DNA from: Leucobacter salsicius M1-8 | GTDB taxonomy: Bacteria; Actinomycetota; Actinomycetes; Actinomycetales; Microbacteriaceae | Length of the DNA stretch: 64,000 nt | Assembly: GCF_000350525.1 (NCBI RefSeq) | Contig: NZ_AOCN01000022.1 | Span: 186,001 to 250,000, forward strand | Reading direction: 5' to 3' | Shown: piece after piece, positions 1 to 64,000 of the stretch | Numbering within the stretch: position 1 is the first letter of the stretch | Layout: each line of letters begins with the position of its first letter | Translations under genes and position numbers: made by a program | The notes under the pieces: generated by a model | Seen by the model: the letters and a program-made list of their open reading frames with translations, nothing else | What the model was told of the DNA's origin: nothing | The model's database searches: none

Positions 1-2
1 GC

Positions 3-986
<984 letters not shown>

Positions 987-1027
987 TCGCCTAAGCACAC
1001 CTAGCACGCACACACGACAGGAGCACG

Positions 1028-1486
1028 GTGAAGCGCTGGACTGAAGACATTAGGGCCTGGGCCTCGAGTCTGAAGATCAGTGGTTTCACCGTGCTCGTTG
1101 TCGTGTTGGTGATCGGCGGCGGGATCATTGTGAGCCCGAGCCTGTCGACGTTTGTGGCGCAGCAGCGCGAGATCGCTGAGCTGCGCCAGAGCGTCGCCGA
1201 ACATCGCGAGGCAGTCGACGAGATTGATGCCGAGCGCGCAAAGTGGAAGGATCCGGTGTACATCAGGTCGCAGGCCCGCGACCGGCTGTACTACGTGCTT
1301 CCGGGGGAGACCCAGCTCAACGTGATCGACGACATCGTGATGCCCGTCGAGCCCAATGAAGAAACGAACGCTGAGCTCTCGCGCACCGAAACCAACTGGG
1401 CTCGCTCGCTCGCCGCGTCGTTTGTCGCCGCGGGCGTCGCCCCCACCCCAGACCCAGAATCAACACCGAAGGATCCGCAGCAATGA
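1028..1486 (+). CDS. FtsB/DivIC-family septum formation initiator
   Basis: Bitopic cell-division protein of 152 residues, expected to act with FtsL/FtsQ at the septum. One membrane segment (about residues 18-38) is followed by a coiled coil (about 42-75) and the family motif DPVYIRSQARDRLYYVLPGE. The C-terminal 50 residues are acidic and then Pro/Thr-rich, a variable tail. The GTG start is chosen because AGGAG lies 5 bp upstream. Its stop overlaps the next start by 4 bp (ATGA), so it is translationally coupled to DUF501. Function is inferred from family and position after eno. Confidence 0.9.
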   Translation: MKRWTEDIRAWASSLKISGFTVLVVVLVIGGGIIVSPSLSTFVAQQREIAELRQSVAEHREAVDEIDAERAKWKDPVYIRSQARDRLYYVLPGETQLNVIDDIVMPVEPNEETNAELSRTETNWARSLAASFVAAGVAPTPDPESTPKDPQQ

Positions 1487-1974
1487 GCCGCCCACCGTAT
1501 GACGCCCCCACTCCCGCAGACATTGAAGCGGTCAGCGCACAGCTCGCCCGCGAGGCCCGCGGAGTCGTGGGCATTGCCGCACGCACCTCGGCTGGCGAGC
1601 CGACCGTTGTGGCCACGGCGCCGCGCCTGCCCGACGGATCGCCGTTCCCCACGTTCTACTACCTGAGCCACCCCGAGGCCGTAGCTGCGGCGTCACGTCT
1701 CGAAGCAGTTGGTGTCATGAACGAGTTCAATGACATGTTGGCCGAGGACGAAGACATGCGCGCGCAGTATCAGCTGGCGCACGAGGCATACATTGCCGAC
1801 CGCGACAGCGTCGGCGAGGTGCCCGAGCTTGCGGGTATCAGTGCGGGCGGCATGCCCACTCGCGTAAAGTGCCTGCACGCGCTTATGGGGCACGCCCTCG
1901 CGGCCGGCCCAGGAGTGAACCCGATCGGGGATCTGGCACTCGAGCGCTGCGGTTGGAGCCCCAACGCAAGCTAA
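1483..1974 (+). CDS. DUF501 domain protein
   Basis: 163-residue soluble protein of the DUF501 family, of unknown biochemical function. Recognisable features are the segment GVVGIAARTSAGEPTVVATAP, FPTFYYLSHPEAV, and the C-terminal part with MPTRVKCLHALMGHALAAG and NPIGD, which looks like a conserved Cys/His site. It is coupled to the upstream ftsB-like gene by a 4-bp overlap. In many actinobacteria an exopolyphosphatase gene (ppx) follows; here it is absent and ndh follows after 209 bp. Naming rests on family resemblance only. Confidence 0.85.
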   Translation: MSRPPYDAPTPADIEAVSAQLAREARGVVGIAARTSAGEPTVVATAPRLPDGSPFPTFYYLSHPEAVAAASRLEAVGVMNEFNDMLAEDEDMRAQYQLAHEAYIADRDSVGEVPELAGISAGGMPTRVKCLHALMGHALAAGPGVNPIGDLALERCGWSPNAS

Positions 1975-2018
1975 TTATTTCGTCTCGACATAGAAATTGT
2001 GTTGATTCGTGCGTTTTG

Positions 2019-2063
2019 CCCGCATTTTCCGCTGAAGTGGCCCGTAGAGGCTGAAAATGCGGG
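2019..2063 (+). repeat. Inverted repeat in the ndh 5' region
   Basis: Perfect 11-bp arms CCCGCATTTTC (2019-2029) and GAAAATGCGGG (2053-2063) separated by 23 bp, 45 bp after the DUF501 stop and 120 bp before ndh. It could end the upstream transcript (no T-run follows) or be an operator or leader structure for ndh. The 209-bp gap holds no convincing small gene. Confidence 0.5.
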
Positions 2064-2183
2064 TAGAGTAATCCTCTGGGCGGTTTCGCCCATTTTTTCT
2101 GCGCCCGCACTCCGTGGGCCATCCGCGCCCAGTGCACACGCACGGCGCAATTCATAGGCACACTGGTTCAAGGAGACTGCTTC

Positions 2184-3521
2184 GTGGCGAAGAAGATTCT
2201 GATCGTTGGCGGCGGCTACGCCGGCTTCTACACCGCATGGAAGCTCGAGAAGCTGCTGCGCGCAGGCGAGGCAGAGGTGACGATCGTTGATCCGCTCCCT
2301 TACATGGCCTACCTGCCGTTCCTGCCCGAGGTTGCTGCAGGCTCGATCGAGCCGCGTCACGCGGTTGTTGCGCGTCGTCGTCACCTGACGAAGACGGCCA
2401 ACATTGCTGGCAAGGTGACGGGCATCTCGCACGCTACGAAGTCCGTCACGATCACGCCCAACGTGGGCGAGGCGTACGACTTCGCGTACGACCAGATCGT
2501 CATCACGACTGGTTCGGTCTCGCGCACGTTCCCCATCGCGGGCATCGCTGACAACGCAATCGGCATGAAGACCATTGAAGAGGCCGTGGCCGTGCGTGAT
2601 CGCATGGTCGGCAACTTCGAGCGCGCAGCCTCGCTGCCCGCTGGCTCGGCTGAGCGCGCGCGCCTGCTGACGGTCACCGTCGTTGGCGGCGGCTTCGCTG
2701 GCATCGAGACGGTTTCCGAGCTGCGCTCGTTCGCAACCTCGATGCTGCGTCGCTACCCCGAGATCACGTTTGACGAGACGAAGTTCCACCTCGTTGAGGC
2801 AATGGGCCGCATCATGCCCGAGGTTACCGAGAAGCTCGCTGACTGGGTGGTTGCAGACCAGACCCGTCGCGGCGTCGACATCCACCTCAACACCCAGCTG
2901 CAGTCGGCTGAGGGTGGCAACATCGAGCTCTCCACCGGTGAGAAGTTCGAGAGCGACCTCATCGTCTGGACCGCTGGCGTCATGCCCCGTCCCTTCCTGC
3001 GCGGCACCGACCTTCCGATCGGCCCCCGTGGCCACGTGATTGGCAGCCCCTCGCTGCGCATCACCACCGAAGAGGGCGAAGCTCTCGAGGGTGCGTGGAC
3101 CGCTGGCGACACGTCGCAGACTCCCGATATCTCCTCGACCCCCGGCCCCGGCGGCTTCTGCGTTCCCAACGCACAGCACGCAGTGCGCCAGGGGCGTCTG
3201 CTCGCGAAGAACATCGTTGCTGACCTGCGCGGCGAGGGTGTGCGCGAGTACAACCACAAGAACCAGGGCGCAGTTGCTGGCCTCGGCGTAAACAACGGCG
3301 TGTTCAAGTCGGGTGGCGGCGGAATCGCGCTGAAGGGCTACATTGCGTGGCTTGCACACCGCTTCTACCACGGCATGGCGATCCCCACGTGGGAGCGCAA
3401 GTGGCGCGTATTTGGTGGCTGGGTTGGCCACTTCTTCCTCGGTCGCGACATCGTCAACATTGAGGCGACGCAGAACCCCCGCGAGATCTTCGAAGAGTTC
3501 GCTTCACGCCCCAAGGCGTAA
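2184..3521 (+). CDS. ndh: Type II NADH dehydrogenase (NDH-2)
   Basis: Non-proton-pumping NADH:quinone oxidoreductase, a peripheral membrane flavoprotein that feeds electrons to the quinone pool. Two Rossmann folds are visible: FAD-binding IVGGGYAGFYTAWKLE at the N-terminus and NADH-binding VVGGGFAGIETVSEL near residues 165-185; TAGDTSQTP matches the second FAD contact. The 445-residue length fits the family, and the C-terminal third has the hydrophobic/amphipathic segments used for membrane docking. GTG start with AAGGAG about 8 bp upstream. Single-gene unit, closed by a hairpin at 3581-3609. Confidence 0.93.
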   Translation: MAKKILIVGGGYAGFYTAWKLEKLLRAGEAEVTIVDPLPYMAYLPFLPEVAAGSIEPRHAVVARRRHLTKTANIAGKVTGISHATKSVTITPNVGEAYDFAYDQIVITTGSVSRTFPIAGIADNAIGMKTIEEAVAVRDRMVGNFERAASLPAGSAERARLLTVTVVGGGFAGIETVSELRSFATSMLRRYPEITFDETKFHLVEAMGRIMPEVTEKLADWVVADQTRRGVDIHLNTQLQSAEGGNIELSTGEKFESDLIVWTAGVMPRPFLRGTDLPIGPRGHVIGSPSLRITTEEGEALEGAWTAGDTSQTPDISSTPGPGGFCVPNAQHAVRQGRLLAKNIVADLRGEGVREYNHKNQGAVAGLGVNNGVFKSGGGGIALKGYIAWLAHRFYHGMAIPTWERKWRVFGGWVGHFFLGRDIVNIEATQNPREIFEEFASRPKA

Positions 3522-3580
3522 TCGTTCCCGGGGCTGATCGCGAGATCAGCTCCCGTGGACCGATGTAGGTCAACGACTCA

Positions 3581-3609
3581 GGCCCCACAAGCTCGATGCT
3601 TGTGGGGCC
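3581..3609. terminator. Hairpin between ndh and the convergent regulator
   Basis: Perfect 12-bp stem (GGCCCCACAAGC with GCTTGTGGGGCC) and 5-nt loop, in the gap between two convergent genes; no long T-run, so likely a bidirectional terminator of the GC-rich type. Confidence 0.8.
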
Positions 3610-3628
3610 TGATTCGTTTGCCGCGCGT

Positions 3629-5101
3629 CTACGCCTTCTCGGGGGCGTGCTTTGAGAGAAACTCGTACATCTCGGTGTCATCCACTCCGGGGAACGTGCC
3701 CGTCGGAAGCGGTGAGAGCACGTGCTGGTGCATGCGGGCGCTGGGCCACGCCTTGCCTCGCCAGCGCTCCAGCTGGTTGTCGGCGGGGGTGCGGCAGCAC
3801 TCGTCATCGGGACAGGTCGAGACCATGCGGCCATTCGTGTCGCGCCCGCGAAACCACTTTGCGTCGTCGAACCGCACCCCACAGGCGATCGCGAACGGTC
3901 CCAGCTCGGCATCACCGGTCTGCACGCTCGTCCAAAACGTTCCCTCGGGGGTATCGGTGTACTGGTAAAACTCGCTCGTGCGGTTCTTGCGATCGAATGC
4001 GCTGCGCCCGCCCCACTTGTGGCACAGCACCTCGCCCTCGATCGAGCCCGAATCGTCACTGGGGAATGGAAGGCCGTCGTTTTCGTAGCCACGCACGAGG
4101 GTGCCCGATCCGTCAGCGCGATAGTGGTGCACCTGGAGCCCCAGGTGGCGCGTCGCGATATTCGTGAACCGGTGCGCGGCTGCCTCGTGTGTGACCCCAA
4201 AGGCATCTCGAAAGTCCTCGATGGCCAGGTTGCGATTGCGCTTGGCGGACTGCAGGAACTCCACGGCACGCGCCTCGGGAATAAGGCAAGCCGCAGCGAA
4301 GTAGTTGATCTGCAGCCGCTGTTCGAGAAACTCTGCATAGCTCGCGGGCTCCGTGTGCCCCAGCACCCGGTGTCCCATCGCCTGGAGGGCGAGCGATCGC
4401 AGCCCATGCCCGCCCGGAATCGATGTGGGCGGCAGGTAAATACGCCCGTTCTCGAGATCGGTGATGCTGCGGGTATTTGAGGGGAGCTCGTCAACAAAAG
4501 TGAGGGTGAAGCCGAGCAGCTCGGCGAGCATCGCCACCTCGCGGTGCGTAACGGCCCCGGCGCCGTGCCCAATGCGTCGCATGAGGTCAGAGGCCACGAG
4601 CTCGATGTCATGCACGTAGTTGTCGCGCGCCGTCATTTGGAGTCGGATCTCGGTGTTGGCGCGGCGGGCTTCCTCGCTCGACGCCGCGGCGGCGCGTGAG
4701 CGCCTCGCCAGCTCGCGGTGCATGCCGACAAGGGACTTCAAAGCGTCGTCGCCCAGGGTGCGGGGCGCGCGCACATGGGGGAGTCCGAGGCGTAGGTACC
4801 CCGGGGCCGATTGCGCGCGCTCGAGTTCGATTTCGAGGGCGCTGCGCGGATCCGGAGCTTCGCGGCGCAGCAGCTCAGCCGGGTCGACCCCCAGCTCGCG
4901 TGCGATTGCCTGGAGCAGCGTGAGCTTCGGTTCGCGGCGGCCATTCTCGATCAGAGAGAGCTGGCTGGCGACGACGCCAACGCGTTCGCCGAGCTGGCCC
5001 AGGGTGAGCCCCGCTTTCGATCGAAGGTGTCGAATGCGTTTACCCATGACGAGGCGATCGAGCGCTGCGGGGTTCTGGCCGGGAGCCGGGTCTTGCATCA
5101 T
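3629..5101 (-). CDS. RamB-like XRE/ScfR-family transcriptional regulator
   Basis: 490-residue DNA-binding protein related to RamB, the actinobacterial regulator of acetate, propionate and glyoxylate metabolism. An N-terminal XRE helix-turn-helix (about residues 20-75, with LTLGQLGERVGVVASQLSLIENGRREPKL) is followed by an ImmA/IrrE-like middle domain (with GHRVLGHTEP) and the ScfR C-terminal domain with clustered cysteines (CHKWGG, IACGVR, CPDDECC). It is divergent from pckG with 132 bp between starts, so direct control of gluconeogenic PEP carboxykinase and of itself is a reasonable inference. Two ATG codons in tandem; the upstream one is used. Confidence 0.88.
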   Translation of the reverse strand: MMQDPAPGQNPAALDRLVMGKRIRHLRSKAGLTLGQLGERVGVVASQLSLIENGRREPKLTLLQAIARELGVDPAELLRREAPDPRSALEIELERAQSAPGYLRLGLPHVRAPRTLGDDALKSLVGMHRELARRSRAAAASSEEARRANTEIRLQMTARDNYVHDIELVASDLMRRIGHGAGAVTHREVAMLAELLGFTLTFVDELPSNTRSITDLENGRIYLPPTSIPGGHGLRSLALQAMGHRVLGHTEPASYAEFLEQRLQINYFAAACLIPEARAVEFLQSAKRNRNLAIEDFRDAFGVTHEAAAHRFTNIATRHLGLQVHHYRADGSGTLVRGYENDGLPFPSDDSGSIEGEVLCHKWGGRSAFDRKNRTSEFYQYTDTPEGTFWTSVQTGDAELGPFAIACGVRFDDAKWFRGRDTNGRMVSTCPDDECCRTPADNQLERWRGKAWPSARMHQHVLSPLPTGTFPGVDDTEMYEFLSKHAPEKA

Positions 5102-5115
5102 GTTTTTGACTATAC

Positions 5116-5137
5116 GGCAATAATCTAGAAAATTGCC
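5116..5137. promoter_or_regulatory. Possible operator between ramB-like gene and pckG
   Basis: Inverted repeat GGCAAT-N10-ATTGCC inside the 132-bp divergent region. It lies 15 bp from the regulator start, where autoregulation would act. Whether RamB binds here is untested, and the match to a published RamB site is weak. Confidence 0.4.
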
Positions 5138-5233
5138 AGCCGGTTTGGTGAATGGGGGGTGAATTAAGGCGTGAAAATAGAGATGTCACCGATTCTTCAC
5201 CGCAGGGTGTGACTCACTAGGAGATAAACCGTT

Positions 5234-7084
5234 ATGGGCAGTAGCGAAACAGCCGAGGCAACAATGACGATCGCGGAGCTCGTTCGAGCGCAAGCGACGA
5301 CTTCTAACACCGAGGTGCTCGCCTGGGTGACTGAGGTAGCCGAATTGACCCAGCCCGACGCGGTCGTCTGGTGCGATGGTTCGCAGGACGAGTGGAACCA
5401 CCTCACGACCGAGATGGTCGAAGCTGGCACGCTGATCCGCCTGAACAAGGACCTGCGCCCCGGGAGCTTCCTCGCTCGCTCTCACCCGGCCGATGTGGCC
5501 CGCGTTGAGGATCGCACCTTCATCTGCTCGGAGAATGAGTCCGATGCTGGCCCCACGAACAACTGGGTTGCCCCCGACGCGATGAAGGCCGAGCTCATGC
5601 CGTTCTTCGCGGGTTCGATGCGCGGCCGCACCATGTACGTGGTGCCCTTCTCCATGGGCCCCGTCGGCGGAGCCATCACGCAGCTCGGCATCGAGATCAC
5701 CGACTCGCCCTACGCCGTGCTCAACATGCGCATCATGACCCGCATGGGTCAGGCTGCCCTCGACGGTATTTCCTCGGGAAGCGAGTGGGTGCGCACCGTG
5801 CACTCGGTCGGCATGCCCCTCGAAGCTGGCCAGAGCGACGTCGCCTGGCCCTGCAGCGACACCAAGTACATCACGCACTTCCCCGAGACCCTCGAGGTAT
5901 GGTCGTACGGCTCGGGCTACGGCGGAAACGCACTGCTCTCGAAGAAGTGCTTCGCGCTGCGCATTGCTAGCGTCATGGGCAAGAACGAAGGCTGGCTCGC
6001 AGAGCACATGCTGCTCCTCAAGCTCACGAACACTGCGACGAACAAGGCCTACCACCTGTCGGCAGCGTTCCCCTCGGCCTGTGGCAAGACGAACCTCGCC
6101 ATGCTCCAGCCGACGATCCCCGGCTGGAAGGTCGAGACGATCGGTGACGACATCGCTTGGCTGCGCCCCGGTACCGACGGGCGGCTCTACGCGATCAACC
6201 CCGAGGCTGGCTTCTTTGGCGTCGCACCCGGCACCGGTGAAACCACCAACCCCGTCGCGGTCGACACCATGTGGGGCAACACCATCTTCACGAACGTCGC
6301 GCTGACCGACGAGGGCGACGTGTGGTGGGAGGGCAAGACCGATGAGGTGCCCGATCACCTCATCGACTGGCAGGGCAACGACTGGACTCCCGAGTCCGGC
6401 CGCGTCGCCGCTCACCCCAACTCGCGCTTCACCGTGCCGATCCAGCAGACGCCCACGCTCGCGCAGGACTGGTACGAGCAGAACGGCGTGCCGCTCGACG
6501 CGATCCTGTTCGGTGGCCGCCGCGCCACCAACATCCCGCTTGTCGCCAAGTCGCTCTCGTGGGAGCACGGCGTGTTCATGGGCGCGACCGTCTCGTCTGA
6601 GAAGACCGCTGCTCAGGAGGGCACCGTAGGTGAACTGCGCCGCGATCCCTTCGCAATGCTGCCGTTCTGCGGCTACAACATGGCCGACTACTGGGGCCAC
6701 TGGCTCGAGATCGGCGAGAAGATGGGCGACAAGGCTCCCAAGATCTTCCAGGTCAACTGGTTCCGTAAGGGTGCAGACGGCCGTTTCCTGTGGCCCGGCT
6801 TTGGTGACAACTCACGCGTGATTGACTGGGTCATTCGCAGCGTCGAGGGCGATGTCACCGGCGAGCTCACCGCGATCGGTACGGTACCCGCTGCGGGCGA
6901 GCTCAACCTCGACGGCATCGAGGTTCCCGAGGCCGACCTCGCCGAGCTCTTCGCGATCGACGCCACCTCGTGGCTCGCCGAGGCGGACCTCACCGAGGAG
7001 TTCTTTGCTCAGTTCGGTGACCGCCTGCCCACGGCCATGTCGGCCCAGCTCGATGGCCTGCGTGGCCGCCTGAGCGCCGAGTAA
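5234..7084 (+). CDS. pckG: Phosphoenolpyruvate carboxykinase (GTP)
   Basis: Converts oxaloacetate and GTP to PEP, GDP and CO2, the gluconeogenic entry step from TCA-cycle carbon. The 616-residue length and motifs are those of the GTP enzyme: [20 protein letters not shown], the P-loop variant [13 protein letters not shown] (the hyper-reactive Cys loop), GDDIAWL and [11 protein letters not shown]. Start ATG is preceded by TAGGAG about 10 bp upstream. It sits divergently from a RamB-like regulator and ends at a very strong terminator. Secure identification. Confidence 0.97.
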
Positions 7085-7114
7085 TAAGTTTGCCTGCAAC
7101 GCAGGCGCGAGACC

Positions 7115-7157
7115 GTAAGCCCCGCCGTTCTGCCCAACGGCGGGGCTTACTCGTTTT
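7115..7157 (+). terminator. Rho-independent terminator of pckG
   Basis: Perfect 15-bp stem (7115-7129 with 7136-7150), 6-nt loop CTGCCC, then TCGTTTTT. Textbook intrinsic terminator separating pckG from the tRNA gene. Confidence 0.93.
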
Positions 7158-7200
7158 TGGTGCGCGCGATATGTGGCACGATAGACGAGGCGAGAAACCA

Positions 7201-7277
7201 CCCCCTATAGCCCAATTGGCAGAGGCAGCTGACTTAAAATCAGCACAGTCTGGGTTCGAGTCCCAGTGGGGGGACCA
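7201..7277 (+). tRNA. tRNA-Leu (anticodon UAA), short variable arm
   Basis: Full cloverleaf: acceptor CCCCCTA (7201-7207) with TGGGGGG (7267-7273), anticodon stem GCTGA/TCAGC with loop CTTAAAA giving anticodon TAA at 7235-7237, T arm CTGGG-TTCGAGT-CCCAG, discriminator A and encoded CCA. The anticodon reads UUA (leucine). The variable region is only 5 nt (ACAGT), whereas leucine tRNAs normally have a long variable arm; see findings. Confidence 0.9.
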
Positions 7278-7300
7278 ACCGCACCACATAGACTTGGCGC

Positions 7301-7450
7301 GTGCTGTTCGCCAAAGTCATTCTCATCATCGCGATTGTGCTCGCGGCCGCCCTCGGGGTGTTCATGCGCGTGCGTGCGTGGCGCAGGCGTAAACAAGCTG
7401 AGCGGGCGCGATGGAACGCCGAGCTCGCGCGCGATCTGCGCGACCTCTGA
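7301..7450 (+). CDS. Small single-pass membrane protein (49 aa)
   Basis: Frame of 49 residues beginning MLFAKVILIIAIVL and ending DLRDL. Residues 2-23 form one hydrophobic membrane segment; the rest is strongly basic (RVRAWRRRKQ) and then helical, so the C-terminus should face the cytoplasm. The GTG start lies exactly 6 nt after TAGACT (7289-7294), the leaderless-start pattern repeated in this window. It lies 23 bp after the tRNA and 46 bp before the PLP gene. No function can be assigned. Confidence 0.55.
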   Translation: MLFAKVILIIAIVLAAALGVFMRVRAWRRRKQAERARWNAELARDLRDL

Positions 7451-7496
7451 GGCATCCTTGCTGCGCCGCCAAGCTCCGCTCGCATAGACTGCGACT

Positions 7497-8759
7497 ATGT
7501 CATTCGACCTCACCGAAGAGGAGCTGCTTGCCGCAGCAACGCGCGAGGCCTGGCTCGATCCGGATCGCTACTGGCGTTCCATACATGACGCAGTGCGCGA
7601 GCATTCTGGCCCCGTGGTCGCGTTGTCGCTCCCGGCACTCACCCGCAACGCCCACGACCTGACCAGGCGGGCCGGTGGGATTCCCATTCGCGTCGCGAGC
7701 AAATCAGTGCGTTCGCGAGCAGTGCTCGACGCAGTGCTCGGGCTGCCGGGGTACCGCGGCGTACTGGCATACTCCCTGCCCGAGGCGCTCTGGCTCGCGC
7801 AGGGCGAGACTGGCGTCGACGACGTCGTCGTCGCGTACCCGAGTGTCGACCGTGCGGCCCTCGCGCGGCTTGCCACCAGCGAAGATCTCGCGGCACGGGT
7901 GACCGTGATGATTGATGACCCGCGGCAGCTGGATCTGATCGACGAGGTCGTGCGCCCCCATAATCGCGCGCGTCTCCGCGTCTGTATCGACCTGGACTGC
8001 TCGTGGAAGTCACCCCTCCTTGGCCACATCGGCGTGCATCGCTCGCCCGTGCACGACCCGGAGCAGGCGGAGTGGCTCGCGGCGCACATTGCGGGGCGTG
8101 CCGGGTTTACGCTCGTGGGTGTGATGGCCTATGAGGCCCAGATCGCCGGGGTTGCCGACCGCCCGGCGGGTAAACCGGCCGCCGGCGCGCTGATGCGCGC
8201 GGTGCAACGCGCGAGCGGCAGCGAGCTCGCCGAACGGCGGGCCGAAGCGATCGCTCGTGTGCGCGGCGTAACCGAGCTTGAGTTCGTCAATGGTGGCGGC
8301 ACCGGATCTGTTGAACGCACCGCCGCCGAGGCCGCTGTCACCGAGGTGGCCGCGGGCAGCGGACTCTACGGCCCCCATATCTTCGACCGCTACGAGGCCT
8401 TCGACGTGGCTCCGGCGGTCGGATTCGGGCTCGATGTGGTGCGTAAGTCTTCCCCCGACCGGGCCACTCTGTTCGGTGGCGGGTGGATCGCCTCGGGGCC
8501 CACGGCGCCCGACCGCTCCCCGCTGCCCGTCTGGCCCGCGGGGCTCTCCTACGAGCCGCGCGAGGGCGCCGGCGAGGTACAGACCCCGCTGCGGGGAGCC
8601 GCCGCGCGCTCCCTTGAGGTGGGCGATCGCGTGTGGCTGCGGCACGCGAAGGCCGGCGAGATCATGGAGCATGTGACGCACATCGTGCCCATTAGCGCGG
8701 CCGACCAAGCGCTCGAACCGATCACAACCTACCGAGGCGAAGGGCAGTGCTTTCTATGA
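7497..8759 (+). CDS. PLP-dependent amino acid deaminase/aldolase (alanine-racemase-fold)
   Basis: 420-residue fold-type III PLP enzyme related to D-threonine aldolases and D-serine deaminases. The N-terminal TIM-barrel (alanine racemase N-domain) carries the likely PLP lysine K69 in RVASKSV, followed by LAYSLPEALWLA and VCIDLDCSW; the C-terminal beta domain has the His/Cys-type metal region (RHAKAGEIMEHV). Substrate is unknown. Leaderless start: TAGACT at 7485-7490 and ATG 6 nt later. Its stop overlaps the next gene by 4 bp, so it is coupled to a sugar-lactone oxidase; a comparable pairing is known to me from mycobacteria (Rv1769/Rv1771 region, from memory). Confidence 0.85.
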   Translation: MSFDLTEEELLAAATREAWLDPDRYWRSIHDAVREHSGPVVALSLPALTRNAHDLTRRAGGIPIRVASKSVRSRAVLDAVLGLPGYRGVLAYSLPEALWLAQGETGVDDVVVAYPSVDRAALARLATSEDLAARVTVMIDDPRQLDLIDEVVRPHNRARLRVCIDLDCSWKSPLLGHIGVHRSPVHDPEQAEWLAAHIAGRAGFTLVGVMAYEAQIAGVADRPAGKPAAGALMRAVQRASGSELAERRAEAIARVRGVTELEFVNGGGTGSVERTAAEAAVTEVAAGSGLYGPHIFDRYEAFDVAPAVGFGLDVVRKSSPDRATLFGGGWIASGPTAPDRSPLPVWPAGLSYEPREGAGEVQTPLRGAAARSLEVGDRVWLRHAKAGEIMEHVTHIVPISAADQALEPITTYRGEGQCFL

Positions 8760-10057
8760 CCAAATGGGTGAACTGGGCGCGCACCGAGTCTTCGGTTCCC
8801 GCTACCGTTGTCGCGCCTCGCACGGCCGAACAGGTCGTTGCTGCGGTGCAACGGGCGCGTGACACGGGGCACACCGTGAAGCCGATTGGTGCCTCACACA
8901 GCTTCACCGGCATCGGGGCGACCGACGGGATTCGCATCGACATGAGCCGCATGCGCGGGCTCGTGGGGGCCGACACCGCACGGATGCGCGCCACGGTATG
9001 GGGCGGCACCCACCTGTGGGAGATTCCGACCCTGCTCGAACCACTCGGCCTGGCAATGCCCAATCTCGGCGACATTGACAAGCAAACGATCACCGGCGCC
9101 ACGCAGACCGGGACTCACGGTACCGGAGGGGGCTTCGGCGGTATTTCCACCGGGGTCGTTGGCGCCCAGATCGTCACCGGAACGGGCGAGATTCTGCACA
9201 TCGACGAGCACAACAACGCGGACCTGTTGCCAGCTGTCGCCCTGGGCCTCGGTGCGCTGGGCATTGTGCTGACGGTCACGCTGCAGTGTGTGCCCCGCTT
9301 TCTGTTGCACGCCGAAGAGGCGCCGGCCCAGCTCGACGAGGTGCTGTCGAACTGGGAAGACCGGGTACGCAGCGTCGACCACTTCGAGTTTTTCTGGTTT
9401 CCTCACACTCGCTCGGTGCGCACGAAGACGAACACGCACCTCCCGCTTGACGCGCCGCGCCGCCCCCTGGGCATTGCGGCCAGGTTCCTCGATGAGGAGC
9501 TCGCGAACAACCTCGCGTTCGGGGCGTGCACCGCGCTCGGCGCCGCCGTCCCAGGCATCGTGCCGCGCATCAACCGCGTGGTCGAATCCGTGTCGAGCCG
9601 ACGCAGCTACGCTGACGAATCACACAAGGTGCTGATTACGAACCGCCGGGTGCGGTTTCGCGAGATGGAATACGGGGTGCCACTCGGGGCGGTTCCCGAA
9701 GTCGTGCGTGAACTCGGGTCTCTCATCGAGCGGAAGGGCTTCAACGTCTCCTTTCCTATCGAAGTGCGCGCGGCCGCTGCCGATGAGCTGATGCTCTCGA
9801 CGGCCTCCGGGCGCGACTCAGGGTACGTTGCCGTGCACCGCTACTGGCGCGAGCGCGACACGACCTACTTTCGCGAGGCCGAAGCCATCCTCGCAGCGCA
9901 CGACGGGCGGCCGCACTGGGGCAAGATGCACACGCTGGGGGCCGAACAATTGCGGGCGCGGTATCCGCGCTTCGACGACTTCGGCGCGGCGCGCGACCGG
10001 CTCGATCCGGATCGGGTGTTCACGAACCCGTACCTGACTCGCGTGCTAGGGGAGTGA
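8756..10057 (+). CDS. FAD-linked D-arabinono-1,4-lactone / L-gulonolactone oxidase
   Basis: 433-residue flavoprotein oxidising an aldonolactone. The N-terminal half is the PCMH-type FAD-binding domain (PATVVAPRTAEQVVAAV, then IGASHSFTGIGATDG, ITGATQTGTHGTG, and VVGAQIVTG); the C-terminal half is the ALO domain with HRYWRERDTTYF and PHWGKMHTL, ending in the typical YPRFDDF and LDPDRVFTNPYL. The ATG at 8756 is preferred over a GTG at 8747 because it forms an ATGA overlap with the upstream stop and begins with the family-typical TKWVNWA. The physiological substrate in bacteria without ascorbate is uncertain. Confidence 0.88.
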   Translation: MTKWVNWARTESSVPATVVAPRTAEQVVAAVQRARDTGHTVKPIGASHSFTGIGATDGIRIDMSRMRGLVGADTARMRATVWGGTHLWEIPTLLEPLGLAMPNLGDIDKQTITGATQTGTHGTGGGFGGISTGVVGAQIVTGTGEILHIDEHNNADLLPAVALGLGALGIVLTVTLQCVPRFLLHAEEAPAQLDEVLSNWEDRVRSVDHFEFFWFPHTRSVRTKTNTHLPLDAPRRPLGIAARFLDEELANNLAFGACTALGAAVPGIVPRINRVVESVSSRRSYADESHKVLITNRRVRFREMEYGVPLGAVPEVVRELGSLIERKGFNVSFPIEVRAAAADELMLSTASGRDSGYVAVHRYWRERDTTYFREAEAILAAHDGRPHWGKMHTLGAEQLRARYPRFDDFGAARDRLDPDRVFTNPYLTRVLGE

Positions 10058-10145
10058 GTGAGTTCTGCGACTCTGAAGTGCCTCGGCACTTGTGAATCGC
10101 AGGATCCAGACGGCTAATCCACAGCTGCCTAGTGAACTGGGTCGA

Positions 10146-10151
10146 TAGGAT
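10146..10151 (+). promoter_or_regulatory. -10 box (TAGGAT) of leaderless lemA-like mRNA
   Basis: TANNNT hexamer ending 6 nt before the ATG at 10158, with no Shine-Dalgarno in between; one of the clearest cases of the recurrent leaderless arrangement. Confidence 0.6.
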
Positions 10152-10157
10152 TCGAAC

Positions 10158-10727
10158 ATGTCTGGTGGATTGATTGCCGCGCTTGTCGGTGTAGGTGTCC
10201 TTGTTCTTCTGATCGGCTACGTCTGGATCACCTACAACTCCCTCGTGACGCTGCGTGTGCGCGTCGACGAGGCCTGGAGCGATATTACGGTGCAGCTCAA
10301 GCGCCGTGCAGACTTGATTCCATCGCTCGTTGAGTCGGTGAAGGGCTACGCAGCCCACGAATCTGGTGTGTTCGAGGCCGTAACGAAGGCCCGCGCCGAG
10401 ACAATTTCGGCCGACAACCCGGCTGCGGCATCGGTCGCAGAAGGCCATATGCAGGAAGCGCTTAAGAGCATCTTCGCGGTCGCTGAGGCGTACCCGCAGC
10501 TGCAGGCCAGCCAGAACTTTCTGCAGCTGCAGGGCGAGCTGGTCGACACCGAGAACAAGATCCAGGCGTCGCGCCGGTTCTACAACGGTGGCGTGCGCGA
10601 GTACAACACCAAGATTCAGCTGTTCCCCAACACCCTGTTCTCGCGGGGCATGGGCTTCGCAGAGCGCCAGTTCTTCGAGGTTGACGATGTTGCGTCGATC
10701 TCGGAGCCGCCGCGCATCCAGTTCTAA
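10158..10727 (+). CDS. LemA family protein
   Basis: 189-residue membrane-anchored protein of the LemA family. Residues 4-24 form an N-terminal membrane segment, followed by a long helical domain containing the conserved YNSLVTLRVRVDEAWSDI, KRRADLIPSLVESVKGYA and YNGGVREYNTKIQLFPN. LemA proteins have no settled biochemical role but very often precede HtpX-like proteases, as here (12 bp to the next start), suggesting joint membrane stress or quality-control function. Leaderless-type promoter: TAGGAT at 10146-10151, ATG 6 nt later. Confidence 0.92.
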   Translation: MSGGLIAALVGVGVLVLLIGYVWITYNSLVTLRVRVDEAWSDITVQLKRRADLIPSLVESVKGYAAHESGVFEAVTKARAETISADNPAAASVAEGHMQEALKSIFAVAEAYPQLQASQNFLQLQGELVDTENKIQASRRFYNGGVREYNTKIQLFPNTLFSRGMGFAERQFFEVDDVASISEPPRIQF

Positions 10728-10739
10728 CCGAGGTCGGCC

Positions 10740-11612
10740 GTGTACAGCGCGATACGCCGCAACAAGGTCAACAGCGTTCTGATCATCCTGCTATTTCTCG
10801 CCATCGTGGGCGGGCTCGGGTGGCTCGCCGGCTACATCTACAACTCCCCGGGCATCGTGGTCACGGTGGTCGTGTTCTCGCTGGGGTTCGCCCTGTTCCA
10901 GTACTTCATGGCAGGCCGCCAAGCCATCTCCATGAGCGGGGCTCAGCGCATCACAGAAGCCGATAACCCGCGGCTGTACCGGATTGTCGAGAATCTTGCG
11001 ATCACCACCGGCACGCCGATGCCCGAAGTGTATATCGTGCATGATCCGGCGCCCAACGCATTCGCGACGGGGCGTGACCCCGCACACGCGATGGTGGCGG
11101 CGACCACGGGCCTCCTCGACATCATGACGGATTCCGAGCTCGAGGGCGTAATGGCCCACGAACTGGGGCACGTGCGCAACTACGACATTCGTGTGTCAAT
11201 GATCGTCTACGGCCTGGTGGTCGCCATCGGAATGCTCGCCGACATGATGATGCGCATGGCCTTCTTCGGCCGCAACAATAACAACGGCAACCCAATCGTG
11301 CTCGTGTTTGGACTCGTGGCAATGCTCGTGGCGCCGCTGGTTGCCACGATCGTGCAGCTCGCAGTGTCGCGGCAGCGCGAGTACCTCGCCGACGCGACCG
11401 GTGCACTCACGACGCGCCACCCGGAGGCCTTGGCGAGCGCGCTGCACAAGCTGTCCACCTACGGTCAGCCGATGCAGAAGCAGCAGTCGAGCATGGCGCA
11501 CCTGTGGATCGCAGACCCGCTGAAGCCGGGCATCGTGCAGCGACTGTTCGCGACCCACCCGCCGATTCCGGATCGCATCAGGCGGCTGCTCGACATGGGC
11601 GGTAAGTTCTAG
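10740..11612 (+). CDS. htpX: HtpX-like M48 membrane metalloprotease
   Basis: 290-residue integral membrane zinc endopeptidase, thought to degrade misfolded membrane proteins. Hydrophobic segments near residues 13-55, then the zinc motif VMAHELGHVRN (HExxH), two further membrane segments, and the third zinc ligand in RQREYLADATGA. C-terminal LFATHPPIPDRIRRL is typical for HtpX. The GTG start lies 12 bp after the lemA-like stop with GAGG just before it, so the two are an operon. Strong family call; substrates unknown. Confidence 0.92.
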   Translation: MYSAIRRNKVNSVLIILLFLAIVGGLGWLAGYIYNSPGIVVTVVVFSLGFALFQYFMAGRQAISMSGAQRITEADNPRLYRIVENLAITTGTPMPEVYIVHDPAPNAFATGRDPAHAMVAATTGLLDIMTDSELEGVMAHELGHVRNYDIRVSMIVYGLVVAIGMLADMMMRMAFFGRNNNNGNPIVLVFGLVAMLVAPLVATIVQLAVSRQREYLADATGALTTRHPEALASALHKLSTYGQPMQKQQSSMAHLWIADPLKPGIVQRLFATHPPIPDRIRRLLDMGGKF

Positions 11613-11681
11613 CGCGGTGTGAAGTGTCGTGGCCGGGCGGCGGTAGGCTGAGGGAATTACCTCAGGAGGTCGCTCACCGTC

Positions 11682-13124
11682 GTGTCCACCATGTTTCGTT
11701 CGCTCACAGGGCGCAACTACCGCATCTGGTTCGCGGGAGCGCTCCTGTCAAACGTGGGCGGATGGATGCAATCGACCGCCCAAAACTGGGTGGTCCTCAC
11801 CGAGCTGAGCGACAACAACGCCTCGGCGGTCGGCGTGACGATGGCGCTCCAGTTTGGGCCCCAGCTGCTGCTCGTGCCGTTCAGCGGGGCAGTCGCCGAT
11901 AAATTCGACCGACGTAAAGTGCTCATGGTTACGCAGAGCCTGTTGATGCTCTGCGCCGCAGCACTTGGAGTGCTGCTCGTCACCGGGGTTGCCGAGCTGT
12001 GGCACGTGTACGGGTTCGCGCTCGCGCTCGGGGTCATCAACGCCTTTGACGCGACCTCGCGGCAGGCCTTCGTGTCTGACCTGGTGGCGGGTGACCAGCT
12101 TTCGAACGCGATTGCGTTGAACTCAGCCTCGTTTAACTCCGCTCGCCTTGTTGGGCCAGCCGTCGCGGGCATTCTGATTGCCGCCGTCGGCTCGGGCTGG
12201 GTGTTCATTATCAACGCGGTGTCGTTTCTCGCGGTGCTCGTGGCGCTGAGTTTCATTCGACCTGCCCACAGGGTGCCCGACACCACGCAGGAGAGGGAGG
12301 GCCAATTGGCCCAGCTCGCCGCTGGGTTTCGATACGTGCGGCACCGCCAGGATCTGCTTGTCATCTTTTTGATGGTGTTCGTGCTTGGCGCGTTCAGTAT
12401 GAATTTTCCGATCATCGCGTCGACGATGGCCGTGGAGTTTGGGCGTGACGCCACCGACTACGGGCTGCTGTACTCGATGCTCGCGATTGGTTCACTGACC
12501 GGTGCGCTGCTCGTGGCTCGGCGACCGGTCCCGCGAATGCGCGCGGTGATTGCGGCCGCCGGGGGTATCGGCGTGGTGAGCCTCGTGAGCGCGTTCATGC
12601 CTAGCTTCTGGGCCTTCGGTGGTTCGTTCGTGTTTCTCGGCTTTTCGACGGCGACACTGCTCACCACCGCGAATGGTTTTGTGCAGACCACCGCGGCGCC
12701 GCAGGTGCGCGGCCGGGTCATCGCGCTCTACATTGCAGTGTTGATGGGTGGCACCCCGCTCGGGGCCCCGCTGGTCGGCGCCGCTGCCGACGGCCTGGGG
12801 GCGCGGTCGACGCTTGTGATCAGCGCGCTCGCGGGTTTTGTGGCGTTTCTGGTGGGCGCCGTTTGGCTCGTGACCGCGCGCAAACTTCGGTTTCATCGTG
12901 GTGTTGGTTGGCGCTTGCAGATCACGCATGCGGGGCGGCCCGGACTGGGGGATGACCCCCGTGAACAGGTCGAATCGCTCACTGCTCCGCTCGAAGTTTT
13001 GCGGCGCGAGGCTGCACCGATTCCCGTTGAGAGTTCGGTGCCGCAGGAGTCCCCGACCGTTCCGCTCGCGACCGGCCGAATTCGGTTGCCGGGCCACGTC
13101 GCAAAGGACGATCCGGAGGAGTAG
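11682..13124 (+). CDS. MFS transporter (drug/siderophore exporter type)
   Basis: 480-residue major facilitator with about 12 membrane segments, of the MFS_3 / EntS-like exporter group. The start SLTGRNYRIWFAGALLSNVGGWMQSTAQNWVVL and the loop DKFDRRKVLM (motif A) are characteristic. The last ~80 residues are a soluble tail rich in Pro/Arg, absent from most relatives. GTG start with AGGAGG 12 bp upstream; an ATG three codons later is possible. Substrate cannot be predicted; it stands alone between htpX and aspA. Confidence 0.88.
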   Translation: MSTMFRSLTGRNYRIWFAGALLSNVGGWMQSTAQNWVVLTELSDNNASAVGVTMALQFGPQLLLVPFSGAVADKFDRRKVLMVTQSLLMLCAAALGVLLVTGVAELWHVYGFALALGVINAFDATSRQAFVSDLVAGDQLSNAIALNSASFNSARLVGPAVAGILIAAVGSGWVFIINAVSFLAVLVALSFIRPAHRVPDTTQEREGQLAQLAAGFRYVRHRQDLLVIFLMVFVLGAFSMNFPIIASTMAVEFGRDATDYGLLYSMLAIGSLTGALLVARRPVPRMRAVIAAAGGIGVVSLVSAFMPSFWAFGGSFVFLGFSTATLLTTANGFVQTTAAPQVRGRVIALYIAVLMGGTPLGAPLVGAAADGLGARSTLVISALAGFVAFLVGAVWLVTARKLRFHRGVGWRLQITHAGRPGLGDDPREQVESLTAPLEVLRREAAPIPVESSVPQESPTVPLATGRIRLPGHVAKDDPEE

Positions 13125-13184
13125 GCTGGAGGGGTTCACGCGGACTCGTCCGCTTTCTTCAACTTAGATGGAGCCAAGATACCG

Positions 13185-14642
13185 GTGAGTGACTTCCTGT
13201 CGGCACAAACCCGCACTGAAACGGACTCGATCGGCAGCGTCGAGGTGCCTGCGGCCGCGTATTGGGGCGTGCACACGTTCCGCGCCCACGAGAACTTTCC
13301 GATCGCGCGCCGCCCAATTTCGGTCTACCCCGACTTCGTGCGTGCATTTGCTTGCGTGAAGCAGGCCGCGGCTCGCGCAAACCTCGAGATTGGTGCGCTG
13401 GACGAGCCCCGCGCAACGCTCATCGACCGCGCCTGTGAAGAGATCAAGACGGGCATGCTGCACGATCAGTTCGTTGTGGGCGTCGTGCAGGGTGGCGCTG
13501 GCACCTCGACCAACATGAACGCGAACGAGGTCATCACGAACCGCGCGCTCGAGCTGGCAGGCCACGAAAAGGGTGACTACTCCTACATCCACCCGAACGA
13601 CCACACGAACCACAGCCAGTCGACCAACGACACGTACCCGACCGCTATCAAGATTGCGCTCGCGTTCTCGCTCGAGAGCCTGCTCGACGAGCTCGCGCTC
13701 CTCTCCGACTCGTTCGCGAACAAGGGCCGCGAGTTCAAGGACATCGTGAAGGTTGGCCGCACGCAGCTGCAGGACGCCGTTCCGATGACCCTGGGCCAGG
13801 AGTTCAACGCGTTCGCTGTGACCCTGCGCGAAGACATCGATCGCCTCCGCGAGGCAGTCACCCTGCTGCGCGAGATCAACATGGGCGCCACCGCCATCGG
13901 CACCGGCATCAACGCACCGAAGGGCTACCGCGAAGCGGTCGTCAAGCACCTGCGCGAGATCACCGACCTCAACCTCGTAACCGCGGGTGACCTCGTCGAG
14001 TCGACGAGCGACACCGGCGTGTTCATCACGTTCTCGGGTGCCCTCAAGCGTAGTGCGATCAAGCTCTCGAAGATCTCGAACGACCTTCGCCTGCTGTCCT
14101 CGGGCCCGCAGGCTGGCCTGGGCGAGATCAACCTGCCCGCACGCCAGGCAGGCTCGTCGATCATGCCCGGTAAGGTCAACCCCGTGATCCCCGAGGCCGT
14201 CTCGCAGGTGGCCTACGCCGTTGCTGGCTCGGACGTCACCGTGACGATGGCGGTCGAGGCCGGTCAGCTGCAGCTGAACGCGTTCGAGCCCATCATGGCT
14301 CACTCGCTGTTCCAGTCGATCACCTGGCTCGAGCGCGCGTGCAAGACGCTGCGCGAGAACTGCGTTGATGGAATCACCGCCAACGTCGACCACATCGAGA
14401 ACATGATGGCGCGCTCGGTGACCGTCATCACCGCTCTCGCACCCGTCATCGGCTACTACGAGGCCGCAAGCCTCGCAAAAGAAGCTCTCGCGACGAACGA
14501 GCGCGTCGGCGACCTGGTGGTTGCGCGCGGTCTGCTGAGCCAGGCCGAGCTCGACGACATTCTGCAGCCGTCCAAGCTCGCGGGTCTGCACCCCGAGACC
14601 GGCGCGATTGACATCGTCCCGGCTGAGGCTGCCGCGGAGTAA
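13185..14642 (+). CDS. aspA: Aspartate ammonia-lyase
   Basis: Deaminates L-aspartate to fumarate and ammonia. The 485-residue protein belongs to the fumarase/aspartase superfamily: GGAGTSTNMNANEVI, HSQSTNDTYPTA, VGRTQLQDAVPMTLGQEF and the mobile catalytic loop signature GSSIMPGKVNPVIPE. The combination GAGTSTNMNANEVI plus PVIPEAVSQV supports aspartase over fumarase, though a fumarase would look similar. GTG start with GGAG about 11 bp upstream. In a window rich in ammonium and amide genes it may serve nitrogen release. Ends at a perfect 20-bp hairpin shared with the convergent gene. Confidence 0.9.
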   Translation: MSDFLSAQTRTETDSIGSVEVPAAAYWGVHTFRAHENFPIARRPISVYPDFVRAFACVKQAAARANLEIGALDEPRATLIDRACEEIKTGMLHDQFVVGVVQGGAGTSTNMNANEVITNRALELAGHEKGDYSYIHPNDHTNHSQSTNDTYPTAIKIALAFSLESLLDELALLSDSFANKGREFKDIVKVGRTQLQDAVPMTLGQEFNAFAVTLREDIDRLREAVTLLREINMGATAIGTGINAPKGYREAVVKHLREITDLNLVTAGDLVESTSDTGVFITFSGALKRSAIKLSKISNDLRLLSSGPQAGLGEINLPARQAGSSIMPGKVNPVIPEAVSQVAYAVAGSDVTVTMAVEAGQLQLNAFEPIMAHSLFQSITWLERACKTLRENCVDGITANVDHIENMMARSVTVITALAPVIGYYEAASLAKEALATNERVGDLVVARGLLSQAELDDILQPSKLAGLHPETGAIDIVPAEAAAE

Positions 14643-14668
14643 TCTCTGGCAAGCTGGCCTCCAGTCAT

Positions 14669-14710
14669 ACAAAACGGCGGTGAGATCCTCGGATCTCACC
14701 GCCGTTTTGT
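14669..14710. terminator. Bidirectional terminator, aspA / FAH gene
   Basis: Perfect 20-bp stem (14669-14688 with 14691-14710) with A-rich 5' and T-rich 3' ends, lying between convergent genes; works as an intrinsic terminator in both directions. Confidence 0.92.
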
Positions 14711-14750
14711 ATTGCGCTGAAGTCAGCGCTGGGCTGGCCTTCGGGCGTGG

Positions 14751-15617
14751 TTATGCCTTCGTGCAGTAGGACGTGATCGCGCCGATCTTCTCGATCGTCA
14801 CGGTCACCTCGGTGCCGGGCATGAGGTAGAGCGGGGGCTTCCGTGAGCGGCCGGCGCCACCGGGGGAGCCGGTCGAGATGACCGTACCGGGAAGCAGCGT
14901 AAGCGACTGCGAAATCGTGGCAATCAGCTCGGCGACGGTGCGAATCATGAACGATGTGCTCGAGTCCTGCACGCGCAGACCATCGACATCGGTCGTAATG
15001 CCGAGCACCTGCGGATCCGGAATCTCATCGGCCGTCGTGACCACCGGGCCCACCGGAGTGAAGCCATCGAACGACTTACACCTGGACCACTGGGGTTCCA
15101 TGAACTGAATGTTGCGCGCGGTGATGTCGTTGATGACGGAGTAGCCGTAGACATAGTCGAGGGCCTCTTCGGCCGAGACGTTCTTTGCGGCCTTGCCGAT
15201 AATGACCGCGAGCTCACCCTCGTAGTCGACCTCGTCGCTCAGATGCAGCGGAATCGGTACCTCGCCGAGGTGCGCGCCCAATGAATTGGGGAAGAGCGAG
15301 AACAGCACGGGGCCAGAGTCGTTGTCGAGGCTGAGCTCACTCGCGTGTTCGTCGTAATTGAGCCCCACCGCGAGGGTGATGGGCGCGCCGATCACGGCGG
15401 GCGCGTACGAGACGCCAGCGAGCGGTGTCCATTCGGTAGCGGGCAGCGTCGTGACAGCCTTGCTCAGCGCACGCTGGGCAGCCGGGCCGGCCTCAATGTG
15501 CTGCTGCAGAGTGCGGGCGTCGCTACCGAGGCGTCGAACGGGAACGCACGCCTCTCCACGAACTACTGCAAGCTCAGGAGCGGAATCGGGGGAGAAGATC
15601 AAGTGCGCGAGTTTCAC
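14751..15617 (-). CDS. Fumarylacetoacetate hydrolase family protein
   Basis: 288-residue metal-dependent hydrolase/decarboxylase of the FAH family, which includes 2-keto-3-deoxy acid dehydratases, acylpyruvate hydrolases and oxaloacetate decarboxylases. Key features: GLNYDEHASEL, the metal-binding DYEGELAVIIGK, GYSVINDITARNIQ, SFDGFTPVGPVV and the C-terminal GTVISTGSPGGAG. The substrate is not evident. Start GTG at 15617 follows TAGCCT by 6 nt (leaderless), though GGAGGG lies in that 6-nt gap. Monocistronic, convergent with aspA. Confidence 0.88.
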   Translation of the reverse strand: MKLAHLIFSPDSAPELAVVRGEACVPVRRLGSDARTLQQHIEAGPAAQRALSKAVTTLPATEWTPLAGVSYAPAVIGAPITLAVGLNYDEHASELSLDNDSGPVLFSLFPNSLGAHLGEVPIPLHLSDEVDYEGELAVIIGKAAKNVSAEEALDYVYGYSVINDITARNIQFMEPQWSRCKSFDGFTPVGPVVTTADEIPDPQVLGITTDVDGLRVQDSSTSFMIRTVAELIATISQSLTLLPGTVISTGSPGGAGRSRKPPLYLMPGTEVTVTIEKIGAITSYCTKA

Positions 15618-15767
15618 CCCTCCAGGCTATCTGACACGAGGGAATCCAGGGACACAGGAGCATGTGTGAAGTGTCGGACCTCATTTTTTGTGTGATAGGT
15701 ACCCTAAGGAGTTTCCTCTGAGCGAACTCGGAGGCGACGGGTGATGGATTCGGGAAGAATGGGAGGC

Positions 15768-16139
15768 ATGACCGAGAACGCGAAGACCAAGCCCGAGATC
15801 GAATTTCCTGACGGACCAGCCCCCGCCGCTCTGGAGATCGTTGACATTGAGGTGGGCACCGGCGCTGAGGCGCTTGCCGGCTCGACCGTTGACGTGCACT
15901 ACCTGGGCGTCGAGTTCGACTCCGGTGATGAGTTTGACTCGTCGTGGAGCCGTGGCGAGTCCATCAACTTCCCGCTGCGCGCGCTCATCAAGGGCTGGCA
16001 GGACGGCATCCCCGGCATGAAGGTCGGCGGCCGCCGCAAGCTCATCGTGCCCCCGGCACAGGCGTACGGCACCTCGGGCGGACACCCGCTCTCGGGCAAG
16101 ACGCTGATCTTCGTGATCGACCTGCTCGGCGTGAGCTAA
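15768..16139 (+). CDS. FKBP-type peptidyl-prolyl cis-trans isomerase
   Basis: 123-residue cytoplasmic FKBP that speeds proline isomerisation during folding. It shows the single FKBP domain: VDVHYLGVEFDSGDEFDSSWSRG, FPLRALIKGWQDGIPGMKVGGRRKLIVPPAQAYG and LIFVIDLLGV. The ATG at 15768 (MTENAKTK) is chosen: AAGAAT lies 7 nt upstream in the leaderless pattern; an in-frame GTG at 15741 would add nine unconserved residues. No signal peptide. Followed by a clear hairpin. Confidence 0.92.
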   Translation: MTENAKTKPEIEFPDGPAPAALEIVDIEVGTGAEALAGSTVDVHYLGVEFDSGDEFDSSWSRGESINFPLRALIKGWQDGIPGMKVGGRRKLIVPPAQAYGTSGGHPLSGKTLIFVIDLLGVS

Positions 16140-16174
16140 CCACTCACCTGGCGGTCTAGACAGTTGTTCCGCCG

Positions 16175-16207
16175 AGGGCGGGATCGGCGCGAAGCCGGTC
16201 CCGCCCT
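16175..16207 (+). terminator. Terminator after FKBP gene
   Basis: 13-bp stem (AGGGCGGGATCGG with CCGGTCCCGCCCT, one G-T pair) followed by TTGTCGTTT. Confidence 0.8.
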
Positions 16208-16333
16208 TTGTCGTTTGCCGTTGGTGCGGTGGCCGGACGTTGTGGACGCGGTTGGAGATCTGGCTCCGTAGCAAACACCCGAGTGGTAACGTAGCTTCGT
16301 TCAGCTAACACACAGCACGAAACGGAGCCGTCG

Positions 16334-17812
16334 GTGACCGCAATCGACCAGCAGCAAGAGGCGCAGGGCAGCGCCGAACCACGGGAGCCCAAGAATCGCC
16401 TCGACAGGTTCTTCCTGATCAGCGAGCGAGGCTCGACCTTTGGCACCGAGATCCGTGGGGGGCTCGTGACATTCGTCACGATGGCGTACATCGTGATCCT
16501 CAACCCGATTATCCTCACGAGCGGGGTGGACGTTGAGGGCAACACGCTCTCATTCCCCGCCGTGAGTGCCGTCACCGCCCTCACCGCGGGCGTCATGACG
16601 ATTCTGTTCGGACTCGTCTCCAAGCTTCCATTTGGGTTTGCTGCAGGCCTGGGAATCAACGCCTTTGTTGCGTTCTCAGTGGTCGGACAAGTGACCTGGC
16701 CCGAGGCCATGGCGATCGTCGTCATCAACGGTGTGCTGATTGTGCTGCTCTCCGCCACCGGCCTGCGCCGCATGATCTTTGACGCCGTGCCCGTCGAGCT
16801 GAAGCTCGCCATCACGGTTGGTATCGGCCTGTTCATCGCGTTCATTGGTTTCGTGAACGCGGGCTTCGTCACGGCTACCGGCCAGGGCTCACCGCCCGTA
16901 GGCCTCGGCGGCGGCGGCTCAATCGTCACCATCCCCACCCTGATGTTCGTGCTGACGCTGCTGGTCACTGGAATTCTTGTGGCCGCACGCGTCAAGGGTG
17001 GACTCCTCATTGGCCTCGTCGCCGGCACCGTGGGTGCCGTCATCGTTGAGGCTGTCGCGCAGCTCGGCCCACGCACCGGCGCCGACGGCGAGATCGCGAA
17101 CGCGGGCGGCTGGGGCCTCACCGTACCCGAGCTGAGTTCGGCACCCTTCAGCGTGCCCGATCTGAGCCTGGTGGGTGCCGTCAGCTTCGACCTCGGCCGA
17201 GTCGGCATTGTGACGCTTGTCATGCTCGTATTCACGCTGCTCTTCACGAATTTCTTTGACGCCATGGGCACGATGACGGGGCTCTCGCGCGAAGCCGGGC
17301 TGGCCGACAAGAAGGGCAACTTTCCGCGTCTGAAGTCGGCACTGATCATCGAGGGCGTCGGCGCCATCGCGGGCGGCATGACCTCGTCCTCCTCGAGTAC
17401 CGTGTTTGTGGAGTCGGGCGCGGGCATCGGCGAGGGGGCGCGTACCGGCTTCGCCAACATGATTACGGGCGGCATGTTCTTGCTCGCCATGTTCTTCACT
17501 CCGCTGACCCAGATCGTGCCGACCGAGGTTGCCGCCGCGGCCCTCGTCGTGGTGGGTGCGATGATGATGGCGCAGATCAAGCACATCGACCTCAGCGACT
17601 TCCGGGTGCTGCTGCCCGTGTTCCTCACGGTGTCGGTCATGCCCATGACCTACTCGATCGCCAACGGCATCGGTGCGGGATTCGTAGCCTGGGTGCTGCT
17701 GCACGCATTCAGCGGCCGCGCCAAGCAGGTGCACTGGCTGTTGTGGATCGTCGCCGCGGGCTTTGTGGCGTTCTTCGCGCGTGGTCCGCTCGAAAGTCTC
17801 ATCGGCGCTTAA
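16334..17812 (+). CDS. NCS2/AzgA-type purine permease
   Basis: 492-residue membrane transporter for hypoxanthine, guanine or adenine, proton-coupled. About 12-14 hydrophobic segments; family features include RGSTFGTEIRGGLVTFVTMAYIVILNP, GFAAGLGINAFVAF, TNFFDAMGTMTGLSREAGL and SSSSTVFVESGAGIGEGARTG, the last two diagnostic for the AzgA/PbuG group rather than xanthine/uracil permeases. GTG start with ACGGAG upstream. Stands alone; the purine could feed a deaminase such as the amidohydrolase that begins at 63859. Terminator follows at 17846. Confidence 0.9.
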   Translation: MTAIDQQQEAQGSAEPREPKNRLDRFFLISERGSTFGTEIRGGLVTFVTMAYIVILNPIILTSGVDVEGNTLSFPAVSAVTALTAGVMTILFGLVSKLPFGFAAGLGINAFVAFSVVGQVTWPEAMAIVVINGVLIVLLSATGLRRMIFDAVPVELKLAITVGIGLFIAFIGFVNAGFVTATGQGSPPVGLGGGGSIVTIPTLMFVLTLLVTGILVAARVKGGLLIGLVAGTVGAVIVEAVAQLGPRTGADGEIANAGGWGLTVPELSSAPFSVPDLSLVGAVSFDLGRVGIVTLVMLVFTLLFTNFFDAMGTMTGLSREAGLADKKGNFPRLKSALIIEGVGAIAGGMTSSSSSTVFVESGAGIGEGARTGFANMITGGMFLLAMFFTPLTQIVPTEVAAAALVVVGAMMMAQIKHIDLSDFRVLLPVFLTVSVMPMTYSIANGIGAGFVAWVLLHAFSGRAKQVHWLLWIVAAGFVAFFARGPLESLIGA

Positions 17813-17845
17813 TACGTAGCCAGCTGTGGGAAGACCCACCAATGT

Positions 17846-17874
17846 AGGGCCCGGGATCCAAGATTCTGGGCCCT
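17846..17874 (+). terminator. Terminator after purine permease
   Basis: 7-bp GC stem AGGGCCC/GGGCCCT with a 15-nt loop, followed by TGTTGT. Moderate strength. Confidence 0.6.
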
Positions 17875-17908
17875 TGTTGTACATTGTGCGAAATTTTGGA
17901 ACGATTCA

Positions 17909-17938
17909 TTGACAGCCGCACCGCCGTCCAGATAGCGT
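17909..17938 (+). promoter_or_regulatory. Promoter of the amide-utilisation operon
   Basis: Consensus -35 TTGACA (17909-17914), 18-bp spacer, -10 TAGCGT (17933-17938). This is the best canonical sigma-A promoter seen in the window and predicts a start near 17945, leaving a ~90-nt 5' leader before amiS. Confidence 0.65.
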
Positions 17939-17944
17939 CGCAGT

Positions 17945-18036
17945 TAGGTTCACCCCGAAGGAACAGGGGCACCGAGGCGGGCCGAGTTAATTGCTCGGCC
18001 GCTCTTCACCGCAGCGTCGCGAAGGAGAGAATTCGT
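17945..18036 (+). promoter_or_regulatory. Structured 5' leader of amiS operon
   Basis: About 90-nt untranslated leader predicted from the promoter position. It has a hairpin GGCCGAG-TTAATTG-CTCGGCC (17980-18000) and, upstream, CCCC (17953-17956) able to pair with GGGG (17966-17969) while GTTC (17948-17951) can pair with GAAC (17961-17964), a crossing (pseudoknot-like) arrangement. It does not match a riboswitch class I know. Confidence 0.4.
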
Positions 18037-18669
18037 ATGAGTAGTGTAGGTCTGCTGTACGTGGGAGCCGTGCTGTTTATCAACGGTCTCATGCTGATCG
18101 ATATTGTGCCGGCCAAGGCCGCCGCCGCAATGAACCTGTTCGTGGGAGGCATGCAGGTCATCTTCCCCACGATTATCATCGCGCAGTCTGGTGGTGACCC
18201 GGCTACCATTCTGGGCGCCTCAGGTCTGTACCTGTTTGGTTTTACGTACCTGTATGTCGCCTGGAATACGCTCACAGGCGCCACGGGGGAGGGGCTTGGC
18301 TGGTTCTCGCTCTTTGTGGCGGCGTGCGCGGTGGTCTACGGCATCGTGCAATACACGATGGCCGCCGATCCCGTGTTCGGTGTGATCTGGTTCTCGTGGG
18401 CCGTGCTCTGGTTCCTCTTCTTCCTCGTCCTCGGACTCGGCAAGAGTCACCTGGGCCGCTTCACCGGCTGGTTCACGCTCTGGCTGGGTATTTTCACGGG
18501 CGCCATCCCCGCGCTTATGATGCTCACCGGCACCTATGTCACCGGCCCCATGGAAGGCGCCGTGGCCGCGGTCATTGCGGTGATCCTCCTGGCGCTGTCC
18601 TGGGTCCTCGGCAAGCCACGCGGTGCCGGATCCGCGGCTCCGGCACCCGCCAACGTGGCTGGCGCGTAA
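18037..18669 (+). CDS. amiS: AmiS/UreI family amide/urea channel
   Basis: 210-residue inner-membrane protein with about six membrane segments, of the AmiS/UreI family that conducts urea or short-chain amides. GLLYVGAVLFINGLMLI, MNLFVGGMQVIFPT and LFGFTYLYVAWNTLTG match the family. ATG at 18037 with AAGGAGAG about 7 bp upstream is preferred over longer in-frame starts. Followed by fmdB and fmdA, so the substrate is probably formamide or acetamide, imported and hydrolysed to ammonia. C-terminal Ala/Pro-rich tail is likely cytoplasmic. Confidence 0.92.
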   Translation: MSSVGLLYVGAVLFINGLMLIDIVPAKAAAAMNLFVGGMQVIFPTIIIAQSGGDPATILGASGLYLFGFTYLYVAWNTLTGATGEGLGWFSLFVAACAVVYGIVQYTMAADPVFGVIWFSWAVLWFLFFLVLGLGKSHLGRFTGWFTLWLGIFTGAIPALMMLTGTYVTGPMEGAVAAVIAVILLALSWVLGKPRGAGSAAPAPANVAGA

Positions 18670-18711
18670 CACTCTATCTTTCCCAACCCCACCCTCAGAA
18701 AGGCGGCGCCC

Positions 18712-19011
18712 GTGCCCAACTACAGATTCAGATGCGCGCAAGGATGCGAGTTCGACGCCATGTATTCGATGCAGGACGTGCCGCTCTCGGCCGAGTGTCG
18801 CGTCTGCGGCGCACAGGCGAAGCGCGCGATGACCGCGCCGCACCTGTCGAACTCGGGAACGAGTGCGTTTGGTCTCGTGGATCGCGCTGCGCGTAGCGCC
18901 CACGAGCCCGAGGTCGTCTCGAGCTTGCCCAGTAACCGCGGCCCAGGCGGGCCCACTAAACGACAGCCTGTGACGCATAACCCGCTGCATGCGAAGCTTC
19001 CTAGGTCATAG
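18712..19011 (+). CDS. fmdB: FmdB-type zinc ribbon protein
   Basis: 99-residue small protein with the FmdB zinc ribbon: CAQGC (C8, C12) and CRVC (C29, C32) form the CX3C-CX2C metal site in MPNYRFRC...; the rest is basic and low complexity. FmdB proteins accompany formamidase genes and were proposed as regulators, but the role is not established. GTG start with AAAGG about 9 bp upstream. It sits between the channel and the amidase genes in one operon. Confidence 0.9.
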   Translation: MPNYRFRCAQGCEFDAMYSMQDVPLSAECRVCGAQAKRAMTAPHLSNSGTSAFGLVDRAARSAHEPEVVSSLPSNRGPGGPTKRQPVTHNPLHAKLPRS

Positions 19012-19101
19012 CGCCGCGACGCCTTCGCTCTCCCCACTTTCGGTGGCATCGAGGCCCCCGAAACCCGCAGGAACAAGTATGAATAACGAAAGGTAGAAGT
19101 C

Positions 19102-20355
19102 ATGCCCGAACACATTTTCAAGCTGGATTCCAACAAACGATTCGTCGACCAGGAGAAGCTCGGCCACAACCGGTGGCACCCTGAGATTCCCCCGGTCGCA
19201 ACGGTGAAACCCGGCGATACCTTCCGCGTCGACTGCCGCGAGTGGTTTGACGGCGCCATCAAGAACGATGATTCGGCGCAAGACATCCTGGACGCACCGC
19301 TACTCACCGTGCACACGTTGAGCGGCCCGTTTGCGGTCGAAGGCGCCCGCCCGGGCGACCTGCTGGTCGTCGACATTCTCGACGTCGGCCCGATTCCGCA
19401 GGAGGACAGTGGTCCGCTGGCCGGCCAGGGTTGGGGCTACACCGGTATCTTTGCCAAGCGCAACGGTGGCAGCTTTCTGACCGACCAGTTCCCCGACGCC
19501 TACAAGGCCGTGTGGGACTTCAACGGCCAGACTGCGACGTCGCGTCACGTGCCCGGCGTCTCCTTCACCGGCATCATTCACCCGGGGCTCATGGGCACCG
19601 CACCCTCGCCCGAGCTGCTCGCCAAGTGGAACAAGCGTGAGGGCGACCTCATCGCGACCGATCCGCTGCGCGTACCGCCGCTGGCGCTGCCCCCCGAGGC
19701 AGAGCATGCGATTCTCGGTGGGCTCGACCGAGGCGAGTGGGCTCGGGTCGGCTCCGAAGCTGCGCGCACCGCGCCGCCGCGAGAGAACGGCGGTAACCAG
19801 GACATCAAGAATCTGTCCAAGGGCACGCGCATCTTCTACCCCGTCTTCCTCGACGGGGCGAACTTCTCGGTCGGCGACCTGCACTTCTCGCAGGGCGATG
19901 GTGAGATCACGTTCTGTGGCGGTATCGAGATGGGCGGGTTTATCGACCTGCGTGTCGACATCATCCGCGGCGGTATGGAGACCTATGGCGTCTCCGAAAA
20001 TGCGATCTTCATGCCGGGCAACGTGGAGCCGCAGTACAGTGAGTGGCTCGCATTCTCGGGTACGTCGGTGACACTCGAAGGCGAGCAGCGCTACCTCGAC
20101 TCGCACCTGTCGTACCAGCGCGCGTGCCTGCACGCCATCGACTACCTCACCAAGTTCGGCTACAGCCCCGAGCAGGCCTACCTACTGCTCGGAGCCGCTC
20201 CGATCGAGGGTCGGCTCTCGGGCGTGGTGGACATTCCCAACTCGTGTTCCACCGTGTACCTTCCGACCGCGATGTTCGACATCGACATTCGACCGTCGGC
20301 CTCCGGTCCGGCACAGATCGATCCGGGGATCGGCGCACCGCGCGCAAATGGCTAG
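19102..20355 (+). CDS. fmdA: Formamidase (acetamidase/formamidase family)
   Basis: Hydrolyses formamide (possibly acetamide) to the acid and ammonia in the cytoplasm. The 417-residue protein shows the FmdA family throughout: HNRWHPEIPPVATVKPGD, GPFAVEGARPGDLLVVDILD, PGLMGTAPS, NGGNQDIKNLSKGTRIFYPV, GDLHFSQGDGEITFCGGIEMGG and the C-terminal YLLLGAAPIEGRLSGVVDIPNSC. ATG preceded by AAAGG 9-10 bp upstream. Last gene of amiS-fmdB-fmdA and closed by a strong terminator. Ammonia release fits with amtB and its GlnR-like box nearby. Confidence 0.95.
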   Translation: MPEHIFKLDSNKRFVDQEKLGHNRWHPEIPPVATVKPGDTFRVDCREWFDGAIKNDDSAQDILDAPLLTVHTLSGPFAVEGARPGDLLVVDILDVGPIPQEDSGPLAGQGWGYTGIFAKRNGGSFLTDQFPDAYKAVWDFNGQTATSRHVPGVSFTGIIHPGLMGTAPSPELLAKWNKREGDLIATDPLRVPPLALPPEAEHAILGGLDRGEWARVGSEAARTAPPRENGGNQDIKNLSKGTRIFYPVFLDGANFSVGDLHFSQGDGEITFCGGIEMGGFIDLRVDIIRGGMETYGVSENAIFMPGNVEPQYSEWLAFSGTSVTLEGEQRYLDSHLSYQRACLHAIDYLTKFGYSPEQAYLLLGAAPIEGRLSGVVDIPNSCSTVYLPTAMFDIDIRPSASGPAQIDPGIGAPRANG

Positions 20356-20369
20356 CTCGTAGTGTCTTG

Positions 20370-20397
20370 AAAGCCCCCGGCTGCGGCCGGGGGCTTT
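20370..20397 (+). terminator. Terminator of amiS-fmdB-fmdA operon
   Basis: 12-bp perfect stem AAAGCCCCCGGC / GCCGGGGGCTTT with tetraloop TGCG, followed by CTGCG. Confidence 0.9.
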
Positions 20398-20517
20398 CTG
20401 CGTGCATAGGGAAATCAGGCGGTGCGAGTAAGCACGGTCGATCCGGATCCGAACAATTCAGCGCTGGGCAAAGATCGGTGGTGGGTACTTCAACCTCAGA
20501 AAGCACAGGAGACACCC

Positions 20518-20955
20518 ATGCACCTTTCACCCCAGCCATACGTCCTCGTCGAGGCCTCCGCGGCCGTAGTCGCTGAGCACGCGAATGCCATTACGGGCGT
20601 GTTCTACCCGACGATGTTCGAGGCTCACCCCGAACTGCTCAACGTCTTCACCCAGGCCAATCAGACCGTCGGTGAGCCGCCGCGGGCCCTGGCCGCCTCG
20701 GTCATGGCGTTCGCGGTGCAGCTGCTTGATCCGGAGGCACCCGATTTCTCGCCCGTGATGCGCCGGATCGCGCACAAGCACGTGTCCCTGGGCATGAAGG
20801 CCAGCTCGTACACGGTCGTCGGTCACCACCTGATCGCCGCGGTGAAGTTGGTGCAGGGTGATGCGGTGACGCCCGAGATTGCCGCGGCCTGGGACGAGGT
20901 GTACTGGTTGTTCGCGGTGGGCGACGCCCGGGCGCATGAACTTGGAAGAGGTTGA
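20518..20955 (+). CDS. Single-domain globin (flavohaemoglobin-type)
   Basis: 145-residue haem protein resembling the globin domain of flavohaemoglobins. The F-helix proximal histidine is in RRIAHKHVSLGM, followed by YTVVGHHLIAAV; ITGVFYPTMFEAHPELLNVFTQANQ carries the B-helix Tyr (FY) and CD Phe. The FAD and NAD domains of Hmp are missing: the protein stops after WDEVYWLFAVGDARAHELGRG. A role in NO/O2 handling is inferred. ATG at 20518 with AGGAG 8 bp upstream rather than a GTG at 20422. Convergent with fdhD. Confidence 0.85.
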   Translation: MHLSPQPYVLVEASAAVVAEHANAITGVFYPTMFEAHPELLNVFTQANQTVGEPPRALAASVMAFAVQLLDPEAPDFSPVMRRIAHKHVSLGMKASSYTVVGHHLIAAVKLVQGDAVTPEIAAAWDEVYWLFAVGDARAHELGRG

Positions 20956-20974
20956 GCTCCCCGAGCAGTCGGTT

Positions 20975-21865
20975 TTACTTCTGTGCCGAAATGCCTAGGG
21001 AGGGAGCCTTTTCAGTCATTGCTGGTGCCGGGGTGTCGTTCGTGATGCGATCCGGCCGTGAATAGATCACCATGGACTGGCCGCGCAAGAACCCCACGAG
21101 CGTGAGGCCAGATTCCTCCGCGAGATCCGCCGCGAGCGACGAGGGTGCCGACACCGCCGCGAGCATCGGTATGCCCGCCATGATGGCCTTTTGCGTGAGC
21201 TCAAAGCTTGCGCGACCCGACACCATGAGCACGCAGGAGCGGGCAGGAAGCTTCTCGTGCATGAGTGCCCAGCCGATGACCTTGTCGACGGCGTTGTGTC
21301 GGCCCACGTCCTCGCGGATCACGAGTAGTTCGCCCGTGTTGCCGTCGAACAGGGCCGCCGCGTGCAGCCCGCCCGTACGGTCGAACACCGCCTGCTGAGC
21401 CCGAAGGGCATCGGGAAACGTGATCAGCTGCGAAGCATCAAGGCGCAGCGTATCGCTCGCGACCTCAAAGCGGGAGTTCGTGTGTACGTCCTCGATGGAC
21501 GATTTGCCGCAGAGCCCGCACGCGCTCGTCGTCGTGAAGTTGCGAGCGAGGCTTGGGTCAGGCTGCTTCACCCCGGGGGCGAGCTGCAGATCGAGCACGT
21601 TGTACGTGTTGCCGTCGTCGGCCGTTGCGCCCGCGCAATACCGTGCCGTCGTGAGCTCGTCAGCGGCCGCGATCACGCCCTCGGACACGAGAAACCCTGC
21701 CGCGAGTTCGACGTCGTGGCCGGGGGAGCGCATCGTCACCACGAACGAGGAACCGCCGAGACGAATCTCGAGCGGCTCCTCGACCGCGAGGAAATCTGTG
21801 CGGCGCGACGAATCAGCCCCTACGGTGAGGCGGGTGACTTTGCGGCGAGCTGCGATTCTTGACAC
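20975..21865 (-). CDS. fdhD: FdhD sulfurtransferase for formate dehydrogenase
   Basis: Transfers sulfur from a cysteine desulfurase to the molybdenum cofactor of formate dehydrogenase. In the 296-residue protein the CxxC active-site motif is at C116-C119 ([13 protein letters not shown]), with [23 protein letters not shown] and [21 protein letters not shown] typical of FdhD. GTG start with AAGGA just upstream; an ATG-free start region leaves little alternative. No formate dehydrogenase gene lies in the window, so its partner is elsewhere; formate from formamide hydrolysis would be a natural substrate (inference). Confidence 0.95.
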
Positions 21866-21907
21866 GTTCCTTGCTTAGCACTGATGGTGCGTCGGGGCAA
21901 GCCTGCG

Positions 21908-23107
21908 CTAGTTCCCCAGCACCTTCTGGAACGCCTGCGCGTAGCGGTTGTCTTCCTCTGACGTGAGTGAGCGCATGTCGTAGATGCGGCTCGACATATC
22001 CTCGTCAGGGAAGATGAGGGTGTTGTTCGCGAGCTCGGGGTTCACCGTCTCCATGGCCTCGCGTGTGCCCTTCACCGGCGTCACATACTGCACGTACTCG
22101 GCGACCTGGGCCGCCACCTCGGGCTCGTAGTAGTAGTTGATGAGCTCGTGCACCTGCTTGGCGGACTCCGTCGCGACGGGCATGCAGAATGAGTCGATGA
22201 AGAGTGCGGCGCCCGCCTCGGGGACCACAAACTTCCAGACCTCCTCGCCCTCCTCCTCGTTCAGCATTGCAATGTCACCCGACCAGCACATGCCCGCAAG
22301 CACGTCACCCTTTTGGAGGTCCTGCGTGTACGAGTTGCCCTTGACGTTAAATACCTGGCCCGAGCGCAGCTGCTTCTCGACCACGTCGAGAGCGGCATAG
22401 AACTCGTCGTCGCCCCAGTCGCCCGTGATGTCGACGCCTTGCTGCAGCATGACGAGTGCGAGCGTATCGTCCTGCTCGCTCAGCAGGTTCACCTTGCCCT
22501 TGAGATCGGGGCGCCACAGGTCGTCAACCGACTCGATGCCCTGCGGGTAGAGCTGCGCGTTGTAGCACAGGCCGGTCATACCGGCCTGGTAAGGGATTGA
22601 CGACTGGCGATCCGGATCGAACGTGGCGTGCTGCACCATATCGATCATCTGGCCATCCACGTTGGGGAGCAGCGAGCGGTCGAACTTTTGCAGCTGATCC
22701 TGTTCAAACAGGCGCACGAGCGACGAGTCCGTGAGGCAGAACACGTCATAGCCCGTATCTTGCTCGAGCTTCAGCTGGTCCTTGATCTTGGCGATGAAGG
22801 TCTTGTTGTCATCGATGTCTTCGAAGTACTCGACCGTGATGTTGGTCTGCGCCATGAACTCATCGAGGCTGGGGTTGGCGCCGGTCTCCTCGTCGTAGTC
22901 GAGGTAGTACGTCCAGTTCGCCCATCGCAGGTTGCCGCCCGAACCGTCACCCGGGCCCGAGGGGCCAGCGCATGCGCTGAGGGCACCGGCGCCCAAAAGC
23001 GCAGCTCCCGCAGCCCCGCCACGCAACAGCTGGCGGCGGCCCAGCTGAGTCGAGCGAATGCGGTTGACGATCTCAAGAACAATGGGATCTTCTGAACGTG
23101 GTGACAT
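21908..23107 (-). CDS. PotD-like polyamine/spermidine ABC binding protein (orphan)
   Basis: 399-residue extracytoplasmic lipoprotein binding a cationic polyamine or similar solute. The N-terminus has a twin-arginine segment GRRQLLRGGAAG, a hydrophobic stretch and lipobox ALSAC, so likely Tat-exported and lipid-anchored. WANWTYYLDYDEETG, FEDIDDNKTFIAKIKDQL and CYNAQLYPQGIESVDDLW are PotD-family. ATG at 23107 with GGGAGG; the in-frame upstream start is not supported. It is a clear paralogue of the protein at 29159, sharing NSYTQDLQ and PVKGT(R/Q)EAM blocks, but has no permease genes beside it. Confidence 0.9.
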   Translation of the reverse strand: MSPRSEDPIVLEIVNRIRSTQLGRRQLLRGGAAGAALLGAGALSACAGPSGPGDGSGGNLRWANWTYYLDYDEETGANPSLDEFMAQTNITVEYFEDIDDNKTFIAKIKDQLKLEQDTGYDVFCLTDSSLVRLFEQDQLQKFDRSLLPNVDGQMIDMVQHATFDPDRQSSIPYQAGMTGLCYNAQLYPQGIESVDDLWRPDLKGKVNLLSEQDDTLALVMLQQGVDITGDWGDDEFYAALDVVEKQLRSGQVFNVKGNSYTQDLQKGDVLAGMCWSGDIAMLNEEEGEEVWKFVVPEAGAALFIDSFCMPVATESAKQVHELINYYYEPEVAAQVAEYVQYVTPVKGTREAMETVNPELANNTLIFPDEDMSSRIYDMRSLTSEEDNRYAQAFQKVLGN

Positions 23108-23140
23108 GTTTCCTCCCTTGGAAACCAATAACGACGATGT

Positions 23141-23157
23141 TGTCAATCATCATGACA
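23141..23157. promoter_or_regulatory. TGTCA-N7-TGACA box upstream of orphan potD
   Basis: TGTCAATCATCATGACA, 34 bp before the start of the orphan binding-protein gene. The same TGTCA-N7-TGACA architecture occurs 79 bp before the paralogue at 29159. Likely operator of a shared dimeric regulator (inference). Confidence 0.5.
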
Positions 23158-23194
23158 CATTCGCTGATCAAAGGTCGGGAGGCTGGCTGAAGCG

Positions 23195-24013
23195 TTACAT
23201 TCCGAGCACTGCGGTACGCAGCTTGTGTACCAAGCCTGGTGCGCCGACGAACATGAACGGCTCCCCGGGGGCCTGTTGATCGTGCTCGCCGATGATGGCG
23301 CAGCCCGCCTCCGTGGCAATGAGAGCCCCCGCTGCATAGTCCCAGGGCTGCAGACCGATCTCATAGAACGCGTCGACGCGGCCGCACGCGACCATGCAAA
23401 GATCGTTCGCGGCAGATCCAAAGCGGCGAATATCGCGCACGCCGGGCAGCATGCGCGCCGCCATCTCGGCCTGCACGGTGCGACGGGCCGCGGTGTATCC
23501 AAATCCCGTCGCGACCAGCGAGGTCGCGAGCTCGGTGTTGCCGGTGGGAGCGATACGGATCCCGTTGAGTCGTGCCCCGCCGCCGTCAACCGCCTCGAAC
23601 ATCTCGTTGGAGTTCGGGTTGTAGACGGCCCCCGCGATGGCGCGCCTGCCGTCGGCGTATGCCGGCGACGGCACCGTGGCTGCGATGCTCACGGTGTACA
23701 TCGGCAGGTTGTAGAGGTAGTTGACCGTGCCATCGATCGGGTCGATGACCCAGGTGATACCGCTGGTACCGGTGATGCCGGTGCCCTCCTCGCCCAGGAC
23801 ACCGTCGTCGGGGCGCGCCTCGCGCAGGGCGGCCGTGACGATTCGTTCAGCTTCACGATCGGCCTCGGTGACGATGTCGACCGCGCTTGACTTCGCGGCG
23901 GCCACGTCGACCCCCTGCTCGCGCAGCTCGCGGATGCGGTCGCCAGCCAGCCTGGCCACTCGGGTGGCAATCTGGGCGAGCAGGGCGGGTGAGAGCGGGG
24001 CCGATGAAGTCAT
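23195..24013 (-). CDS. Inositol monophosphatase family protein
   Basis: 272-residue Mg-dependent phosphatase. All IMPase motifs are visible: DIVTEADREAE, GEEGTG (first metal ligand), DPIDGTVNY (DPIDGT motif) and PWDYAAGALIATEAGCAI (WDxAAG). It could dephosphorylate inositol-1-phosphate for mycothiol or phospholipid synthesis, or act on another sugar phosphate. The start ATG follows TAGGCT by 6 nt, a leaderless promoter that overlaps the amtB stop codon 9 bp upstream. Distinct from the HisN-like paralogue at 44258. Confidence 0.9.
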   Translation of the reverse strand: MTSSAPLSPALLAQIATRVARLAGDRIRELREQGVDVAAAKSSAVDIVTEADREAERIVTAALREARPDDGVLGEEGTGITGTSGITWVIDPIDGTVNYLYNLPMYTVSIAATVPSPAYADGRRAIAGAVYNPNSNEMFEAVDGGGARLNGIRIAPTGNTELATSLVATGFGYTAARRTVQAEMAARMLPGVRDIRRFGSAANDLCMVACGRVDAFYEIGLQPWDYAAGALIATEAGCAIIGEHDQQAPGEPFMFVGAPGLVHKLRTAVLGM

Positions 24014-24022
24014 GCTTCGAGC

Positions 24023-25249
24023 CTAGCTGGCGCTCGCCGCAGCCTGGTCTGAATCGTAGGCGTACGCTGCTTCCCCGTGCGCTGCGGTGTCGATGCCCGA
24101 CTCCTCCACCTCGGCCGGCACACGGAGCCCGGTGATCGCTTTGACCGCGAGCGCGATGGTGAGAGAGACCGTGAAGGAGTACGCCATGACCGCAATGACC
24201 GAGATGGACTGCACGACGAGGAGCCCGACGCCTCCACCCACAAATAGCCCGTTGTCAAAGGCGAAGAGCCCCAGATAAAGCGAGCCCAGCACACCAGCCA
24301 CGAGGTGTAGCCCCACGACGTCGAGTGAATCGTCGTAGCCCAGACGGTACTTCCAGTCGATCGCAAACGCGCAGGCGGCACCGGCGACAATGCCAAGCAG
24401 GAGCGCCCAGAGTGGGGAAAGATCTGCGGCGGCCGGAGTGATCGCGACGAGGCCAGCAACGGCGCCCGAGGCTGCGCCAATGACGCCGGGCTTCTTGCCG
24501 CGCAGCACGTCGACCAGCAGCCAGCCGATAATGCCTGCCGCGGGAGTGCCGAGCGTGTTGATGAGGATCAGGCCCGCCTCGCCGGTCTCGGTGGCGAGGC
24601 CCGAGTTGAATCCGATCCACCCAAACCACAGCAGCGCGGCGCCGATGGTGACAAGCGGAACGCTGTGGGGTTTATGCGATCCGGGACCAAACCCGATGCG
24701 CTTGCCGGCCACGAGTGCCAGCGCGAGCGCGGCGGCACCCGCGTTGATGTGGATCACCGTGCCGCCGGCCAGGTCGATGACCTCGGGGAGTCCGAGGGTG
24801 GTGCCCAGTCGCTGAATCCAGCCGTCGCCCCACACCCACGCCGATACCGGGAAGTACACCAGCGTCGCCCAGACGCCAGCAAACAGCACCCAGGAGCCGA
24901 GTCCGACACGGTCGGCGATCGCGCCCGAGATGAGGGCGGTGCTGATCATCGCGAACACCGCACCGAATCCGACTGCAATGAACTGGCTGGGGTCGGTGTT
25001 GAGGAGGCCGAAGTCCTTGAACGGGCTGCCAGCGAAACCACTCTCGCCGGGCGCGAAGTAATTCATGCTGTAACCAAAGAGAATCCAGAGCACGCCAACC
25101 ACCCCCATGGCGCTGACACTGAAAAGCATCATGTTGACGACTGACCGCACGCGTACGAGGCCCCCATAGAAGAGCGCGAGCCCCGGAGTCATGACAAGTA
25201 CGAGGGCGGTGCTCGCGAGCATCCACACATCTTGCGGGGTGAGGGTCAT
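24023..25249 (-). CDS. amtB: Ammonium transporter
   Basis: 408-residue Amt/MEP channel for ammonium uptake with about 11 membrane segments. Seen: VWMLASTALVLVMTPGLALFYGG, GTVIHINAGAAALALALV, DVVGLHLVAGVLGSLYLGLFA (pore histidines in both) and PALYAFIDKW-like DWKYRLGYDDS. ATG at 25249 (MTLTPQDVWM) is chosen; longer in-frame extensions are unconserved. No glnK/glnD follows, unlike many actinobacteria; the IMPase gene is next, 9 bp away. A GlnR-like box lies 78-104 bp upstream, matching nitrogen-dependent activation. Confidence 0.94.
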   Translation of the reverse strand: MTLTPQDVWMLASTALVLVMTPGLALFYGGLVRVRSVVNMMLFSVSAMGVVGVLWILFGYSMNYFAPGESGFAGSPFKDFGLLNTDPSQFIAVGFGAVFAMISTALISGAIADRVGLGSWVLFAGVWATLVYFPVSAWVWGDGWIQRLGTTLGLPEVIDLAGGTVIHINAGAAALALALVAGKRIGFGPGSHKPHSVPLVTIGAALLWFGWIGFNSGLATETGEAGLILINTLGTPAAGIIGWLLVDVLRGKKPGVIGAASGAVAGLVAITPAAADLSPLWALLLGIVAGAACAFAIDWKYRLGYDDSLDVVGLHLVAGVLGSLYLGLFAFDNGLFVGGGVGLLVVQSISVIAVMAYSFTVSLTIALAVKAITGLRVPAEVEESGIDTAAHGEAAYAYDSDQAAASAS

Positions 25250-25326
25250 GTTGCATCTGCTTTCTACTGGGATTGTTGAGGTGCAATCAGTGTGCGGGAG
25301 CGGTGTTTCGGGACCGTCTCGTCTGC

Positions 25327-25353
25327 GTCTCGCGAGCGTCACAATTGTGTTTC
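25327..25353 (-). promoter_or_regulatory. GlnR-like box upstream of amtB
   Basis: On the minus strand: GAAAC-N6-GTGAC-N6-GAGAC, three half-sites at the exact 6-nt spacing of the actinobacterial GlnR consensus (GTnAC-n6-GaAAC). Located 78-104 bp before the amtB start, a position suited to activation. Confidence 0.6.
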
Positions 25354-25399
25354 CGGTGCGAGTCGAGTGCCCAGTGTTCGTGCCTGCGCCAGAGGGTGA

Positions 25400-25405
25400 T
25401 AAGAT
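25400..25405 (+). promoter_or_regulatory. Probable -10 of rpsO
   Basis: TAAGAT, 87 bp before the rpsO start, giving an ~80-nt leader with a CAGCA/TGCTG hairpin (25448-25460). S15 leaders are often autoregulatory; not shown here. Confidence 0.4.
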
Positions 25406-25492
25406 AACAAGGTTGCCGTGTGAACGGCCGCGGATAAAGAGAGCCCCAGCATCCTGCTGAAGGCGCCGCGCAGCAATTGAAAGGGGTCCCCA

Positions 25493-25762
25493 ATGGCACT
25501 GGAATCAGCAGTCAAGAAGGCCATCATGGAAGAGTTCGCGACCAAGCCCGGTGACACCGGTTCCCCCGAGGTTCAGGTTGCAATGCTCACGCGTCGCATC
25601 AAGGACCTGACCGAGCACCTCAAGGATCACAAGCACGATCACCACTCGCGCCGTGGCCTGCTGCTGCTCGTCGGTCAGCGCCGCCGCCTGCTGGCTTACC
25701 TCCAGCAGCTCGACATTGCACGTTACCGTACGCTCATCGAGCGCCTCGGCCTGCGTCGCTGA
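25493..25762 (+). CDS. rpsO: 30S ribosomal protein S15
   Basis: 89-residue primary-binding protein of the 30S central domain (16S rRNA helix 22). [27 protein letters not shown] and [20 protein letters not shown] are the S15 signatures. ATG preceded by AAAGGGG. In many bacteria rpsO is next to pnp; here pnp is 36 kb away. Followed by a strong terminator. Confidence 0.98.
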
Positions 25763-25790
25763 GTTTCTCCTCCGTTCGCACGGAAGAGCG

Positions 25791-25825
25791 AAGCGCCCGT
25801 CACCTTTGGTGGGGGGCGCTTTTTG
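25791..25825 (+). terminator. Terminator of rpsO
   Basis: Stem AAGCGCCC/GGGCGCTT with inner CACC/GGTG helix, followed by a T-rich run TTTTTGTTG. Confidence 0.88.
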
Positions 25826-25865
25826 TTGTGCGCTGCGGACACGAACTCCGGAACTTTCACCAGTT

Positions 25866-25911
25866 CCGGCAGATTGGGGCCGAATTGATCCGGAGTTACT
25901 CAATCTGCCGG
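25866..25911. repeat. Inverted repeat upstream of DUF559 gene
   Basis: Perfect arms CCGGCAGATTG (25866-25876) and CAATCTGCCGG (25901-25911). CCGGAGTTACT is additionally repeated directly at 25890 and 25909, and AACTCCGG occurs inverted near 25844. No gene lies in the 264-bp gap. Confidence 0.6.
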
Positions 25912-25987
25912 AGTTACTGAGCCCGTGAGCTCCGCTCACACGAAGCGCAAACGCACAGGGCAATCTTGCCGGGCCCCAAACGGGGGA

Positions 25988-26021
25988 TTACTCGGACGAT
26001 CGAGTAACTCTCGCAAGAGTT
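25988..26021. repeat. Two abutting palindromes just before DUF559 start
   Basis: TTACTCG-N6-CGAGTAA (25988-26007) and AACTCT-CGCA-AGAGTT (26006-26021) adjoin and end 5 bp before the ATG at 26027, covering the place where a promoter and ribosome binding site should be. Confidence 0.6.
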
Positions 26022-26026
26022 GGGGT

Positions 26027-26866
26027 ATGTACCTAGAAACGGCCTTGAGGCAGTACAACGGAGTGCTGCCGACGCGCGTGCTGCGCGACGCGGGCTATAG
26101 CTACGCGCGGCTGCAGCAGCTGTGTGCGGAGAAGCGGCTCGTGCGTGTGCGGCGGGGCTGGTTGGCGGCGCCGAGAGCAGCGCCCGAGCTGGTGCTTGCG
26201 GCGCAAAACGCGGGGGTGCTCACGTGCGTGACTCAGGCGCGGCGCCTGGGGCTATGGACCACGGCTCCGGATCGGGCCGTGCACCTCGGCCTCGACCACG
26301 GGGCCAAACGCCCCGCTGTGAGAGGGTTGCGGTTGCACTGGCACGCGCCGATCATGCCGCGCGACCCTTACCTGGTCGAGGATCCGCTCATCAACGTGCT
26401 CGCGATGGTGGCTCGCTGCCTCGCGTTCGAAGACGCCCTGGCCGTGTGGGACTCGGCCATCAATAAGAAGCTGATTCAGCTGACAGAGCTACAACGGTTT
26501 CCGCTGAGCGGGGTCGCGAGGCAACTCGTGCGAGAGGTTACGCCCTACTCGGACTCTGGCCTGGAGTCTTTTGTGAAGCTGCGTCTGAAGCGCTTCCGCC
26601 TCAAGATCTGCGCCCAAGCGTGGCTGCTGGGCCACTGCGTGGATTTGCTCATCGGGGAACGCCTGGTGGTGCAGATCGACGGTGGCACGCACGTGGGCGA
26701 GCAGCGTTCACGAGACATCGAGCACGATGCTCTGCTTACCCTGAATGGCTTTCACGTCATTCGAGTGAGCTACGAGCACGTCATGGCTCGGTGGCCCGAG
26801 GTCCAAGACCTCATCCTGCAGGCGGTCGCCCAGGGTCTGCACTTGGCCCACGCTGGTAGTCGTTGA
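26027..26866 (+). CDS. DUF559/Vsr-like endonuclease-fold protein
   Basis: 279-residue protein. Residues 1-60 look like an AbiEi-type winged-helix (LRDAGYSYARLQQLCAEKRLVRVRRGWLA), the middle resembles the AbiEi/DUF559 linker with ALAVWDSAINKKLI, and the C-terminus is a DUF559 PD-(D/E)xK-like domain: DLLIGERLVVQIDGG, RDIEHDALLTLNGFHVIRVSYEHV. These proteins are common in actinobacteria with no proven role; a very-short-patch-repair-like nuclease or a toxin/antitoxin-related part are possibilities. ATG at 26027 (MYLETAL) is preferred over 25925, since the extension is basic and unconserved. Confidence 0.75.
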   Translation: MYLETALRQYNGVLPTRVLRDAGYSYARLQQLCAEKRLVRVRRGWLAAPRAAPELVLAAQNAGVLTCVTQARRLGLWTTAPDRAVHLGLDHGAKRPAVRGLRLHWHAPIMPRDPYLVEDPLINVLAMVARCLAFEDALAVWDSAINKKLIQLTELQRFPLSGVARQLVREVTPYSDSGLESFVKLRLKRFRLKICAQAWLLGHCVDLLIGERLVVQIDGGTHVGEQRSRDIEHDALLTLNGFHVIRVSYEHVMARWPEVQDLILQAVAQGLHLAHAGSR

Positions 26867-26894
26867 TCCCGATCCGGTACTTGCCCATTAACGA

Positions 26895-26930
26895 GTGATG
26901 GCCCCCTCGCAGTCGCGAGGGGGCCATCAC
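26895..26930. terminator. Bidirectional terminator
   Basis: Perfect 16-bp stem GTGATGGCCCCCTCGC / GCGAGGGGGCCATCAC, loop AGTC, between the convergent DUF559 and aminotransferase genes. Confidence 0.88.
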
Positions 26931-26941
26931 TTGCTAGATCC

Positions 26942-28336
26942 TTAGATCTTCGACGAAGCGTCCTTCAGGACGCTGCGCAGAATGCCGCCGATCTCAGCGA
27001 ACTCAGCCGGACCAATGGTCAGCGGCGGAGCGAGCTGGATGACGGGGTCTCCACGGTCATCGGCGCGGCAGTACAGGCCGGCGTCCCACAGTGCGGGCGA
27101 GAGGTAATCGCGCAGGAGGCGATCCGACTCTTCCTCGTTGAAGGTCTCCTTGGTTGCCTTGTCCTTGACAAGCTCGATACCGAAGAAGTAGCCCTCACCA
27201 CGAACGTCACCGACAACGTCGATGTCGAGGAGCTTCTCGAGCTCGGCGCGGAACAGCGGGCTGTTCTCGCGCACGCGGCCGTTGAGGTCCTCTTCTTCGA
27301 AGATGTCGAGGTTCGCGAGCGCCGCAGCAGCAGCTGCAGGGTGACCTGCGAACGTGAAGCCGTGGTAGAACGTGTTCTCAACCGAGTTGAAGGGCTCAGA
27401 AACCTTGTCCGAGACAATCATTGCACCGAGGGGCACGTAGCCCGAGGTAATTCCCTTTGCCGAGGTGATGATGTCGGGCTCGTAGCCGAGTGCCTTCGAA
27501 GCGAAGAAATCGCCAACGCGGCCGTAAGCACAGATGACCTCATCCGAGACGAGCAGTACGTCGTACTGGTCGCAGATCTCGCGCACGCGCTTGAAGTAGC
27601 CGGGGGGCGGGGGGAAGCAGCCGCCCGAGTTCTGTACCGGCTCGAGGAAGACGGCCGCAACGGTGTCTTCGCCCTCGAACAGGATTGCCTCTTCGATGCG
27701 GTTTGCAGCCCACTGGCCGAACGCCTCGATGTCGTTCGAGGGTGCGCCCATCTCATCTGCGCGGTAGAAGTTCGTGTTCGGAACACGGTGACCACCGGGG
27801 GTCAGCGGCTCGTAGAACTTCTTCATGTCGGGAATACCGGTGATCGCAAGTGCGCCCTGCGGGGTGCCGTGGTAGGCAACCGAACGCGAGATGACCTTGT
27901 GCTTCATGGGCTTGCCCTGGATCTTCCAGTAGTGCTTGGCAAGCTTGAAAGCGGACTCAACGGCCTCGCCACCACCAGTGGTGAAGAAGACCTTATTCAT
28001 CTGGCCGGGGGCGTAGCTCGAGAGGCGCTCCGACAGCTCAATGGCTGCGGGGTGCGCGTACGACCAGAGCGGCATGAAGTCAAGCTGCTTCATCTGCTTG
28101 GCGGCAGCCTCGACGATGCGATCGCGGCCGTGGCCAGCGTTCACAACAAAGAGACCTGCAAGGCCATCGATGTACTGCTTGCCGTGCGAGTCGTAGATGT
28201 GGTGGCCCTCGCCACGCGTGATGACGGGGATACCGTCATTGAGCACCTTGCGGTTGGTGAAGTGCGGCCACATGTGCTTCTTGGCCGAAGCCTGAAGCGC
28301 AGCGGTGTCGACCGCGGCAGTCGGATCAAATGACAT
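26942..28336 (-). CDS. Class III aminotransferase (omega-amino acid/putrescine type)
   Basis: 464-residue PLP transaminase, class III. PLP-contact and active-site segments: FTTGGGEAVESAFKLAK, VISRSVAYHGTPQGAL, LLVSDEVICAYGRVGDFF and the PLP-lysine segment DIITSAKGITSGYVPLG. Closest in feel to the omega-amino acid:pyruvate or putrescine aminotransferase group. It directly follows the Lrp gene (2-bp gap) and lies opposite a PotDABC transporter, so a polyamine, GABA or beta-alanine substrate is inferred. The exact donor cannot be settled from sequence. Confidence 0.88.
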   Translation of the reverse strand: MSFDPTAAVDTAALQASAKKHMWPHFTNRKVLNDGIPVITRGEGHHIYDSHGKQYIDGLAGLFVVNAGHGRDRIVEAAAKQMKQLDFMPLWSYAHPAAIELSERLSSYAPGQMNKVFFTTGGGEAVESAFKLAKHYWKIQGKPMKHKVISRSVAYHGTPQGALAITGIPDMKKFYEPLTPGGHRVPNTNFYRADEMGAPSNDIEAFGQWAANRIEEAILFEGEDTVAAVFLEPVQNSGGCFPPPPGYFKRVREICDQYDVLLVSDEVICAYGRVGDFFASKALGYEPDIITSAKGITSGYVPLGAMIVSDKVSEPFNSVENTFYHGFTFAGHPAAAAAALANLDIFEEEDLNGRVRENSPLFRAELEKLLDIDVVGDVRGEGYFFGIELVKDKATKETFNEEESDRLLRDYLSPALWDAGLYCRADDRGDPVIQLAPPLTIGPAEFAEIGGILRSVLKDASSKI

Positions 28337-28338
28337 GG

Positions 28339-28806
28339 TTATCGTGTTCCCCAGTCGTATTTCTGTTTGGTGAGTTGGAGGTAAAGGAAGCTCTCGGTTG
28401 AAGAGACTCCCTCAATTCCACGGATTTTCTCGTTGAGAAGTTCGATGAGACCGTCGTCGTCTTCACAAACAACTTCGGCGATGATGTCAAAGGAGCCCGC
28501 GCTAAGCACGACATAGCTGATCTCTGACATCTCCGCGAGGAGGTCTGCGACGATTCGGGTATCGCCTGAAACGCGAATGCCGAGCATGGCTTGCCTGCTG
28601 AACCCGAGCCTCATGGGATCGGTAACAGCGACAATCTGCATAACGCCGGCATCCGTGAGCTTCTGCACGCGTTGGCGCACGGCGGCCTCGCTGAGGCCGA
28701 CCGCCTTCCCGATCTCCGCGTACGAACGACGGCCATCTCGCTGTAGTTGCTCGATGATCGCCTTCGACGTGTCGTCGAGAGCTGCCGATATGCGTTTGGT
28801 GCTCAC
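28339..28806 (-). CDS. Lrp/AsnC family transcriptional regulator
   Basis: 155-residue feast/famine regulator. N-terminal helix-turn-helix (DDTSKAIIEQLQRDGRRSYAEIGKAVGLSEAAVRQRVQKL) and C-terminal RAM effector domain (SYVVLSAGSFDIIAEVVCEDDDGLIELL). GTG at 28806 is chosen: AAGAAT sits 7 nt upstream (leaderless) and residues before it are unconserved. First gene of an operon with the class III aminotransferase and divergent from potDABC with 352 bp between, so it likely senses an amino acid or amine and controls both arms. Candidate operators are at 29063 and 29092. Confidence 0.92.
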   Translation of the reverse strand: MSTKRISAALDDTSKAIIEQLQRDGRRSYAEIGKAVGLSEAAVRQRVQKLTDAGVMQIVAVTDPMRLGFSRQAMLGIRVSGDTRIVADLLAEMSEISYVVLSAGSFDIIAEVVCEDDDGLIELLNEKIRGIEGVSSTESFLYLQLTKQKYDWGTR

Positions 28807-29062
28807 GCTACTGATTCTTGCAGTCAAAAGCTGAAAACGCAAAGGAATCCGAAGATTCGGCATCGAATTTATGACGATCTCGGTGCTCGGGGTGTCTGCG
28901 GGCAGTCAAATGCGACACCGTGCACCTCTGAAGTTGCTGCGGGGTTCGGCTTCGGAAGTCGTCGTGGTCTTCACGATACTCGGCAGAAACCACCATACTC
29001 AGTGGCTCAAATGTAACTGTTTCGTGAAGAATTGTCGCCGCACCGGGTGCCGCTTTGCAAGA

Positions 29063-29079
29063 TGTCACACTCTGTGACA
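29063..29079. promoter_or_regulatory. TGTCA-N7-TGACA box upstream of potD
   Basis: TGTCACACTCTGTGACA, within the longer palindrome ATGTCACA-CTC-TGTGACAT (29062-29080), 79 bp before the potD start. Same architecture as the box at 23141 before the paralogous binding protein. Confidence 0.6.
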
Positions 29080-29091
29080 TATTCGAGGCAC

Positions 29092-29113
29092 GAATCGGCA
29101 ACGTTGCCGATTC
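29092..29113. promoter_or_regulatory. Perfect 22-bp palindrome upstream of potD
   Basis: GAATCGGCAAC followed directly by its complement GTTGCCGATTC, 45 bp before the potD ATG. Candidate operator of the divergent Lrp-type regulator. Apart from these two sites the 352-bp region (28807-29158) shows no gene. Confidence 0.65.
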
Positions 29114-29158
29114 ACGCGAAATGCGGATTTCGCCAGTGAGAACCAAGGGAGATATCTC

Positions 29159-30358
29159 ATGAATCGTCCGCTTCCTGAAGACCCGATCGTACGCAATATT
29201 GTGCAGATGATTCGCGGTGCGCAGTTCAACCGTCGTCAGCTCCTCCGCGGTGCGGCCGCAGGCGCGGCCGGCATCGGTGCGCTTGGCCTCGCCTCCTGTG
29301 CAGGTGGCGGAGGAGGTGGTGGCGACGGAATTGTGTGGGGCAACTGGACCTACTACCTCGACTACGACTCCGACACCGACACCAATCCAACGCTTGAAGC
29401 TTTCATGGAACAGGCGGGCTTTGAGGTCCAGTACATCGAGGACATCGATGACAACAACACCTTTTACGGCAAGATCAAAGATCAGCTGAAGCTCGGCCAG
29501 TTCACCGGGTACGACACGATCACGTTCACCGACTGGATGAATGCGCGCATCATCGAAGCGAACCAGGTGCAGGAGTTCGACTACGCCAACCTGCCCAACG
29601 TCACGAAGAACATGGTCGACAGCCAGTGGGACGCGCTCGACGTCGACCCTGGCCGCAAGTTCTCGGTGCCGTGGCAGCTCCCGGCTTCGGGCTGGGTCTG
29701 GAACACGAAGGAAGTCCCCAAGGGCATCAAAACGCTCGACGACTTCCTGCGCCCCGAGCTCAAGGGCAAGGTGGGCGTGCTCTCGGAGATGCGCGACACC
29801 ATGGGTATGATCCTCGCTGGCCTGGGCTACGACCCGGCGGGGCAGTGGGGCGACAAGGAATTCGACGAGGCGCTGGCCTGGCTCGATGACGGCATCCAGA
29901 GCGGCCAGATCAAGAACATCAAGGGCAACTCGTACACTCAGGATCTGCAGCGCGGCGACACGCTCGCGGCGATGGCCTGGACAGGTGATGTCATCATGTT
30001 GAACGCCGAGAATGACAACCAGTGGACCATGGAGGTCCCCGAGTCTGGCGGCATGATCGCGGCTGACTCCTTCACCGTGCCCAACGGTACGTCGAAGGAG
30101 AATAAGGCCAAGGTCGAGGAAATGATCGACTACTACTACGACCCTGAGGTCATGGCGCAGGTCGCTGACTATGCCACCTTTGTGCCGCCGGTGAAGGGCA
30201 CCCAGGAAGCGATGAAGAAGCTCAACCCTGAGAACGCGGACAACCCGCTGATCTTCCCGAGCGACAAGGACTGGGAGCACCTGCTCACCTTCCGCACGCT
30301 GTCGCCCGCCGAGGATAAGAAGTACTCGACCGAATTTCAAAACGTACTGGGGCTGTAA
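29159..30358 (+). CDS. PotD-like polyamine ABC binding lipoprotein
   Basis: 399-residue solute-binding lipoprotein of a spermidine/putrescine importer. N-terminal twin-arginine FNRRQLLRGAAAG, hydrophobic segment and lipobox GLASCAG, then a poly-Gly linker. PotD core: WGNWTYYLDYD, YIEDIDDNNTFYGKIKDQL, GWVWNTKEVPKGI and KGNSYTQDLQRGD. ATG preceded by AAGGGAGA. First gene of potD-A-B-C with only 3 bp to the ATPase. Family gives polyamine specificity; the actual ligand could also be an amino-acid derivative. Confidence 0.92.
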   Translation: MNRPLPEDPIVRNIVQMIRGAQFNRRQLLRGAAAGAAGIGALGLASCAGGGGGGGDGIVWGNWTYYLDYDSDTDTNPTLEAFMEQAGFEVQYIEDIDDNNTFYGKIKDQLKLGQFTGYDTITFTDWMNARIIEANQVQEFDYANLPNVTKNMVDSQWDALDVDPGRKFSVPWQLPASGWVWNTKEVPKGIKTLDDFLRPELKGKVGVLSEMRDTMGMILAGLGYDPAGQWGDKEFDEALAWLDDGIQSGQIKNIKGNSYTQDLQRGDTLAAMAWTGDVIMLNAENDNQWTMEVPESGGMIAADSFTVPNGTSKENKAKVEEMIDYYYDPEVMAQVADYATFVPPVKGTQEAMKKLNPENADNPLIFPSDKDWEHLLTFRTLSPAEDKKYSTEFQNVLGL

Positions 30359-30361
30359 GAC

Positions 30362-31543
30362 ATGGCAAACCTTAATTCCTTCGCCGAGTCTGGCGCCGAC
30401 CTCGAGCTCGTGGGCATTCAGAAGCGATTCCCCGGGTTTACGGCAATTGAGAATGTGGATCTCACGATCCCCGCCGGATCTTTTTTCGCGCTGTTGGGAC
30501 CCTCGGGCTGCGGCAAGACGACGACCCTGCGTCTCGTTGCCGGTCTCGAGGACCCCACGGAGGGGCGCATCTTGATTGGCGGACGGGACGTAACCGACCT
30601 GAAGCCGCACAAGCGGCCGGTCAACACAGTGTTCCAGTCCTACGCGCTGTTTCCGCACATGTCGATTCTTGAGAATGTGGCATTCGGACTGCGGCGCCGC
30701 AAGATCGATGGCGCGACGGAGAAGGCACACGAGGCGCTTCGGCTCGTTGAACTCGATCACATTTCGGATCGCAAGCCCGCACAGCTTTCGGGTGGTCAGC
30801 AGCAGCGCGTGGCACTCGCTCGCGCGGTCGTGAACCGCCCCGCACTGCTGCTGCTCGATGAGCCGCTGGGCGCGCTCGATCTCAAGCTGCGTCGCCAGAT
30901 GCAGCAGGAGCTGAAGCAGATTCAGCAGGAGGTGGGGCTCACGTTCCTGCACGTCACCCACGACCAGGAAGAGGCCATGACCATGGCCGATACTGTGGCG
31001 GTGATGAACAAGGGACGCATCGAGCAGATGGGTGCACCCGCAGAGCTGTACGAGCTGCCACGCACGGTGTTCGTCGCGAACTTCCTGGGGCAGTCCAACC
31101 TGTTCTCGGTAACGGTCGCGGGTGGCACTGAGACGGTGCTGCACACGGACTTCAACGGCAGTCGGATCTCGCTTTTGCGCTCGCGCACCGAGCGCAATGC
31201 GGGGGAGATTACGGTGGGCGTTCGCCCCGAGAAGCTGCGCCTGCATCGCGAGCCACCTGCAGTCGATGCGGGCGTCAACGTCGTGGGCCCCGGCCGCATC
31301 ACGGACGTCTCCTTTATCGGCGTGAGCACGCAGTACACGGTCTCCATTCCCGGGTCGGACGATGTGCAGGTCTTCGCGCAGAACGTCGAAGCTGGTCCCG
31401 CCGCTCGCGAGGGCGACGAGGTGTGGCTGAGCTGGCTCGCTGAGCACACCTTTGGGCTTGCCGACGACCGGCTCGACACCGGCGCGCTCACCGCGGACCT
31501 GTCGACGCGAGCTATCGCGTCCCAAGCCGCGCTCGCCGAGTAG
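30362..31543 (+). CDS. potA: Polyamine-type ABC transporter ATPase
   Basis: 393-residue ATPase energising the PotBC permease from the cytoplasmic side. Walker A GPSGCGKTT, Q-loop FQSYALFPHMS, signature LSGGQQQRVALARAVV, Walker B LLLLDEPLGALD, H-loop VTHDQEEAMTMAD, and a C-terminal TOBE domain (about residues 280-385) as in PotA/MalK-type importers. ATG starts 4 bp after the potD stop. The order D-A-B-C is conserved among Gram-positives; symbol by family and context. Confidence 0.93.
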   Translation: MANLNSFAESGADLELVGIQKRFPGFTAIENVDLTIPAGSFFALLGPSGCGKTTTLRLVAGLEDPTEGRILIGGRDVTDLKPHKRPVNTVFQSYALFPHMSILENVAFGLRRRKIDGATEKAHEALRLVELDHISDRKPAQLSGGQQQRVALARAVVNRPALLLLDEPLGALDLKLRRQMQQELKQIQQEVGLTFLHVTHDQEEAMTMADTVAVMNKGRIEQMGAPAELYELPRTVFVANFLGQSNLFSVTVAGGTETVLHTDFNGSRISLLRSRTERNAGEITVGVRPEKLRLHREPPAVDAGVNVVGPGRITDVSFIGVSTQYTVSIPGSDDVQVFAQNVEAGPAAREGDEVWLSWLAEHTFGLADDRLDTGALTADLSTRAIASQAALAE

Positions 31544-31556
31544 AGGGGAGAGCAAG

Positions 31557-32417
31557 ATGGCAATGACCGCCTTCTCGGCGAACGCGAAAAGCGTGGACCA
31601 AGTGCCAAGGAAGAACGGCAAGATCGTTCTCGCGCTTTTGGCACCCGGCATTTTGTACATGCTGCTGTTCTTTGTGGCCCCCTTTATTCAGCTCATCATC
31701 ACGTCGCTGCAGGCACCCGATACCAGTGGCGGTATCGGGCAGTACGTCTCGGCGCTGCAGTTCTCGAACTACGTTGCGGCGATCCAGGAGTACTGGCCGC
31801 AGATTCTGCGCTCGTTTATCTACGCCCTCACGGCGACGATCATCGGGCTTCTGATTAGCTACCCGCTGGCCTACCTGATCGGCGTGAAGGTGCGGTCGCG
31901 CCCGATGCTGCAGGGCATCCTGTTGATTCTCGTGGTTGCTCCGTTCTTCATCAGCTTCTTGCTGCGTACCCTGGCCTGGAAGTCACTGCTGCCGAGCGAG
32001 CTCGTCGGCACGCACTTCTCAGTGATCCTCGGCCTCGTCTACAACTTCATCCCGTTCATGGTGCTGCCAATGTTTGCGTCCCTGCAGGCATTGGATTTGC
32101 GTCTGGTGGAGGCCGGCACCGATCTGTACGCATCACCGCTCACGGTGTTCCGCAAGGTCACGCTGCCGCTGTCGCTGCCGGGTGTGGTGTCGGGCACGCT
32201 GCTCAGCTTCATTCCGATGGCCGGTGACTACGTGAGCGCGTCTCGTGAGTTCCTGGGTGGTACCGAAACGACGATGGTCGGTAACGTCATCGAATCGAAC
32301 TTCCTACAGACCCAGAATTACCCGATGGCAGCGTCGCTGTCGATTGTGCTGATGGTGATCATCCTGGTCATTGTCGCGACGTACGTGAAGAAGAGTGGGG
32401 CGGAGGATCTGCTGTGA
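31557..32417 (+). CDS. potB: Polyamine-type ABC permease, PotB-like
   Basis: 286-residue inner-membrane permease with about six segments. The N-terminal LALLAPGILYMLLFFVAPFIQLI is typical of PotB, and the EAA loop EAGTDLYASPLTVFRKVTLPLSLPGVVSG docks the ATPase. ATG at 31557 with AGGGGAG upstream is preferred over a far upstream in-frame start inside potA. Ends with a 4-bp overlap into potC. Confidence 0.92.
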   Translation: MAMTAFSANAKSVDQVPRKNGKIVLALLAPGILYMLLFFVAPFIQLIITSLQAPDTSGGIGQYVSALQFSNYVAAIQEYWPQILRSFIYALTATIIGLLISYPLAYLIGVKVRSRPMLQGILLILVVAPFFISFLLRTLAWKSLLPSELVGTHFSVILGLVYNFIPFMVLPMFASLQALDLRLVEAGTDLYASPLTVFRKVTLPLSLPGVVSGTLLSFIPMAGDYVSASREFLGGTETTMVGNVIESNFLQTQNYPMAASLSIVLMVIILVIVATYVKKSGAEDLL

Positions 32418-33214
32418 AGTCGTTTAGCCTCGGAAAAGCGTTTGTGCCGGTCGTTAGCGCGATCACGCTTATTTTCTTGCTCACTCCTATCGTGCACGTC
32501 ATCGTGTTTTCGTTCAATGATTCGCGACGCAGCAATATTCTCTGGCGCGGGTTTACCCTCGACAACTGGATGAACCCGTGTGGTGCACCTCAGGTGTGTA
32601 CCGCTTTCAGCAACAGCATCCTGGTGGGTATCGTTGCCACCGTTGCGGCCACGATCCTGGGCACACTGATCGCGCTGGCGCTCGTGCGTTATCGCTTCAA
32701 GTTTCGCTCCACGATCAGCCTGCTGCTGTTCACCCCGATGGCCACACCGGAAGTGGTGCTTGGTGCCGGTCTCGCGTCGCAGTTTCTGCTCGCGGGTGTT
32801 GAGAAGGGGATTGGCACGATCATCCTCGCGCACACCATGTTCTGTATCTCGTACGTGGTGGTCGCGGTGAAGGCCCGCGTGGCCAGCCTGAACCCGGCTA
32901 TCGAGGAAGCAGGGCGTGACCTCTACGCCTCACCTGGTCAGGTTTTCTGGCGCATCACGCTGCCAATGCTGACGCCCGGCATCATCGGAGCCGCGCTGCT
33001 GAGCTTCGCGCTGTCGTTCGATGACTTCATCATCACGAACTTCAACTCTGGCACTGCAACGACCTTCCCGAAGTTCATCTACGTCTCGGCGCTCAAGGGC
33101 GTTCCTGCGCAGGCCAACGTGCTCGCCTCGATCGTGTTCGTCGGTGCGCTGGTGCTCGTAGTCGTTGTGCAGGTGCTCAACATTAATAAGCAGAAGCGGC
33201 TCGCGCGGCAGTAG
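32414..33214 (+). CDS. potC: Polyamine-type ABC permease, PotC-like
   Basis: 266-residue permease, about six membrane segments, second half of the importer heterodimer. PVVSAITLIFLLTPIVHVIVFSFNDSRR and the EAA loop EAGRDLYASPGQVFWRITLPMLTPGIIGA with SFDDFIITNF are hallmark PotC features. GTG start overlaps the potB stop (GTGA). Closed by a 17-bp hairpin. Confidence 0.92.
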   Translation: MKSFSLGKAFVPVVSAITLIFLLTPIVHVIVFSFNDSRRSNILWRGFTLDNWMNPCGAPQVCTAFSNSILVGIVATVAATILGTLIALALVRYRFKFRSTISLLLFTPMATPEVVLGAGLASQFLLAGVEKGIGTIILAHTMFCISYVVVAVKARVASLNPAIEEAGRDLYASPGQVFWRITLPMLTPGIIGAALLSFALSFDDFIITNFNSGTATTFPKFIYVSALKGVPAQANVLASIVFVGALVLVVVVQVLNINKQKRLARQ

Positions 33215-33230
33215 TCGATGCCGTGACAAG

Positions 33231-33267
33231 AGCGAAGGAGGCGGGAACCATTCCCGCCTCCTTCGCT
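33231..33267 (+). terminator. Terminator of potDABC
   Basis: Perfect 17-bp stem AGCGAAGGAGGCGGGAA / TTCCCGCCTCCTTCGCT, loop CCA; no T-run after it. Confidence 0.88.
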
Positions 33268-33372
33268 GATGTTGCGGAATTCTCGTTGAATAGCGGCCCG
33301 ATAATGAACATCGTTCGGTTAGCACGTGTCGCTTTTGCGTCTCGGGGCGCGAACCGAAAAAATAGAGAATGT

Positions 33373-33389
33373 GCGAGATGCGATCTCGC
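33373..33389. promoter_or_regulatory. Palindrome upstream of APC permease
   Basis: GCGAGAT-GCG-ATCTCGC, 62 bp before the permease start; AATAGAGAATG just before it (33361-33371) resembles a -10. Possible operator. Confidence 0.45.
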
Positions 33390-33427
33390 GACACCACTAC
33401 GCGATGGGGCGAGCGTCTCCATCGCGA

Positions 33428-33442
33428 TCACGACGATCGTGA
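33428..33442. promoter_or_regulatory. Palindrome overlapping permease ribosome binding site
   Basis: TCACGA-CGA-TCGTGA, running into GAGGAAC, the ribosome binding site of the ATG at 33452. Could act as operator or translational hairpin. Confidence 0.4.
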
Positions 33443-33451
33443 GGAACAAAG

Positions 33452-34870
33452 ATGTCCAAAACGGCAATACCCGGAGTCGCCAAGGGCGCCTCCCTCAAGC
33501 GAAATCTTGGCCTGTGGGCCATCGTGGGCCTGGGCCTCGGTTACATGACGCCAACGGTGGTGTTTGACACGTTCGGCATGGTGGCCCGCGATACCGACAA
33601 CGTGGTGCCGCTTGCGTACCTCGTAGCGTTGATCGTGATGGTCTTCACCGCGGTCAGCTACGGCAAGATGGCGGGCGCGATTCCGAGCGCTGGTTCTGCT
33701 TACACGTACGTGCGTGAGTCGATGCACCCCAACGTTGGGTTCCTGGTCGGCTGGACCTCGCTCATTGACTACATGCTGCTGCCGATGGTGAACTGTCTCA
33801 TCATTCGCAGCTACCTCGAGGCAATCTTCCCCGGAGTCCCGGGGTGGATCTGGGTGGTGGGTTACTGCGTACTCACGACGAGCGTGATCTACCTCACGAT
33901 GCGCGGCACGTCGAACCTCAACGGCATTCTGCTCGTGTTCTCGATCATCGTGATGGCCGTGTTTATCGTGATGGTGTGGGCGCAGCTTGCGGGCGGCGAA
34001 GGCGTCGGCTCGGTCGCAGACATGCAGCCCTTCTTCCACGACGGCGTGACCGCTGGGGCCGTGCTCATGGGCGCGACCATAGTCTGCTTCTCGTTCATCG
34101 GCTTCGACGCCGTGACCATGTATGTCGAAGAGGCGCGCAGCCCCAAGCTCGTGCCGCGCGCGCTGATGCTCACCGTGCTGATCGGTGGCGCGATCTTCTT
34201 GATCGCCGGTTACTTTGCTCAGCTGCGTTTCCCCGCCTGGGAGGAGTTCGCACCTGGCGGAGACATGCAGTTCATTGAGGACTCCACGCTGCCCCTCATG
34301 GGTGAAGCCGTTGGTGGCCCCGTGCTCATGGCCGTGCTCACCGCCGCGGGCTTCGCCGCGACTCTCGCGTCGGGCCTCGCCTCGCACGCCTCGGTGTCGC
34401 GCATGCTGCTCGTGATGGGCCGCAACAACGTGCTCCCCAAGAAGTACTTCGGCTTCATTAATGCCAAGACGCACACGCCCACGTTCAACATCGTGCTCAC
34501 CGGTGCCATCTGCATGCTGGCCATTGCGTTCACGCTCGAGATGATCGCCGCGTTCATTAACTACGGCGCGCTCATCGCGTTCTCGTTTGTGAACATCTCG
34601 GTGATCGCCTGGTTTGCGATCCGCCAGGGCCGCCGCAAGACTCCGCGCGACATCTTCAAGTACATCGTGATGCCGGTCATTGGCTTCGGCATGACGGTGA
34701 TCCTGTGGGTCAACCTGCACCTCGATGCCCTGATCGGCGGCGTCATCTGGACCCTGATCGGCCTGGCCTACCTGCTGTACCTCACGAAGGGCTTCAAGAA
34801 GAAGGTCGCCGCGTTCGACGAGGATCAGCCCGTGACCGGCTTCAACAAGGTTCCTGAGATCGCAGAATAG
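33452..34870 (+). CDS. APC superfamily amino acid/polyamine permease
   Basis: 472-residue secondary transporter with about 12 membrane segments, of the APC family (amino acid or putrescine uptake, PuuP-like flavour). GLGLGYMTPTVVFDTFGMVARDT, GSAYTYVRESMHPNVGFLVGWTSLIDYMLLP and FIGFDAVTMYVEEARSPK are APC signatures. GAGG lies about 8 bp before the ATG. Its neighbour is the polyamine-type ABC importer, so it may transport the same class of amines or the amino acid product. Its 3' end overlaps the convergent yczE-like gene by 29 bp. Confidence 0.9.
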   Translation: MSKTAIPGVAKGASLKRNLGLWAIVGLGLGYMTPTVVFDTFGMVARDTDNVVPLAYLVALIVMVFTAVSYGKMAGAIPSAGSAYTYVRESMHPNVGFLVGWTSLIDYMLLPMVNCLIIRSYLEAIFPGVPGWIWVVGYCVLTTSVIYLTMRGTSNLNGILLVFSIIVMAVFIVMVWAQLAGGEGVGSVADMQPFFHDGVTAGAVLMGATIVCFSFIGFDAVTMYVEEARSPKLVPRALMLTVLIGGAIFLIAGYFAQLRFPAWEEFAPGGDMQFIEDSTLPLMGEAVGGPVLMAVLTAAGFAATLASGLASHASVSRMLLVMGRNNVLPKKYFGFINAKTHTPTFNIVLTGAICMLAIAFTLEMIAAFINYGALIAFSFVNISVIAWFAIRQGRRKTPRDIFKYIVMPVIGFGMTVILWVNLHLDALIGGVIWTLIGLAYLLYLTKGFKKKVAAFDEDQPVTGFNKVPEIAE

Positions 34871-35549
34871 CCTCCTCAGGATCCCCCTTGGCCTGATCCT
34901 GATCCTGATCCGGATCGCCTGAAGTCAGAACCCCGCCCGCTTCCGGGCGGGGTTTTGGCGTCTTGGCGGAACGCCTGAGATCCGGATCAAAGAGCGGCAG
35001 TGTGATGCCGCACAGTGGGCCGATCAGCACCGCGAAGACGACGGTGCCGATCCACGCATCGCCGCCGAGGGCCCATCCGACAATCAGTACGGTCACCTCA
35101 ATCGCGGTGCGCCCCGCCCAGAGGGGAACGTTGAACCTGGAATGCAGACCCGTCATGAGGCCGTCGCGCGGACCGGGGCCCAGGTGCGAGCCAATGTAGA
35201 TTCCGCTCGCTACGGCGAGCAGGGCGAGGCCGAACGCAAAGTAGCCGATGCGTACGGCGAGAAGCTCGGGAGTAGGGAACATCCAGAGCCCCAGTTCGAG
35301 CCCGGGGCCCACGAGCAGAATGTTGAGCACGGTGCCGATGCCCGGGCGCTGGCGCAGCGGAATCCAGGCGAGGAGGACGACCAGGCCAATGATGTTCGTG
35401 AGAAGCCCAATGCCGATGCCCGTGGCGTGCGAAAGGCCCTGGGCAAACACGAGCCACGGACCTACGCCAAGGCCCGCGCGCATCATGAATGCGTCGGCGA
35501 TGCCAAAGAGGAGCAGGCCGATGATGAGACGCGGGATTCGGATGAGCAT
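34842..35549 (-). CDS. YczE-type integral membrane protein
   Basis: 235-residue membrane protein of the YczE family (five to six segments: RIPRLIIGLLLFGIADAFMMRAGLGVGPW, GLLTNIIGLVVLLAW, SGIYIGSHLGPGPRDGLMTGL). Function is unknown, with links to surfactin regulation in Bacillus. The C-terminal ~45 residues are soluble, repetitive (DPDQDQDQ), and are encoded over the hairpin at 34929 and 29 bp of the convergent permease gene, so the true reading end may be less conserved. Divergent from a MocR-type regulator 61 bp away, a partnership reported for YczE/YczR. Confidence 0.85.
   Translation of the reverse strand: MLIRIPRLIIGLLLFGIADAFMMRAGLGVGPWLVFAQGLSHATGIGIGLLTNIIGLVVLLAWIPLRQRPGIGTVLNILLVGPGLELGLWMFPTPELLAVRIGYFAFGLALLAVASGIYIGSHLGPGPRDGLMTGLHSRFNVPLWAGRTAIEVTVLIVGWALGGDAWIGTVVFAVLIGPLCGITLPLFDPDLRRSAKTPKPRPEAGGVLTSGDPDQDQDQAKGDPEEAILRSQEPC
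34929..34956 (+). terminator. Terminator of APC permease, inside convergent gene
   Basis: 11-bp stem AACCCCGCCCG / CGGGCGGGGTT, loop CTTC, then TTGG. It falls within the C-terminal codons of the opposite-strand YczE-like gene. Confidence 0.75.
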
Positions 35550-35552
35550 GAA

Positions 35553-35573
35553 GCCAGTTCACCGCAAACTGGC
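35553..35573. promoter_or_regulatory. Possible operator in yczE/mocR divergent region
   Basis: Inverted repeat GCCAGTT-N7-AACTGGC directly upstream of the YczE-like start, in the 61-bp divergent gap; suited for binding by the neighbouring MocR protein. Confidence 0.5.
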
Positions 35574-35610
35574 CTGGTCGGCAAGGTGCCAATCGGCGTA
35601 TGCTGGCCTC

Positions 35611-37047
35611 ATGATCGCCCAGCGCCTCACCGCCCGACGCCTGCTCCAGCTACTCGGCGAGTGGCGCGGTGCTGGCCACAGCTACCTGGAGTTGGCGGAT
35701 TCGATCGAGCTGCTCGCGCGCGACGGCGCGGTCGCACCCGGCACGGCGTTGCCGGCAGAACGGGGCCTCGCAGAAGCCCTCGGGGTGAGTCGCACGACGG
35801 TCACTGCGGCTTACCAGCGGTTGCGTGAGCGCGCGGTGGCGGTGTCGCGGCAGGGCTCCGGCACCGTGCTCCGCGCGCCACGGCCGTTCAACGCCTCGTC
35901 AACCGGTGGCCAAGGAGAGGAGGTCTTCGATCTCACGCAGGCCACCCCGCAGGCCTGGTCGGGAATGGCTGCACTGGGGCAGCGGGCATTTGCTGAACGC
36001 CCCGACGCGTTTGCCCTGCCGGGCTATGACACGATCGGCGATCCCGTGCTGCGGCAGGCCATCGCCGAGCGGTACACCCGGCGCGGGCTGTCGACGACCC
36101 CCGAGCAGATCATGGTGACGCTCGGGGCGCAGCATGCGATCTTCCTCGTTGCTCGCACACTGTTGTCCCGCGGCGATCGGGCGCTCATCGAGTCACCCAG
36201 CTACCCCCACGCGCGCGCCGCTCTGGCTTCGACCGGCGCGCTCATCGCCGAGTTGCCGGTCGAAGTGACGACACGCGATCGTGCGGGAGCCCTAGAGATC
36301 GCATCGCGGGTGGGGCCGAGGCTGGCCTATTTGATCCCGGATCACCAGAACCCGACCGGCACAAGCATGCCGAGTGCGCTGCGCCCCGCACTCATATCTA
36401 CCCTGGCTGCGCAGGGGAGTCACATGCTCGTCGACGAGACCACGGCCGAGCTCACGTTGGGAAACGTGCGAACTGTGCTGCCGTTCGCCGCGGCGGCCGA
36501 ACACGCCTATCAGCAGGACGCGATCATTACGGTTGGGTCGTTGGGCAAGACGGTGTGGGGAGGGCTGCGCATCGGATGGATCCGGGCTGCACCCGAGCTG
36601 ATTGATCGCTTCGAGACGGAGCGGCGGGTGGGGGATCTCGGCACGGGGGTCTGGGAACAAGTGCTCGCGACGTATGCACTTGAACGCTATGACGAGATCC
36701 TGCAGGACCGATGCCAGGAGCTCACCCGCAAGCACCGGCTGCTCATCGACGAGCTGGCGACGCAGCTGCCCGAGTGGCGCCCCTCCCTCGTCGAGGGCGG
36801 GGCATGTGCCTGGGTTGACCTGGGGGCCCAACGTAGCACTGCGCTCGCGCGGGAGGCCGCAGTCCGAGGCGTCAGGCTCACCCCGGGACCCAGATTTGGC
36901 AGCCCGGGCGTCTTTGAACGGTTCCTGCGCGTACCCTTTACGCTGCCGCTCGCCGACATCTCCGACGTCGTGGGGCGGCTTGCCGATGCATGGCGTGTGC
37001 GCGGCTCGGCCTCCACGATGCCGGTGCGAGAAGATTCGCTGCTCTAG
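35611..37047 (+). CDS. MocR-type regulator (GntR HTH + aminotransferase domain)
   Basis: 478-residue regulator: N-terminal GntR winged helix (ALPAERGLAEALGVSRTTVTAAYQRLRERAVAVSRQGSGT) fused to a fold-type I aminotransferase-like domain with the PLP lysine in TVGSLGKTVWGGLRIGW. MocR proteins use PLP or an aldimine as effector. Divergent from a YczE-like membrane gene, as in the YczR group. Start ATG follows TATGCT by 6 nt (leaderless). The aminotransferase domain may be catalytic or purely sensory; the sequence does not decide. Confidence 0.9.
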   Translation: MIAQRLTARRLLQLLGEWRGAGHSYLELADSIELLARDGAVAPGTALPAERGLAEALGVSRTTVTAAYQRLRERAVAVSRQGSGTVLRAPRPFNASSTGGQGEEVFDLTQATPQAWSGMAALGQRAFAERPDAFALPGYDTIGDPVLRQAIAERYTRRGLSTTPEQIMVTLGAQHAIFLVARTLLSRGDRALIESPSYPHARAALASTGALIAELPVEVTTRDRAGALEIASRVGPRLAYLIPDHQNPTGTSMPSALRPALISTLAAQGSHMLVDETTAELTLGNVRTVLPFAAAAEHAYQQDAIITVGSLGKTVWGGLRIGWIRAAPELIDRFETERRVGDLGTGVWEQVLATYALERYDEILQDRCQELTRKHRLLIDELATQLPEWRPSLVEGGACAWVDLGAQRSTALAREAAVRGVRLTPGPRFGSPGVFERFLRVPFTLPLADISDVVGRLADAWRVRGSASTMPVREDSLL

Positions 37048-37090
37048 CGTCGCGTCGGGCCCGGCCGCATCGCGATAGAATCGTGACATC

Positions 37091-38200
37091 ATGCTCGATA
37101 TCGATTTCAGTGCACGCATCCGCGCGATCCGGTCCACCTACGCCGACATTGCGGCGGTGACTGATCTGCCGAAGCTCGACCGCGAAATTGTCGAGCTCGA
37201 GGAGCAGGCGGCCGCCCCGGGACTCTGGGACGACCCCGCCGCCGCGCAGAAAGTGACGAGCGGCCTGTCGCACCGCCAGGCCCGGGTCAAGAAGCTGCGC
37301 GGCATGGAGGGGCGCATCGACGACCTCGAGGTGCTCGCAGAGCTTGCCGTGGAGATGGAGGATGGGGACTCCGAGCAGGAGGCCATGGCCGAACTCGACG
37401 CACTCGAACTTGCCATGCAAGATCTTGAGGTACAGACCATGCTTTCCGGGGAGTACGACGAGCGGGCCGCCGTCGTGACGATCCGTTCGGGAGCCGGTGG
37501 TGACGACGCCACCGACTTCGCCGAGATGCTGCTGCGCATGTACCTGCGCTGGGCAGAGGACCACGACGTGCCGGCAAAGGTGCTCGACACCTCCTACGCT
37601 GAGGGCGCGGGCATCAAATCGGCGACGTTTGAGCTCAATGCTCCCTACGCATTCGGCAAGCTCTCGGTCGAGGCGGGCACGCACCGCCTGGCTCGCATCA
37701 GCCCGTTCGGCTCGGCCGATAAACGCCAGACAAGTTTTGCGGGTGTCGAGGTCATTCCGCTCTTGGAAGAGGCCACCGAGGTCGATATTCCCGAAACCGA
37801 CATTCGCGTCGACGTGTACCGCTCAAGCGGCCCCGGCGGGCAGTCGGTCAACACGACCGACTCCGCCGTGCGTATCAGCCACCTGCCCACGGGCATCGTG
37901 ATCTCGATGCAGAACGAGAAGTCGCAGATCCAGAACCGCGCCGCCGCAATGCGCCTGCTGCAGACGCGCCTGCTGCTGCTGCAAAAGGAACAGGAAGCGG
38001 CCAAGAAGAAGGAGCTCGCTGGCTCGGTCACCGCGAGCTGGGGCGACCAGATTCGCTCGTACTTCCTCTACGGACAGCAGCTCGTCAAGGACCTGCGCAC
38101 GGGCTTTGAATCCACGCAGCCTGATGCGGTCTTCGACGGTGAGATCGACGGCTTCATCGCGGCCGGTATTCGCTGGCGCTCGCTGACAAAGAACGACTAG
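37091..38200 (+). CDS. prfB: Peptide chain release factor 2
   Basis: 369-residue RF2 that recognises UGA/UAA and triggers peptide release. The tripeptide anticodon SPF is at residues 204-206 (RISPFGSADKRQTSF) and the catalytic GGQ at 249-251 (SSGPGGQSVNTTDSAVRI). The frame is continuous, so there is no programmed +1 frameshift as in E. coli. TAGAAT at 37076-37081 lies 9 nt before ATG. Heads the prfB-ftsE-ftsX-smpB-ssrA block typical for actinobacteria. Confidence 0.97.
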   Translation: MLDIDFSARIRAIRSTYADIAAVTDLPKLDREIVELEEQAAAPGLWDDPAAAQKVTSGLSHRQARVKKLRGMEGRIDDLEVLAELAVEMEDGDSEQEAMAELDALELAMQDLEVQTMLSGEYDERAAVVTIRSGAGGDDATDFAEMLLRMYLRWAEDHDVPAKVLDTSYAEGAGIKSATFELNAPYAFGKLSVEAGTHRLARISPFGSADKRQTSFAGVEVIPLLEEATEVDIPETDIRVDVYRSSGPGGQSVNTTDSAVRISHLPTGIVISMQNEKSQIQNRAAAMRLLQTRLLLLQKEQEAAKKKELAGSVTASWGDQIRSYFLYGQQLVKDLRTGFESTQPDAVFDGEIDGFIAAGIRWRSLTKND

Positions 38201-38253
38201 TTGCAGCGCGCCTGCGACCAGTTGTCAGCCGTGGGGCATAGGGTCAACCTGTC

Positions 38254-39495
38254 ATGATTCTCTTCGAAAACGTCACCAAGAAGTACCGGGGAACACAAAA
38301 GCCCGCGCTCGACGGCATCGACCTCAAGGTCGACCGTGGCGAGTTCGTGTTTATTGTGGGTGCCTCCGGTTCCGGCAAGTCGAGCTGCCTGCGCCTGATT
38401 TTGCGCGAGGATCAGCAGTCGAGCGGCGAAATTCATGTGCTGGGGCAAGACCTCAGTAAGATTTCGTCGCGGAAGGTTCCCTACTTTCGGCGCAACCTCG
38501 GCACCGTGTTTCAAGACTTCCGGCTGCTGCAGAACAAGACCGTCTACGACAACGTAGCTTTCACCCTTCAGGTGATCGGCAAGTCGCGCGGCTTCATTCA
38601 GGAGGCAGTGCCCGACACGCTTGAGATGGTCGGCCTAGCGAACAAAGCTAAGCGCTTTCCACACGAGCTCTCGGGCGGCGAGCAGCAGCGCGTCGCGATC
38701 GCGCGAGCGATCGTGAACAAGCCCGCAATCCTTCTGGCCGATGAGCCCACGGGTAACCTCGACCCGGCTACCAGCCTGGGCATTATGCAGCTGCTGCGTG
38801 CGATCAACGCGTCGGGCACCACCGTGGTGATGGCGACCCACGAGGCAACCTTTGTTGACATCATGCAGCAGCGTGTGGTCGAGCTGTCGAACGGTATCGT
38901 CGTGCGCGACGAGGTCGGCGGCGGCTACGGCGAGACGGCGTCGATCCCGGTCGCAGACCTGTCGGCCGAGAGCATGCAGGCGCTGCGCACGACAGAAGCA
39001 GTGGTGCGTGCCGCACTCGCTCCCGAGGAAGTCGCCCCGGCAACAGGTGAAGTTGACGATCAGGGCGCTGCTATTCCCCAGGCGGCAGCGGTCGATGCCG
39101 CTCCCGCAGTGCAGGATCCAGAGCCCACCGTGGCCCAGGGGCCTGAATCGCAGAACACCGAGCTGCAGAACACCGATCTGCCACCCGCCGAGCCGCAGGG
39201 CGTTGACGCTCAGGCGGTCGAGGCCCAGGTGCCCGCAGCAATCGAGCTGCCCGAGCCCCCGCGCGAGGCATCGGTATATCGTGAGCCGGCTCCCTTCGGT
39301 GACCCCGATAGCGAGATTGACGACGACTTTACCGATACGCACGATGCGGGCCCGCAGGCGAAGCGCATTCCGAGCTTCCTTGACCCCGACCGGCCGATGG
39401 ATGCCGTGCGGATGTCTGAAACGGGCAGCCTGGCCGAGCACCTCGGACTCAAACCTACGAACGATGACCAGACAGATGTGGGGCCTGTGCGATGA
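38254..39495 (+). CDS. ftsE: Cell division ATP-binding protein FtsE, with C-terminal extension
   Basis: ABC-type ATPase that with FtsX controls septal peptidoglycan hydrolases. Walker A GASGSGKS (36-43), signature [16 protein letters not shown], Walker [14 protein letters not shown]. Family length is about 230 residues; here 413, the last ~185 being low-complexity, acidic, Ala/Pro/Glu/Gln-rich (for example [18 protein letters not shown]). The tail lacks recognisable domains. TAGGGT lies 9 nt before ATG. The stop overlaps ftsX by 4 bp (ATGA). Confidence 0.95.
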
Positions 39496-40406
39496 GATTT
39501 GGGCTCGTACTCGGTGAGGTCGGGAGCGGCCTGCGCCGCAACCTCTCCGTAGTCATTTCGGTGATCTTGGTGACGTTCGTGTCGCTCACATTTGTGGGCA
39601 CCGCGATTCTGATGCAGCTGCAGATCCAGCAGATGAAGACCTTTTGGTTTGATCGCGCTCAGGTTGCGATCTATCTGTGCACCGACTACGACGAAACCGC
39701 CACCTGCGCGGGCACGGACGCCGGGGAAGAAGAGATCAACGCGGTCGAAGACGCGCTGAAGTCTGACATCCTCGCCCCGTATGTCGATGACTACTTCTTC
39801 GTGACGCACGAACAGGCGTACGAAGAGTTCAAGGAACAGTTCAAGGGCAACCCGATCCTGGACATCACGAAGCCGGATCAGCTCAACCAGACCTTCTGGG
39901 TGAAGCTCAAGGATCCGTCGCGCTCCGAGATTATTCAGGAGACCTTTGCTGGCATTCCCGGTGTGCAAAGCGTGTCTGACCAGCGCAGTCTGCTTGATCG
40001 CATCTTCCTGTTCCTGGGGGTTGCGAGTTACACCGCGATCGCGATCGCTGGCCTCATGCTGGTGGCGGCCATGCTGCTCATCTCGACGACGATCAGGCTG
40101 TCGGCTTTCTCCCGTCGGCGCGAGATCGGCATCATGCGACTGGTCGGTGCCTCGAACCGCTTCATTCAAACACCCTTCATATTGGAGGGCATCATCGCCG
40201 CCCTCATCGGGGCGGTGCTCGCGGGCGCGGCCTCGGTCGCCATCGTCAAGTTCTTTGTGCAGGACTTCTTGGTGACAGAGGTGCCCTTCACCAGCTACAT
40301 TACGGTCGAGCAATCGCTCATCGTGCCCCCGATTTTGCTGATCCTGGGTGCGGTGCTCTCTGCAATTGCCGCCAAGATCGCGATCGCGAGATACCTGCGC
40401 GTGTAG
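39492..40406 (+). CDS. ftsX: Cell division protein FtsX
   Basis: 304-residue membrane partner of FtsE, transmitting ATPase changes to extracellular hydrolase activators. One N-terminal membrane segment (residues 22-46), an extracellular loop (about 50-170, with [10 protein letters not shown] likely forming a disulfide), and three C-terminal segments in the FtsX/MacB domain ([44 protein letters not shown]). Coupled to ftsE by a 4-bp overlap. Confidence 0.96.
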
Positions 40407-40441
40407 CGCAGACCGGCCCGCGATAGGCTGGGAGACCTCTG

Positions 40442-40484
40442 CCGGATCCGGTGCGTGCGGTGGCACCGCACGCACCGGATCCGG
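40442..40484 (+). terminator. Perfect 20-bp hairpin after ftsX
   Basis: Stem 40442-40461 with 40465-40484, loop GGC. No T-run follows. Could terminate the ftsEX message or mask the smpB leader. Confidence 0.7.
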
Positions 40485-40487
40485 AAC

Positions 40488-40505
40488 TTGCGGCATGTGC
40501 CGCAA
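40488..40505. repeat. Second palindrome upstream of smpB
   Basis: TTGCGGCA-TG-TGCCGCAA, 3 bp after the 20-bp hairpin and 30 bp before smpB. Confidence 0.6.
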
Positions 40506-40535
40506 ACGACATGCCTCGCAAGGAAGGACGTGACC

Positions 40536-41012
40536 ATGCCCAAGGAGACCGGTGAGAAGCTGATCGCTTCGAACAAGAAGGCTCGGCATGAGTACCACAT
40601 CATCGACACCTACGAGGCGGGCATGGTGCTTACCGGCAGCGAGGTTAAGTCGCTGCGCATGGGCCGCGCATCGCTCGTGGACGGCTACGTTTTCATCGAG
40701 CGCGGCGAGGCGTGGCTCGATACCGCCTACATTCCCGAGTACCTGAATGGTTCCTGGACGAACCACGCGCCCAGGCGCAAGCGCAAACTGCTGCTGCACC
40801 GGCAGCAGATTGACAAGCTGTACCAAAAGACTCGCGAGGGTGGCATGACGATCGTGCCACTGCGCCTGTACTTCTTAAACGGTCGCGCCAAGGTTGAGAT
40901 CGCACTCGCGAAGGGTAAGAAGGAGTACGACAAGCGGCAGGTGCTGCGCGAGCGGCAGGACACCCGCGAGGCCGAGCGGGCGATGCGGCAGCGCAACCAG
41001 ACCGGGGACTAG
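40536..41012 (+). CDS. smpB: SsrA-binding protein SmpB
   Basis: 158-residue tmRNA partner that delivers it to stalled ribosomes. [41 protein letters not shown] and the C-terminal helix [27 protein letters not shown] (the tail that fills the empty mRNA channel). ATG with AAGGAAGG upstream. Directly followed by ssrA, its RNA partner. Confidence 0.97.
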
Positions 41013-41075
41013 CCCGCGCCTGCCTCGGCTGATTGTTGAAGCTGAATGCTGGCCGGGGTAAGTGGTGCTACCATA

Positions 41076-41100
41076 AAGATCCGGCCTCGTGCCGGATTTG
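41076..41100 (+). terminator. Weak hairpin after smpB
   Basis: 7-bp stem ATCCGGC-CTCGT-GCCGGAT then TTGAT. A weak intrinsic terminator or part of the pre-tmRNA leader. Confidence 0.45.
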
Positions 41101-41129
41101 ATAACTCCACAGTGCATAATGTGAATGCC
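41100..41129 (+). repeat. Left arm of ssrA-flanking inverted repeat
   Basis: 30-nt segment (core CCACAGTGCATAAT) that pairs with 41532-41561 on the other side of ssrA: 26 Watson-Crick and 2 G-U pairs out of 30. Starts 60 nt before the mature tmRNA 5' end. Confidence 0.75.
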
Positions 41130-41159
41130 CTAGGCTTCGCCGTTCACGGCGTTGATTCA

Positions 41160-41529
41160 GGGGCCGATCGGTTTCGACACGTCGATTGGAGACTGTGAGA
41201 AGCGGGTCGAGGATGCGGAGTTATCTCGTTAACGCCCTTCGCAAAACAATAGGTGCAAACGTTAAGCGCACCGACTTCGCTCTCGCTGCCTAAGCACGAG
41301 ACCGAGTCCGTCAGGCCGGGTGTGCCTCCGCCCCGGTTTCCTGACGTCATTTAGGAGGCTTGCTGGCACGTTGCGTCTCAGGGCGTGCCGGGACTTTTGC
41401 TGAGGCTGGGCCTGTCGTACTAGCTGTTCGTGGCAAAGAACGGGGCCGAGTAGAACGTCTTCACGAAATACACCCGTAGAAGGCACGGAATCGTCGAAGT
41501 GGACCGGGGTTCAATTCCCCGCGGCTCCA
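41160..41529 (+). ncRNA. ssrA: Transfer-messenger RNA (tmRNA)
   Basis: Rescues stalled ribosomes with SmpB. The acceptor is GGGGCCG (41160-41166) with CGGCTCC (41522-41528), discriminator A at 41529; CCA is not encoded in full (CCG follows). The 5' GGGGCCGATCGGTTTCGAC and 3' T arm GGACCGGGGTTCAATTCC-type sequence are tmRNA hallmarks. Tag reading frame from GCA at 41255 to TAA at 41291-41293 gives ANVKRTDFALAA, a typical proteolysis tag ending in ALAA. Adjacent to smpB. Confidence 0.95.
41255..41293 (+). other. tmRNA tag-peptide frame
   Basis: GCA resume codon through TAA, encoding ANVKRTDFALAA. The ALAA end is recognised by ClpXP-type proteases. The resume codon is inferred from the conserved tag end and the preceding stop (TAG at 41250-41252). 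Confidence 0.85.
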
Positions 41530-41531
41530 CC

Positions 41532-41561
41532 GGAATTCATATTATGCACTGTGGCGTTGTC
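41532..41561 (+). repeat. Right arm of ssrA-flanking inverted repeat
   Basis: Complement of 41100-41129, starting 3 nt after the mature tmRNA end and finishing 40 bp before the next gene. Confidence 0.75.
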
Positions 41562-41600
41562 GCCTCTCGTCGCGTACGGCACCCGGTAGGCTGATGCACT

Positions 41601-42578
41601 ATGAAGCGCGTAGCCGTGGTGGTCCTGGAGGGCGCCAAGCCCCTCGACGTGGGCATTCCCGCGCAGGTGTTTTCGCGGCGCTCCAGCATGCCGTACACCG
41701 TCGAAGTGTGCGGGGTGCGTCCCGGACTGATTGCTGGCGGCGACGGGCTGAGCTATCACGTCGAACATGGACTGGAAGCGCTTGAGGGCGTCGACCTCGT
41801 CTTTATTCCGGGGTATCGCACTCCTCAGCTGGACGCGCCCCCTGTGGAGCTCCTGGAGGCGCTTCGCGCCGCTCACGCCCGTGGCGCGCGCATCGCGGCC
41901 ATATCGACCGGCGCGTTCGCATTGGCAGCCACGGGGCTGCTCAACGGGCGTCGTGCCACGACTCACTGGCACTACTCCCGCACCCTGGCGGAGCAGTTCC
42001 CTGAGATTCGGGTCGATGAGCGCGTGCTGTTTGTCGACGAGGGCTCGGTGCTCACCTCGGCCGGCGCGGCCTCGGGGATCGACCTGTGCCTGCACATCTT
42101 GCGCCAGGAAGCGGGAATGGCGGTGGCCAATCACGCGGCTAGACGCCTGGTGGCGGCGCCGTACCGCAGCGGCGGCCAGGCCCAGTACGTTCCGCAGAGC
42201 GTGCCCGAGCCGTACGGCGAGCGGTTCACTCGCACCCGCCAGTGGGCGCTGGAGCGCCTCGATGAACCCATCTCGATCGAGAAGCTTGCCGAGAACGCGG
42301 TCGTCTCGCCGCGCACATTTGCGCGCCGGTTTCGCGACGAGACGGGATACACCCCCATGCAGTGGGTGATGCGCGCGCGCGTGGATCGTGCACGCGAGCT
42401 GCTGGAGGAAACTGAGCTGGGCGTCGACGCAATTGGCGACCTGGTAGGGCTTGGCACCGCCACGAATCTGCGGCGCCATTTTCGTCGCGTGCTCGGCACA
42501 ACCCCTTCTGAGTACCGCAGGGCTTTCTCGCGTGAAGTGCAGAACGATTCGGGCGGGGACGGCCCCGGCCGGAGCTGA
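41601..42578 (+). CDS. GlxA-type regulator (DJ-1/PfpI + AraC HTH)
   Basis: 325-residue transcription factor: residues 1-180 a class I glutamine-amidotransferase-like DJ-1/PfpI sensor domain (VVVLEGAKPLDVGIPAQVFSRRSS, VDLVFIPGYRT, GARIAAISTGAFALAATGLLNGRRATTHW, with S replacing the usual catalytic C), residues 215-320 an AraC double HTH (TFARRFRDETGYTPMQWVMRARVDRARELLEET, NLRRHFRRVLGTTPSEYRRAF). TAGGCT lies 8 nt before the ATG. Target genes unknown; gap downstream is in the same direction. Confidence 0.9.
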   Translation: MKRVAVVVLEGAKPLDVGIPAQVFSRRSSMPYTVEVCGVRPGLIAGGDGLSYHVEHGLEALEGVDLVFIPGYRTPQLDAPPVELLEALRAAHARGARIAAISTGAFALAATGLLNGRRATTHWHYSRTLAEQFPEIRVDERVLFVDEGSVLTSAGAASGIDLCLHILRQEAGMAVANHAARRLVAAPYRSGGQAQYVPQSVPEPYGERFTRTRQWALERLDEPISIEKLAENAVVSPRTFARRFRDETGYTPMQWVMRARVDRARELLEETELGVDAIGDLVGLGTATNLRRHFRRVLGTTPSEYRRAFSREVQNDSGGDGPGRS

Positions 42579-42707
42579 CTGCGCAGCCCGAAGCGGCGTG
42601 TTGGCAGTATTCGTTCGAACTGTGGCATAACTGCCACTGGCCGCGTCGCACCGTGTTCGCCATTCTTGAATCAGGTAACAATGTCTCCGTTGAAAGGGAA
42701 CAGATTC

Positions 42708-43706
42708 ATGACCGCTCGAGTGGCAATTAACGGGTTCGGACGAATCGGTCGCGGCGTACTGCGCGCGATCATGGAGCAGGGGAGCGACCTTGAAGTGGTT
42801 GCGATCAATGACTTGACCGATGCCGCCACGCTCGCCCATCTGCTTGCGCGCGACAGCGTGTACGGCAAGGCACCCTTTGACGTCTCGGTCGACGGCGATG
42901 TGCTCATCGTGGGGGAGCGTCGCATCAAGATCTTTGCCGAGCAAGACCCGTCCCAGCTGCCCTGGGGTGAGCTAAAGGTCGACGTCGTGCTTGAGTCGAC
43001 CGGCCACTTTACCTCGCGTAAGGGCGCCTCTAAGCACCTCGAGGCAGGGGCTCGGCGAGTGCTCGTCAGCGCTCCCGCCAAGGGAGCAGACCTCACGGTC
43101 GTGCTCGGAGTCAACGACGACAAGTTCGACGCCGCGACGCACACGATCGTCTCCAATGCCTCGTGCACGACGAACGCCCTCGCGCCGCTCGCCAAGGTCC
43201 TCGACGACCTGGCCGGCATCGAGCAGGGCTTCATGACCACGGTGCACGCGTACACGCACGACCAGCGGCTGGTCGATGCGCCGCACTCCGACCTCCGCCG
43301 CGCACGCTCCGCCGCGCTCAACATCGTTCCCAGTTCCACCGGCGCCGCCGCGGCGATTGGGCTCGTGCTGCCCAACCTCGACGGCAAGCTTTCGGGCGAC
43401 TCGCTGCGCGTGCCCGTGCCCGTCGGATCAATTGTCGAGCTCAACGCGATCGTCGCGCGAGAGGTGACTCGTGATGAGGTGCTCGCAGCCTACCGTGCGG
43501 CCGCAGGCGGCCCCTTGAACGGAGTGCTCGAGTACTCGGAGGAGCCGCTGGTGTCGAGCGACATCGTCGGTAACGCGCACTCCTCGATCTTCGACTCAGA
43601 ACTCACCCGCGTCTCGGGCAAGATGGTGAAGGTTGTCGCCTGGTACGACAACGAGTGGGGTTTCTCGAACCGCGCCGCGCAGGCGCTCGAGATGCTCGCG
43701 GCATAG
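42708..43706 (+). CDS. gap: Glyceraldehyde-3-phosphate dehydrogenase
   Basis: 332-residue NAD-dependent GAPDH of glycolysis. NAD-binding AINGFGRIGRGVLRA at the N-terminus, catalytic Cys153 in SNASCTTNALAPLAKVL, and WYDNEWGFSNRA near the end. ATG at 42708 with AAAGGGA upstream; longer in-frame starts (42666, 42681) lack support. SCTTNALAP rather than SCTTNCLAP is a variant found in other GAPDHs of actinobacteria (from memory). A paralogue elsewhere in the genome is possible, as pgk and tpi are not adjacent. Confidence 0.95.
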   Translation: MTARVAINGFGRIGRGVLRAIMEQGSDLEVVAINDLTDAATLAHLLARDSVYGKAPFDVSVDGDVLIVGERRIKIFAEQDPSQLPWGELKVDVVLESTGHFTSRKGASKHLEAGARRVLVSAPAKGADLTVVLGVNDDKFDAATHTIVSNASCTTNALAPLAKVLDDLAGIEQGFMTTVHAYTHDQRLVDAPHSDLRRARSAALNIVPSSTGAAAAIGLVLPNLDGKLSGDSLRVPVPVGSIVELNAIVAREVTRDEVLAAYRAAAGGPLNGVLEYSEEPLVSSDIVGNAHSSIFDSELTRVSGKMVKVVAWYDNEWGFSNRAAQALEMLAA

Positions 43707-43720
43707 CCCCGTTGCAACCT

Positions 43721-43757
43721 GAAGAGCCGCCTCGACGATTCGTCGGGGCGGCTCTTC
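43721..43757 (+). terminator. Terminator of gap
   Basis: 17-bp stem GAAGAGCCGCC-TCGACG / CGTCGG-GGCGGCTCTTC (one T-G pair), loop ATT, then TGTGC. Confidence 0.88.
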
Positions 43758-43801
43758 TGTGCTCGTGCGGCGCGGGTTAAGCGTCGGCCAGCAGTAGCAA
43801 A

Positions 43802-44200
43802 CTACCGAGTACGGCGTCGCAGGCGTGCTGCGAGCACGGCGATCGCGCGCCAGCCCAGCAGAAACACCGCCAGGGTGATCGTCGCCACCAGCACGAAGGG
43901 CAATGCTGCGCCGGATCCGGTGAGTAGACGCAACCCCATGCCGATCGCGACCGTACCGATCCAGACGGGAATTCCCGTGCGCACGATCTCGAGTGGGCGA
44001 CGGTACGCGAGGGTGGCGAGCCACATCACCGCGAGGCCTGCGAGAAACGGCCAGGCCGTCTCGAGGAGCCCTACAAGCGTGGCTTCGCGCGCGTGCTCGG
44101 AGCGACCGAGGCCGGCAAAGAGCGTCACCAGCGCGGCGTCGCACACAAATGCAAGTGCGATGGTGAGCGAGGAAACCTGGGGTGAGCGTTGCGAAGTCAT
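43802..44200 (-). CDS. DUF3054 membrane protein
   Basis: 132-residue protein with four hydrophobic segments of the DUF3054 family, function unknown. Characteristic residues: GLGRSEHAREATLVGLLETAWPFLAGLAVMW, IPVWIGTVAIGMGLRLLTGSG and LGWRAI. Starts at ATG 7 nt after TAGACT on the minus strand (leaderless). Convergent with gap. Confidence 0.8.
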   Translation of the reverse strand: MTSQRSPQVSSLTIALAFVCDAALVTLFAGLGRSEHAREATLVGLLETAWPFLAGLAVMWLATLAYRRPLEIVRTGIPVWIGTVAIGMGLRLLTGSGAALPFVLVATITLAVFLLGWRAIAVLAARLRRRTR

Positions 44201-44257
44201 CGGTGCCAGTCTATTGCGGGCGACCCCGTGAGGCGCTGAATCCCTGCGGCTGAGGGC

Positions 44258-45067
44258 TTAGCTGCCCTCGGTCGCGGCGTCGATCACCGCTCGGACGGCG
44301 TCGTGCAGGGCGCCATTGGTGGCGAGTGAGCTGCCGTTCCAGGCGCTCTCTGCCCCGTCGATGTCGGTGAACCGTCCGCCGGCCTCACGCACGATCGGCA
44401 CGAGTGCGCTCAGATCGTAGGGCTTCACATCAAACTCGGCGACGATGTCCACCAGCCCCTCGGCGAGCAGCATGTACGACCACATGTCACCATAGGCCCG
44501 ATCGCGCCACACCGCACGCGACAGTGCGATGAGTGGGTTCAAGTAGCCAGCGAGATCCCACTGCTGAATGCTCTGGAAGCTGAGTGAGGCGTGCTCGAGG
44601 TCCTTGACGCCCGACACCTGCAGCCTGCGCGGTTCTTCACCCTGCTGCTGGCCCCAGGCCCCGCCGCCCAGCTCTGCCCACCAGCGGGCGCCAAAGGCGG
44701 GCGCGGACACGACTCCCACGGTGGGTACGCCGTCGACCTCGAGGGAGATGAGTGCGGCCCAGTTGGGTACGCCGCGCAAGAAATTTGAGGTGCCATCGAT
44801 TGGATCGATGACCCAGCGGCGCGAGCCGCGGTCGGCACGACCGGATTCCTCGCCAAAGAAACTGTCTTCGGGACGCTGCTCCTCGATCCGGCGCCGGATC
44901 GCGGCCTCGACCGCCTGATCCGCGTCGGTGACAAACGTGCGATCGGGCTTGGTTTCGATCGTGAGGTCGGCGGCTCGGAAGCGGGGGAGCGCAACTGAGT
45001 CGGCCAGATCTGCGAGCTCAAGCGCAAACTTGAGATCTTCCGAGTGGGTGAAGGGCTGGGCGGTCAT
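44258..45067 (-). CDS. hisN: HisN-like inositol monophosphatase-family phosphatase
   Basis: 269-residue Mg-dependent phosphatase. Motifs FVTDADQAVEAAIRRRI, FFGEESG, DPIDGTSNFLRGVPNWAALI and KPYDLSALVPIVREAGGRFTD match histidinol-phosphatase HisN of actinobacteria (PYD...PIVREAGG replaces WDxAAG). It would then catalyse the penultimate step of histidine synthesis; no other his gene is near, normal for hisN. ATG at 45067 (MTAQPF). The IMPase at 23195 is its more inositol-like paralogue. Confidence 0.8.
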   Translation of the reverse strand: MTAQPFTHSEDLKFALELADLADSVALPRFRAADLTIETKPDRTFVTDADQAVEAAIRRRIEEQRPEDSFFGEESGRADRGSRRWVIDPIDGTSNFLRGVPNWAALISLEVDGVPTVGVVSAPAFGARWWAELGGGAWGQQQGEEPRRLQVSGVKDLEHASLSFQSIQQWDLAGYLNPLIALSRAVWRDRAYGDMWSYMLLAEGLVDIVAEFDVKPYDLSALVPIVREAGGRFTDIDGAESAWNGSSLATNGALHDAVRAVIDAATEGS

Positions 45068-45111
45068 CGGCCACGCTTTCCATAGTCGGCGAGAAATACG
45101 TTCTGGATACA

Positions 45112-45144
45112 CGAAAGGCCCGACTAAATTAGTCAGGCCTTTCG
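45112..45144 (-). terminator. Terminator downstream of tRNA-Lys
   Basis: Stem CGAAAGGCC / GGCCTTTCG with an inner GACT/AGTC helix; on the minus strand GCCTTTCGTGT follows the tRNA. Confidence 0.8.
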
Positions 45145-45151
45145 TTTCCTG

Positions 45152-45223
45152 TACACCCCCCCGGACTCGAACCGGGAACCCATTGATTAAGAGTCAATTG
45201 CTCTGCCATTGAGCTAGAGGTGC
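45152..45223 (-). tRNA. tRNA-Lys (anticodon CUU)
   Basis: Minus-strand cloverleaf: acceptor GCACCTC with GGGGTGT (G1-U72 wobble), D stem GCTC/GAGC, anticodon stem ATTGA/TCAAT with loop CTCTTAA (anticodon CTT), variable GGGTT, T arm CCCGG-TTCGAGT-CCGGG, discriminator A. CCA is not encoded (CAG follows). Reads AAG. Confidence 0.93.
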
Positions 45224-45342
45224 TTACCGCTGCCTTGTCAGTGTGTTTCTCACTGCCGCGGCAACAAGAACTACTTTAGCACGGCCCCGGAGCTGCCCTA
45301 AATTCGACTGGCAACTCCGGGCGTGGCGCGGTGTGCGACCGG

Positions 45343-46617
45343 CTACGGGCGAGGAGGTTGGGAGAGCGCGTGGGCTTTGGGCTTGCGTACGAGGAAGCAC
45401 GCGGCAACAGCCACGGCAACGAGTGAAGCGACCATGACAGCGAGGCGGGCAGTGTCTGCGTCGGCCTCGTTGGAGAAGCTCAACTCGGTGACCAGGAGCG
45501 ACACAGTGAACCCAACGCCGGCGAGTGCGCCCACTCCGATGATCTCCCGCCACTTCACTGCCGGATCAAGCTCTGCGCGCGTGAACTTGGTGATTGCCCA
45601 GGTGGTCAGGGTGATGCCGATGGGTTTGCCCACCACCAAGCCGACGAGTACACCGATTGCAATGGGGTCGAACGGGAAGTTGGAGTCGCCGCCCACGGCG
45701 ACGCCCGCCGCGAAGAACGCAAAGATTGGCACGGCAATGCCTGTTGACAGCGGGCTGAACCGGTGCTCGAACACCTCGGCGAGCGGGGTTCCGCGGCGGC
45801 CCGAGACGGGAATCATGAACGCGAGCAGCACGCCTGCGATCGTCGCGTGGATGCCCGAGGCGTGGAACAGGGCCCACACGACGATGCCGAGGGGCAACAT
45901 GATGAGCCAGGGGCCCCACATGCCGCGAGCGAGGCGAGCGGGGAAGCGGTGCGCGATGAACGCGTAGAGCGCCAGCGGCACGATCGAGAGCGCCAGCGGC
46001 AGGAAATTGATCTCTGCGGTGTAAAAAATCGCGATGATGGTGATTGCGAAGAGATCGTCGACCACCGCGAGCGTCAGTAGGAACATGCGCAGCGCGGGGG
46101 GGATGCGGGGCGCGAGCAGGCCCAGTACCGCCACGGCAAACGCGATATCCGTTGCGGTGGGAATCGCCCAGCCGTGGCTGCCGGGGCCGCCATTGTTGAT
46201 GGCGAAGTAAATGAGGGCGGGCACTGCGACGCCGCCAACCGCGGCGGCGACGGGCACTACGGCTGTCGAGAACTTACGCAATGCGCCGGCGACAAACTCG
46301 CGCTTGAGCTCGAGGCCGACCATGAAGAAGAAGATCGCGAGCAGGCCGTCGGCAGCCCACTGGCCGAGCGTGAGGTTGAGGTGCAGGGCCTCAGGGCCAA
46401 TGCGGGTGTCGCGCAGGGCGAAGTATCCGTCGGCGAGGGGGCTGTTGGCGGCGATGAATCCCAGAGCTGCCGCGACCATGATGATGATGCCGCCGACAAG
46501 CTCGGCACGCAGAAGTCGACTGACTCGTGCTGCCTCGCGCTTATTGACGAGCGACAGGATGCGGCGCTTGCGGCCGCGGGTGCTGTGTGTGTTGGGGGTG
46601 TGGGCTGGGTTGTTCAT
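45343..46617 (-). CDS. nhaA: Na+/H+ antiporter NhaA
   Basis: 424-residue membrane antiporter for sodium and pH homeostasis. VGLELKREFVAGALR, the cation-binding pair region VDDLFAITIIAIFY (adjacent aspartates) and TDIAFAVAVLGLLAPRIP (unwound-helix residues) are NhaA signatures; about 12 segments. ATG preceded by GAAGG. Basic cytoplasmic N-terminus (TRGRKRRILSLVNKREAARV) is longer than in E. coli NhaA. Confidence 0.94.
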   Translation of the reverse strand: MNNPAHTPNTHSTRGRKRRILSLVNKREAARVSRLLRAELVGGIIIMVAAALGFIAANSPLADGYFALRDTRIGPEALHLNLTLGQWAADGLLAIFFFMVGLELKREFVAGALRKFSTAVVPVAAAVGGVAVPALIYFAINNGGPGSHGWAIPTATDIAFAVAVLGLLAPRIPPALRMFLLTLAVVDDLFAITIIAIFYTAEINFLPLALSIVPLALYAFIAHRFPARLARGMWGPWLIMLPLGIVVWALFHASGIHATIAGVLLAFMIPVSGRRGTPLAEVFEHRFSPLSTGIAVPIFAFFAAGVAVGGDSNFPFDPIAIGVLVGLVVGKPIGITLTTWAITKFTRAELDPAVKWREIIGVGALAGVGFTVSLLVTELSFSNEADADTARLAVMVASLVAVAVAACFLVRKPKAHALSQPPRP

Positions 46618-46723
46618 TGAACACCTTCGATTTCGGGTAGCCGAACAAAATTGTCGACCAGGCTTCCCGACACACCACGCAATAGCCTAGCGAACGAGGC
46701 TGGCCCAGTGGAACCACTTGTGG

Positions 46724-46924
46724 CTACTTCGTGCCATCAAACTCTTGATCCTGCTCTTGCATAGCGACGCTGGCGACCGCAAGTGCGACGCCCGCGAGCC
46801 AGGTGCCCCATACGAGATACCTGCGCCAGTCCTTGCGCATTGTCGCTGACTTTCGTGCCACACCGATTGCGCCGAGTGCGGCGCCAATCACTGCGGGGCT
46901 GGTGACGTACTTACCAATCTCCAC
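46724..46924 (-). CDS. Small membrane protein (66 aa)
   Basis: 66-residue protein with one to two hydrophobic segments (about residues 9-22 and 38-56), beginning MEIGKYVTSPAVIGAALGAIGVARKS. GTG at 46924 with a perfect GAGGAGG 4-5 bp upstream strongly supports translation. No family recognised; a tail of charged residues EQDQEFDGTK ends the protein. It lies upstream of nhaA on the same strand. Confidence 0.65.
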   Translation of the reverse strand: MEIGKYVTSPAVIGAALGAIGVARKSATMRKDWRRYLVWGTWLAGVALAVASVAMQEQDQEFDGTK

Positions 46925-47101
46925 GATTCCTCCTCTTAAGGGGCCGGTTGCGGCGCGTGTCGCAATCCTATCGACGATGCGAGTCGGTATGTCTCAGGAC
47001 CGTGCACGGGTGCGATAGTCTTAGGAGAAAGTCCCGCATGCGGGCGCAGTCTTAGATATGGCCGAACGAGCGGCCGCCTGAATTTAAGGAGATGCCGGAA
47101 C

Positions 47102-47344
47102 ATGGCGAAAGAGAACACCGAGGCGCTGTTCGAGGAGAGCTCGCGCGGTGGAGTGAGCGCAATTACAGCGGTCTTCTTCGTGCTGTCAATCGTGCTGTCC
47201 CTGGGCGGTATCGTGCTAATGAGCTACGGCTTTAACATCACCGTCGGTGCAGTGACCGAGCTGTGGCTGTTCGTTGGCGGCCTCGCTGCGAGCACCATCG
47301 GATTCGCTCTGCCGTTCACCGTGCTTCCCGCACTGGGTAAGTAG
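47102..47344 (+). CDS. Small two-pass membrane protein (80 aa)
   Basis: 80-residue protein with two membrane helices (about residues 19-41 and 51-75). ATG is preceded by AAGGAG 8 bp upstream, and a hairpin follows, so it looks like a real single-gene unit. No family recognised; the acidic N-terminus (MAKENTEALFEESSRGG) precedes the first helix. CCCGCATGCGGG at 47033 lies between a TAGTCT-like box and the ribosome binding site. Confidence 0.6.
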   Translation: MAKENTEALFEESSRGGVSAITAVFFVLSIVLSLGGIVLMSYGFNITVGAVTELWLFVGGLAASTIGFALPFTVLPALGK

Positions 47345-47383
47345 CGGACGCGAACGTATGTAGACGCGCGCTAGTGCGTGACG

Positions 47384-47411
47384 ATGCCGGGAGCCCTTTG
47401 GGCCCCGGCAT
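47384..47411 (+). terminator. Terminator after small membrane protein
   Basis: Stem ATGCCGGG/CCCGGCAT continuing into GCCC-TTT-GGGC with a single bulge, then TGTTGTTT. Confidence 0.8.
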
Positions 47412-47496
47412 TGTTGTTTCTCGGACCGCTGCGCTGAATCGCCGACGAAACTTCGGCGCACGGCCCCGAGGGCGGCCTGCGGCATGTGCGAGGGCA

Positions 47497-47502
47497 TAGA
47501 CT
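47497..47502 (+). promoter_or_regulatory. -10 box (TAGACT) of leaderless ilvD
   Basis: TAGACT ends 6 nt before the ilvD ATG; no ribosome binding site between them. Confidence 0.6.
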
Positions 47503-47508
47503 GGCCGC

Positions 47509-49203
47509 ATGGCAGAGATTGACATTAAGCCGCGGAGTCGCGACGTCACTGATGGAATTGAGAAGGCTGCAGCGCGAGGAATGCTTCGTGCGGTGGGAAT
47601 GGGCGACGAGGACTGGGAGAAGCCGCAGATCGGCATCGCCAGCTCTTGGAACGAGATCACCCCCTGCAACCTCAGCCTTAACCGACTTGCACAGGGCGCC
47701 AAAGAAGGCGTACACGCGGGCGGCGGCTTCCCGATGCAGTTCGGCACCGTTTCGGTGTCCGATGGCATCTCGATGGGTCACGAGGGAATGCACTTCTCGC
47801 TCGTGTCGCGCGAGGTCATCGCCGACTCGGTCGAGACGGTCATGATGGCCGAACGCCTTGATGGCTCGGTACTGCTTGCGGGCTGCGACAAGTCGCTCCC
47901 CGGCATGCTGATGGCCGCGGCGCGTCTCGACCTCGCGTCCGTGTTCCTGTACGCCGGATCGATTGCTCCGGGCTGGGTGAAGCTCTCTGACGGAACCGAG
48001 AAGCAGGTCACCATCATTGACGCCTTCGAGGCCGTCGGTGCCTGCGTCGCGGGCACGCTCAGCGAGGAAGACCTCAAGCGCGTCGAGTGCGCGATCGCTC
48101 CCGGCGAGGGCGCCTGCGGCGGCATGTACACCGCCAACACCATGGCGTGTGTTGCTGAGGCGCTCGGCATGAGCCTGCCCGGATCGGCGGCACCGCCCAG
48201 CGCTGATCGCCGCCGCGACTACTTCTCGCACCGCGCCGGTGAGGCCGTCGTCAACCTGCTGCGTAAGGGCATCACGACCCGCGACATCCTGACCAAGAAG
48301 GCGTTTGAAAACGCCATCACGGTCGCCATGGTGCTCGGCGGTTCAACGAACGCCGTGCTCCACCTGCTCGCAATCGCCCGCGAGGCCGAGGTCGATCTGA
48401 CGCTCGAGGACTTCACGCGCATTGGTGCGGTGACCCCGCACCTGGCAGACATGAAGCCCTTCGGTCAGTACGTGGCCGAGGACTTTGACCGCGTAGGCGG
48501 CATGCCCGTCGTCTTCAAGGCGCTGCTCGACGCAGGCCTCCTGCATGGCGACGTCATGACCGTGACCGGCAAGACCATGGCTGAGAACATTGCCGATCTT
48601 GATCCGGCACCCATCGATGGCAAGGTGATTCGTCAGCTCGATGATCCCCTCCACGAGGCCGGTGGACTCACCATCCTCAACGGAACGCTCGCACCCGAGG
48701 GCGCAGTCGTCAAGACCGCCGGCTTCGACGCCGAGTTCTTTGAGGGTCCCGCGCGCGTGTTCGAGCGTGAGCGCGCCGCGATGGACGCCCTCGAAGAGGG
48801 TGCTATTAGTAAGGGTGACATCGTAGTAATTCGCTACGAGGGACCCAAGGGTGGCCCGGGCATGCGCGAGATGCTGGCCATCACCGCCGCCATCAAGGGC
48901 GCCGGGCTCGGAAAAGATGTACTACTATTAACGGACGGACGATTCTCAGGCGGCACAACCGGCCTGTGCATCGGCCATATTGCACCGGAATCCGCCGATG
49001 GCGGTCCGATTGCACTGGTGCGTGACGGTGACCTGATTCGGGTCGACATCGCCCAACGAACGCTCGACTTGCTGGTAGACCCCGCTGAGCTTGAGGCCCG
49101 CAGAGACAACTGGGCCCCGCTTCCCCCGCGGTACACGCGCGGCGTTCTCGCAAAGTACGCCAAGCTCGTGCACTCCGCGTCAGAGGGCGCCATCACCGGC
49201 TAA
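47509..49203 (+). CDS. ilvD: Dihydroxy-acid dehydratase
   Basis: 564-residue Fe-S enzyme that dehydrates dihydroxy-valerates to branched-chain keto acids in Val/Ile/Leu synthesis. Cluster ligands in [11 protein letters not shown] and [12 protein letters not shown], plus [28 protein letters not shown] and [20 protein letters not shown]. First gene of ilvD-ilvB-ilvN-ilvC on one strand. Codons at 48910-48960 (GTA CTA CTA TTA ACG GAC GGA CGA) and around 48799-48837 are unlike the strongly GC-ending neighbours. Leaderless start (TAGACT + 6 nt). Confidence 0.97.
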
Positions 49204-49287
49204 CTCTCTTGTGCGTCGCGATCGCTGCTCGAATGCACGATCGCGACGCATCTGACGCGTCAGCCACCATCCAGACGAAAGAAAGCA

Positions 49288-51081
49288 ATGACCTCGGATT
49301 CGAGTGCAACTCCACCCATACCTGATCGGCGCGGTGAGCGCATGAACGGTGCTGAAGCTGTCGTGCGCAGCCTTGAAGCACTCGGCGTCACCGATGTATT
49401 TGGACTCCCCGGTGGCGCAGTGCTGCCCCTCTACGATGCACTCATGGACGCGAAGAAGCTTCGCCACGTGCTGGTGCGCCACGAGCAGGGCGGCGGCCAC
49501 GCGGCAGAAGGCTTCGCGAGCTCGAGTGGTCGCGTCGGCGTATGCATCGCGACCTCCGGCCCCGGCGCCACGAACCTCGTGACGGCAATTGCCGACGCCT
49601 ACATGGACTCGGTGCCCATGCTGGCCATCACGGGCCAGGTGTTCTCGCACCTCATGGGAACGGATGCGTTCCAGGAGGCCGACATCGTGGGAATCACGAT
49701 GCCGATCACCAAGCATTCCTTCCTGGTGAAGAAGGCCGAAGACATCCCCGGTGCGCTCGCTGCGGCATACCACCTCGCCTCGTCGGGCCGCCCCGGTCCG
49801 GTGCTCGTCGACATTACGAAGGACGCGCAGGAGGGCCCGCTCGATTTCGTGTGGGACCCCCGCGTCGATCTTGCGGGCTACCGCCCGATCACGAAGGCGA
49901 ACAGCAAACAGATCCAGGCCGCAGCAGACCTGATCGCTCAGGCTGAGCGCCCCGTGTTCTACGTGGGCGGCGGCGTGGTTCGCGCTGGCGCTGCAGAGGA
50001 ACTCAAGCAGCTCGCCGAGCTCGTGGGCGCGCCCGTCGTGACCACGCTCATGGCGCGCGGCGTGTTCCCGGATTCGCACCCCCAGCACATGGGTATGCCC
50101 GGCATGCACGGCACTGTACCGGCCGTGCTCGCGCTGCAGGAGTCAGACCTGCTGATTACGCTCGGTGCACGGTTTGACGACCGTGTTACCGGCAAATCGG
50201 CGCTGTTCGCTCCCGATGCCAAGGTGATCCACGCAGATATCGACCCCGCCGAGATCGGCAAGATCCGCGCGGCCGATGTGCCGATCGTGGGCGATGCCGC
50301 CGAGGTGATTTCTGACCTCATTGCTGCGGTGTCGACCGCAAAGCTGTCACGCGAGTTCGCTGACATGTCGGCCTGGTGGGAGCGGCTCAACGGCCTCGTC
50401 AAGACGTACCCGCTCGGCTACCAGGGCACGACGGACGGCCTGATGTCGCCGCAGCATGTGATCCAGCGCATCGGTGAGCTCACCGGCCCCGAGGGAATCT
50501 ACGCCGCGGGCGTGGGTCAGCACCAGATGTGGGCCGCACAGTTCATCAAGTACGAGCGCCCGCACGCCTGGCTCAACTCGGGCGGCGCTGGCACCATGGG
50601 CTACTCGGTGCCGGCCGCAATGGGTGCCAAGGTCGCAGAACCGGATCGCGTTGTCTGGGCGATCGACGGAGACGGCTGCTTCCAGATGACGAACCAGGAG
50701 CTCGCCACCTGCGTGGTGAATAACATTCCCATCAAGGTTGCGATCATCAATAACTCGTCGCTCGGCATGGTGCGCCAGTGGCAGACCCTCATTTACGATG
50801 GTCGCTACTCGAATACCGAGCTGAACACGGGCCACGGTTCGCCTCGCGTGCCCGACTTCGTGAAGCTCGGCGAGGCGTATGGCTGCCTGGCCATTCGCGT
50901 CGAGCGCGAGGAAGACGTCGATGCCGCAATCAAGCTGGCCCTCGAGACGAATGATCGCCCCGTCGTGATCGATTTCGTTGTGAGCGCCGACGCAATGGTG
51001 TGGCCGATGGTGCGCCAGGGTACGTCGAACAGCGACATTCAGTACGCCCTTGAACACAGCCCCGAGTGGGAGGACGAGTAA
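49288..51081 (+). CDS. ilvB: Acetolactate synthase, large subunit
   Basis: 597-residue thiamine-diphosphate enzyme, first common step of Val/Leu/Ile synthesis. [17 protein letters not shown] (catalytic Glu), GAGFDDR-like [10 protein letters not shown] for FAD, and the TPP motif [32 protein letters not shown] with GAAAGAAAG upstream; ilvN begins 4 bp after the stop. Length fits the biosynthetic, feedback-controlled form. Confidence 0.97.
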
Positions 51082-51084
51082 ACC

Positions 51085-51594
51085 ATGGCACGTCACGTAC
51101 TCAGCCTCCTCGTAGAGGACAAGCCCGGCCTGTTGACCCGTGTAGCGGGGCTCTTTGCCCGACGCGGTTTTAACATCGAGTCGCTTGCAGTGGGACCCAC
51201 CGAGATGAAGGGGCTCTCACGCATCACGGTTGTCGTTGATGAAGACGAGACCCTGCTCGAGCAGGTCACGAAGCAGCTCAACAAGCTGATCAATGTGATC
51301 AAGGTCGTCGAGCTCGATACCTCCAGCTCGGTGCAGCGCGAACACGTGCTCATCAAGGTGCGCGCCGACAATCAGTCGCGCTCGCACGTGCTTGAGGCCG
51401 TCAACCTGTTCCGTGCCCGCGTCGTCGACGTGGTGCCCGACGCCCTGACCATCGAGGTCACGGGTGACAGTAGCAAGATCGAAGCATTCCTCAAGGTGCT
51501 CGATCAGTACGGCATTAAGGAAATCGCGCAGTCGGGGCTCATTGCAATGGGCCGCGGTTCGAAGTCGATTACCGAGCGCGTCTTTAAGAACTGA
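51085..51594 (+). CDS. ilvN: Acetolactate synthase, small (regulatory) subunit
   Basis: 169-residue regulatory subunit giving valine feedback inhibition. N-terminal ACT domain HVLSLLVEDKPGLLTRVAGLFARRGFNIESLAVGPTE and the C-terminal ALS_ss_C domain (EAFLKVLDQYGIKEIAQSGLIAMGRG). Only 3 bp separate it from ilvB, so the subunits are co-translated. Confidence 0.97.
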   Translation: MARHVLSLLVEDKPGLLTRVAGLFARRGFNIESLAVGPTEMKGLSRITVVVDEDETLLEQVTKQLNKLINVIKVVELDTSSSVQREHVLIKVRADNQSRSHVLEAVNLFRARVVDVVPDALTIEVTGDSSKIEAFLKVLDQYGIKEIAQSGLIAMGRGSKSITERVFKN

Positions 51595-51615
51595 CACCGC
51601 GCGGAGCGCAGTGTC

Positions 51616-52822
<1,207 letters not shown>

Positions 52823-52862
52823 GTAGCCAGCACAGCTGCCTCATTCTGAAGTAGTGACGCCC

Positions 52863-52894
52863 AGGGCCCCCGAAGCACTCGCTTCGGGGGCCCT
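52863..52894. terminator. Terminator between ilvC and convergent gene
   Basis: Perfect 14-bp stem AGGGCCCCCGAAGC / GCTTCGGGGGCCCT, loop ACTC, then TTGC. Confidence 0.88.
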
Positions 52895-52897
52895 TTG

Positions 52898-54298
52898 CTA
52901 TGGGCGCTGCTGCTGGGACCCAATAGGCTCAACAGGCTCAACAGGCTCAACAGTGGCATCAGCCTCGGCACCCGCGGGCCTGCGCACTAGCTCGACGACG
53001 ACCAGCAGCAGGCACATGATCGCCACCGTCCACGCGACGAGGCCGACGCTGAGAGGGCGCGCAAAGAGCACCACGAGCATGGCGGCCGTGCACACAAGCA
53101 CGACGAGCCCACTGTGCCATCGTTCGACAGCGTGGCCGACCTTGCGGGTGTCCAGCCCGTGCGCGTCGAGGAAGCGGTGCGCGCGATCGGACGCCGAGGC
53201 CGCTATGCCGCGAAGCGCACGCGCGCGCCGCGATCCACCCGCGAGCCAAGCGGCAACCATTACGATGAGGGCCACCAGCACGAGGGCCGCAATGGTGGGC
53301 ACCAGGCGGGAGATGACCTGCTCGTATATGGCCCGGGCCGCCTCAGCCGACATGATCGACGGGCTCAGCGACGACACGAACACTGCGCGACCGATGCCGA
53401 CCCCAGACGCGAGGATTAGCAGAGACGCCGCAGTTCCGGCCGCCGTCCACGCGATGGTGCGCGCACGCTTTCGCGCGATAGCGACCCCGACGACGAGGAG
53501 CCCCAGCACCACGTACGGGATCCAGAACCCGATGCTCACGGCGACGAGGTACAGGGAACGTACCGTTGCCAGCGCGTCGGAGCTGACGATGATGATCGTG
53601 CGGTCGATGGTAGGAATCGCATCGGCGACCCCGATCCCACGTGACTGCAGCTCAGACTTAATCTGGCCCGTCACCTCGCCAACGTTGAGGGAAAGCACGC
53701 CCTCGTGCGAGAGCGACACCAGCGCGCCAGGGTGCCCCTGCAACACTGTGATCGTGCGGCTGTGCGTTTCGCGGAGCGCGTTCTCCCACACCGTGGAGAA
53801 CTGCGGAGAGGCGACTACTGTTGAAACCCCTGATTCAACGATCGATCTCACCCCCGCGGCTGCGGGGCCCTCCAACAGGCTGAGCGCTGCGCTCGCTTTC
53901 GGGGGGAGATCGAGCGCGGTGAGCCCGTCAAAGAGTTCACCAACGAGTGCCTTGACAGGAACGTTGTCATCGAACGCGGTCATCGCCTGATCGGCTATGA
54001 ACCCCTGTACCTCGGCGTGTTCGACCAGGGGCGCGAACGTCGCGACAAACTGATCGGTGTCGACGAGCTCTGCGCGCACCCAGGGGCCCAGCACCGCCAG
54101 GGGAGCCAGGATGAGCCCGACGACGATGAGTAGGCCCGAGACCACCGCGCGCCATCTCTGCTTGCGGGGACCATCTACGCGTGGGGGGCCGACCGAATCG
54201 TGCTGCGCGGACTCGGTCAGTTCTCGGTTCTGTGCCTCGAGCTCAGCGACCCTGGCCCGGAGCGAATCGAGATTCATCGAAGATTCTGTCGACCCCAC
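52898..54298 (-). CDS. Multi-pass membrane protein of unknown function
   Basis: 466-residue protein. An N-terminal cytoplasmic coiled coil (residues 8-30, LDSLRARVAELEAQNREL) precedes a membrane helix (about 50-75), a large, probably extracytoplasmic domain (75-240, with LVDTDQFVATFAPLVEHAEVQGFIADQ), and five to six more helices; the tail has VEP repeats. The long external domain between helix 1 and the rest is like other actinobacterial hypothetical membrane proteins. GTG at 54298 is used; ATG at 54277 is a plausible shorter start. No function assigned. Confidence 0.75.
   Translation of the reverse strand: MGSTESSMNLDSLRARVAELEAQNRELTESAQHDSVGPPRVDGPRKQRWRAVVSGLLIVVGLILAPLAVLGPWVRAELVDTDQFVATFAPLVEHAEVQGFIADQAMTAFDDNVPVKALVGELFDGLTALDLPPKASAALSLLEGPAAAGVRSIVESGVSTVVASPQFSTVWENALRETHSRTITVLQGHPGALVSLSHEGVLSLNVGEVTGQIKSELQSRGIGVADAIPTIDRTIIIVSSDALATVRSLYLVAVSIGFWIPYVVLGLLVVGVAIARKRARTIAWTAAGTAASLLILASGVGIGRAVFVSSLSPSIMSAEAARAIYEQVISRLVPTIAALVLVALIVMVAAWLAGGSRRARALRGIAASASDRAHRFLDAHGLDTRKVGHAVERWHSGLVVLVCTAAMLVVLFARPLSVGLVAWTVAIMCLLLVVVELVRRPAGAEADATVEPVEPVEPIGSQQQRP
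52924..52953 (+). repeat. 9-bp tandem repeat in 3' end of membrane gene
   Basis: Three copies of (C/T)AGGCTCAA plus a partial fourth; on the minus strand they encode VEP-VEP-VEP. Could vary in copy number by slippage. Confidence 0.7.
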
Positions 54299-54390
54299 AG
54301 CTTCATCCCCTAGGCTCCTCGTCGAACAGCGACAGTGCTGTCAGGAATCAACCTACTGCACGACCGGATTCTGGCCCAGGTCTCAACCCA

Positions 54391-57000
54391 CTATTGGCCG
54401 CTCGCACGCTTTGTGCGCGCGGTCGCTGGAGCGGTCCAGGGATCCTCTGGCCACGGATGCCTGGGATACTTTCCCCGCATCTCGCGTCGCACCTGCTGGT
54501 ACGGTCCATCCCAAAAGGAGCGCAGGTCGTCGGTGATGGCGAGCGGCTTGCGTGCGGGCGACAGCAGGTGAAACAGCACCGGCACGCGCCCGTCCACGAG
54601 CCGGGGCGTCTCGGCGAGGCCAAACAGCTCCTGCAGCTTGACCGCGACGACCGGGCGCTCGCCCGTGGCGTAGTCGATGCGCACCCGCGAGCCCGACGGC
54701 ACCGCGAGGGACTCAGGCACGAGGTCGTCGAAGCGCGTCGCCTCTGGCCAGGGGAGCAGTCGTCTGAGAGCCTGCGAGATCCCGAGCCCCGAGAGCGAGG
54801 CATCGGGGCGCAGCTTGGACAGATCCGGAACCAGCCAGTCCTCGAGGTGTGCGAGCAGCACCTCGTCGCCGACGTCGGGCCAGGGGCTGCCGAGCTCGCG
54901 GTGCAGGAGCGCGAGACGCGCGCGGAGCCCGGTCGCACCCTCGCTCCAGCTGAGAGCCTCGAGCCCGGCCTCGCGCAGGTGCGCCGCGTAGGCAGGGCCG
55001 GTGTCCTCGGGTAACGCACGCACCGGAACCGACGCCAGCACGATCGCGCCAAGCCTGCGCTCCTCCCGCACGCGCAGCTTGCGTTCGACGATGCGCGCGG
55101 TGCGCTCGTCGGAGGCGAGGGTGGCCGCGATGCGGAGCGCGTCGTGCGCGTCGAGGGGAGCCGCCAGCCGGATCACTGCCCCGGTGCCATCGGCAGCGCG
55201 CCCCTCGGCGCGCTGTACCTCGTGCACCGCGAGCCACTCGTGAGCAATAAGCCCGCTGCCCTCGGGAAGCGCGGCCCGGGTGCCGCTCGCGAGCAGGTAG
55301 CTGCGGGCGTGCTCTCCGGTGCGGCGCGCGACCCATTCGGGGCGGCCCAGCGCGACCACGATGCCGGGGGCATGCGGGTCGGGTGCCTGCAGGTCAAGGC
55401 CATGCGGGCGTACGCCGGATCCGGCCTCACCCGCACGGGTATCGCCAGTGCCCGCGTTGCGCACGAGTCGATCGACCTCGCGCTTCCACCGGCCTGCGCC
55501 CGGGTGCCGCCCCGTGCGTAGCTCGCGCAGCAGCCGCGTGAGGTCTGCGCCGGGGTCGCGGTAGTCATCCGACACCGCGGCAATGATCTCAGCGGCGAGG
55601 CGCGCGTCGCCCAGCTCGTGTGCGCCCTCGACCAGCGCGCGTGCGGCGCGTGCACCGACCGGGAGCAGCACAACGGCACGCCCGTCGACTGTGATGCCGC
55701 CCGTCGCGTCCACGAGCCCCAGCGCACGTAGCGTTTCGACGGCCGGCAGCATGGCGGCCTCGGGTGGCGCGGTGGGCAGCGCGAGGCCGACGCCGCCCGG
55801 GGTACCCCACGCCGCGAGGAGCAGCGCGGCATCGGTGAGGTCGGCCGAAGCAATCTCGGGTTGGGCAGCGGCGCGCATGTGCGCATACTCTGACTCGGAA
55901 TAGGCGCGTACCGCGACCCCTGGGCCCTGACGCGCGGCACGGCCGGCCCGCTGTTCGGCGCTCGCCCGCGATGCGCTCACCGTGGTGAGCCCGGCCATGT
56001 CGCGGCCACGGTCCCGGCGCACCTCGCGGGCCAGCCCCGAGTCGATGACCAGGCGCACGCCCGGCACCGTCAGGGAGCTCTCGGCAAGCGACGTGCTGAC
56101 GATGATGCGCTGCGGTTCGCCCGGGCCACGACCACGCACGGCACGATCCTGCTCGCGCCCCGAGATGCGGCCGTGCAGCGGCAGAATCTCGAGCATCCCC
56201 GCACGGCCAGCGGCGCCGCCGACAATACCGCCGGCACCGTCTCGCAGCAGCGCGACGAGGTCATCGACCTCGCGCGCACCCGGCACGAACACGAGCGCGT
56301 CGCAGGCGGAGGTGGCCTGCGCACGGAGGGTGACCTGAGCCAGGTGCGCGAGGTACTCGCGGTTGACGCCGCGCGGGCCCAGGCGCGCGCCAGCGAAGGG
56401 GGCGTGCTCGATCCTCAGCGGATGCAGCGCGGAGGGCACCTCGACCACGGGGGCGTCACCCAGCAGCGCTGCGACCCCGGCTGCGTCAAGCGTCGCCGAC
56501 ATCGCAACCACGATGAGGTCATCACGCAGGGCGCGGGCCTCGGACACCATGCCAAGCAGCAGGTCGCCCTCGACCGAGCGTTCGTGTACCTCGTCGAGGA
56601 TGACGGCCCCCACCCCGGCCAACTCGGGGTCAGAGATGAGTCGCCGCAGCAGCACCCCGGGGGTCACCACCTCGACCCGGGTGCGTGCGCTCACGTGACG
56701 TTCACCCCGAATCGTAACGCCCACCGCCTCGCCCAGCGCGGTGCCCGAGAGCTCGGCGAGGCGGTGCGCGGCAGCACGGGCGGCCACGCGGCGCGGCTGA
56801 GTGAGGATCACGCGCTGCGCGCGATCCGGACCCGCCATCAGATTCGCCACCAGCGGCGGCACGAATGTCGTCTTGCCGGTGCCCGGGGGAGCGGTTACCA
56901 CGCAGGCGCCGGTCGTTGCCGCGTGCTCGAGCTCGGCGCGAGCGCCCGAAACGACGAGCCCTGCGCCGATGCGGTCGAGGTCAAAGAGGTGCGGGGTCAC
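54391..57000 (-). CDS. hrpB: ATP-dependent RNA helicase HrpB
   Basis: 869-residue DEAH-like helicase. Walker A APPGTGKTTFVPP, the DEVH box VILDEVHERSVEGD, SATLD, and the second RecA domain with TSLAESSLTVPGVRLVIDSG and QRAGRAARQGPG; the C-terminal HrpB-specific region follows. Role in RNA metabolism is poorly known. GTG start 6 nt after TAAACT (minus strand). Ends near a membrane-protein gene on the same strand. Confidence 0.92.
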   Translation of the reverse strand: MTPHLFDLDRIGAGLVVSGARAELEHAATTGACVVTAPPGTGKTTFVPPLVANLMAGPDRAQRVILTQPRRVAARAAAHRLAELSGTALGEAVGVTIRGERHVSARTRVEVVTPGVLLRRLISDPELAGVGAVILDEVHERSVEGDLLLGMVSEARALRDDLIVVAMSATLDAAGVAALLGDAPVVEVPSALHPLRIEHAPFAGARLGPRGVNREYLAHLAQVTLRAQATSACDALVFVPGAREVDDLVALLRDGAGGIVGGAAGRAGMLEILPLHGRISGREQDRAVRGRGPGEPQRIIVSTSLAESSLTVPGVRLVIDSGLAREVRRDRGRDMAGLTTVSASRASAEQRAGRAARQGPGVAVRAYSESEYAHMRAAAQPEIASADLTDAALLLAAWGTPGGVGLALPTAPPEAAMLPAVETLRALGLVDATGGITVDGRAVVLLPVGARAARALVEGAHELGDARLAAEIIAAVSDDYRDPGADLTRLLRELRTGRHPGAGRWKREVDRLVRNAGTGDTRAGEAGSGVRPHGLDLQAPDPHAPGIVVALGRPEWVARRTGEHARSYLLASGTRAALPEGSGLIAHEWLAVHEVQRAEGRAADGTGAVIRLAAPLDAHDALRIAATLASDERTARIVERKLRVREERRLGAIVLASVPVRALPEDTGPAYAAHLREAGLEALSWSEGATGLRARLALLHRELGSPWPDVGDEVLLAHLEDWLVPDLSKLRPDASLSGLGISQALRRLLPWPEATRFDDLVPESLAVPSGSRVRIDYATGERPVVAVKLQELFGLAETPRLVDGRVPVLFHLLSPARKPLAITDDLRSFWDGPYQQVRREMRGKYPRHPWPEDPWTAPATARTKRASGQ

Positions 57001-57029
57001 CCCGCTAGTTTACGAGGCTCGGCTGTTGA

Positions 57030-57920
57030 CTACTCCGCCGCGGGCTGCGGCTCAGCGGGCTGATCCTGCGTGGGCTGCTCGTCGGACGGAGCCTCGTCGG
57101 GCGTGCTCGCGGGGCCCTCGTCAAGCCCCGGATTGTCGGACGCAACCGCTGCGACCTCCTCAGCCGTGTAGCCACAGTAGTTCGTGGCTTCGCTCTCCCA
57201 GCGCTTGGTGAGCCGATCCTTGCCCGCTTCGTGAGCGGCGGCGACGGTGCCCTGATAGATGGTGCCGTCCTGAGAGGCCTTGTTGACGTCAGGCACGGAT
57301 TCACAGACGTGAAACACGCTGCCTGATTTCGTCCAAAATACGGTGTCCTCGCCCGTGAGCTGCTTCACAATGTTGGTTTCGGTCGCGTACTGCTCCTGAG
57401 AGGGGGCGTCCCAGCTGATGCCGACGGCGCCTGCGATGAGCAGCACTGCGATGCCGATGCCGCCCGCGATGCCCTTTTGCTTGCCGTCCATGTCCTTGTT
57501 GAGGAAGATCATGATGATCAGCGGCAGAAACGCGATGATCGCGACGATCGCGCCCAACTGGTTCTGCACGAAGAATCGCAGCTTGTCTTCGCGTGAGGCG
57601 GGGGAGAGTCGGTTTGCTTGCTTCCACCACAGCGAACCAGCTACGGAGAGTACGCCGGCGACCGCGATCAGTGTGATCAGCAGCCACATGGTGACCGGCG
57701 ACTGCCTGAGGACCCAGAAGATTGCAAAGGCCTCGGCCCCGATCGCCAGCGCCCACGCGACCCACGCGAAGATGCGCAGCCTGGTCGCCTTGGCGGCTGA
57801 TTCGGGGGTTGGTTGCCAGACGGGCTGATCGACTGCGTTCTTGGCGCGGACCTGTGAAATCTTCTTGGTCGGCTTTGAGGTCGGTTTCGACGTCGACTTC
57901 TGACCTGGTTCCTGTGCCAT
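57030..57920 (-). CDS. Membrane protein with Pro/Glu-rich tail
   Basis: 296-residue protein. A basic Ser/Thr/Lys-rich N-terminus (KSTSKPTSKPTKKISQVRAKN) is followed by about four membrane helices (50-75, 78-97, 118-140, 150-168), then an extracytoplasmic region with VFHVCESVP and NYCGYTAEE (two cysteines that could form a disulfide) and a Pro/Glu/Asp-rich tail. No family recognised. It lies 29 bp upstream of hrpB on the same strand and is divergent from the small membrane-protein pair. Confidence 0.7.
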   Translation of the reverse strand: MAQEPGQKSTSKPTSKPTKKISQVRAKNAVDQPVWQPTPESAAKATRLRIFAWVAWALAIGAEAFAIFWVLRQSPVTMWLLITLIAVAGVLSVAGSLWWKQANRLSPASREDKLRFFVQNQLGAIVAIIAFLPLIIMIFLNKDMDGKQKGIAGGIGIAVLLIAGAVGISWDAPSQEQYATETNIVKQLTGEDTVFWTKSGSVFHVCESVPDVNKASQDGTIYQGTVAAAHEAGKDRLTKRWESEATNYCGYTAEEVAAVASDNPGLDEGPASTPDEAPSDEQPTQDQPAEPQPAAE

Positions 57921-58018
57921 ACGGTGCCCCCTTGCGTCCTGTCACTTCGCTGCTGCGTTGCTGTCCTCACAGTAACAGGATTGATGCCCGGTTCGGCAGA
58001 CTCAAAGATGCACTTCGC

Positions 58019-58024
58019 TAGGCT
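58019..58024 (+). promoter_or_regulatory. -10 box (TAGGCT) of leaderless small membrane gene
   Basis: TAGGCT ends 6 nt before the GTG at 58031; no ribosome binding site. Confidence 0.55.
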
Positions 58025-58030
58025 TATGTC

Positions 58031-58540
58031 GTGCAAAAAGACAACGATAGCGAGGGCCGCGAGAGCCGCCTCGCGAGCGGCTGGACGGTCGAGGGCGCGC
58101 CGAGTGCGAAGGCGCCTGCCCCGACCCCCGAGCCCGAAGCACTCGAGGCACCCTCTTCAGCGTTGGAGGGGGACGCGGCCGGTGAAGCGCCCGCCGACGC
58201 GGCCGGTGAAGCAGAGATCACCGACACACGAGTGCAGATGTCGAACGCGGCACTCGTGGTCTTGGGGGTGTTTGGCGGCATTTATCTCATGTACACCTGG
58301 GTCTGGTTCAGCTGGGCCGAGTACTACGAGAGCGCCAACAACCTCCTCGCCGCCTCGAGCGGCTCCCTCGGTGGCGTGCTGCAGCAGATCGTGTTCTGGG
58401 TGGCACCGCTCGCGCCCATCGGCTGGTTCCTGTGCGCGCTGCTGCTCAACCGCGGGGCGCCGACCTGGCGGCTTGCGCTGTGGATTGTGATTGGTGCGGT
58501 GGTTCTTGTGCCGCTGCCGATGTTTACGTGGGGTGCATAA
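58031..58540 (+). CDS. Small membrane protein (169 aa), operon with next gene
   Basis: 169-residue protein: residues 1-70 are acidic, Ala/Pro-rich (APTPEPEALEAPSS), likely cytoplasmic; residues 72-168 contain three membrane helices (ALVVLGVFGGIYLMYTWVWF, VLQQIVFWVAPLAPIGWFLCALLL, LALWIVIGAVVLVPLPMF). The leaderless GTG is supported by TAGGCT. Stop is 1 bp from the next start, so the two form a pair upstream of serA. Function unknown. Confidence 0.7.
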   Translation: MQKDNDSEGRESRLASGWTVEGAPSAKAPAPTPEPEALEAPSSALEGDAAGEAPADAAGEAEITDTRVQMSNAALVVLGVFGGIYLMYTWVWFSWAEYYESANNLLAASSGSLGGVLQQIVFWVAPLAPIGWFLCALLLNRGAPTWRLALWIVIGAVVLVPLPMFTWGA

Positions 58541-58541
58541 G

Positions 58542-58862
58542 ATGACGCGCCGGATCATTACCTGGGCCGTGTGGGCCATTGTTACCGGACTCTACGTCTA
58601 CATGGTGGTTGCAGCCGTGGGAAGCCTCACGCTGCTGCCCCAAATGGTGGGCCTCATGGGGCTGTCGATGACGGGGATCGGTTGGTTCTGGCTCATCTTT
58701 GGCGTCGCGCTGCCGCCCATCGCGTATGTCGTGGCACTCATCCTGTCGCGCCGACGCGGGGCCGCCGTGCGCCTGCTCGCGCTCGCGACTGGGCTGTGCG
58801 CTGCCGCTGCCGTGCAGCTTGAAGTGATGCTGCTCGTGCCGCAGTCCAGCTTTTTCGGGTAG
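58542..58862 (+). CDS. Small three-pass membrane protein (106 aa)
   Basis: 106-residue hydrophobic protein with about three membrane helices (residues 5-28, 42-65, 77-98). ATG at 58542 follows the previous stop by 1 bp, indicating co-translation with the 169-residue protein; together they could form one membrane complex. No known family. Ends 144 bp before serA. Confidence 0.7.
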   Translation: MTRRIITWAVWAIVTGLYVYMVVAAVGSLTLLPQMVGLMGLSMTGIGWFWLIFGVALPPIAYVVALILSRRRGAAVRLLALATGLCAAAAVQLEVMLLVPQSSFFG

Positions 58863-59006
58863 CGATTTTGGGGGCCTCCGCCCAGCCCTTGAGTGACGCC
58901 TCGTGACGATTCGGTCAGAGCCAGCCCGGTTCGGCCATTAGAATGGAATCCCGGCCGTCGCGTACGGACTGGGTGCCCAATGCCGCTGACCCGAAGGATT
59001 CGCTTG

Positions 59007-60596
59007 ATGTCTGCGCCGGTCGTGCTGATCGCCGAACAATTGTCGCCCGCTACCATCGCCGCACTCGGCCCCGACTTCGAGGTGGTGCACGTCGACGGTA
59101 CTGACCGCGACGCGCTGCGCTCGGCGCTGGCCACTGCAAACGCCGTGCTGGTGCGCTCGGCCACCCAGATCGATGCGGAGGCGCTCAGTTGGGCGCCCCA
59201 GCTGCAGGTCATCGCCCGTGCCGGAGTCGGTCTCGACAACGTCGATATCAAGGCCGCGACGCAGGCGGGTGTGATGGTGGTCAACGCCCCGACCTCAAAC
59301 ATCATTAGCGCCGCAGAGCTCACGGTTGCCCATATTCTGGGCCTGGCGCGGCACCTGCCACGCGCGCACTCCTCGCTCTCCGAGGGGCTGTGGAAGCGCT
59401 CGTCGTTCACCGGCACCGAGCTGTACGAGAAGACGATCGGCATCATCGGCCTCGGACGCATTGGTGCGCTGGTTGCTGAGCGTCTGCGCGGGTTTGGTGT
59501 CGAGCTGATCGCATTTGATCCCTACGTGACGGCCGCACGCGCCCAGCAGCTCGGAGTCGAACTGGTATCGCTCGACGAGCTCGTGAAGCGCGTCGACTTC
59601 CTGACGATCCACATGCCCCGCACCCCCGACACGCTCGGCATGATCGGCGCCGACCAGATGCGCGCCATGAAGTCGACCGCGTACGTCGTCAACGTCGCAC
59701 GCGGCGGCCTGATCGACGAGGCAGCGCTCGCTGACGCGCTCGCTGCTGGCGAGATCGCTGGCGCTGCGCTCGACGTATTCGTGCAGGAGCCCCCGGCAGA
59801 CAACTCGCTCACCGGCCTCCCCAACGTCAACGTGACCCCGCACCTCGGCGCCTCGACTGAGGAAGCTCAGGAGAAGGCTGGCGTGTCGGTGGCAAAGTCG
59901 GTGCGCCTCGCGCTCGCCGGCGACCTGGTGCCCGACGCCGTCAACGTTGCTGGTGGCGTGATCGACGAGTACGTGCGCCCCGGCCTGCCCCTCACCGAGA
60001 AGCTCGGTCAGGTGTTTGCTGGCCTCGCGGCTGGCCCCATCGCCTCGCTCGACATCGAGGTGCACGGTGAGCTCGCAGAGCGTAACGTCGAGGCCCTGCG
60101 CCTCGCCGCGCTTAAGGGTGTGTTCTCCAAGGTAGTCAGCGATCCCGTCTCGTACGTGAACGCGCCCCTGATTGCCGAGCAGCGTGGGGTTGAGGTGCGC
60201 TTCTCGAAGGACACCGTCTCGGAGAGCTACCGCAACGTTGTTACGCTGCGCGGCGCCCTCACCGACGGCACGCCGATCTCGGTCTCGGGTACCCTCACCG
60301 GGCCCAAGCAGGTCGAGAAGATCGTTGAGATCAACGGCTATGAGATCGAGATTCCCGTCTCTGAGCACCTCGTCGTATTCAGCTACACCGATCGCCCGGG
60401 TATCGTCGCCGTGTACGGTGGCATCCTCGGTGAGGCAGGCGTCAACATCGCTGGCCTGCAGATCGCGCGCGACGACAAGAAGGGCACCGCGCTCTCGGTG
60501 CTCGCTGTTGACTCGCCCGTGGATGATCAGCTGATTTCGACGCTGCGCGCCGCGATCGGCGCAGAGCGCATGCACACGATCGACGTTGACGCGTAA
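59007..60596 (+). CDS. serA: D-3-phosphoglycerate dehydrogenase
   Basis: 529-residue NAD enzyme opening serine synthesis. Substrate-binding N-terminus (VLVRSATQIDAEAL), NAD-binding GIIGLGRIGALVAERLRGFGVELIAFDP, catalytic His segment VTPHLGASTEEAQEKAG, then the intervening domain and a C-terminal ACT domain (VFSYTDRPGIVAVYGGILGEAGVNIAGLQIARD) typical of type I serine-regulated SerA. ATG at 59007 with GAAGGA upstream; an in-frame start at 58893 is not supported. Followed by an unrelated SRPBCC gene. Confidence 0.96.
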   Translation: MSAPVVLIAEQLSPATIAALGPDFEVVHVDGTDRDALRSALATANAVLVRSATQIDAEALSWAPQLQVIARAGVGLDNVDIKAATQAGVMVVNAPTSNIISAAELTVAHILGLARHLPRAHSSLSEGLWKRSSFTGTELYEKTIGIIGLGRIGALVAERLRGFGVELIAFDPYVTAARAQQLGVELVSLDELVKRVDFLTIHMPRTPDTLGMIGADQMRAMKSTAYVVNVARGGLIDEAALADALAAGEIAGAALDVFVQEPPADNSLTGLPNVNVTPHLGASTEEAQEKAGVSVAKSVRLALAGDLVPDAVNVAGGVIDEYVRPGLPLTEKLGQVFAGLAAGPIASLDIEVHGELAERNVEALRLAALKGVFSKVVSDPVSYVNAPLIAEQRGVEVRFSKDTVSESYRNVVTLRGALTDGTPISVSGTLTGPKQVEKIVEINGYEIEIPVSEHLVVFSYTDRPGIVAVYGGILGEAGVNIAGLQIARDDKKGTALSVLAVDSPVDDQLISTLRAAIGAERMHTIDVDA

Positions 60597-60710
60597 TAGT
60601 TGACGTCACTTTCTGGGCCGTAGCGGCCCACCGCGGCACCGGTTCTCAGAGGTTTCTGGGAGTCGGTGCCGCTGTGCGTTGTGCGGGTGTTCAACGCGCG
60701 CACGGGGGCG

Positions 60711-60716
60711 TACAGT
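60711..60716 (+). promoter_or_regulatory. -10 box (TACAGT) of leaderless SRPBCC gene
   Basis: TACAGT ends 6 nt before the ATG at 60723. Confidence 0.5.
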
Positions 60717-60722
60717 GCAACC

Positions 60723-61235
60723 ATGAGTAGCAGCGAAGCACACACCCAGGGAGCGCCCGCGGAGCTCGGATTCACCGTTTCGGGATTCATCGCCAGGCCG
60801 CCGGCAGAGACATTTGAAGCGGTGGCTGATCCGGCGGTCCTCAGCCGCTATTTCACGACGGGAGGCGCCCAGGGGCGCATCGAACCGGGCACTACGGTTA
60901 CCTGGGACTTCGCGGACTTTCCTGGTGCATTCCCGGTCGAGGTGCTTGACGTCGTGGCCCCGGGCGCTGGCGACGCTTTACCTCGGATCGTGTTGCGCTG
61001 GGCGGGCACGCCTGGGGTGACGGTGTCGCCCGCGGGTACCCGGGTCGAGTTCGAGTTTCGGTCGGTCGACCACGGCGCACGCACTGAAGTGCGCATCACC
61101 GAGCGCGCCTGGCACAACTCGGTAGCCGGGGCGGAGGGCGCCTTCGGCAACTGCATGGGCTGGACGGGCATGCTTGCTGCCATGAAGGCGTGGCTCGAAC
61201 ACGGCATCAATCTGCGCGAAGGCTTCTACAAGTAG
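60723..61235 (+). CDS. SRPBCC/AHSA1-type ligand-binding protein
   Basis: 170-residue START-like (SRPBCC) protein. FTVSGFIARPPAETFEAVADPAVLSRYFTTGGAQGRIEPGTTVTWDF and the tail WTGMLAAMKAWLEHGINLREGF are typical of the AHSA1-like group. Such proteins bind hydrophobic ligands; no specific role here. ATG 60723 chosen on leaderless promoter evidence over an upstream in-frame start at 60666. Monocistronic, before pnp. Confidence 0.85.
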   Translation: MSSSEAHTQGAPAELGFTVSGFIARPPAETFEAVADPAVLSRYFTTGGAQGRIEPGTTVTWDFADFPGAFPVEVLDVVAPGAGDALPRIVLRWAGTPGVTVSPAGTRVEFEFRSVDHGARTEVRITERAWHNSVAGAEGAFGNCMGWTGMLAAMKAWLEHGINLREGFYK

Positions 61236-61277
61236 GCACTCGCGCGCATTCGCCCCGAATTTGTGGGCGTACGGTGA

Positions 61278-61283
61278 TAGCCT
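61278..61283 (+). promoter_or_regulatory. Possible -10 (TAGCCT) and long leader of pnp
   Basis: TAGCCT at 61278 would give a ~165-nt pnp leader containing a small hairpin TGAG-TGAGTT-CTCA. pnp messages are commonly autoregulated through structured leaders; not shown here. No -35 is evident. Confidence 0.35.
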
Positions 61284-61453
61284 GGCCTAGTGGGCATTTG
61301 TCCACGACAAAGTATCGAGCGCGCAGGCGGCGGGCTGGTCTTCGGTGGTAGTTCCCTCTGTGAGTGAGTTCTCAGGGTGGCCTTCTACTGAACATCAGCA
61401 GTGCGGCACTCGCTGTAACCACGCCGCGCGCTCACCCGAACAAAGGAGATCCC

Positions 61454-63724
61454 ATGGAGGGTCCTGAAATCAAGTTCGCCGAAGCCGTTCTCGACAATGG
61501 TCGTTACGGCACGCGCACCATCCGCTTCGAAGCAGGCCGCCTCGCGCAGCAGGCACAGGGCGCAGTTGCTGCATACCTGGACGAAGAGACCATGCTGCTC
61601 TCGGCCACCAGTGCATCGAAGCACCCGAAGGATCACTTCGACTTCTTCCCGCTGACCGTTGACGTTGAAGAGCGCTCATACGCCGCAGGCAAGATCCCAG
61701 GCTCGTTCTTCCGCCGCGAGGGCCGCCCGTCGACTGACGCGATCCTCGTCTGCCGCCTCATCGACCGCCCGCTGCGCCCGTCGTTCGTTGATGGCCTGCG
61801 TAACGAGGTTCAGATTGTCATCACCGTGATGTCGATCGCTCCCGGTGAGTTCTACGACGCTCTCGCGATCAACGCGGCGAGCGCATCGACCCAGATCTCG
61901 GGTCTGCCGTTCTCGGGTCCCATCGCAGGCGTTCGCCTCGCGTTGATCCCCGGCATGGGCAACAACGCAGACCAGTGGGTCGCGTTCCCCAACGCTGAGC
62001 AGGTCGGCGAGGCTGTGTTCGACCTGATGGTCGCCGGCCGCGTCATCACCAAGGCTGACGGCACCGAAGACGTCGCGATCATGATGGTCGAGGCTGAGGC
62101 CACCGAGGGTTCGTGGAACCTCATCAAGGCTGGCGCAACGAAGCCCGACGAGGCAGTCGTCGCGCAGGGCCTCGAGGCTGCAAAGCCGTTCCTGACTCAG
62201 CTCGTCAAGGCACAGGAGCAGCTCGCTGCTCAGTCGGCGAAGGCTGTCCAGGAGTACCCCGTATTCCTGCCCTACACGGACGAGGCATACGCCGCGGTCG
62301 CTGAGCTCGCTCAGGCTGAGCTTGAGAACGTCTACCAGATCGCTGCAAAGGTTGAGCGTCAGGATGCTGACGACGCACTCAAGTCGCGCGTCAAGGAGGC
62401 CATTTCGGCCAAGGTCGCCGCAGGCGAGCTGGCAGCAGAGGTTGAGGGTCAGGTTTCTGGCGCGTACAAGGCTGTCACCAAGAAGGTTGTGCGCGATCGC
62501 ATCCTCGCCGGTGAGTCACGCATGGACGGCCGCGGCCTCCGCGACATCCGCGCGCTTGACGCAGAGGTGCAGGTTATCCCTCGCGTGCACGGCTCGGCGA
62601 TCTTCCAGCGCGGTGAAACCCAGATCCTGGGCGTCTCCACGCTGAACATGCTCAAGCTTGAGCAGCAGATCGACTCGCTGTCGCCCACGACCAGCAAGCG
62701 CTACATGCACCACTACAACTTCCCGCCCTACTCGACCGGTGAGACCGGCCGCGTTGGCAGCCCGAAGCGCCGCGAAATCGGCCACGGCTTCCTGGCAGAG
62801 CGCGCCATTGCGCCCGTGCTGCCCAGCCGCGAGGAGTTCCCCTACGCAATCCGCCAGGTGTCCGAGGCGCTTAGCTCGAACGGCTCGACCTCGATGGGTG
62901 CCGTTTGCGCGTCCACGCTGTCGCTGCTGAACGCTGGTGTGCCGCTGCGCGCACCGGTCGCTGGTATCGCAATGGGCCTCGTCTCCGACGAGGTTGACGG
63001 CGAGACCCGCTACGCAACCCTCACCGACATTCTCGGTGCAGAGGACGCGCTCGGCGACATGGACTTCAAGGTCGCAGGTACCTCGGAGTTCGTTACCGCG
63101 CTGCAGCTCGACACCAAGCTCGATGGCATCCCCTCTGACGTGCTCGCAGGCGCACTGTCGCAGGCAAAGGAGGCTCGCGCAACGATCCTCGGTGTGCTGA
63201 ACCAGGCCATCGACACGCCCGACGAGATGGCACCCACCGCGCCTCGCGTCATCGCGGTCAACATCCCCGTTGACAAGATCGGCGAGCTGATCGGCCCCAA
63301 GGGCAAGACGATCAACGGCATCCAGGACGCCACCGGCGCCGACATCTCGATCGACGACGACGGCACCGTGTACATCGGTGCGGTCGACGGCCCGTCGGCT
63401 GAGGCCGCACGCGCGCAGGTCAACGCTATTGCTAACCCGCAGAACCCCGAGGTTGGCGAGCAGTACCTCGGCACCGTCGTGAAGAACGCCGCCTTTGGTG
63501 CCTTCGTGTCGCTGCTTCCCGGCAAGGACGGCCTGCTGCACATCTCCGAGGTGCGCAAGCTCGTCGGCGGCAAGCGCATCGAGTCGGTTGACGAGGTGCT
63601 CTCGATCGGCCAGAAGGTGCTCGTCAAGATCACCAAGGTCGACGATCGCGGCAAGCTCTCGCTCGAGCCCGTCGTTGAGGAGCAGGCTGCTGCAGCAGCC
63701 GAGGAGGCTCCCGCGGCTGAATAA
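61454..63724 (+). CDS. pnp: Polyribonucleotide nucleotidyltransferase (PNPase)
   Basis: 756-residue 3'-5' phosphorolytic exoribonuclease. Two RNase PH domains ([43 protein letters not shown] and [14 protein letters not shown]), an all-helical linker, then KH ([27 protein letters not shown]-type) and S1 ([32 protein letters not shown]) domains. ATG at 61454 with AAAGGAG; Ala/Glu-rich C-terminus. In degradosome-type RNA turnover. Terminator follows. Confidence 0.97.
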
Positions 63725-63770
63725 GCCGCGGCCGTGATGGGGCAGCTGCTGCTCGATCCGGATCGATAGT

Positions 63771-63809
63771 CAAACGCCCGTCGCACCCCCGAGGTGCGGC
63801 GGGCGTTTG
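63771..63809 (+). terminator. Terminator of pnp
   Basis: 17-bp stem CAAACGCCCG-TCGCACC / GGTGCGG-CGGGCGTTTG, loop CCCGA, ending in TTTGC. Confidence 0.88.
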
Positions 63810-63858
63810 CCATTTCGCGCGCGATAGGCTGCTGGCACACCCGTGAGGAGCACAGGAC

Positions 63859-64000
63859 ATGAAGCTATACCGCGCAAGCGTCTGTGATACACCCCTGAGC
63901 CCGTTCGCCGGGGGAGCGCTGCGCGCAGACGACGATGCCGGGCTGGCGGTGGTCGACGGCGTGATCGTCGACCGGGGCGCGTTCGCCAGCGTTCGCGCGC
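63859..64000 (+). CDS. Amidohydrolase, guanine-deaminase-like, 3' end cut
   Basis: First 47 residues of a protein starting MKLYRASVCDTPLSPFAGG, then DDDAGLAVVDGVIVDRGAF, which resembles the N-terminal beta-sandwich strands of guanine deaminase / cytosine-deaminase-type amidohydrolases. The His-rich metal site lies beyond the window. ATG with GAGGAG and ACAGGA upstream; TAGGCT at 63825 suggests the promoter. If it is guanine deaminase, it pairs functionally with the purine permease at 16334. Assignment is tentative because only the N-terminus is visible. Confidence 0.55.
   Translation, partial: MKLYRASVCDTPLSPFAGGALRADDDAGLAVVDGVIVDRGAFASVRA

Follow-up and report, generated by a model that had tools for sequence, protein, structure and literature searches.

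A conserved leader-trailer helix and an rRNA-operon-type element around the tmRNA gene of Leucobacter salsicius suggest rRNA-like processing of pre-tmRNA

The ssrA locus, its flanks and its predicted promoter

Leucobacter salsicius M1-8, a member of the Microbacteriaceae, has a genome of 3.19 Mb in 28 contigs. The window analysed here is the whole 64,000-nucleotide stretch of contig NZ_AOCN01000022.1 from 186,001 to 250,000, and positions are counted from its first letter. Within it smpB (SmpB profile NF003843, 218 bits) ends at 41012 and is followed by ssrA, the gene for tmRNA (Table 1). The gene belongs to RF00023 as an ordinary one-piece tmRNA; the family model stops at the mature ends and leaves the flanks outside.

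Table 1 Features of the ssrA locus of L. salsicius M1-8.
Feature	Position	Strand	Basis
ssrA promoter (predicted), extended -10, TGC-TACCAT	41066..41074	+	TGN-TANNNT kept in relatives
Leader hairpin TCCGGC-CTCGT-GCCGGA, boxB-like position	41080..41096	+	Strand fold
rRNA-operon-type leader element TTGATAACTCCACAGTG, boxC region of rrn nut site	41098..41114	+	rrn-built matrix
Left arm, pre-tmRNA stem	41100..41129	+	Inverted-repeat search, complementarity, covariation
Small hairpin CGCCG-TTCA-CGGCG, spacer before mature 5' end	41138..41151	+	Fold
tmRNA gene ssrA, tag ANVKRTDFALAA	41160..41531	+	ARAGORN; Rfam RF00023 gives 41160-41532, 165 bits
Right arm, pre-tmRNA stem	41532..41561	+	Inverted-repeat search, complementarity, covariation

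The flanks of the gene contain an inverted repeat. Over 30 columns its arms form 26 Watson-Crick and 2 G-U pairs with 2 mismatches (87% complementary), and our recomputation agrees with a preliminary description of the locus, which had reported the same two 30-nt arms with 26 of 30 Watson-Crick pairs and 28 of 30 once G-U is admitted. That description had also placed the arms 30 nt before and 2 nt after the gene; the first distance holds, with 30 nt lying between the left arm and the start of mature tmRNA, and the second has to be corrected to 0 nt after the ARAGORN 3' end. This is the longest inverted pair within 1.2 kb around ssrA. Its score of 27.5 was reached by none of 20,000 mononucleotide-shuffled trailers, the maximum in the shuffles being 21.5. 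The core of the arms, CCACAGTGCATAAT, has two occurrences only in the 28 contigs of the genome, one in each arm. The helix is also present in the minimum-energy fold of the isolated strand (z -3.95), to which we give little weight because such a fold lacks the tmRNA pseudoknots and pairs the mature 5' end (41160-41164) with 41127-41131. The spacer between the left arm and the mature 5' end varies widely between relatives in both sequence and length.

The end of the gene (41525-41532) reads CTCCACC and then G, without a full encoded CCA, and the corresponding letters differ among Leucobacter relatives (CCG, CGA, CAC, CCA). Because a full CCA is not encoded and the end varies in this way, 3' trimming and CCA addition seem to be needed.

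Upstream of the left arm lies an extended -10 motif. TGN-TANNNT occurs 27-50 nt upstream of the leader element in 34 of 36 Leucobacter genomes, a plain count made without a chance control, and in 27 of those 34 the spacing is 28-31 nt. Since this motif precedes the element of the arm in so many genomes, the left arm is probably transcribed, and transcription would start at about 41080, before the leader hairpin and the arm. A hairpin is found by eye at the same place of the leader in many Leucobacter. At the 41100-41561 locus of L. salsicius no site just past the right arm scored as terminator-like; terminator-like hairpins, again recognised by eye, follow the right arm in many relatives.

Pairing of the two arms across Microbacteriaceae and beyond

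Loci for ssrA were obtained from 36 of 37 Leucobacter genomes (G027 gave no match) and aligned by MAFFT, which is blind to structure. Facing segments of the two arms change together: CAGTGCATAATG/CATTATGCACTG in L. salsicius become CAGCGCGTGATG/CATCACGCGCTG and CAGTGTGTGA/TCACACACTG in other Leucobacter. The covariation score of the 36 genomes is 0.239, against 0.146 (sd 0.008) after shuffling, where 0 of 500 shuffles were as high, and against at most 0.111 in slid controls. Double changes are found at 19 of the 30 pairs and fill 96 cells, where the shuffles have 38 (sd 6). Each genome's own arms also pair better than permuted arms, the mean of the own arms being reached in 0 of 10,000 permutations.

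Single genomes were scored by ungapped complementarity; RNAduplex energies between the flanks were dropped, as long gapped duplexes swamp the signal. By this measure 29 of the 36 Leucobacter have a helix that none of 60 shuffles equals. The seven that fail are G006 (12 bp, equalled by 2 of 60 shuffles), G018 and G021 (10 bp each, equalled by 8 and 7 of 60), G024 (8 of 60), G028 and G034 (1 of 60 each) and G032 (1 of 60, with its best match outside the arm).

The wider family was sampled with one genome per genus, giving 69 ssrA loci from 68 further genera of Microbacteriaceae. The helix beats all 60 shuffles in 57 of the 69 loci, mostly over about 15-25 columns with few mismatches, and in the remaining 12 it does not. 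Across the 68 genera the mean score of own arms is 21.1 against 12.7 for swapped arms, none of 10,000 permutations reaches the value of the own arms, and in 30 of 68 genomes the own arm lies above all 67 swaps. RNAalifold applied to the full-length family alignment (721 columns) returned zero leader-trailer pairs, the leader being misaligned; the covariation result for the family comes from leader and trailer segments aligned apart. This alignment holds 65 genomes and omits G178, G182, G227 and G234, which have fewer than 24 nt from the element to the mature end, as well as the second copy of G239. The structure used, 18 pairs extended by hand from 7 pairs chosen by RNAalifold, leans towards pairing, and for this reason its counts are given with shuffled and slid controls: 886 of 1163 cells are paired (shuffle maximum 791), which is 76.2% against at most 46.6% when slid, and 169 cells show double changes (shuffle maximum 93, slid maximum 98). 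Two further measures in the same 65 genomes, pairs with a double change (15) and further pair types (47), are not above the slid controls (up to 15 and 50).

The preliminary description had proposed one long helix around the whole pre-tmRNA, like the stems of rRNA precursors, and had named covariation of the arms in relatives as its check. Both arms do covary, in the 36 Leucobacter and in the 65-genome alignment of the family, and own arms surpass permuted ones, so that the proposal is borne out by conserved, covarying pairing. On this comparative evidence the inverted repeat is a conserved RNA helix.

Among named genomes, where a tmRNA was present in 32 of 80 loci, the helix lies above all shuffles in Leucobacter (9/10), Cryobacterium (2/2), Plantibacter (4/4), Curtobacterium (1/1) and Glaciihabitans (1/1); it does so at no locus of Pseudoclavibacter (0/3), Canibacter (0/1) or Streptomyces (0/6), and the Streptomyces loci have no such stem. 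Two sister genera gave opposite results, with 2 of 2 genomes of g23 and 0 of 3 of g24 beating all 60 shuffles; two of the three g24 genomes have 11 uninterrupted pairs. At the level of the order, flanks were taken from 14 of 23 genomes outside the genus, and at the level of the class from 71 of 114 genomes with a tmRNA match (G109, whose tmRNA ends could not be recognised, was left out, and 42 lay outside the sample). The single-genome test scored 116 of 117 loci, G106 being dropped for its short trailer. Outside Microbacteriaceae, 2 of 3 genomes of family f18 lie above all shuffles. None of 13 other order members passes, one from family f5 coming close (12 uninterrupted pairs, 1 of 60 shuffles), and none of 59 other class members passes (60 shuffles each). 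Being present in most sampled genera of Microbacteriaceae and in 2 of 3 f18 genomes, and failing in other members of the order and class, the helix is a feature of this lineage.

Within the family, six small genomes (0.9-1.8 Mb; G178, G182, G184, G185, G196 and G199, loci L291, L274, L300, L271, L245 and L255) have no clear stem. Two others, G225 and G231 (1.6 Mb each), keep the stem despite their small genome. As several small-genome Microbacteriaceae have no clear helix, it is dispensable.

Several loci show further peculiarities. Genome G239 carries two ssrA genes about 1.4 kb apart (L258 and L305; C7:176728-177104 and 175332-175707); the leader element and left arm are found in both copies, and the right arm is strong in one (0 of 60 shuffles) and weaker in the other (2 of 60). 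In G118, of family f18, a second and weaker tmRNA match (C3:130901-131262, 118 bits) lies beside the main ssrA (L088). Six class members without the long stem (L058, L060, L062, L063, L067 and L101) have CCATGT or CCTGT near the start of the trailer, in its first twelve or so bases, complementary to ACATGG or ACAGG spanning the end of the element and the mature 5' end, which would form a short alternative pairing.

A boxC-type element shared with rRNA operons

The preliminary description overlooked an rRNA-type leader element that overlaps the left arm. The first bases of the arm lie within a copy of TTGAGAACTCAAYAGYG, the leader element of rRNA operons from the boxC region; the rrn copies of the same genome read TTGAGAACTCAATAGTG in the 16S leaders and TTGAGAACTACACAGTG in the spacer after 16S. 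The 11-mer of boxC to which NusA binds is GAACUCAAUAG.

The element was scored with a matrix made from rrn copies alone (12 distinct sequences, 44 sites, 24 genomes). The rrn sites were chosen by likeness to a 15-base seed, with 4 of 48 sites of fewer than 11 matches, and genome G039, excluded. No more than 1 of 100 dinucleotide shuffles scores as high as the ssrA leader in all 36 Leucobacter and all 5 other members of the family, in 12 of 16 from the rest of the order and in 28 of 60 from the rest of the class. Leaders scoring at least 6 number 36, 5, 12 and 29 in these four groups; the corresponding controls are 0, 0, 0 and 1 for the antisense strand, 0, 0, 0 and 2 for the trailer, and 0, 0, 0 and 1 further upstream. 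A score of at least 6 is also found in 64 of the 69 genomes of the family set.

Searched with one mismatch, the pattern TTGANAAYTCMAYAGYG matches 67 places across 10 whole Leucobacter genomes. By the positions of 16S genes, rrn operons account for 56 of these (upstream of 16S or in the spacer that follows it); 10 precede ssrA, one in each genome, and 1 is stray; read backwards, the pattern has 0 places in the same genomes. As the pattern was written to cover both the rrn and the ssrA forms, the informative part of this count is how few other matches there are. In 10 genomes from other genera it has 41 matches. Five of the 10 genomes have one in the ssrA leader, most of the remaining matches fit rrn operons or contig ends, and G238 has two of a different kind.

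Of the 28 class genomes that carry the element, 27 have its start 14-15 nt upstream of the mature tmRNA 5' end. These genomes have no stem, and conservation of the element there is consequently not a by-product of pairing.

The flanks of ssrA resemble an actinobacterial rrn leader, its nut site and the RNase III stems of pre-16S and pre-23S in three respects: (i) a predicted hairpin; (ii) a near-identical boxC-type element; (iii) a leader-trailer helix around a stable RNA. It differs in that the helix encloses tmRNA and in that no boxA half is seen. On reading, the leader before ssrA is CCGGATTTG-like, and not like GCTCTTTA, the boxA of E. coli; boxA is the site of NusB-S10. The geometry is also distinct: the ssrA arm begins at the element or inside it, and the short 16S arm of seven Leucobacter begins 21-28 nt after the start of the element. 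By the same method the 16S stem of this genome has 9 bp and is equalled by 25 of 100 shuffles; among 20 genomes, 6 have a 16S stem that beats each of its 100 shuffles. Since a boxA half is not seen and the 16S stem is short and not above its shuffles, what ssrA shares with rrn is the plan and the element, and its stem is not a copy of the rrn one.

A proposed processing route, its alternatives and its meaning

Sequence comparison establishes the helix, its covariation, an element that is otherwise nearly exclusive to rrn operons, and the position of the left arm downstream of a conserved -10. Building on these, we propose that pre-tmRNA in L. salsicius is constructed and processed like pre-16S rRNA, at a boxC-linked stem with a cut by RNase III, a reading that we hold to be likely. 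ssrA would have a promoter of its own, with the extended -10, and yield a longer pre-tmRNA. The flanks of this precursor would be laid out as in an rRNA operon, with a hairpin in the leader, a boxC-type element and a helix of 20-30 bp between leader and trailer that encloses the tmRNA. NusA, with other Nus factors, would bind the nascent element and hold the left arm until the right one has emerged. RNase III would then cut both strands of the helix, RNase P would generate the 5' end, exonucleases would trim the 3' end and nucleotidyltransferase would complete the CCA. Because the transcript combines an enclosing helix with a signal otherwise nearly confined to rrn, it is probable that the rRNA trimming machinery is used for tmRNA. 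The genome contains genes for RNase III (TIGR02191, 206.6 bits, cut-off 166.25) and NusB.

Published work offers precedent for parts of this route. In pre-16S rRNA, boxC lies within the duplex that RNase III cuts; NusA of M. tuberculosis binds a boxC-like RNA, and a role proposed for NusA is to present the two halves of the RNase III site to each other (PMC6614801). In the actinobacterium P. acnes, staggered cuts in the stems flanking 16S and 23S were ascribed to RNase III (PMC3848588). The preliminary description, which knew of no published equivalent of the ssrA stem, went too far there: for E. coli pre-10Sa RNA, likewise a tmRNA precursor, an initial RNase III step was reported in 1990 (Srivastava, Miczak and Apirion, as cited in PMC9032294 and PMC3386247), under a title that specifies 'in presence of Mn2+'. 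tmRNA of S. aureus is likewise associated with RNase III, being enriched with a mutant form of the enzyme in co-immunoprecipitation; its authors note that such recovery is no proof of maturation by RNase III (PMC3386247). ssrA RNA rises in S. venezuelae lacking RNase III, but the induction experiments of that study did not identify it as a target (PMC12096830). In the open-licence literature we found no description of actinobacterial ssrA flanked by an enclosing stem or preceded by an rrn-type element, and none of the nucleases that make the ends of actinobacterial tmRNA. An RNase III step on a tmRNA precursor is thus already known; the enclosing stem in actinobacteria and its rrn element would be new, and we infer the biochemistry.

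Two readings of the arms take them as something other than an RNA stem. Because CATAAT occurs in both arms of L. salsicius, the preliminary description had suggested inward-pointing promoters, one of them antisense to tmRNA. At the same offset, however, CATAAT is kept in only 2 of 36 Leucobacter, the looser YANNNT in 6 of 36 and the strict TANNNT in 0 of 36; the extended -10 lies upstream instead, and no sigma-70-type promoter match was found within 40900-41750. With the hexamer not conserved, we reject the promoter pair as very improbable. The repeat might instead act as DNA, whether as the terminal repeats of a mobile element, as a mark of integration at ssrA or as an operator, given that integration into tmRNA genes is common and that many elements are bounded by inverted repeats. 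Against this, arm sequence differs between species with pairing retained, the same layout of arms recurs in dozens of genera, and permuted arms pair worse than own arms. Mobile-element repeats are rejected in view of a core unique to the locus and covarying arms, and we regard a DNA role in general as having next to no probability.

Two other readings accept the RNA helix. It could form and yet be opened by RNase P on its own or by a different nuclease, serving to tie the ends together, protect the 3' end or aid folding; covariation is compatible with any role that depends on pairing, ssrA is still present in members without the helix, and in E. coli the ends of tmRNA are made chiefly by RNase E, RNase P and exonucleases. 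The length of the helix, its position and the shared boxC element nevertheless mirror the RNase III stems of rRNA, and we judge this reading improbable. It is less improbable, though still on the unlikely side, that the ssrA element resembles that of rrn merely as the sequence of a processing site, with no Nus factor involved. That no boxA half is seen speaks for this, as does the overlap of element and helix arm in Microbacteriaceae, where part of the conservation may come from pairing. It is countered by the 28 of 60 class genomes that keep the element without a stem.

If processing at a boxC-linked stem is correct, ribosomes and the RNA that rescues them share a signal for transcription and processing, which suggests joint control. 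ssrA would also offer a clean test of the presentation of RNase III half-sites by NusA, on a short non-rRNA substrate of less than 500 nt, and the model would help to explain which nucleases make the ends of actinobacterial tmRNA. More tentatively, as an idea that falls somewhat short of even chances, Microbacteriaceae may have placed tmRNA on an rRNA-type line, in which the boxC-type signal recruits NusA, presents the stem arm and ties the output and folding of tmRNA to rRNA synthesis; in much of Actinomycetia the signal alone, lying next to the mature 5' end, may be older, with the stem a later addition.
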